Below, piece after piece: positions 1 through 25,464 of a stretch of DNA of 25,464 nt (position 1 is the stretch's first letter; each line of letters begins with the position of its first letter). Position numbers and translations under genes: made by a program. A model generated the notes under the pieces. It was given only the letters and a program-made list of their open reading frames with translations, made no database searches and had not been told where the DNA came from. Source of the stretch: a virus; the IMG/VR virus record IMGVR_UViG_3300046491_000189, positions 1 through 25,464 of that record; one strand, 5' to 3'.

Positions 1-179
1 TGGTACTTGGCCTGACATACACCGGCGTAGCCCTCCCCCCACCATGATTTGTCCTTCCCGTCGTTCACGCGGTTGCGGATGGTCCAGGCCACGGCGATTT
101 GGCCCGCCAAGCTTTCCCCGCGCGCCTCACCCCACAACGTTCGCGCGAGGATGTCGCGGTCTCTTTCGGTAACAGGCAT
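1..179 (-). CDS. Endolysin, SleB/CwlJ-type cell wall hydrolase (N-terminal 59 aa, cut by window edge)
   Basis: Partial gene running off the left edge. The visible 59 residues begin MPVTERDRDILARTLWGEAR and continue with a GQIAVAWTIRNRV segment. This matches the start of the SleB/CwlJ hydrolase fold (Hydrolase_2, PF07486), where the Glu of the WGEARGE motif (Glu18 here) is the expected catalytic acid; the family cleaves peptidoglycan glycan strands. The start is set by a CTGGAG element 8-13 nt upstream of the ATG. It is the last late gene visible, directly behind an intrinsic terminator and downstream of the fibre assembly gene. With no signal peptide in view it would need the holin (22966-23295) for export. 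Family assignment is from motif recognition; a C-terminal domain cannot be judged. Confidence 0.85.
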   Translation of the reverse strand, partial: MPVTERDRDILARTLWGEARGESLAGQIAVAWTIRNRVNDGKDKSWWGEGYAGVCQAKY

Positions 180-194
180 AACTTTTCTCCAGGC

Positions 195-221
195 AAAAAA
201 ACACCCGCTCGATGGCGGGTG
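195..221 (-). terminator. Intrinsic terminator between fibre assembly gene and endolysin
   Basis: On the minus strand a perfect 7-bp stem CACCCGC/GCGGGTG with a 6-nt loop is followed by seven T. It ends the fibre assembly transcript and lies only 16 nt upstream of the endolysin start codon, so endolysin expression needs read-through or antitermination. Confidence 0.85.
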
Positions 222-238
222 CACGGGACGTCGCATAT

Positions 239-967
239 TCAGACTTGTTCGGGGTCTAGACCCATGGGTGCAGCGTCGATATCAGGTATTGCGGGGGTGG
301 TCGGCCAAACCGGAGCAGCGTGCCAGGTGGGCTGTGCGGTGACCTTGCCGAGGGAGAACTTGTAAGTCTTCCAGGCTTTGAGGCTGATCAGCAACGCATC
401 CTGTTCGGCAAGGTCGTTTTCGGTGGCTTCGCCGGCGTCGATGCCGTAACCGATCGTTTCGATACGATCTTGGATGCGCAGGATCTGCGCTGCGGCCACA
501 GCGTTTCGGGCGGCGAGCTCCGCCTTCATCTTAGACAGATGATCAGCCAGGGCCGCAGCGCCCTTCATTTCCTGAGTGACCAGCTTTGACCAGTCGACAA
601 CCCCCGGCACGGTGTGGGCCGGAATTTCGAACTCTGGTGGATCCACCCCCTCCACGGGTAATGGCTGAGGGAATACAACGATCCCGTCGGGGACATTGAC
701 CAGATCGACCGGGAATGCCTGCTCCTGGCTGTAGTTTTCGGGGATCGGCAGCGTCAACATCAGGACCAATTCGCCGTTGAATACCTGAACGCTATCGTTG
801 CGCGGATCGATAGCGAACCACTCCGAATCAATGGCGGATCGAGGCAAGACATCCCCCTCTTTCATCTGGGAAAAATCGAAAACCACGCCGTTCAAGATCA
901 GCTTTTGGCCATCCTTCGCGGCCACCAGCCCCTTGTCGATCAGCAGGGGTGAAAGTTTAATGCGCAT
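239..967 (-). CDS. Tail fibre assembly chaperone
   Basis: 242-aa protein. The C-terminal part (about residues 195-235) has the pattern ALLISLKAWKTYKFSLGKV followed by WHAAPVWPTTPAIPD, which resembles the L..WK.Y...L...WP..P signature of tail fibre assembly proteins (Caudo_TAP, PF02413; lambda Tfa-like). Such proteins help trimerise or fold the distal fibre and are normally encoded just after it, as here. A helical segment (about residues 135-180) precedes this region. The ATG at 967 is chosen because its A is shared with the TAA stop of the fibre gene (TAATG) and AGGTGG lies just upstream; an in-frame GTG nine bases earlier is possible. The N-terminal half (residues 1-130) is not recognised and may contact the fibre or baseplate. 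Confidence 0.8.
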   Translation of the reverse strand: MRIKLSPLLIDKGLVAAKDGQKLILNGVVFDFSQMKEGDVLPRSAIDSEWFAIDPRNDSVQVFNGELVLMLTLPIPENYSQEQAFPVDLVNVPDGIVVFPQPLPVEGVDPPEFEIPAHTVPGVVDWSKLVTQEMKGAAALADHLSKMKAELAARNAVAAAQILRIQDRIETIGYGIDAGEATENDLAEQDALLISLKAWKTYKFSLGKVTAQPTWHAAPVWPTTPAIPDIDAAPMGLDPEQV

Positions 968-1950
968 TAGAACCACCTGCCGATAGCGAGATATTCGAGA
1001 GTGCCGGTGACCGAAATAGAAGTCGTGGCCATGACGTAAATCGAGTAGGAGTTCGCTGGCGGGTCATTATTCAGGTTCGACCACATAAGCCTGCCTGCTG
1101 CGGTGAATTGAGCGAACACCACAGGCGTCGTTCCGGCAAGAAACGGCACGGGGAATGCTCCAGACAGGGACGTGAAGAACATGACGCCGGACGCCGTGGT
1201 GATGTTCGCCGTCACCGAGCCTGTAACGCCGTAGCAAATCATTTCGCCGCTTGCGTACTTGATGTATCTGCCATTCGACGTAGATCCGACCTGGTAGATA
1301 TCACCGGTAGGAATGCCACCCGATTGGCTGACGGTCCCCAGAATGCCCGCGATGGCGGCAGAGCCGAGGCCCAGACCGCTGCGCGCGGCACTTTGAGTAC
1401 TTCCGCCGGTTCCGCCCTGGGCAACAGTCAATGCTTTGGTCAAAGCATTGAGCTCTGTGATGTCAGCATTGGCGCCAGACTTTGCGGCGCCGAGCGCTGT
1501 CCTCGCGCCAGCGGCATCGGTAGCTCCGGTGCCGCCACGAGCGACAGTTTGGACGTCGAGAATTCCAAGGTTGGCCTTTGTTTCAGCCAGCGTCGTTACG
1601 CCGGTACCGCCTTTGGCAATCGGCAGAATGTCGTAGTTGCCGGTCGTGCCCAACCCAGCCAGCTTTGCGCCGTATTGGTTCACGAGTGCGCGCAGTGCGT
1701 CGGCCGAGTCCTTTACGTACCCCTGTAGAGGCGCCAGCGCATAGGAGCCAGCAGCATTGGTGGTGCCCTGGTACGGCGGCGAGATGGACAGAGCTGTATC
1801 GCTGGCAAAGTTGGTGACTTCGTACCAACCGCCATCCGGGCCACGAAAACCGTCCCCTACACGACCGTTGGCAATAAACGCGGTGCCCGTACCCAGCACG
1901 GTGCTGGAATTTTGGGTAACGGAAACCGTCCCGGCTTTATACCAAGGCAT
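967..1950 (-). CDS. Tail fibre protein with GGTG repeats
   Basis: 327-aa receptor-binding fibre. Residues 1-100 are a probable tail attachment domain (MPWYKAGTVSVTQNSSTVLG start). Three copies of a 19-residue unit of the form A-x-GGTG-x8-A-x2-x-LG lie at about 112-130, 137-155 and 177-195; this unit is common in trimeric phage fibres. The C-terminal 130 residues are Gly/Ser/Thr-rich and end in EYLAIGRWF, a typical fibre-tip ending. Start supported by AAGGAAG upstream of the ATG. It overlaps the chaperone start by 1 nt and follows two tail-tip genes, in line with lambda J-to-fibre order. The tip would set receptor specificity; which receptor cannot be read from sequence. Confidence 0.85.
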   Translation of the reverse strand: MPWYKAGTVSVTQNSSTVLGTGTAFIANGRVGDGFRGPDGGWYEVTNFASDTALSISPPYQGTTNAAGSYALAPLQGYVKDSADALRALVNQYGAKLAGLGTTGNYDILPIAKGGTGVTTLAETKANLGILDVQTVARGGTGATDAAGARTALGAAKSGANADITELNALTKALTVAQGGTGGSTQSAARSGLGLGSAAIAGILGTVSQSGGIPTGDIYQVGSTSNGRYIKYASGEMICYGVTGSVTANITTASGVMFFTSLSGAFPVPFLAGTTPVVFAQFTAAGRLMWSNLNNDPPANSYSIYVMATTSISVTGTLEYLAIGRWF

Positions 1951-1974
1951 GGATCACTTCCTTTTTGAAGGTGT

Positions 1975-2652
1975 TTAGACGGCGAGCTTTGCGAACACAG
2001 CCGGCATGAAGAAGGCGAACGGGTTTGTGAATCCATCGGTGACGGCGTACAGCGTGCCGGTGCTGAAGCTCCACAGGGTTTTGACTAGGCGGCCCGCCGC
2101 TGAGCCCGTCAACATGTTCATGCCGAAGGTGTTGATCAGCAGATATTCGTTCTCTGGGAAATTGAACGACACGGTGTAAAAGTTTCTTGTGCTGCCCGTG
2201 GGGGTGGTTTCAGATCGGACATAGGTCCAATTTTGAAACGCGCGGGTGAAGAGCGCCGTTGGAGTGCCGGAGTCAAACAACAACTTTGACGAGCCGTCCC
2301 ACAGCCGCATCCCGTAAGTTGCCACCGGCTGGGCGCCGAACGTGGCCGCGAAGTATCGGCCGTTCGGCTGGTTGGTGTTCACGTCGTAGGCCCGAACATA
2401 GAAGCCGATCCAGTTGCCGGCCGATCCAAGCACCTGCATCGCCGTGAGCCCCGCCACTCCGCCGGTATCTGGCCGGCAAAACACCAGAGGCGGTTCCTGA
2501 CTAGTGATGATGACCGGAAAATAGGTGGTCGACCCAAGCCCAGACTCCTGCGTCGGCGCGTACCGGCCGCTACAGATGACGTTGAGCCTGGCAAACTCGG
2601 AGTCGATGACCACCTGATTGCTGTTGTTGATGAAGCTCAACCCGTAACTCAT
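1975..2652 (-). CDS. Tail-tip structural protein of unknown function (225 aa)
   Basis: Begins MSYGLSFINNSNQVVIDSEF. It is rich in beta-type sequence, aromatic residues and Gly/Asn/Thr, with no membrane segment or signal peptide, as expected of a virion surface protein. I do not recognise a named family with certainty. The ATG at 2652 overlaps the stop codon of the upstream gene (ATGA), so a TTG one codon earlier was not used; AAGG lies upstream. Placed between J plus a 107-aa protein and the main tail fibre, it probably decorates the tail tip or links J to the fibre. Virion location is inference from context only. Confidence 0.75.
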   Translation of the reverse strand: MSYGLSFINNSNQVVIDSEFARLNVICSGRYAPTQESGLGSTTYFPVIITSQEPPLVFCRPDTGGVAGLTAMQVLGSAGNWIGFYVRAYDVNTNQPNGRYFAATFGAQPVATYGMRLWDGSSKLLFDSGTPTALFTRAFQNWTYVRSETTPTGSTRNFYTVSFNFPENEYLLINTFGMNMLTGSAAGRLVKTLWSFSTGTLYAVTDGFTNPFAFFMPAVFAKLAV

Positions 2653-2975
2653 CAAGCAAACCTTATGACCATCAGTCGCATGGTCCCGCTGGTGGAAAGA
2701 CTGGCCGCGAAGGTGCGCGTGTAGTTGTAAACCCGCGCAACCCCCGCAAGCATTTCCGTTTCAAATTGGAAGGCTGTCGCCTCGTTATAAGGACCGACCG
2801 GTATCACGATCGCGACAGAGTTCGAAGCATCGCAACCGGGCACCGAAAAGTCCTGATTGGCCTTTGCCCCGGTCGCAAAGGTGACCACAATCGACAGCAC
2901 CACGCGCATGGTGAACGAGTTCTCGTCGACCTGGAGCGTCCCATCGGCGCCCCAGATCCGCATTCCATGAGCCAT
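2652..2975 (-). CDS. Small tail-tip protein of unknown function (107 aa)
   Basis: Begins MAHGMRIWGADGTLQVDENS. The opening G-x-R-I-W-x-x-D-G-x-L motif recalls the G-x-R-L-W-D-G-S motif inside the next gene (about residues 114-121 of the 225-aa protein), so the two may be related beta-structured tail-tip proteins that pack together. The ATG lies 3 nt after the J stop codon and the gene overlaps the next by 4 nt, which implies translational coupling. No transmembrane segment. Likely a minor virion component; no named family recognised. Confidence 0.7.
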   Translation of the reverse strand: MAHGMRIWGADGTLQVDENSFTMRVVLSIVVTFATGAKANQDFSVPGCDASNSVAIVIPVGPYNEATAFQFETEMLAGVARVYNYTRTFAASLSTSGTMRLMVIRFA

Positions 2976-2978
2976 GGT

Positions 2979-5900
2979 TTACCCCAAGTAGCCGAGACGG
3001 ACACGCAGCACGTTGTTCGCGTCGTAGACGGAGACGTTCAGCGAATTGATTACCAGACGACCTTGCCCGGGCACGACGCCGTTGATCTCCAGCGTTCCGT
3101 CCTTGTTGAGAATCCAACCCTGTTGACCGGCGATGTAGTTCGTCGAACTGATGTAGCTGCCGATCTTGGCGTTGGTGATGGTGCCGTCCGCGATGAAGGC
3201 CGAGTTTATGAACACCTGACCGCCCTGCACTGCAAACGGTACCGAGATGGCGCCGCCGGCGATGGTGTTCACCACGGCAAACCGGTCAGCGCTGACCAGG
3301 AACTGGCTCTGCAAGCCGGCGCCCGTGTTCTCGATGCCCAGGCCGATACCAGCAGCGATGTACTTGCCATCGGCCGCGACCTGCATTTTCACCGACCACA
3401 TGGTGCTCAGCTTGCCGGCCGTATCCGCGTAGGCCGTCGACGTTTCTTGGATCGCAGCAGTGTTTTGCCCGACCGACACGTTCAACTGATCGATCTTGGT
3501 GGCCGTCGCTGACTCGTTGGTGGCCACCACCTGTTCCAGCTCAGTGATGTTGGCCGCGTTCTCGCCGATCTTCGCATCGAAGGTGGTGATCCGCTGCGCG
3601 AAGGCCTCGTTTTCAGAGGTCCGAACCTTGGATTCCGAAGCGATAGCCGCGGTGCTGGTCCAGCCCTTGAGAGCGTCGGCCAGATCCCCTTCCCCGTTGT
3701 CGTCTCTGGACGATGCCCGCAACGCATCAAACGCCGTGGCCTGAGCAGTCACCACGCCATCGATCTCGCTGATGTCAGCAGTGTTGAAAGCTACCTGCTG
3801 CGCCAGTCCGTTCGCCGTCTCGATTGACTGCCCGACATCCAGCCAGTAGGTCGCATTCGGCGGCGGGGTGTTGATTGGCACTTCGCCCTTGGCCTGAAAG
3901 ATATGGCCGTCCGCCACAACCATCTGGTCTTTCTCGTAGACCTGATCCGGCTTGTAGGCGGATAGGCCGTCGAGCGCATCGATCTGATCCTGAAGGCCGG
4001 GGAGTTTGTTGATCTCGTCCAATAGGTCTTGCCCGAGTTCCGTCTCAGTGATCTGCCCCGCGATCATTTCCAGAATTGCCGCAGCGTCCGCACTTGATTG
4101 ACCCTGCACACCCATTCCGATCGGGTACCAGGGACCGATGTTGCCGATTCGATCCACCAGCCGCGCCCAGAAGTAGAAGGTCACGCCCGCACGAAGCCCC
4201 AGCATCGAGAAGTCGCTTTGCGGGTATGACAGGTCCGTGAGCTTGGTCGCAGCCTCAAGGCTGGTCGTCGGGCCGTACCATATTTCTGTGCGCTGGGTGT
4301 CCTCGGCGCCCGCCGGGAAACCCCATTTCAAGTAAATGCCGAACAGCAGCGGCGTGGCCGTCAGGAACGACACTGCCGGTGGCAAGCCCTCCTTGCCCTT
4401 GAGGTTGGTCAGTACCGAAGCGCGCCAGATCGACGAGATATCGAACGCACTCACGGCACGGACGCGGGCCACGTAAGCACCGGCATAGATGCCCACCACA
4501 TCGACACTGGTCATCCCGGTGCGTTGCAGCTTGATCCAGTTGCCGCTGTCCTTGCGCCACTCGACGTCATATCCGACCGCGCCGTTCACCGCCGGCCAGG
4601 TAATGGTCATGGTGGCAACGGCAATGCCCTGGGATACGACTGAGTTCGACGTGACGGTCACGCTCGCCGGCGCAGGAACGACGGTGATTGGAATCACACT
4701 GATCGGCCGCTCTTCGAGGCGCGCCCCGGTGTCGATGTAGTCGAATTTGCTCGGGTCGTATTGCAGTGCGCTGATTTCGAAGTCGCCCTCGGTCGTACGC
4801 TTGGTCCGCAAAACCCGATAGAGCGGAATGGCCAGATCATCCGCATCAAGCGCCCACTGCAATTGCGGCAATGGGGGCTCGCTGTAACTGGTGGTCACGG
4901 TAACGGCTCGGCCGCTGACGCTCTGCACAGTGCGCCCTTCCGCACGCCCACCTGGAAGGTTGATGATCAGCCTGTCGCCAGCCTTGGCCTGGGTGTCACG
5001 GTCCAGTGTCACAACGCGGCCGGCGGCGACAGAGATACGCCCACCCACCTCGCGCCCCGCTAGTAGCGAGTCAGCCACTGGGATGATGTGGCCCGGAAGT
5101 GGAATCACGCCCTCCATGCCCGTCTTGAACGACACGGTGCGGTCTTGATGGTTGCTCAAGATAGCCCACTTGCCCCGGCGCTGGGCTTCGGACGCACGTG
5201 TGCAGCCGATGGCACTCAACTCAGTCGGGCGGTCGCCGTAACGCCGTTGCAGATTCAGATCAGCGAATGGAATGACGTCGGTGTCGTAGTTGTTCGCCGG
5301 ATTGTCGTAGCTGACCAGCGCCCGGGTGTATCGGGTCTTCGCCGAGGCGCTGTCATACGAAAACTTGCCGTCGATGACGTTGGACCGGGTGAACACGTAG
5401 TCGAAGTCCTGCGCGCGCGGCATGTCAGCCTGCATCACCAGTTGACCCTGAGCCCAGTAGGTCATGCCCCGGTAAATGCCGGCGATATCGCGCAACAACG
5501 ACCAGGCGTCCGCCTTCCCTTGCAGGTTCATGTCGCACAAAAAACGAGGCTCCACGCCACCAAGGCCGTTCGGCACCAACTGGTCGCAGTACTGCGCGAT
5601 TCGGTACAGCTCCCACTTGTCGACCATGAACGGCTTGATGCGCTTGCCCAGGCCGAACCGGTCTTCAGTGCACACCCCGTAGGTGATCCACGCTGGGTTA
5701 TTGGTCCAGGCCGATTTCATGCTGCCGTCCCACGTCCCAGTGTAGGTGCGCAGGATCGGGTCGTAATTGCTCGGCACCATCCAGCGCCGTGCCCGGCACC
5801 GCACGGTGACCGCCGGAATGTTGGTGAACTGCTCGGCGTCAAACTCGATGTAGAGCAGCGCGGTGTTGGGGTAACGCAGCTTGGCGTCGATCACCTCGGT

Positions 5901-6542
5901 GTAACCGGCAATCAGCATGGTGTCGGCGATCTTGTTGCTGTTCTGGTTTGGCGTCAGGCGGCGCACGCGGATTTGCCAGCCGCTGGTGGCGTCCGGCAAG
6001 TCGACGCGGGTGGATCGTTCGTAGCGCGTGGTGGTCTTGCCGTCCACGGCGTCGGTTGCCACTTGCTGATAGGCGCCGCCATCGGTGGCCACATCGATAG
6101 CGTACTCGATGCGGTAGCCGACGACATTGCCTTCGTCATCCTGACGTTGCAGCGCCGGCCAAGCGAGACGGATTCGAACGGCTGAAAGCTGGATGTTGCT
6201 AATCGAGCGAACCCAGGGCGAGTCGCTGCGCAGCTCAACGTTCAGGGACGTTTCGTTCTCGACTGATGGAATGCCAGGGATATAGGTCTGATCGACAGAG
6301 CCCGAGCGCCAATCCCATTTCACATTCGGGAAGTTGTAGTTGCCACTCGCATCGCGGATCGGGGTGTTGTCCAGGTAGATGTCGTAATCCGTAGGGATTT
6401 CGTCGAACTCGCCCTCGCCCACGGCGATCAACAGTTTTGCCAGGTTGGTCGAGCGCAGGCTGTCGCTGGCTTCAGTCGGCGATTTCGGCTTGCTGCTGCC
6501 GCCCTTTTCGCCATGGATGTCGTGCTTCAGTGCTGCGCCCAT
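2979..6542 (-). CDS. J: Host specificity / tail tip protein J
   Basis: 1187-aa protein, close to lambda gpJ in length (about 1130 aa). It forms the central tail tip that contacts the receptor and starts DNA ejection. The N-terminal about 600 residues are the conserved J tail-hub region. A fibronectin type III-like segment follows (about 620-760; VTVTSNSVVSQGIAV then TWPAVNGAVGYDVEW). Helical linker repeats lie at about 850-1010. A C-terminal DUF1983-like part (about 1020-1110; STMWSVKMQVAADGKYIAAG) is typical of J proteins in Pseudomonas and enteric siphophages. The open frame extends 36 codons further upstream, but the ATG at 6542 with CTGGAGGA just before it is the start; the upstream codons lie across a terminator hairpin. 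Follows I, as in lambda. Confidence 0.93.
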   Translation of the reverse strand: MGAALKHDIHGEKGGSSKPKSPTEASDSLRSTNLAKLLIAVGEGEFDEIPTDYDIYLDNTPIRDASGNYNFPNVKWDWRSGSVDQTYIPGIPSVENETSLNVELRSDSPWVRSISNIQLSAVRIRLAWPALQRQDDEGNVVGYRIEYAIDVATDGGAYQQVATDAVDGKTTTRYERSTRVDLPDATSGWQIRVRRLTPNQNSNKIADTMLIAGYTEVIDAKLRYPNTALLYIEFDAEQFTNIPAVTVRCRARRWMVPSNYDPILRTYTGTWDGSMKSAWTNNPAWITYGVCTEDRFGLGKRIKPFMVDKWELYRIAQYCDQLVPNGLGGVEPRFLCDMNLQGKADAWSLLRDIAGIYRGMTYWAQGQLVMQADMPRAQDFDYVFTRSNVIDGKFSYDSASAKTRYTRALVSYDNPANNYDTDVIPFADLNLQRRYGDRPTELSAIGCTRASEAQRRGKWAILSNHQDRTVSFKTGMEGVIPLPGHIIPVADSLLAGREVGGRISVAAGRVVTLDRDTQAKAGDRLIINLPGGRAEGRTVQSVSGRAVTVTTSYSEPPLPQLQWALDADDLAIPLYRVLRTKRTTEGDFEISALQYDPSKFDYIDTGARLEERPISVIPITVVPAPASVTVTSNSVVSQGIAVATMTITWPAVNGAVGYDVEWRKDSGNWIKLQRTGMTSVDVVGIYAGAYVARVRAVSAFDISSIWRASVLTNLKGKEGLPPAVSFLTATPLLFGIYLKWGFPAGAEDTQRTEIWYGPTTSLEAATKLTDLSYPQSDFSMLGLRAGVTFYFWARLVDRIGNIGPWYPIGMGVQGQSSADAAAILEMIAGQITETELGQDLLDEINKLPGLQDQIDALDGLSAYKPDQVYEKDQMVVADGHIFQAKGEVPINTPPPNATYWLDVGQSIETANGLAQQVAFNTADISEIDGVVTAQATAFDALRASSRDDNGEGDLADALKGWTSTAAIASESKVRTSENEAFAQRITTFDAKIGENAANITELEQVVATNESATATKIDQLNVSVGQNTAAIQETSTAYADTAGKLSTMWSVKMQVAADGKYIAAGIGLGIENTGAGLQSQFLVSADRFAVVNTIAGGAISVPFAVQGGQVFINSAFIADGTITNAKIGSYISSTNYIAGQQGWILNKDGTLEINGVVPGQGRLVINSLNVSVYDANNVLRVRLGYLG

Positions 6543-6557
6543 GCATTCCTCCAGGCG

Positions 6558-6579
6558 AAAAAAACCGCCTAAAGGGCGG
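6558..6579 (-). terminator. Intrinsic terminator between tail genes I and J
   Basis: Minus strand: stem CCGCC/GGCGG, 5-nt loop, then seven T. It is followed at once by CGCCTGGAGGA, the ribosome-binding site of J, so the T run and the RBS are adjacent. Confidence 0.8.
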
Positions 6580-6598
6580 CCTGCGTGATGCTCTCGAT

Positions 6599-7207
6599 TT
6601 ACGTTTTGTCTTCGGCGTAGATCGATGCCGAAATGATCATCCCACCCCACCGGCGGTCGCCGATGCAGATCGGCACGGGGTTACCGCTGGCGGTGGTGTT
6701 CTTGGCGCTGCCGAAGGCATAGGACGGAGCGTTCTCGGGGGACGCACTTTGGGACAGGCCCTTGGCTTGGGGGCTGAGCAACTGGACAACACCGCCGATC
6801 GCCATCGATGCACCGGCCGCGTACAAAAACGGCGATGCGACTGCGAAGGGTGTGAATGACAACACATAGGCTGCGGCGATCATCACCGTACCTATAATTG
6901 TCTGCAGGCCGCCGGCACGCTTGCTGCCATCGATCACCGGAACAATGCGGATTTCCCGCGCACCGCCGAGATCGAACCTGTCTATTCCGATGTTTGTGCG
7001 ATTCCGGAAAATCGCGAACTTCAGCCCCAGGCGCTCCAGTCGCTTTATTTCTTGAGAAAACCCTTCGATCGTCGCGTTAAGCGCTCGAAACGCCTCCACA
7101 GCAGAGCCGCCATCAAGGAGGAATTGCTTACTGCGAAAGAACTTCTTAGACAGCGAACCGGAGAGCATCACTTTCGTCATAGGGGTGTAGGTAATTGCTG
7201 AGCACAT
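6599..7207 (-). CDS. I: Tail assembly protein I (lambda gpI-like)
   Basis: 202-aa protein matching the lambda tail assembly protein I family (PF06805). Features are an N-terminal beta-grasp-like part with LDGGSAVEAFRALNATIEGF, a central hydrophobic hairpin (about 103-140, TIIGTVMIAAAYVLSF and AAGASMAIGGVVQLLSP) and a C-terminal GNPVPICIGDRRWGGMIISA motif. In lambda, I acts with K at the tail tip during initiator assembly. The ATG at 7207 has TGGAGA upstream. The gene sits between two terminator hairpins. In lambda, K and I adjoin; here about 1 kb carrying a lipoprotein and a HIRAN gene separates them. Confidence 0.9.
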   Translation of the reverse strand: MCSAITYTPMTKVMLSGSLSKKFFRSKQFLLDGGSAVEAFRALNATIEGFSQEIKRLERLGLKFAIFRNRTNIGIDRFDLGGAREIRIVPVIDGSKRAGGLQTIIGTVMIAAAYVLSFTPFAVASPFLYAAGASMAIGGVVQLLSPQAKGLSQSASPENAPSYAFGSAKNTTASGNPVPICIGDRRWGGMIISASIYAEDKT

Positions 7208-7224
7208 GCCATTCTCCAGGCAAT

Positions 7225-7245
7225 AAAAAACCGCCCGGAGGCGGT
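7225..7245 (-). terminator. Intrinsic terminator after lipoprotein gene
   Basis: Minus strand: perfect 6-bp stem ACCGCC/GGCGGT with a 4-nt loop TCCG, followed by a T6 run. It begins a few bases past the lipoprotein stop codon, and the RBS of gene I (GCCTGGAGA) lies directly behind the T run. Confidence 0.85.
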
Positions 7246-7249
7246 CAGT

Positions 7250-7672
7250 TCAAAGCGTTGTGGGGAGTATGTCGATCTGTCCATCGCCCCCTATGAAAAC
7301 TCGATATTTCTTGATCGCGCCGTCTTTCACGGTTGCTTCACGCTCTACTCGGTCTGCCCCCAGCGAGCAGATGCCGGAGCCGGTGTAGGCTGCTCCCAGG
7401 GAAACGGAGTCTGGTGGCAGGTAAAAGGTGGCCTTCTGGCCCGGATCCAGTTTGGCGGCCTGCTTGCCGTCGATGAAAACAGCCATCGAGCATAGGCTTC
7501 CGGTGTGACCCGAGTCTCGAATCACTTGAAGAGTGCCATAGGCCCCGGCTGGTTTGACTTGAAAGGCTGACAACTGACTTGTAGGCGCCTGCCTAGCCTC
7601 GCCAGATGGAGTCGGTGAAGTCGCACACCCCGCCAATAGCGCTAACACCATCATCCCAATCCCAAATCGCAT
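7250..7672 (-). CDS. Secreted lipoprotein, probable moron (possible superinfection exclusion)
   Basis: 140-aa protein with a short lipoprotein signal: MRFG, a hydrophobic core GMMVLALLAG, and Cys16 in the lipobox LLAGC. Residues after the Cys (ATSPTPSGEA) form a flexible tether with no Asp at +2, so outer membrane sorting is expected by the E. coli rule. Residues about 37-140 look like a compact beta domain with FIDGKQAAKLDPGQKATFYL and two further Cys (about 61 and 102) that could form a disulphide. GAGGAAAAACT before the ATG is a good RBS. Not part of the lambda tail set; it lies between K and I beside the divergent HIRAN gene. By analogy with phage lipoproteins such as Cor and Bor it may mask a receptor or alter the lysogen surface; that role is inference. 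Confidence 0.88.
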   Translation of the reverse strand: MRFGIGMMVLALLAGCATSPTPSGEARQAPTSQLSAFQVKPAGAYGTLQVIRDSGHTGSLCSMAVFIDGKQAAKLDPGQKATFYLPPDSVSLGAAYTGSGICSLGADRVEREATVKDGAIKKYRVFIGGDGQIDILPTTL

Positions 7673-7771
7673 AGTTTTTCCTCATCCTGAAAATCGCCTG
7701 ACTGTATCACTGCCTTGCTTCGCTCTCTATGATCGGTGAAAACCAATCACACTAAGCAATCGGAATGCAAG

Positions 7772-8173
7772 ATGCCTCGACCGTCAGGAACACCAAAACG
7801 TGCAACTCTTCCAGATCTTACCGGCCGAATCCGAGGAACGATTAACTTTGACTTTAACGTTGTTGGCGAATCACATTTCCAAGCCGAACTACGGTACATC
7901 CGAAATCACATGTCAGTCGCATACGAAAATGATCTAGAAGCACACATTGTTACCGAGCCTAACAACCCGTACGACAAAAACGCCTGCGCCGTTTATATCG
8001 ACTCATTTAAGGTCGGATATCTACCAACGGACGCGGCTAAAGAATTTGTTACCCAGATGCGTGCAAAGGGAGTGTCAGGAGCAGCCTGTTTCGAGATTCG
8101 AGCGAAACTGACTGGTGGCTTTGGGAACCGACCGAATATAGGTGTTCTGTTGAATCTTCCTACTGGGAACTAG
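7772..8173 (+). CDS. Stand-alone HIRAN-domain protein, probable moron
   Basis: 133-aa plus-strand gene. Residues about 29-128 read as a complete HIRAN domain (PF08797): VVGESHFQAEL opening, EPNNPYDKNACAVYI with the conserved E-P-x-N-P-x-D-x-N-A core (62-71), and KVGYLPTDAA (80-89), ending in GVLLNL. HIRAN domains bind DNA 3' ends in HLTF-type remodelers and occur fused to nucleases or helicases; here no catalytic domain is present. The N-terminal 28 residues are basic and Pro-rich. The ATG at 7772 is preferred (GGAA nine bases upstream); an in-frame GTG at 7736 would add 12 residues. Opposite strand and less GC-rich than its tail-gene neighbours. A TATGAT at 7728-7733 may be its -10 but no good -35 is seen. 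Function unknown. Confidence 0.88.
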   Translation: MPRPSGTPKRATLPDLTGRIRGTINFDFNVVGESHFQAELRYIRNHMSVAYENDLEAHIVTEPNNPYDKNACAVYIDSFKVGYLPTDAAKEFVTQMRAKGVSGAACFEIRAKLTGGFGNRPNIGVLLNLPTGN

Positions 8174-8205
8174 CTCAGCACCGCAGGACCCACACCGCTG
8201 CTGCA

Positions 8206-8970
8206 TCAGTTGAGTGATTGTGCTTCTTTGTGCCTGAGAATCAGGCGAGTTCGGTCCAGCCACGGGCCACCAAACACAATGATCTCCGATGGTCTGCCGT
8301 ACAGGTGATGCAGCAGAAAAGGGCCAGGGCCAAAAGTAGAAGCATCTTCACCGGGCAGCGCTGGATCCTCACCGAGAAAAATTCCAGCATGGTTCGGGTA
8401 AACCGTTCGCCCTACTTCCATCACGACCATGTCGCCGCGCTGCGGCTGATCGACCCGGTAGAACCCGGCCGCTTCATAATTGGCTTCGTACAGGCTGGTG
8501 TTGTCCTTGCTCTCCCACCAGCCATCGGCGCGTTTGAAGGTTTCAAACTCCAACCCCCACTCACGCTTGTACCAGTCCGCACAAACCTGCCAGCAATCCC
8601 AGGCGCCATGCACGAACGGACGCTTCAACAACGCAACATCACCACTTGGCAATACGGTGCGCAGGTCACCTTCCGGCCAACTGAGAATGTGCCACGGCAT
8701 GGCGGTCGCTTCGCACATGGCCAGATCGCGCGGCGAAGGTCGGCTGGTTGCGTCCGGATGGGAGTGAACAACGCCAATGACTTCGCCAATATCCTCGGCC
8801 GCTGCGTATTGCTCAGGATCAATGCGAAACTCTTCGTTTGGCTCTGTCGCGATGTTCAAACACGGAAGATACTGTTGCTTGCGCCCAACTCCCAGCAGCA
8901 AACCGCAGCTTTCCTTCGGGTACTCGGCTGCCGCATGCGCCTGAATGGCGCTCAAAATGTATTTGCGCAT
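8206..8970 (-). CDS. K: Tail tip protease/peptidoglycan hydrolase K
   Basis: 254-aa two-domain protein of the lambda K type. Residues 1-115 are a JAB1/MPN+ (JAMM) metalloprotease fold with Glu20, His69 and His71 of VVHSHPD, Ser79 and Asp82, so all expected zinc ligands are present. Residues about 120-254 are an NlpC/P60 domain with Cys126 (GAWDCWQVCADW) and His194 (YPNHAGIFLG), so it too looks intact. K acts at the tail tip during assembly and may cut peptidoglycan at entry. The open frame extends 27 codons upstream into gene L; the ATG at 8970 is chosen because CGGAG precedes it and it lies 2 nt after the L stop. Its 3' end converges on the HIRAN gene with a 32-nt gap. Confidence 0.92.
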   Translation of the reverse strand: MRKYILSAIQAHAAAEYPKESCGLLLGVGRKQQYLPCLNIATEPNEEFRIDPEQYAAAEDIGEVIGVVHSHPDATSRPSPRDLAMCEATAMPWHILSWPEGDLRTVLPSGDVALLKRPFVHGAWDCWQVCADWYKREWGLEFETFKRADGWWESKDNTSLYEANYEAAGFYRVDQPQRGDMVVMEVGRTVYPNHAGIFLGEDPALPGEDASTFGPGPFLLHHLYGRPSEIIVFGGPWLDRTRLILRHKEAQSLN

Positions 8971-8972
8971 GC

Positions 8973-9722
8973 TCAACTCCGGGCGATCAGGGATACTGCG
9001 GGAAAACCTCCGAACGGCAGCGGATTGCCCTCGCCGAAGCGTGGAATGCATCCCCTACCTAATGTGGCGTCGCACTCGTCCAGTTCGGGGTTGTCGGTCA
9101 TGACGCCGTCCTTCGTGACGTACGGCCCGGTGTAGCCACAGTTCGGCCCGCGGTAGCCGCCGGTTAGGCACCAATGACATAAGGTCGTGGCCTGTCGGCC
9201 GATGGACTCACCGCCAACGTCCCCTGGACTGGCAAGATCCCAGCTGACCGTTTCCCCGTCCTCGTTCGTCTTCTGGTCGATGTACCAAACCTCGATCGTT
9301 TCTTGAGTAGGGTCGGCTGTCGGGTTACCGGCCGGGAAGTTCTGCGCATCCAGATACGTGCCCAGCGTGTGGCGCATCGTCAACTTGAACTCGAGTAGGT
9401 CGGCGAACGCCAAGCAGAGCGCCGTGATACGCCCGTTGACGTTACCAACCGACAGCGTTGGCCGGACCGCCGTACCATCACCGTTGGCCTCGATGCCATC
9501 AATCTGCATGGGCCAGGCTCCGTACTCGTTGCCCTGCCAGTAAATCGCCTTCGCCGGCAGTTGGTCCGCATCAACACCAGCGGCGATCAGTTCGGCTGGC
9601 GTGTACGGGATCGAGTGTCCGTGAAAGCGCAGAACATCCGCGCCATAGTCCGTGCCGTCCAATTCGAAGAGCAGCACTTCGCTACCAGGTTCAAGCACCT
9701 GGATATCACTAATCAGCGGCAT
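8973..9722 (-). CDS. L: Minor tail protein L, Fe-S cluster tail tip protein
   Basis: 249-aa protein of the lambda L family (PF05100). The C-terminal domain keeps a Cys set (182, 185, 195, 217, 225; motif CHWCLTGGYRGPNCGYTG). In lambda, four C-terminal Cys coordinate an iron-sulphur cluster; here five are available, the LCHWC motif offering one extra, and the same cofactor is expected. Cys103 lies in the N-terminal part and is probably unrelated. L joins with K, I and J in building the tail tip. AAGGGGC upstream supports the ATG at 9722. Gene order M-L-K is as in lambda. Confidence 0.92.
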   Translation of the reverse strand: MPLISDIQVLEPGSEVLLFELDGTDYGADVLRFHGHSIPYTPAELIAAGVDADQLPAKAIYWQGNEYGAWPMQIDGIEANGDGTAVRPTLSVGNVNGRITALCLAFADLLEFKLTMRHTLGTYLDAQNFPAGNPTADPTQETIEVWYIDQKTNEDGETVSWDLASPGDVGGESIGRQATTLCHWCLTGGYRGPNCGYTGPYVTKDGVMTDNPELDECDATLGRGCIPRFGEGNPLPFGGFPAVSLIARS

Positions 9723-9731
9723 GGTTGCCCC

Positions 9732-10070
9732 TTATGGAAGAAACGATTGGGTGAAGGTCGTGGTCAGGGTGAACCAACCAGCACCTTTCGGAGTGATCGA
9801 TGGCGCAGCGCCGCGGAAGAAAGAAAGCTCCCCAAGCGGCGGCGTCCAGAAAAACGACTTGTGACCGGCGTGACGGTCCAGAAACGCTTTGATATCCAGC
9901 GCGACCGCCTCCCGGACGACGAACGTCAGCGGCCAGGTATCGACTCGATTGTTCGGGCCATCCCCAACGACCTGTTCGTAGCCGTTGCCGAACTTCGAAG
10001 ATCGGGTTCGGTATTCCGGCGCGCTGGTGGACTCGATCATCGGACACCAGTCAAACGTTTCAACGGCCAT
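9732..10070 (-). CDS. M: Minor tail protein M
   Basis: 112-aa protein matching the phage minor tail protein family (PF05939, lambda gpM). Diagnostic features are the EYRTRSSKFGNGYEQVVGDG segment and the C-terminal FFWTPPLGE and TLTTTFTQSF motifs. M sits at the tail tip distal ring and joins the tube to the L/K/I/J complex. The start overlaps the end of the tape measure gene by 11 nt and has GGAGG 7 nt upstream, so translation is likely coupled. Confidence 0.92.
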   Translation of the reverse strand: MAVETFDWCPMIESTSAPEYRTRSSKFGNGYEQVVGDGPNNRVDTWPLTFVVREAVALDIKAFLDRHAGHKSFFWTPPLGELSFFRGAAPSITPKGAGWFTLTTTFTQSFLP

Positions 10071-12951
10071 TCACAAGCCTCCAGATTTGTCCGCCGGGTT
10101 GGGTTTCCTTGGCGATTTCCTGCTGGGCACCGCGCCGTGCGACATCCGCATAGGCTTGGCCAAGGGCCTGCGAGTCTTGCTGCGAGGTTCCGGCGCCAGC
10201 GTTCTCTACTTGAAACGACTGGTTGATGACGACTTGTCCAGCGGCTGCCGGTGCGGCCGATGATCCACCGGACAGCCCGACATACCCGCCGTCCGCATAA
10301 CCACGCTTGTTCAGTCGCTCCAGATAGCCGCGCATCCCGGGCTGCTGGACCACTTCCTTGCGGATCACAACTTCGCCGCCATGGACGATGCCTTTCGGCT
10401 CGTACTTGCCGCCGTTGCCGGTGTAACCACCATCGGACAGGCCCGGCCACTGCGAAAGTACATCGGCTGAGTAACCAGCGGCAGTGCTGCCCGACGACGC
10501 TGCCGCAGCGCCTCCGCTACCAAACGCGGCGCCAAGTGCGCTGCCAGCAACACTGGAAAAAACGTTGGAAGCCGCCGACTGCAAGGCCATCTTTGCAATC
10601 ATGCGAGCGAAGCTTTTTGCCACATCGCTGAAGCTCTGATCAGCACCAAATGCCCAATCAACCGCAGCATCCGTCAGGCCGTCATAGAGCGAGGTGAATG
10701 CCGACTTCGCCTGCCCGGCCACGTCCCGCGCCTGTTCGAGGTAGTTATCGAACGCAGACGATGCACCCAGCGTCCAATCGCTCCGCGCCTTGTCTTCATC
10801 CGCGTAATACTGCGTCTGCATCGCCAGACGCTGGTCCAGCGCGGATTTGAGCGACTGCGTTTCCTTGTCGTACAACTCGGTGCTGAACTGATCCTTGTTG
10901 CTCTTGTTGTAGTCCGAGGTCAGCTTGTCCATCTGCGACTGATAGGACTGCTGAATGCTGCGCTGCTCCTGCAAGCGCTTGCGCTGCTCATCGCCGAGGC
11001 CTTTCCCGGCCAAGTTGTTGTCGAGACCTTGCTGCGCGCTGGAAAGCTGGCTTTTCAGGTTCTCATCGAACGCCGCCAGTTTGCGGCGGGTTTCCAGCCC
11101 CTTTTCACGCAGCGTATTCTCAGTTTCGAGTGCGGCGTTGCGCTTGAGCTGGGCGGTGATCAGTTCCTGGTTGGCCAGCAACGACTGCTGTTCGGCGGTG
11201 AGGGTTTTCTTGCCCTTGATATCGGCGAGCTGCTGCTCCCACTCGACCAGCTTTTTCGCGTTCGCGCCAAGTGTCTGGCTTGCGGCCGACTGATCGCCGA
11301 TCAGAGCGCCCTGTTGCTGTAGCACCGCATACTGCTGCTTCGCCTGGTCGAGTGCCTTGATGCCGGCGTCTTCCTGATATTTCGGCGTTTTGGCAGCCTT
11401 CGGATCCTTGTATTTATCGTTGATGGCAGCGATGTCTTTCGCCTGTTGCTCAGCGGAGATCAGCAGCGAGTTATCGCCTTTGGCCTTAGCCTGAGTTACC
11501 CGACGCTCTACCAGCAGACGGTAATCCGCAAGCTCGCGCTCACGCTTTACCGAGCTGCTCTCGGTGTCCTTGCGCAGCTTGTCCAGCCGCACTTGGTCTT
11601 CCAGCGACTGCTGCTGTTGCTGTTGCTGGTAACCCTTCGCGGCGGCGCGTCTATCCTGTTCGGACTTGAGAACCAGCTTTTCGGTTTTCTCACGCTCAAG
11701 GGCTTCCGTGCGGAAGCTGTCATCGGGCGTCAGATTGCTGAAGGGGTCCGCTGGCTTGCCTCTGGGATTGCGCTTGCTGCGCAGGGCCGCACTGTCGGCG
11801 ATCGCGTTGAGCTGTTCATCTAGTTTCGCGATCTGCTGATCAAGCGTTTCCTCACGCCCGACGTTCAGCGCTGCATCCCAGGCACCCTTGGCAGCGCTCT
11901 TGACCGCGCCCCAGCTCGCTTCGAGGGAGCCAAGGTTCTGTTTGATGGACGTGGATGTGCGATTCAGCCCGTCCTCATACGCCGCCATGGCCGCTGACGA
12001 CGCTTCCTGGGTTTTCCCTTGCTCCTGCAACGACCGGATGTGTTCATACGTGGTCGCCGTCAGGAAGTTCATCGACTCGTTGAGCTTCAGAATTTCACTG
12101 ACAGGGTCCTTGGCGATTTTCTCGAAATTCTCGGCCGTTTTACTGGCCGCAATCCCCGTCGCCGATTCGTACTTGATCACAGCCTCAGAAATCGACTCAA
12201 ACGCCGCCACCGGTATCTTGGTGGAGGCCGCCAGCTGTGCCAGTACTTCTGCTGCTTTGCCGACGGTACCGCCAGTGCTCGACACCTGGCGAGCCATGGT
12301 TGCCAGGCTACTGGCCGTGGTGCCAGCAGTATTTCCGGTCATTGCCAGCGAGGTGGTGAACGCCGTTCCCTCGTCCGAACCCTGTTTGTAGGCCAGTGCC
12401 AGTACAGCCGCTGCCGCTGCGGCTAGGGTGAACGGATTCACCAGCCCCAGCACGTAGCCGCCCAAGGCCTTGGCCGCAGGACCGACTCCGCCAAACAGAT
12501 CCTTGAGCTGGCCGCCCTGCTGCAGGAAAACCGTCATCGGGTTCTGCCCGGCCTGCAGCGAGACGGCGATATCGGTGAACTGAGCAGGAACGCCACGCAG
12601 ATTGGCGGCGTATTGCTTGGCCGTCTGGCCGTTCTTGGCCATGACCCGGTCGACCTTCTCGACGGAGTCCCGCTGCTCTTTCAACTTGTTGAGGTACATC
12701 GTGAAGTCGGTATCATCCAGCCGACCAGCAGCGCGGTGCTTGCGCAGTTGCTCTTCCATTTTGTCGAGGCGGCCGTAGGCCCCGATCACCGGGTCAATCT
12801 GGCCGACCAGCTTGTCGAGCTGGCCAGCTTGATAGGCCGCTTCCTTGGTGGTCGACTTCAGCGCCCGCTGAGCACGGTCCATGCCTTTTTCAAAGCCGCC
12901 GGTGTTGGCTACCAAATCGACCGTCAGTTGGCCAAGTGAATCAACAGCCAT
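10060..12951 (-). CDS. H: Tail tape measure protein (lambda H-like)
   Basis: 963-aa protein that sets tail length and enters the cell with DNA. The N-terminal part (residues 1-170) carries the prophage tape measure pattern (PF06791; QFTDIAVSLQAGQNPMTVFL followed by GGQLKDLFGG), with a hydrophobic stretch at about 160-195. Residues about 370-700 are long, charged and Gln/Lys-rich coiled coil including a Q6 run. A C-terminal lambda TMP_C-like segment lies at about 735-780 (YDGLTDAAVDWAFGADQSFS), followed by a Gly/Ala-rich tail. If about 1.5 Angstrom of tail per residue applies, the tail would be around 140-150 nm. Start has AAGAGGTGA upstream, next to the frameshifted T region as in lambda. Confidence 0.95.
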   Translation of the reverse strand: MAVDSLGQLTVDLVANTGGFEKGMDRAQRALKSTTKEAAYQAGQLDKLVGQIDPVIGAYGRLDKMEEQLRKHRAAGRLDDTDFTMYLNKLKEQRDSVEKVDRVMAKNGQTAKQYAANLRGVPAQFTDIAVSLQAGQNPMTVFLQQGGQLKDLFGGVGPAAKALGGYVLGLVNPFTLAAAAAAVLALAYKQGSDEGTAFTTSLAMTGNTAGTTASSLATMARQVSSTGGTVGKAAEVLAQLAASTKIPVAAFESISEAVIKYESATGIAASKTAENFEKIAKDPVSEILKLNESMNFLTATTYEHIRSLQEQGKTQEASSAAMAAYEDGLNRTSTSIKQNLGSLEASWGAVKSAAKGAWDAALNVGREETLDQQIAKLDEQLNAIADSAALRSKRNPRGKPADPFSNLTPDDSFRTEALEREKTEKLVLKSEQDRRAAAKGYQQQQQQQSLEDQVRLDKLRKDTESSSVKRERELADYRLLVERRVTQAKAKGDNSLLISAEQQAKDIAAINDKYKDPKAAKTPKYQEDAGIKALDQAKQQYAVLQQQGALIGDQSAASQTLGANAKKLVEWEQQLADIKGKKTLTAEQQSLLANQELITAQLKRNAALETENTLREKGLETRRKLAAFDENLKSQLSSAQQGLDNNLAGKGLGDEQRKRLQEQRSIQQSYQSQMDKLTSDYNKSNKDQFSTELYDKETQSLKSALDQRLAMQTQYYADEDKARSDWTLGASSAFDNYLEQARDVAGQAKSAFTSLYDGLTDAAVDWAFGADQSFSDVAKSFARMIAKMALQSAASNVFSSVAGSALGAAFGSGGAAAASSGSTAAGYSADVLSQWPGLSDGGYTGNGGKYEPKGIVHGGEVVIRKEVVQQPGMRGYLERLNKRGYADGGYVGLSGGSSAAPAAAGQVVINQSFQVENAGAGTSQQDSQALGQAYADVARRGAQQEIAKETQPGGQIWRLVNGR

Positions 12952-12954
12952 AAA

Positions 12955-13622
12955 TCACCTCTTGACCGACTGAAGCAGCGCTAACAGATCCTGCGGCGTG
13001 GCTTCTTTTGGCTTGGACTTTTGCCCCCGATCGGGAAGGAAGTCATCAAAGGTTGCCTTCCCGCCGTGCACGTTGTTGAGCAGCGTCGCCAGCATTGCGA
13101 AACCATGTTCGAGGCGAATTCCCAGATTCAGCGAACCTGCTTTCCGGGCATACCGCATCCAGTCCATCGCCTCGACATAGCTCAAGTTTTGCTTGGCTTC
13201 CGCGATCGTGCGGCCGCCGATCCCCGCGAGGACGAGCTCGTGCCAGAACTCTTCCTCGGGGTCGATTTTTTTTCTAAAGCACCCTCCTTCACCTGGTTGA
13301 CATCGCCAATCGCCGAGAGCAGCACGATTGCGAGCTCAGCACACAGCGGGCCATGCCCGGTCTCAGGCCCGCCGACAACGTCAGCCACGGTGAACACTGG
13401 CTTGCCGTCATTGTCGACGATGCACGACGCAATGCGCTGCGCGGTGATATCCACACCCTGGTTCTGCGCATCCCAGCGCTGGGTGACCGAGATGTACGAC
13501 TCATGAGCCACATATACCGTGGCTTTCTGAAGGACACCGCCCGAATGCCATTGGATTTCCTTCTTCACCGACGGAGCGGCGAACGCGCCGGCGGCTGCCA
13601 GCGCTGCGATACTCAGATCCAT
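12955..13622 (-). CDS. Tail assembly chaperone GT fusion, made by -1 frameshift
   Basis: join(13622..13266,13266..12955) on the minus strand, 222 aa. Ribosomes translate 119 codons of the G frame, slip back one base on the A8 run (reading AAA AAA then ATC instead of TCG) and continue as IDPEEEFWHELVLAGIGG through to the second stop at 12955. The added 103 residues match the lambda T position: a helical domain with SYVEAMDWMRYARKAGS and a basic C terminus. In lambda, the low-abundance GT product binds the tape measure through T and tail tube subunits through G; the same role is expected. The T frame has no well-placed start of its own. The join is deduced from frame geometry and was not observed experimentally. 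Confidence 0.9.
13182..13622 (-). CDS. G: Tail assembly chaperone G (unshifted product)
   Basis: 146-aa zero-frame product, starting at an ATG with AAGGAA upstream. Residues 1-119 are shared with GT: a mixed alpha/beta domain (VKKEIQWHSGGVLQKATVYV near the start). The 27 residues after the slippery site are low complexity, Ser/Arg/Lys-rich, which is typical of a non-functional tail appended by a frame not under protein-level selection. G is in excess over GT and coats the tape measure before tube polymerisation; it is not in the finished virion in lambda. Confidence 0.88.
   Translation of the reverse strand: MDLSIAALAAAGAFAAPSVKKEIQWHSGGVLQKATVYVAHESYISVTQRWDAQNQGVDITAQRIASCIVDNDGKPVFTVADVVGGPETGHGPLCAELAIVLLSAIGDVNQVKEGALEKKSTPRKSSGTSSSSRGSAAARSRKPSKT
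13222..13290 (-). other. Programmed -1 ribosomal frameshift signal
   Basis: Three elements are visible in minus-strand order. A Shine-Dalgarno-like AGGAGG (about 13282-13287) lies about nine bases before the slippery run. The slippery run is A8 at 13266-13273, read in zero frame as GAA AAA AAA. A hairpin begins 4 nt after it, CCCCG and AGGA (13261-13253) pairing with TCCT and CGGGG (13232-13222) with a 2-nt bulge. This is the layout of the E. coli dnaX -1 site, and the two frames it joins are the G and T frames. Confidence 0.85.
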
Positions 13623-13631
13623 GGGAATTCC

Positions 13632-14360
13632 TTAAACAGAGGTTTTGACGAGGAGTTCGATCTCGCCGGATACCTGAATACCGACGTTGGACTTCACGAC
13701 ATCACCGATCCCAAAAGTGAATGGGAAGGCGTTCATGTAGCCTTCAAAAGTGAGCCAGGTCCGGGTATTCGGAAGTTCGAAGTCAACGCTTTCGTTGACC
13801 AAGGCACGAGCCGATGCGCCAGTGCCCGAGCCGCCGGTGAGAGCTACCGTCGGAGCGGTGGTGTAGCCGGAGCCAGCGTTAGTGATCGTGAAACCAGTGA
13901 CTTTGCCGTCGGCAATCTGGGCCGTAGCAGTCGCACCGGTACCGCCACCGCCGGTGATGGCAACGGTTGGAGCCGTGGTGTAACCCGTGCCCGCAGAGTT
14001 CAGCACGATGCCGGCCAGCGAACCTTCAGCACCTACCAGGGGAGGAATACCGGTTTCGGTGTCGAAGTTATAGCCGTCCGACCAACCCACGACCCACCTG
14101 AGTTTGGTGCCCGCTTTTTTCAGCTGGTGCAGCCGCAAATGGGAAGGGTTTTTCGGATCGATGTTCAGGCCGAACGATGCAGATCCCGGCTCAGCCAAAC
14201 CGGCTTCGTACTCACGCGCCTTGGATTTGGTGCAGGTCACGTCGATTTGCGCGATCGCAGTGTCAATACCGTCCAGCGAAGTGAAGCAACCGACGTCGAT
14301 GACGCTGTTGTCGGCCGGATCCAGCGCAAAAAGCTCCGTGCCTTGGGTGTTAATGGTCAA
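13632..14360 (-). CDS. Major tail tube protein with inserted repeat domain
   Basis: 242-aa tail tube subunit. The N-terminal part (residues 1-105) and the C-terminal part (190-242, FELPNTRTWLTFEGYMNAFP) form the tube fold. Between them, residues about 118-188 hold two near-identical units at 121-147 and 161-186 (core GTGYTTAPTVAITGGGGTGA), which probably decorate the outside of the tube. The start is a TTG at 14360, chosen because GGGGAG lies 7 nt upstream and no ATG fits. It is the most abundant tail protein, so a TTG start just after a terminator is unusual. It lies directly before the G/GT chaperones, as expected. Tail tube role is inferred from position, size and sequence style. Confidence 0.85.
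   Translation of the reverse strand: MTINTQGTELFALDPADNSVIDVGCFTSLDGIDTAIAQIDVTCTKSKAREYEAGLAEPGSASFGLNIDPKNPSHLRLHQLKKAGTKLRWVVGWSDGYNFDTETGIPPLVGAEGSLAGIVLNSAGTGYTTAPTVAITGGGGTGATATAQIADGKVTGFTITNAGSGYTTAPTVALTGGSGTGASARALVNESVDFELPNTRTWLTFEGYMNAFPFTFGIGDVVKSNVGIQVSGEIELLVKTSV
13803..14000 (-). repeat. Two-copy GSGYTTAPTV repeat inside tail tube gene
   Basis: Two imperfect direct repeats of about 80 nt encode units with G-[ST]-G-Y-T-T-A-P-T-V-A-[IL]-T-G-G-[GS]-G-T-G-A. DNA of the two copies has drifted at third positions while the peptide is kept, so the duplication is not recent. Confidence 0.85.
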
Positions 14361-14404
14361 TTTGGTACTCCCCGATTTCCTGCGAAATCACTGTTGGGCG
14401 GGCA

Positions 14405-14427
14405 TAAAAAAACCCGCCGAAGCGGGT
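14405..14427 (-). terminator. Intrinsic terminator before major tail gene
   Basis: Minus strand: perfect 6-bp stem ACCCGC/GCGGGT with a TTCG tetraloop, followed by a run of seven T. It lies between the tail completion gene and the tail tube gene, 45 nt upstream of the TTG start. TTCG loops make very stable hairpins. Confidence 0.9.
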
Positions 14428-14446
14428 CGTTCTTTCTGGTTTCCGG

Positions 14447-14812
14447 CTACAGGCTCACCAGCCAGGCAACATCGAAACTCTTTCGATAATTTTTCGTGGT
14501 GGGGTCTCGCCCCTCCAAGTTGAATCCGGTGACATGAGCTTGCAGCTCGATCGCTCTGCGGATCGCGGAAGCGACCTGTTCGGCGGCGGCGCCGGTATCG
14601 GCGTACACATCAACCTGAAGCCCGTATCGATCTGTATCGGGGCGGCCGCTGACGTAGTTAATCGGTGATCCGCTGATGACCTGCCAGACGGCGTAGGGCT
14701 TGGCCACGCCTTGGGGGGCCTCACCAAATGGGTAGATTCGGGTCGGTGATGCGCCGAGTAAGGAAGTCACAGCCGGAGCCGCGGCGCAGACTTTGAAAAT
14801 TGGTGCCGCCAT
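14447..14812 (-). CDS. Tail completion protein, DUF3168 (gp17-like)
   Basis: 121-aa protein matching DUF3168 (PF11367): MAAPIFKVCAAAPAVTSLLG start, IYPFGEAPQGVAKPYAVWQV, and the DRYGLQVDVYADTGAAAEQV helix-strand pattern. Members cap the tail tube at its head-proximal end. The ATG at 14812 forms ATGA with the upstream stop and has GGGGG 7 nt before it; an adjacent TTG one codon earlier was rejected. It ends just before a strong terminator, so this is the last gene of the head-connector block. Confidence 0.9.
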   Translation of the reverse strand: MAAPIFKVCAAAPAVTSLLGASPTRIYPFGEAPQGVAKPYAVWQVISGSPINYVSGRPDTDRYGLQVDVYADTGAAAEQVASAIRRAIELQAHVTGFNLEGRDPTTKNYRKSFDVAWLVSL

Positions 14813-15255
14813 CAATTCGCCCCCAATTTGATCAACTGGTACTTGGCCGAACTGAGGAACTCCTTGAAGACTTCCTCACGCTTGTTCGCCAGCGCGCCGC
14901 GCATGAATGGAAAGGACGCCGAGTGCTCGGTGCCAAGCTCGACATACCACCAATAAAAGGTATTGCCGCCGCGCTGTCCTGATCGTGACTTTTTGACACC
15001 CACTGAAACAATGGCCGCGCCCAGTTCTTCGCCGAGCTTCTTCTGCTCGATCATCGCGATGTTGGTGGATATCTGGTTTCTGGTTTCCGGATCATCGATG
15101 CGGTCGGCGCGATTTTTCGCCTCGATCATCACCAGTTCCATCGCATCCTTTGCCGCCGGTACCGCCACCTGGCTTCGCATTCCCTGTGACAACTCACGGA
15201 ACTTGGCGGACAACTCATCGGCTCCGGTCAGCTTGTAGCTCACCCAGTCAGCCAT
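14812..15255 (-). CDS. HK97 gp10-like tail component
   Basis: 147-aa protein resembling HK97 gp10 (PF04883): TGADELSAKFRELSQG, then VPAAKDAMELVMIEAKNRAD, and the C-terminal WWYVELGTEHSASFPFMRGA segment, a strong family mark. It helps join tail to head or acts in tail completion. It overlaps the gp7-like gene by 8 nt and the next by 3 nt, and GGGAG lies upstream of the ATG. Confidence 0.9.
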   Translation of the reverse strand: MADWVSYKLTGADELSAKFRELSQGMRSQVAVPAAKDAMELVMIEAKNRADRIDDPETRNQISTNIAMIEQKKLGEELGAAIVSVGVKKSRSGQRGGNTFYWWYVELGTEHSASFPFMRGALANKREEVFKEFLSSAKYQLIKLGAN

Positions 15256-15583
15256 CGTTCACTCCCGCAGACACAGGGATTACCAGGTAATCCAAGCCGG
15301 AATCGTTGTCTGTCATTGGTGTTGTGAAATTCCAGATACGACCGCGATGGATGCCGCGCATGTTCGGAACGATTCCATCCCGGTACCGGATCGTGATTTT
15401 TGCCGTTACCTCGGATTGAACCGCCTGCGCCGCCAGAAGCTCACGGCTGTTCACGAATTCGAATTTGGCAGGAACCTTGGTCCAGCGATCTTGCCAGACC
15501 TGGATCATTTCCCCGCTTCCGGGGTCCTGAACTTGCAAGAATTCCTGAATAATAATCCGATGCCGCAGAAGACCTGCTCGCAT
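15248..15583 (-). CDS. Head-tail joining protein (HK97 gp7 / SPP1 gp16-like)
   Basis: 111-aa protein of the phage head-tail joining family (PF05521). The start MRAGLLRHRIIIQEF, the D-P-x-S-G-E-x-I-x-V-W turn, and RYRDGIVPNMRG followed by WNFTTP are typical. It caps the portal/connector and closes the filled head. GGAGG stands 7 nt before the ATG and the gene lies 2 nt after the connector gene. Confidence 0.9.
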   Translation of the reverse strand: MRAGLLRHRIIIQEFLQVQDPGSGEMIQVWQDRWTKVPAKFEFVNSRELLAAQAVQSEVTAKITIRYRDGIVPNMRGIHRGRIWNFTTPMTDNDSGLDYLVIPVSAGVNDG

Positions 15584-15585
15584 GA

Positions 15586-15915
15586 TCAGGCCTCCGGAAG
15601 CGCTGCACCGTAGAAGTTTCTGCAGGTGAAAAGCAGGCTCTCAACGGACAGGGGGACTTGTGCAGTAATGGTGCCGGTCACCACCGCTTCACGGTTTGCG
15701 AACCAGTGCGCGACCAGCATTAGTACTGCCTGGATCATCCGAGCTGGAACCTTTTCGGCCGTATCGATCAGGGGCTCATCACAAGTGAACAGGCAATAAT
15801 CCAAAGCGGCCTGACAATACTGGCGAAGCAGCAGGTCGTGATCCTCATGATCGATCTCGCACTGGAGGCGCAACGTTTCAATCTGGACCACGGCCAGCGC
15901 ATCTATCGCCACCAT
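15586..15915 (-). CDS. Head-tail connector protein (HK97 gp6-like)
   Basis: 109-aa mostly helical protein of the phage connector family (PF05135): an N-terminal helix with VVQIETLRLQCEIDHEDHDL, a central ALDYCLFTC helix, and the VPARMIQAVLMLVAHWFANR helix that marks gp6 proteins. It forms a ring under the portal. The open frame runs 24 codons further upstream, but the ATG at 15915 has GGAGAG five bases upstream and follows the previous stop by 1 nt, so it is the start. Confidence 0.88.
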   Translation of the reverse strand: MVAIDALAVVQIETLRLQCEIDHEDHDLLLRQYCQAALDYCLFTCDEPLIDTAEKVPARMIQAVLMLVAHWFANREAVVTGTITAQVPLSVESLLFTCRNFYGAALPEA

Positions 15916-15916
15916 C

Positions 15917-16117
15917 TTAGCTCTCCTTTTTCTTCTTGGTGGCGGAGGTCGGAGCCGGGATTTCCCGCTCTTGGAGAGGATCGCCATTAACCTCTTCGGC
16001 CAACTCCAAGCCGATCAAAGCTTCTGCATACTCATCCTTGACCTCGCGAACCTCGAACTGGTCGAAGTTCCCGGCGTGGTAGTGCGAAAACTGCCGCAAT
16101 GCGCGAATTTTAATCAT
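15917..16117 (-). CDS. Small head-region protein of unknown function (66 aa)
   Basis: Begins MIKIRALRQFSHYHAGNFDQ, continues with an acidic middle (EVREVKDEYAEALIGLELAE) and ends in a Lys-rich tail (ATKKKKES). Small proteins of this kind sit between capsid and connector genes in many HK97-type prophages; I cannot name the family securely. The RBS is poor (only GGG about 8 nt from the ATG), and a GC-rich hairpin lies directly upstream, so low or regulated translation is likely. Position fits a lambda FI-like packaging helper, which is inference. Confidence 0.75.
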   Translation of the reverse strand: MIKIRALRQFSHYHAGNFDQFEVREVKDEYAEALIGLELAEEVNGDPLQEREIPAPTSATKKKKES

Positions 16118-16126
16118 GGTAAACCC

Positions 16127-16144
16127 GGGGCAGTTGCCTGCCCC
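16127..16144 (-). terminator. GC-rich hairpin between capsid gene and 66-aa gene
   Basis: Perfect 7-bp stem GGGGCAG/CTGCCCC with a 4-nt loop. On the minus strand it is followed by GGGTTTACC then the ATG, so the T run is poor. It may be a weak attenuator or an mRNA 3' end that protects the abundant capsid message. Confidence 0.55.
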
Positions 16145-16152
16145 GCCCTCAT

Positions 16153-17316
16153 TTATGGGGTGGTTGCGAAAGGACCGGTGATGATCGCGGTTGGCCGATA
16201 GTGGGCCAGCGCGAGGCGTTCTTCACAGAGGATGGTCAGCATGTTTTTGACGAAGTTATCGCGGTCTTCGCGGCTGACTTCGACAGTTGCATCCATGCGA
16301 TCCCAGACCTGAGAAGCCAGGTCGAAGCCACCGACGGTGAAGGTGCCCAGGGCTTGTGCCTTGGTGGCTACAACCGGGAGGCCCCACATCACCTTCGCCG
16401 CGAAAGCAGCCGGACCGCCGAAGATGTAGCGACCATCAGCGTCTTTCAGCAGCGCAATGGCGTGCCAGTCGCGCGGGTTGAGAATAATGCCGGAGGCTTC
16501 GAACTCGGATTCGCTGGTCTGGAAGATCGCGTGAGCAATTTTGTCAGCGCGGGTATCGCCGGTGACGTTCAGAGCTGCGTCGTAGGCCGTTGCCACCTTG
16601 TTCAGGCCGGTCAGGTTGTCACCAGTACCGTCGCCGTTCAGCAACTGCCCTTCCTCTACCAGGGCCAAGCCGAACAACAGGCGGTTGTTGACGTAGGATT
16701 CCAGCATCGGCGCATCGTCCATCACCTGGCGCGAAGCCTGGATCCAGTGGGCGATGGTTTTGACGTTCGCTGTTTCTTTGGTGAAGGTCAAGTTCGACTC
16801 AGGCTTCAAAGTGCCTTCCGCCACCGGGGCAGCACTGTTGGTGAACACGTTCTCGCGAACATATTCCAGCGAGTTGGAACTGATGCGACCTTGTGCCAAC
16901 AGATCGCGGATGGTCAGCCGGCGCAGGCCAGGCATCAAGATGCCGGGGTTACGCTGCGCCTCGATCAATGCACCTGCGGAGCCCGCTGTGCTGCCGAGCT
17001 GCTTGTTGAAGCTTTTAACGTCAACCTTGCCCGAAGACTTGCCGTCCCAGGATTTTTGCAAGTCAATCGCCGTTTGCTCAGCGAACGATTTTTTGGATTC
17101 GGGATTGTCCAGGTTGCCAGACGCAAGTTTCTGCTCCAGGTCAAACAGACGAGTGCCAGATTTGGTCAGCTCTTCCTGCACCGATTGGAGTTCGGTTTGC
17201 AGCTTCTTGCTGATAGCACCGGTCTCGGTGATTTCCTTTTTCTGCGCATCGAACAGTTGGGTCATGTTCGATTGCGCGTCTTCGATTGCCTTTTGGATCT
17301 GGGCCAATTCGGACAT
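16153..17316 (-). CDS. Major capsid protein, HK97 fold, with N-terminal scaffold (delta) domain
   Basis: 387-aa protein of the phage major capsid family (PF05065). Residues 1-about 110 are a charged coiled-coil delta domain (MSELAQIQKAIEDAQSNMTQ start) that acts as built-in scaffold and is removed by the neighbouring protease. The rest is the HK97 fold: VRENVFTNSAAPVAEGTLKP (E-loop region), KTIAHWIQASRQVMDDAPML (spine helix) and the A-domain GIILNPRDWHAIALLKDADG. The ATG at 17316 has TAGGAA upstream and lies 2 nt after the protease stop; the open frame extends 50 codons further but only overlaps the protease. Whether subunits cross-link as in HK97 cannot be judged here. Confidence 0.95.
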   Translation of the reverse strand: MSELAQIQKAIEDAQSNMTQLFDAQKKEITETGAISKKLQTELQSVQEELTKSGTRLFDLEQKLASGNLDNPESKKSFAEQTAIDLQKSWDGKSSGKVDVKSFNKQLGSTAGSAGALIEAQRNPGILMPGLRRLTIRDLLAQGRISSNSLEYVRENVFTNSAAPVAEGTLKPESNLTFTKETANVKTIAHWIQASRQVMDDAPMLESYVNNRLLFGLALVEEGQLLNGDGTGDNLTGLNKVATAYDAALNVTGDTRADKIAHAIFQTSESEFEASGIILNPRDWHAIALLKDADGRYIFGGPAAFAAKVMWGLPVVATKAQALGTFTVGGFDLASQVWDRMDATVEVSREDRDNFVKNMLTILCEERLALAHYRPTAIITGPFATTP

Positions 17317-17318
17317 TT

Positions 17319-17981
17319 TCAGTTTCCTACAGTTGGGAAGGTTTTGAGGCGATTGAGAATCGCGGTGATTTCGCCACCTTCGGAATCGCTCCGAACTGCG
17401 GACTTGATCCGGGCGATAAAGCCCAGCGCTTGCGACTTCGATAGACCGGCCGAATCCCTCAGCCAATGCTCGACATCGCGAATAGTGGTGATCGACTCCA
17501 GGCTTTTCATGGATTCGATGGTCGCCTGCTCGTTGGCAGGAAAGGTGCAGATGCTGATTTCACGCAGGGCCTGCACATTCTTGAATGCGCGGCCGGAATC
17601 GATCAGGTCAAAGTCATCTTTGAAAACGGTGAATCCGACCGACATTCCTTCAACGGTTTTGTGCTCCATTGCCGCTCGGAGATCGCTCGACACCGACAGT
17701 CCCGGGGTCAACTCCCCGCGGGTCAGCAATCCCTTGCTGTCCTCCTCGAGCGTCAGCCACTTGCCTACCGGGAGCTCCCAGGTACGGTGGTTGAAGAACA
17801 TGCCTACCTGACGACTTTGCGAGGCGAGCGCTTTTTTGAAAGCACCCGGCAAGATAATGTCTCCATCGCTGTCGACTACGCCGAATACGCTGGCATAACC
17901 CTCGAAGGTGCCAGTCTTACCAGCTGAATCGAACTTGATTTCGACCTGATCAAAGGCCAAGGTCTTCTGAATATTGGACAT
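17319..17981 (-). CDS. Prohead maturation protease (HK97 gp4 family, S78)
   Basis: 220-aa serine protease (PF04586). Visible catalytic candidates are His65 in MFFNHRTWELPVG and Ser114 in EGMSVGF, the two positions expected for the family. TFEGYASVFGVVDSDGDII and LREISICTFPANEQATIES are further marks. It cuts the delta domain from capsid subunits and then itself inside the prohead. The C-terminal about 50 residues (from about 170) are probably a self-cleaved tail. CTGGAG lies upstream of the ATG, right behind a hairpin terminator. Confidence 0.94.
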   Translation of the reverse strand: MSNIQKTLAFDQVEIKFDSAGKTGTFEGYASVFGVVDSDGDIILPGAFKKALASQSRQVGMFFNHRTWELPVGKWLTLEEDSKGLLTRGELTPGLSVSSDLRAAMEHKTVEGMSVGFTVFKDDFDLIDSGRAFKNVQALREISICTFPANEQATIESMKSLESITTIRDVEHWLRDSAGLSKSQALGFIARIKSAVRSDSEGGEITAILNRLKTFPTVGN

Positions 17982-17999
17982 TTGGGAGCTCCAGAAAAA

Positions 18000-19268
18000 C
18001 TAAACCCCGCTGGGTGCGGGGTTCGTTTTGCCAAGTTGAGTAAGCGGCACGTTTTGAGACTGCCGGGTGGCGACGTCGCCGCCGGGGAGCGGTGGGCGGT
18101 TATCAATGCGACGGCCTTCGTTGACTGTCAGAAGCCCAGTATCAACCTGAGTCTTCATGTAGTTAGCGCGAGCGGTCGAGTCACCACTCAGCAGTCCAGC
18201 ACGGTTGTGCTCAGCATGGATGCGCCCCACGTCGGATGACTTGACGAGCCACCGCAGAATGCTGGTCTCCCAGATTTCAAGGTAGGGGTCGAGGGTGTAC
18301 TGCAAGAAACCGAGATTTTGCTGCTCGATGCCAGACCCCCAACTGGTGGACTTTTCAACATCACCCACCAAGTGGGGCGGTACGCCGAAAAACCGTGCCA
18401 GTTCACTGACCTGAAACTTTCGAGCAGCCATTGTCTCGGCATCTTGGGGGCTCACTCCGATCGCCTGGGTAGTGAAGCCACCTTCGAGGATCCACAGCCG
18501 CTTTCTGACAGGGCCTCCCGAGATCTCCTTGAAGTTTTCTTCAAGTTGGGCGCGCTGTTCTTTATTGAGGATCTTCCCATCGGTCATCAAGAGCTGCGGA
18601 GACTTGGCACCATTGGCATAGAAGTCGCGTTGCTGGTCTTCCATAGCCACCGCAACACCGGCGGTCTTCGCACCAAAAGCAATTGGCGAAAGACCAACCA
18701 GACCGTTGAAGCCAAACCCCTTCAGGTGAAAAATATCGCTCTGTTTGAAGTCGGCAAACTCACTGTCGCGCCGGTATCGATAAACAATGCGCTTCCCTTC
18801 CAGTCGAACATCCATGTTGACCGACATGAGCGGAACAAGGCTGATGATGTCGCCGGTGGAATTACGCTCGATTAGGGCGTAGGCATTGCCGTAGTAGCAA
18901 AGCTGCATGGTCATAGCCACGCGAAAATCAAAAGCAGTCATGAACTGGTTAGGGCTGTACCGAAGCAATCGAGCAAGCGGGTTATCCAGTCCGACTTTTG
19001 TTCTGTCGTCACCCTTGGTCTCAAAAACATCCAGCGGCAAGCATGCGGTTACGCTGGAGATCAGTCGTACGCAGGCAAAAACGGTTGAGATTTGCAGCGA
19101 GCGCTCATCGTTCACCACCGACTCGCCAACCACTCCAGAGGCTGAAACAGGACCGGTCTGGGATCCTTTTTCTGGAGTGACAAGCCGGCCGCCGACGAAG
19201 AAGCTCGCCATACGCGCCCAAAACGGGCTGCGGGTGCGCAGGTCAATGCTGTAGTCGGTATCTGCCAT
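18000..19268 (-). CDS. Portal protein, HK97 family
   Basis: 422-aa portal subunit (PF04860). Typical marks are ERSLQISTVFACVRLISSVT near residue 55, PNQFMTAFDFRVAMTMQLCY, the crown/wing segment NGLVGLSPIAFGAKTAG, and ARFFGVPPHLVGDVEKSTSW ahead of a stem helix ending TLDPYLEIWE. Twelve copies form the DNA channel that docks TerL. The ATG at 19268 overlaps the TerL stop codon (ATGA); an in-frame GTG precedes it. The last codons (AAC CCC GCA CCC AGC GGG GTT TAG) also encode the stem of the terminator that follows. Confidence 0.95.
   Translation of the reverse strand: MADTDYSIDLRTRSPFWARMASFFVGGRLVTPEKGSQTGPVSASGVVGESVVNDERSLQISTVFACVRLISSVTACLPLDVFETKGDDRTKVGLDNPLARLLRYSPNQFMTAFDFRVAMTMQLCYYGNAYALIERNSTGDIISLVPLMSVNMDVRLEGKRIVYRYRRDSEFADFKQSDIFHLKGFGFNGLVGLSPIAFGAKTAGVAVAMEDQQRDFYANGAKSPQLLMTDGKILNKEQRAQLEENFKEISGGPVRKRLWILEGGFTTQAIGVSPQDAETMAARKFQVSELARFFGVPPHLVGDVEKSTSWGSGIEQQNLGFLQYTLDPYLEIWETSILRWLVKSSDVGRIHAEHNRAGLLSGDSTARANYMKTQVDTGLLTVNEGRRIDNRPPLPGGDVATRQSQNVPLTQLGKTNPAPSGV
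18003..18022 (-). terminator. Terminator hairpin overlapping the 3' end of the portal gene
   Basis: Minus strand: 7-bp stem ACCCCGC/GCGGGGT with a 5-nt loop, then TTAGTTTTTCTGGAG. The stem lies within the portal coding sequence and the broken T run contains the stop codon. The protease RBS follows at once. Confidence 0.7.
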
Positions 19269-20977
19269 CACATGCTCAATGGTTTGTTGAGGAAGGCATC
19301 AGCGCTGTCTACATTGCACAGCAGCATTGCCCGGTTGACGCCCATGAGCGTGGCCACAGCGCCGTCGATTTTCTTCGCCGCCTTTTCCTTTCGAGGGAAG
19401 ACGTTTTCGTTTGCGTCAGGTTTCGCGGTGACGTTGCCGAGCATCCAGGTAAGGATCGGGTTTCCGTCGTGATGAAAGCGACCGTTGAGAATCGCCCCGT
19501 TCATTTCCTTCATCGCCGGTGAAAAGGTCTTCGTGGTTTTGGGGATTTTTACAGGCGTGTGCCCTTCCCCTTCGAAGTCCTGGGCGATTTGAAAAGCGCC
19601 CCATTCATCATGCGGAATTTCAGTGAGGGATACGTTTTTGGCATCTGCCAGCAGATCATCACGCACCTGGTTGAAGCTCACCTCGGCGCCGTCGTGCGAC
19701 GTCAAAAGCCCCATGTTCACCCACTTCTGATAGCGCTCCACGACCGACTTTTCGCTGCCGTACTGGATCGTTTGATCCGGCAGGTAGAAGCGCGGCGCGA
19801 CGCTGTAGTAGTGCAGGACGCCATCGATCACGCGGTAAAACAAATTGATGCGGGCACAGATGTCGGTCTTCGACGCCAAGTCGAGGCACATCAGGCATTC
19901 GCTGCCCTCGAAATCTTCCATCGCCAGCCCGGGATCAGCGCAGTCGCGCCAGGCTTCCATGTTGAAATACACCTCGCGGGCCGACACCCACACATTCAAA
20001 TGCTTAGTCTTGAAGGTGTTCTGGAAACTCGCGTTCTTGATGGCCTTCTGCTGCTGGCTGATCAAGTAGTCTTCGTAGACGGAAACGCCCATGTTCGGGT
20101 TGGCCTTGGCCATGACCTTGGGGTCAGTCCAGTCGTCGCCCTCGTCGATCGTCCAGACCCAGCCGAACAACTCTTCATCAGGGACGGTGCCCTCGAGCAT
20201 TTCCACCACCCGGCCGCGCATGTCGTAGCACGGGCCTTCGATGTTGCTGCCGGCGGTGGTGATGATGAACATCAGCGGCTGCCGACGTGCGCCCATCCCC
20301 GTGAGCATGGTTTCGTAGAGGGCGGCGCTTTCGTGTTCGTGATATTCGTCGACGATCGCGCAGCTCGGCGACGCGCCGTCACCTGGGTTGCCGATGACGA
20401 CTTCAAAGCGAGCACCATCCTCCGGCCGGCTCATGTTCGAGGCGTTAACCTCGATGCCGGCGGCCTCGATCAACATCGGCGAGCGCTTCACCATTAGGCG
20501 GGCCGGGCGGAAAACCTCCCAAGCCTGTTTCTCTGTGGTCGCACCGCTGTAGATCTCGGCACCAAACTCGTTGTCTGCGACGAACATGCCGATACCGACT
20601 GCGGCGGCGATCACGCTTTTACCGTTCTTGCGCGGCACTTCCCAGTAGCTTTCACGAAACCGACGTAGGCCTGATTTCTTTTTCACCCAGCCGAACGTCG
20701 CAGCCAGGCCAAACTTCTGCCACGGCTCCAGGGTGATGAGCTGACGCTTAAATGCCCACTCCCCTTTCACGTGCGGCATCATCTGCGCAAGCGCGAGTTT
20801 CTTCTCTGCCTTCTTCGGATCGAACTTGTAGGGGAACCCAGCCGACTTGCTTTTGACCAGGTCGTCCAAGTGCCGCTGACAGGCAAGTTGCACCAATCGG
20901 CACGCTGGTTTGCGACCTCGCACAACATCCCGCGCCCAGCGGTTCGCCGCTTCGACGTTGGGGTGCTTGTAGGCCAT
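19268..20977 (-). CDS. terL: Terminase large subunit
   Basis: 569-aa packaging motor of the Terminase_1 type (PF03354). N-terminal ATPase: adenine-binding [15 protein letters not shown] (83-97), Walker A-like PRKNGKS (115-121), Walker B CAIVDE (206-211) and coupling motif FIITTAG (237-243). C-terminal RNase H-like nuclease: first acidic motif [11 protein letters not shown] (about 348-358); a later acidic site probably lies near [16 protein letters not shown]. It pumps DNA into the prohead through the portal and makes the cuts. It partners with the P27-type small subunit encoded immediately upstream, 2 nt away. Start supported by GGA before the ATG at 20977. The family includes HK97-like cohesive-end phages; cohesive ends here are inference. 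Confidence 0.96.
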
Positions 20978-20979
20978 GT

Positions 20980-21459
20980 TTATCCGTTTAGAAGTGCTGA
21001 AAATTCGTTGGTGCCCGCCGGTTTTTTCCCACCAGTGAGGCGCGATCGGCTCGATGGGTCGAGGCCGAGCAGAGAGCCGAACGTGACCATTTGAGCCATG
21101 GCCTCCTTTGCGGCGGTCAAAGCCGGGTTTTTGATGGGCGAGCCCATCGCAGACTGAACAACAATCCCGAACTCATTGACCGATTTCTGAGCAGCCCGCC
21201 AGTTTGCATACGCAGTGCAAAAAGCCTCGACGTTATGCAGATCGGTGACACACAAAACCTTCTCGGCCAGCAGCGAAGGAACAACCCTTGACCACATTTC
21301 TTGCGAGTTAGGACATAGCCACTCTGGGGGTTCAATTTTGGTAACGAGCGCAAAGTCGGGCTCGTTCTTGTTGAGTTTTCGTTTGCCGGGATTACCGGCC
21401 AACTCCTTGCTGGCCGTGGGTTTGGGGCGACGGCCGGACCGCCCCTTTACCCCCGGCAT
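20980..21459 (-). CDS. terS: Terminase small subunit, P27 family
   Basis: 159-aa DNA-recognition subunit (PF05119). Marks are the basic N-terminal tail [20 protein letters not shown] with GNPGKRKLN, the helix [20 protein letters not shown], and the C-terminal [15 protein letters not shown]. It binds the packaging site (cos/pac) and loads TerL. CAGGAG lies 8 nt before the ATG at 21459. The 178 bases upstream, to the HNH stop at 21638, hold no gene that I can see; this is where a cos site would be expected. Confidence 0.93.
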
Positions 21460-21637
21460 CGGCGAGACTCCTGAATTTCATTTTTCGCGGTCGTGTGAGC
21501 GAGACCTCAGCGCGGTCAGCGAGCCAAAAGGCCCAGACTTCTGACCCACCCCCCTATCGACGGGGTCAAATCGATAGATTTCGCCATTTTTCGTGCATTT
21601 CGCATGAATTTCGGTCCTTTCCGGCCTGATATGAGAA

Positions 21638-22003
21638 TCATTCGCGGTGATTCGACTCGCGAGCGGTCTTTTCCTTGTGGCAGTCGTGGTTGATGGCCTG
21701 AAGATTGCCCGGGTCGTCAGTGCCGCCGTTCGCCTTGCCAATGATGTGGTCGACCTCGGTGGCCTCACGCACTCGACCGAGGCCAGAGCAGACGGAGCAC
21801 TGGCATATGTAGTGGTCACGCTTGAGTATCGAGGCACGAAGGCGTTGCCATGCTGCACCGTACCCACGCGAGGTCGTGCTGCCCGCCCTTCTCTCTCTGA
21901 CCCAGGCTCCGCGCTGTGATGCATGGTCATCGCAGAAGCCTTGCTCGGCCTTCGACTTGACCAGGTTTGGGCAGCGCGTGGATCTACAGGGTCTTGCTGC
22001 CAT
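21638..22003 (-). CDS. HNH endonuclease, packaging-associated
   Basis: 121-aa HNH nuclease. N-terminal MAARPCRSTRCPNLVKSKAE with Cys/His ligands (C6, C11, C24, H27), then STTSRGYGAAWQRLRASILK, the second Cys pair in YICQCSVCSG, and the catalytic ATEVDHIIGKANGGTDDPGN with Asp85-His86 and Asn100, followed by His106 and Cys108-His109. All core residues are present. HNH proteins next to terminase genes in HK97-type phages cooperate with TerL in DNA cleavage at cos. GAGGG stands 8 nt before the ATG at 22003. It overlaps the upstream zinc-ribbon gene by 20 nt. Confidence 0.92.
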   Translation of the reverse strand: MAARPCRSTRCPNLVKSKAEQGFCDDHASQRGAWVRERRAGSTTSRGYGAAWQRLRASILKRDHYICQCSVCSGLGRVREATEVDHIIGKANGGTDDPGNLQAINHDCHKEKTARESNHRE

Positions 22004-22181
22004 CGGTCTTGCCCTCAGGTTGGTTCGATGGGGCTGGTCTGATAAGGCTCTTGGCCCTCTCGATTGCCTCCTGCGTCCACTTGATTGCCCGAGCACGGCG
22101 GGCTGCACAACCAATGCACATGTTCATTATTCCCCCGGTTTTTGACACTGGAGCACCACAAAGGTGGCACCGTGATATCAT
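21984..22181 (-). CDS. Small zinc-ribbon protein (65 aa)
   Basis: MISRCHLCGAPVSKTGGIMN start, with two CxxC pairs (C5/C8 and C22/C25), then a basic helical tail (WTQEAIERAKSLI). The 20-nt overlap with the HNH gene suggests coupled translation and a role in packaging or DNA binding; no named family recognised. Keeping both Cys pairs requires the ATG at 22181, but this has no visible Shine-Dalgarno: upstream lies an AT-rich palindrome at the edge of the plus-strand membrane-protein gene. An ATG at codon 19 or 21 would lose one zinc pair. Confidence 0.7.
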   Translation of the reverse strand: MISRCHLCGAPVSKTGGIMNMCIGCAARRARAIKWTQEAIERAKSLIRPAPSNQPEGKTDGSKTL

Positions 22182-22184
22182 TAT

Positions 22185-22199
22185 TCATTTTGAAAATGA
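22185..22199. repeat. Perfect 15-nt inverted repeat at cargo gene boundary
   Basis: TCATTTTGAAAATGA reads the same on both strands around a central base. It marks the change from GC-rich late genes to the AT-rich membrane-protein gene and lies between two divergent start codons (22181 minus, 22208 plus). It may be an operator; no -10/-35 pair could be tied to it. Confidence 0.6.
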
Positions 22200-22207
22200 G
22201 CTATGAA

Positions 22208-22951
22208 ATGATGCAGAGCAACGACACCCTCATCAGTAACAAAAATCTTGGCCCCGACATAACAACCAATGGCCAAGCTGATGCAGCAGAAACAACAAAT
22301 AAGCAATCCAACCTACAAGTAACAACTAACGACAACATTGCTTCAGAATCAGCAATCAATGAGAAACCTGATCCAAAACCAACTAATAGCAGTCAAGTCC
22401 CCCCAGAAGCAATCGCACCCAGTGAATCTATTACAGAAGACACAAATAAACTTGAAGCATTACCACCTCCAGAAGAGCAAATGGATAATGAACGTTTAGG
22501 GGAGATCCAACCAAAAAAAACAGAGTGGTTAAATGAATATAAAATACACGATATCAAAACAATTTTTGACAGCCTTAGAAACATGGGTATTTGCATAGCA
22601 ATTATGCTCGGCTTACCCTCTATCAAGGATTCGCTCACATCCGTGTGCAACGTCGACAAATCCCTGTTCTACTTGATCGTTGCAGTATTAACTGTCTACT
22701 TGGTATGCATGAACATAGCTTGGACTGTCAAAAGCCTGCAAGAGCAACCAAGATTCAAAATCTCCATCCATTTAGGACCGCTTTTCCTAGGAGCATTCGC
22801 ACTAATTGTATTCGGCTTAGTTTCTATAAAGACTTACACATTACTTGACCCAAGTCTTAGTGCTTATCCATACACAGGATTTTGCCTTATGGATACGACA
22901 GGAAATTTTATGTTCAACGTATCAACATACGTAAAATCAGTTTTTAACTGA
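22208..22951 (+). CDS. AT-rich membrane protein of unknown function, probable moron
   Basis: 247-aa plus-strand gene within the minus-strand late operon. Residues 1-110 are a disordered, Asn/Thr/Ser/Glu/Pro-rich region (DITTNGQADAAETTNKQSN). Next come an amphipathic to hydrophobic stretch at about 123-142 and two clear transmembrane helices at about 152-174 (SLFYLIVAVLTVYLVCMNIA) and 189-213 (LGPLFLGAFALIVFGLVSIK). Codon use is strikingly AT-rich against its neighbours, which points to recent transfer. The ATG at 22208 is chosen with GAG 7 nt upstream; ATGs at 22196 and 22211 are also possible. No family recognised. Position and orientation suit a lysogeny-expressed cargo gene, for example superinfection exclusion or abortive infection at the inner membrane; this is inference. 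Confidence 0.85.
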   Translation: MMQSNDTLISNKNLGPDITTNGQADAAETTNKQSNLQVTTNDNIASESAINEKPDPKPTNSSQVPPEAIAPSESITEDTNKLEALPPPEEQMDNERLGEIQPKKTEWLNEYKIHDIKTIFDSLRNMGICIAIMLGLPSIKDSLTSVCNVDKSLFYLIVAVLTVYLVCMNIAWTVKSLQEQPRFKISIHLGPLFLGAFALIVFGLVSIKTYTLLDPSLSAYPYTGFCLMDTTGNFMFNVSTYVKSVFN

Positions 22952-22952
22952 T
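22933..22952 (-). terminator. AT-rich hairpin at the convergent end of holin and membrane-protein genes
   Basis: Perfect 7-bp stem ATCAGTT/AACTGAT with a 3-nt loop, overlapping the stop codon of the plus-strand gene. Read on the minus strand it is followed by TTTTAC, so it could be a weak terminator of the holin transcript; on the plus strand there is no T run. ATCAGTTT occurs again 16 nt downstream. Confidence 0.4.
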
Positions 22953-22965
22953 GTCGCAATCAGTT

Positions 22966-23295
22966 TCAATCTGCACGCCTCGGCAGCTTGAAGTCGGCGA
23001 ACCGATCAGCCAAGTCGGCAATCTTCTTCACACCGAGGAAGCCGATGAACACGCCAGCAGCAGTTGCGAAGTTCTGAGGCAAGCCGAAGTACTCAAGCAG
23101 CGGGATCAGGCCAATTGTGATCAACGTACATAGCGAGGCTTCAAGCAGTGCCTGCCGCCGAGTGCCACCGCCATAGATGATCCGCAACGCACCCACCACG
23201 AAGGACAGCGCGCCTGCATAGATCGTCGGTGCGTGCTGGCCCAGCCACGCGAGTACGAGCAGCCAGGTGTCTGGTTTGTCGGGCATGTTGGACAT
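22966..23295 (-). CDS. Holin, lambda holin family
   Basis: 109-aa membrane protein with three hydrophobic segments at about 22-41 (APTIYAGALSFVVGALRIIY), 51-70 (LEASLCTLITIGLIPLLEYF) and 75-90 (NFATAAGVFIGFLGVKKI), and a charged C terminus. The MPDKPDTW start and YGGGTRRQALLEA loop mark the phage lambda-type holin family (PF05106). It opens the inner membrane to release endolysin at a programmed time. Two in-frame ATGs (codons 1 and 4) recall the dual start of lambda S. GGAGG lies 7 nt before the first. The holin is the first late gene after the probable late promoter, while the endolysin is at the far end of the operon. Confidence 0.92.
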   Translation of the reverse strand: MSNMPDKPDTWLLVLAWLGQHAPTIYAGALSFVVGALRIIYGGGTRRQALLEASLCTLITIGLIPLLEYFGLPQNFATAAGVFIGFLGVKKIADLADRFADFKLPRRAD

Positions 23296-23411
23296 CTCGT
23301 TTCCTCCCGCACTGGGAGCAATGAATGGGGCCGGCAGGCAGAGGACGGACTTGGAAAACGCTTTCCGATATGAATGGTAAAATCTGAGCTCACTTCAAAG
23401 AGAGCTGACAA

Positions 23412-23615
23412 ATGTCAATTAGCAAAATTACGTACCAGACGGCCAGCGGCGATATCAATGAGATACCGGTAGGTTTGTACAGCCCCCACGAAGAATCCGC
23501 GATGGACTTTGCCAACAGAACAATTTGCGCATTAAAGGGGCTTCACTTGAAGCCAGGTGTAAGTTTTGAAAAGACTCTTGAGGAGAATGGGATAACAAAC
23601 GTCCAGACTCATTAA
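23412..23615 (+). CDS. Small plus-strand protein of unknown function (67 aa)
   Basis: MSISKITYQTASGDINEIPV start, no membrane segment, acidic, probably a small soluble alpha/beta protein; no family recognised. GAGAG about 8 nt before the ATG is an RBS. Upstream, TAAAAT at 23378-23383 could be a -10, with an imperfect palindrome GGAAAACGCTTTCC (23353-23366) where a -35 or an operator would be. The gene ends 23 nt before a bidirectional terminator. It therefore looks like a self-contained expression unit inside the late leader, antisense to late mRNA. Confidence 0.75.
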   Translation: MSISKITYQTASGDINEIPVGLYSPHEESAMDFANRTICALKGLHLKPGVSFEKTLEENGITNVQTH

Positions 23616-23636
23616 CTCAAACGACGAATACAAAAA

Positions 23637-23663
23637 AGCCCCGCGGTTTGGCGGGGCTTTATG
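23637..23663. terminator. Bidirectional intrinsic terminator (possible tR')
   Basis: Perfect 7-bp stem GCCCCGC/GCGGGGC with a 6-nt loop. On the minus strand it is followed by six T, on the plus strand by TTTAT. It ends the 67-aa gene on the plus strand, and on the minus strand lies about 40 nt downstream of the probable late promoter, where lambdoid phages have the terminator that Q overrides. Confidence 0.88.
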
Positions 23664-23703
23664 TGTCGTCTCTCATGACGCGCAAGATCGACATGATGGG
23701 GTT

Positions 23704-23733
23704 AATTTACGGCCAATCGGCCATATCAGTCAA
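23704..23733 (-). promoter_or_regulatory. Probable late promoter (pR'-like) with spacer inverted repeat
   Basis: Minus strand: TTGACT (23733-23728, five of six to -35 consensus), an 18-nt spacer, and TAAATT (23709-23704, four of six to -10). The spacer holds GGCC-GATT-GGCC, an inverted repeat. In lambda pR', Q binds between -35 and -10. The -35 overlaps the stop codon of the Q-position gene, as expected for the Q-pR' arrangement. Predicted start of transcription is near 23697. Confidence 0.6.
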
Positions 23734-24293
23734 GCGGCGTCTACGAAGATTTCCTCCAAATCGAATATCTCGGTCGCGTGGATCACAGCGGCCTCTTCAA
23801 GTTGCTCCAGGCGCTTGTGAATGCCGCCGCGCCAGTTGCGCCGAGTGCGCTCCGGCGAGCCGGCGAGATCCCAGGTATTCATGTCGTAGAACTCAGCGGG
23901 CAGCACGATCATGTCGGTGGAGCGCTTGCCTACCTGAATACCCTTGAGCTTGGGGATTGCCCACGCGGTAAGCGCCTTATAGATGAACAACTGCGGAGCC
24001 GGGGAAGTCATGCGGGCCACCAGGCGTCCAATTGCGGCTATCTTGTTGGCCTTGTGCGTCGAGTACTTGGCGACCAGCACATCCCACTGGGCAGGCTCAA
24101 GCTGGCGATGCAGGAGCGCGTAGAGGCAGCAGTCGTAATCGAACTTGTCGCGCACTGACAGCGAGCTGCCGGTACCGCCTGAGCGAAGGTCAGCATCGAT
24201 CAGCTTTTGCCAGGACTGCTTCGTGCTGTTGTCGATGTTGTCGGCGGCCAGCACGCGCACCAGGGTGCTCATCACGTCTTTATAAATGCCCAT
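23730..24293 (-). CDS. Probable late-gene antiterminator (Q position), 187 aa
   Basis: MGIYKDVMSTLVRVLAADNI start; mostly helical with no membrane segment. Residues about 60-95 (ALLHRQLEPAQWDVLVAKYS then KIAAIGRLVARM) have the rhythm of a helix-turn-helix or sigma region 4-like DNA-binding domain. Residues 128-165 hold a conserved-looking MIVLPAEFYDMNTWDLAGSP followed by ERTRRNWRGGIHKRL. The tail is acidic. I recognise the type from Pseudomonas lambdoid prophages but cannot name the family. Function is inferred: it is the last gene before a promoter, a terminator and the lysis gene, exactly where lambda Q lies. It starts 3 nt after the zinc-finger gene stop. Confidence 0.88.
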   Translation of the reverse strand: MGIYKDVMSTLVRVLAADNIDNSTKQSWQKLIDADLRSGGTGSSLSVRDKFDYDCCLYALLHRQLEPAQWDVLVAKYSTHKANKIAAIGRLVARMTSPAPQLFIYKALTAWAIPKLKGIQVGKRSTDMIVLPAEFYDMNTWDLAGSPERTRRNWRGGIHKRLEQLEEAAVIHATEIFDLEEIFVDAA

Positions 24294-24296
24294 CGC

Positions 24297-24617
24297 TCAA
24301 TCCCCTGTGAAATTCGATTTGCCGGCGCCGCGGCCGTTGTTCTGTTGGTATTGGGCGGCCGGGCCGCTCACGAGCACCGGGCGCTTCAGTTGTTCGATCT
24401 GGTGGTCAGCGGCCTGCAGACGGATGCTCAGCTGCGTCACCAGCACCTCCAGCGGCAAAGCCTCTCCGGTCTCGGCCGCAATCCAGCCAGAGGCGTTGCA
24501 CTGCACACAGGCCAGCTCGTGGAACACGCCTTTGATCACAGTTCGACCACGGCATGCCGGGCACGTGGCCAGGTCCAGCTGAGCAGCGCGGAACGCTGGG
24601 CCGTGACTCTTCTTCAT
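24297..24617 (-). CDS. Zinc-finger protein of unknown function (106 aa)
   Basis: Two CxxC pairs, C19/C22 in ATCPACRGRTV and C37/C40 in ACVQCNASGW, make a zinc ribbon. A helical coiled-coil segment follows (about 55-76, LEVLVTQLSIRLQAADHQIE), then a Gly/Gln/Asn-rich tail. The start at 24617 is set by TGGAGG upstream and by the ATGA overlap with the preceding small gene; the open frame reaches 31 codons further but covers that gene. Small zinc proteins of this type occur in the nin-like region of lambdoid phages before Q, so a nucleic-acid role is plausible. Confidence 0.85.
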   Translation of the reverse strand: MKKSHGPAFRAAQLDLATCPACRGRTVIKGVFHELACVQCNASGWIAAETGEALPLEVLVTQLSIRLQAADHQIEQLKRPVLVSGPAAQYQQNNGRGAGKSNFTGD

Positions 24618-24787
24618 TGAACCTCCAGTAGCTGGGAACGATGCGCGTCTATTTCGGCAATCAGGGATAAAACACCCGCGGCAAGAGCCTTGTGGTGTTC
24701 GTCGGCGCAAAACCGGCGATCAGTCATCACGCGGTCCGCCAGGCGCTGGAGTTCGGCTAGGTAGGCAGAATCAGCTTTAATTTCCAT
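24614..24787 (-). CDS. Small protein of unknown function (57 aa)
   Basis: Translation reads MEIKADSAYLAELQRLADRV, then MTDRRFCADEHHKALAAGVL and SLIAEIDAHRSQLLEVQ. It is entirely helical in character and charged, so it may form a coiled coil or bind a partner. GAGG lies 7 nt before the ATG, it begins 2 nt after the recombinase stop and overlaps the zinc-finger gene by ATGA. That fit supports a real gene despite its size. No family recognised. Confidence 0.75.
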   Translation of the reverse strand: MEIKADSAYLAELQRLADRVMTDRRFCADEHHKALAAGVLSLIAEIDAHRSQLLEVQ

Positions 24788-24789
24788 TT

Positions 24790-25464
24790 TTAAACCTCGC
24801 CTATGGTTGATTCTTGATTGGCCTTGCAGGCCTTATGCTCTGCGGCTTTCAGCGGTTTACCCGAATTTTCGTTTCTACCGTCCTTCAACCCGTGAATACG
24901 GGAAAAACCCTTGCCGTCTAAATGGCCGTGCCACAGTTCGAGGGCTGCACGCTTGCGCTCTTCGACAGTGGTGTGGATGTATGCCTGCACGTTGTGGCCC
25001 ATGGCGTGGTTGATCAGCATCTCGCCAATCAGGAAGTCGATCCCCAGATCTGCCCATCCGGTCCGGGCCAACTTGCGCAGATCGTGACTGCTCCACTCGC
25101 CCTTCCCCAGCCCGGTGAACACGGCACTGGCCTGCGCCTTGCTCATGCCCTTCCCATTTCTAGCGGGAAACAGGAACTGCCCCTCGTAGCCGCTTGCCTT
25201 CTGGTGTGCGCGATACCCAATCAGCAGCGCACACACCTGCTCAGTCAGTGGTAGCGAGTGCTCGACTCGGGTCTTGGTGTTGCCCACCGGCAGATACCAG
25301 GTGCGTTCTGACAGGCTGACGTGCGACCACTGCGCTTTGCGGGTTTCACCGATGCGCGTGCCGTGGCAGAGCATCATCAGCGCGAGCATGGCCGGCTGTG
25401 GATCGGACTCGAAAAGCTCATGCAGTTGGCTCAGCAGCGCCTCGATCTGCACGCCGCGAAGACG
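24790..25464 (-). CDS. Tyrosine recombinase / integrase, C-terminal catalytic part (5' end outside window)
   Basis: The frame is open to the right edge, so the N terminus is missing; a GTG at 25452 is unlikely to be the true start. Numbering from that codon, all catalytic residues are visible: Arg33 (HGTRIGE), Lys60 (GNTKTRVEH), His123 and Arg126 (SSHDLRK), His149 (LINHAMGH) and the nucleophile Tyr158 (QAYIHTT), with the helix EERKRAALELWHGHL behind. This is the P4/lambda-like integrase family. A basic 40-residue tail follows. Unlike a typical integrase it is cotranscribed with and 2 nt from downstream genes leading to Q, with no att site or tRNA gene seen, so it may act in recombination or dimer resolution instead of prophage integration. 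Confidence 0.88.
   Translation of the reverse strand, partial: RLRGVQIEALLSQLHELFESDPQPAMLALMMLCHGTRIGETRKAQWSHVSLSERTWYLPVGNTKTRVEHSLPLTEQVCALLIGYRAHQKASGYEGQFLFPARNGKGMSKAQASAVFTGLGKGEWSSHDLRKLARTGWADLGIDFLIGEMLINHAMGHNVQAYIHTTVEERKRAALELWHGHLDGKGFSRIHGLKDGRNENSGKPLKAAEHKACKANQESTIGEV

Follow-up and report, generated by a model that had tools for sequence, protein, structure and literature searches.

A stand-alone HIRAN-domain gene as rare cargo of the variable interval that separates tail gene K from a near-fixed lipoprotein gene in temperate phages of Pseudomonas type

The stretch of virus DNA analyzed here (the window) comprises positions 1–25,464 of the IMG/VR record IMGVR_UViG_3300046491_000189, and most of the phage records that resemble it belong to Pseudomonas phages. 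The window contains an integrase gene, and the source phage is therefore temperate. The tail genes K and I adjoin in lambda. In the window, two genes on opposite strands lie between K and I, one for a stand-alone HIRAN-domain protein and the other for a lipoprotein, and they are divergently arranged with 99 bp between them (Table 1). These coordinates agree with the original prediction, which had placed both open reading frames between K and I on opposite strands at 7250–8173. Comparison of the window with two relatives (L004 and L005) gave dN/dS values of 0.035–0.066 for HIRAN, lipoprotein, K, and I, and the low values of the HIRAN and lipoprotein genes thus mark both as real constrained genes. 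For the HIRAN gene, dN/dS was 0.05–0.06, similar to the other three, and the gene is under strong purifying selection. No match was found for the HIRAN protein or the lipoprotein in an NCBIfam search.

Table 1. Features of the window and of related loci (locus handles precede coordinates outside the window)
Feature	Position	Strand	Remarks
Tail assembly protein I	6599..7207	−	phrog_32, E=4e-62; border beyond the lipoprotein
Intrinsic terminator 3' of the lipoprotein gene	7229..7246	−	GACCGCCTCCGGGCGGTTTTTTATT; same element in 12 relatives
Lipoprotein, 140 aa, lipobox LLAGC	7250..7672	−	phrog_890 'lipoprotein', E=6e-41, full length; near-fixed, upstream of I
K–lipoprotein interval, variable cargo slot	7673..8205		Holds only the HIRAN gene in the window
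Extended -10-like element, TG A TACAGT	7701..7706	−	28 bp 5' of the lipoprotein start; consensus match only
Possible -10 of the HIRAN gene, TATGAT	7728..7733	+	Weak; about 38 bp 5' of the start; conserved in three loci
Stand-alone HIRAN-domain protein, 133 aa, variable cargo gene	7772..8173	+	PF08797; on the strand opposite to the tail operon
Tail tip assembly protein K (JAB + NlpC/P60)	8206..8976	−	phrog_30; slot border
Integrase, truncated by the window end	24790..25452	−	phrog_1, E=1e-33
FtsK_gamma + HIRAN fusions, Pseudomonas islands	L108:1090-1890; L109:1093-1887; L215:7197-8156		
HigB	L054:4532-4813		Slot cargo
HigA	L054:4218-4508		Slot cargo, with HigB
SocA/Panacea	L013:4037-4510		Slot cargo
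AbiU2 HEPN	L068:4329-4919		Slot cargo
Imm_superinfect (superinfection-immunity family)	L035:4577-4948		Slot cargo
NucS_C nuclease	L021:2119-2823		Slot cargo
Trypsin-like protein	L053:3224-4105		Slot cargo; PADLOC PDC-S45 at 4e-86

The 133-aa protein scored 38.8 bits with the PF08797 profile (E=8e-10), above the cut-off of 24.7, which confirms the HIRAN call made earlier from the sequence. The expected core motif is intact (EPNNPYDKNA), and a Pfam search found no second domain in the protein, in line with the earlier claim that no nuclease or helicase is attached. Translation from the ATG yields 133 aa, and a start at a GTG further upstream would yield 145 aa; both of the closest relatives likewise encode 133 aa from the equivalent ATG. 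A structure model built from 23 relatives out of viral contigs (mean pLDDT 75.5) superseded an earlier, poor model from 4 sequences (pLDDT 60). When this model was submitted to Foldseek, the 17 best rows were all the HIRAN domain of HLTF or lp_0118, and VIA Z scores across 89–95 residues were 7.4 for lp_0118 and 6.5 for HLTF, values that are under 8 and compare with at most 3.5 for unrelated rows. On the basis of the model, the window protein has the HIRAN (OB-like) fold, and it shares with HLTF HIRAN (PDB 4s0n, 4xzf, 5bnh, and 6kcs) and lp_0118 (3k2y) both this fold and the core motif residues N65, Y67, and D68.

DNA ends are bound by HIRAN domains (PMC4666394, PMC8262856), and in HLTF, tyrosines 72 and 93 flank the dinucleotide pocket (PMC4666394). 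When the pocket residues were mapped onto HLTF by motif anchoring rather than via a solved complex, HLTF Y72, N91, Y93, D94, and K113 corresponded to H35, N65, Y67, D68, and T86 of the window protein, of which N65, Y67, and D68 are kept. The position of K113, Thr in the window, is Arg or Lys in all 22 other sequences, and the position of R71 is Ser in every aligned sequence (the window and the 22 others); end binding may therefore be weaker or different. As DNA ends are bound by this fold family in the case of HLTF, DNA-end binding by the window protein is plausible. The window protein further differs from HLTF in standing alone, without a helicase or RING, and from both HLTF and lp_0118 in a pre-core loop that is about 11 residues longer. 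This bare gene offers a minimal natural test of the function of prokaryotic HIRAN domains, which one paper has termed uncharacterised (PMC11090510).

The two neighbors differ in their standing within the junction. The earlier claim of a lipobox is borne out by the LLAGC motif and the phrog_890 match of the lipoprotein, whose gene lies 46 bp upstream of I in most of the loci recovered with the lipoprotein as the query (73 viral contigs and 7 Pseudomonas genomes) and is followed by the same terminator in all 12 relatives displayed. TGnTAnnnT-like elements, which are consensus matches only, precede the gene in many relatives; no recognisable -35 was seen upstream of its -10-like element in the window. 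A second sample of 80 loci was anchored on tail protein I, which avoids selection by the lipoprotein; it consists of the best 80 matches to I and thus represents relatives of the window phage, not all lambda-like phages. Among the 69 K–I junctions in this sample (loci with both genes), a lipoprotein of this family was present in 68 and a HIRAN gene in 3, and K abutted I in none, the gap being 470–4251 bp with a median of 1646. Since the lipoprotein is near-constant across junctions and its terminator is conserved, its status as a near-fixed gene that borders the slot and ends in a terminator of its own is well supported, the variable part lying between K and the lipoprotein. Only the HIRAN gene is therefore inserted cargo relative to kin. 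The original prediction had taken both genes to be inserted as one cassette, which was not confirmed for the lipoprotein.

In the lipoprotein-anchored loci, the K–lipoprotein slot is 488–4709 bp long, and with alignment over half of the longer slot as the requirement for a shared type, the 73 slots (72 relatives and the window) fell into 53 distinct types. Mean GC content is 0.50 for slots versus 0.58 for the loci, and 0.478 for the HIRAN gene versus 0.576 for the window, 0.569 for K, and 0.571 for I. The gene thus shows what is expected of a moron, namely a GC content unlike that of its neighbors and a site where close kin mostly lack it, and the existence of a variable slot for morons, bordered by the near-fixed lipoprotein gene and only rarely occupied by HIRAN, is well supported. 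The earlier reading of the gene as lysogen cargo is accordingly supported, with HIRAN absent from most relatives and the phage temperate by its integrase. The suggestion of a "two-layer" pairing, in which HIRAN and the lipoprotein form one functional cassette, fared otherwise. The two genes are divergent neighbors and keep this arrangement in three related phages; however, the lipoprotein is present whatever the cargo, beside dozens of other slot contents and nearly always without HIRAN, in four loci (L089, L090, L092, and L096) HIRAN is separated from the lipoprotein or I by other ORFs, and in L087 HIRAN lies elsewhere in the phage genome. A functional pairing is thus very improbable, and the two-gene cassette was rejected by the I-anchored sample. 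Full-text literature searches, whose coverage lay mostly outside subscription journals, found no published K–I cargo slot or HIRAN moron.

Neighboring intervals vary as well: that between I and J measures about 60 bp here and 0.2–1 kb in many relatives (e.g., L008, L014, and L025), and that between L and K is about 0.9 kb in several loci (L006, L042, L044, L063, and L080). In many loci (e.g., L013, L015, and L041), TGATGCGGCAnnGCCGCnGGAG recurs after the stop codon of K; it combines a hairpin-like GCGGC/GCCGC with a ribosome-binding site and is followed by short late-strand ORFs resembling the ends of tail fibre J. Another element, TATGACCTGGAGGTCA, is repeated in many slots directly upstream of small antiparallel cargo ORFs (e.g., L014:3029 and L062:4022) and could be an expression signal common to slots.

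The orientation of the HIRAN gene is constant relative to K, to which it is antiparallel in all nine loci holding both (the window, L002, L003, L089–L093, and L096). A role in tail assembly was rejected because most relatives lack the gene and because it runs antiparallel; HIRAN is therefore no fixed gene of the tail operon, and on this count the cargo reading stands. A promoter scan of 7150–8300 found none above chance for the HIRAN gene. Its -10-like hexamer reads TATTAT in L002 and L003, in which a 15-bp hairpin, absent from the window, lies between HIRAN and K.

A wider search recovered 21 further HIRAN loci beyond L002 and L003 (L093 being the contig of L025). The HIRAN proteins of L092 and L096 are 82% identical and their K proteins 46%, whereas those of the window and L093 are 53% identical with K at 90%. 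Because HIRAN and K are discordant in their relatedness, HIRAN entered or was exchanged in the slot more than once, and the gene has, as judged by these identities, moved horizontally between tail backbones. In L087, a 58%-identical HIRAN gene, also antiparallel, adjoins a tape-measure-like ORF of another phage, the tail genes there being read from ORFs only. A hydrophobic, probably membrane-spanning N-terminus was observed on the HIRAN proteins of L087 (L087:4710-5387), L098, L099, and L100. At L088:4854-5727, in the vicinity of a P63C-like ORF, two different HIRAN genes (175 and 110 aa) adjoin, and the record L084 (MT836498.1), which is labelled human fecal bacteriophage, contains genes for a Pseudomonas-type lipoprotein, a KilA-N-like protein, and a HIRAN protein, among other cargo.

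A direct search of genome contigs with the window HIRAN protein gave no match; HIRAN matches were found in 3 of 199 sampled Pseudomonas genomes, with one more from a later search, and a plasmid search gave one weak match. In the longer relatives from Pseudomonas genomes (264–319 aa), HIRAN is preceded by an FtsK gamma domain (E about 1e-21), and in the fusions L108, L109, and L215 the gamma part shares about 60% identity with the FtsK gamma domains of the hosts. In FtsK itself, the gamma domain is a reader of sequences that mark chromosome polarity. The phage forms (L025, L084, and L091–L096) have a similar N-terminus with an FtsK gamma score that is at most marginal (0.043 in L025). A query with the FtsK_gamma–HIRAN protein mainly recovered the hosts' own FtsK, true fusions being confined to few loci, and a literature search found no paper on this fusion. 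Two fusion-carrying chromosomal islands (L213/L214 and L215) bear a phage-type integrase, and on the L212 island, GajA (E 1e-196) and GajB (E 1e-165) are encoded at L212:7287-10446, about 4–7 kb from the FtsK_gamma–HIRAN gene. The FtsK gamma domain of these relatives, together with the action of HLTF HIRAN in fork reversal (PMC4666394), might suggest lysogen maintenance or repair, in which the prophage would benefit its host by supplying a factor that assists when forks stall or chromosomes break. This role seems distinctly unlikely, since the patchy presence of HIRAN, in 3 of 69 junctions and in few Pseudomonas genomes, fits conflict genes better than housekeeping.

The content of the slots bears on a conflict role. 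When 96 slot ORFs, some of them surely spurious, were scanned together with the window protein, many slot genes matched no known family, and P63C, KilA-N, and BRO-N were found in addition to the families in Table 1. Known or candidate defence genes are present among the slot contents (AbiU2 HEPN, Imm_superinfect, HigBA, PDC-S45, and others), which is a statement of presence and not of enrichment, the PADLOC PDC models themselves representing candidate systems. In a counter-defence role, an early HIRAN protein would cover the DNA ends or gaps of the phage itself against RecBCD-type or end-sensing host systems. The end binding of HIRAN domains (PMC4666394, PMC8262856), the need of a phage to protect its linear DNA, and the position of the gene off the late strand are all in keeping with this role, but it is unlikely: the other slot cargo that can be recognised has the look of toxin–antitoxin, abortive, or superinfection genes and not of anti-defence genes, the related FtsK_gamma–HIRAN gene beside Gabija lies on the defender's side, and the HIRAN gene has no link to a recombination module.

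The slim chance of a regulatory or partner role must also be considered, in which the protein would be the DNA-binding, antitoxin-like part of a HipN-type arrangement (HipS-like + HIRAN) whose toxin is missing. HIRAN domains occur in putative HipI/HipN toxin–antitoxin operons (PMC8262856) and beside diDNase and HipA genes (PMC11706625), and the PADLOC model PDC-M03B matches the window protein weakly and at the domain level only (E about 1e-5; 7e-6). The HIRAN domain is thus common to HipN and PDC-M03B proteins and the window protein, but the latter has neither a HipS-like part nor any other second Pfam domain, and the slot holds this one gene between K and the lipoprotein with no adjacent kinase gene that could be its partner. 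Moreover, the strong constraint on the bare HIRAN form means that it is no decaying remnant.

The slot companions, the mobile islands, and the Gabija neighbor lean toward a general conflict role, and we see about an even chance that the HIRAN gene is a prophage moron whose product probably binds DNA ends in phage–phage or phage–host conflict. A moron that runs against the late operon could be expressed from the prophage while the late genes are silent. Its bare OB-like domain would most likely bind 3' single-stranded DNA ends, and it would likeliest be used in the lysogen or early after infection, where it may recognise the ends of incoming or replicating DNA in conflict with competing phages or with systems of the host. 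Among the chief sources of anti-phage genes in bacteria are prophages, and variable slots with fixed borders are a proven route to their discovery. Tentatively, the HIRAN family in its bare, membrane-anchored, and FtsK gamma-fused forms, borne by prophages or islands, could be an unrecognised end-sensing anti-phage module, and the K–lipoprotein interval of Pseudomonas temperate phages a rich hotspot of such single-gene systems. As members of this putative module, HIRAN proteins would sense the exposed ends of linear phage DNA as it enters the cell. Dozens of compact cargo genes, for the most part without annotation, are available in the interval, flanked by two markers that are easily spotted in Pseudomonas phages.

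Several known systems resemble this locus in part. The Lpp exclusion lipoproteins of the mEpimmI coliphages (PMC11893012) likewise come from prophage genes located within the structural cluster, and the window lipoprotein has both the lipobox and the structural-cluster location of superinfection-exclusion lipoproteins; the likeness of the phrog_890 lipoprotein consists in these two traits, and exclusion by it is putative. Defence hotspots known from P2-like phages and from P4 satellites (PMC9122126) similarly combine fixed borders with highly variable content that includes several known or candidate defence families. The K–lipoprotein slot likewise has variable content between conserved genes but differs in its phage type and its location in the tail tip region; much of its content is without known family, and protection by it is putative. 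A parallel in arrangement is Tab of Pseudomonas phage JBD26, a moron of a P. aeruginosa prophage that is encoded within the late operon but on its other strand, has its own promoter, and blocks rival phages (PMC10884400), and Tab is thus a precedent for a defence moron opposite to the late operon strand. Both are small opposite-strand genes in the late operon of Pseudomonas-type prophages, with no sequence relation claimed. In contrast to the window gene, Tab is located between the genes for terminase, acts on the tape-measure protein, and is paired with an anti-Tab, and its promoter has been demonstrated, whereas the window HIRAN gene has a conserved -10-like hexamer.
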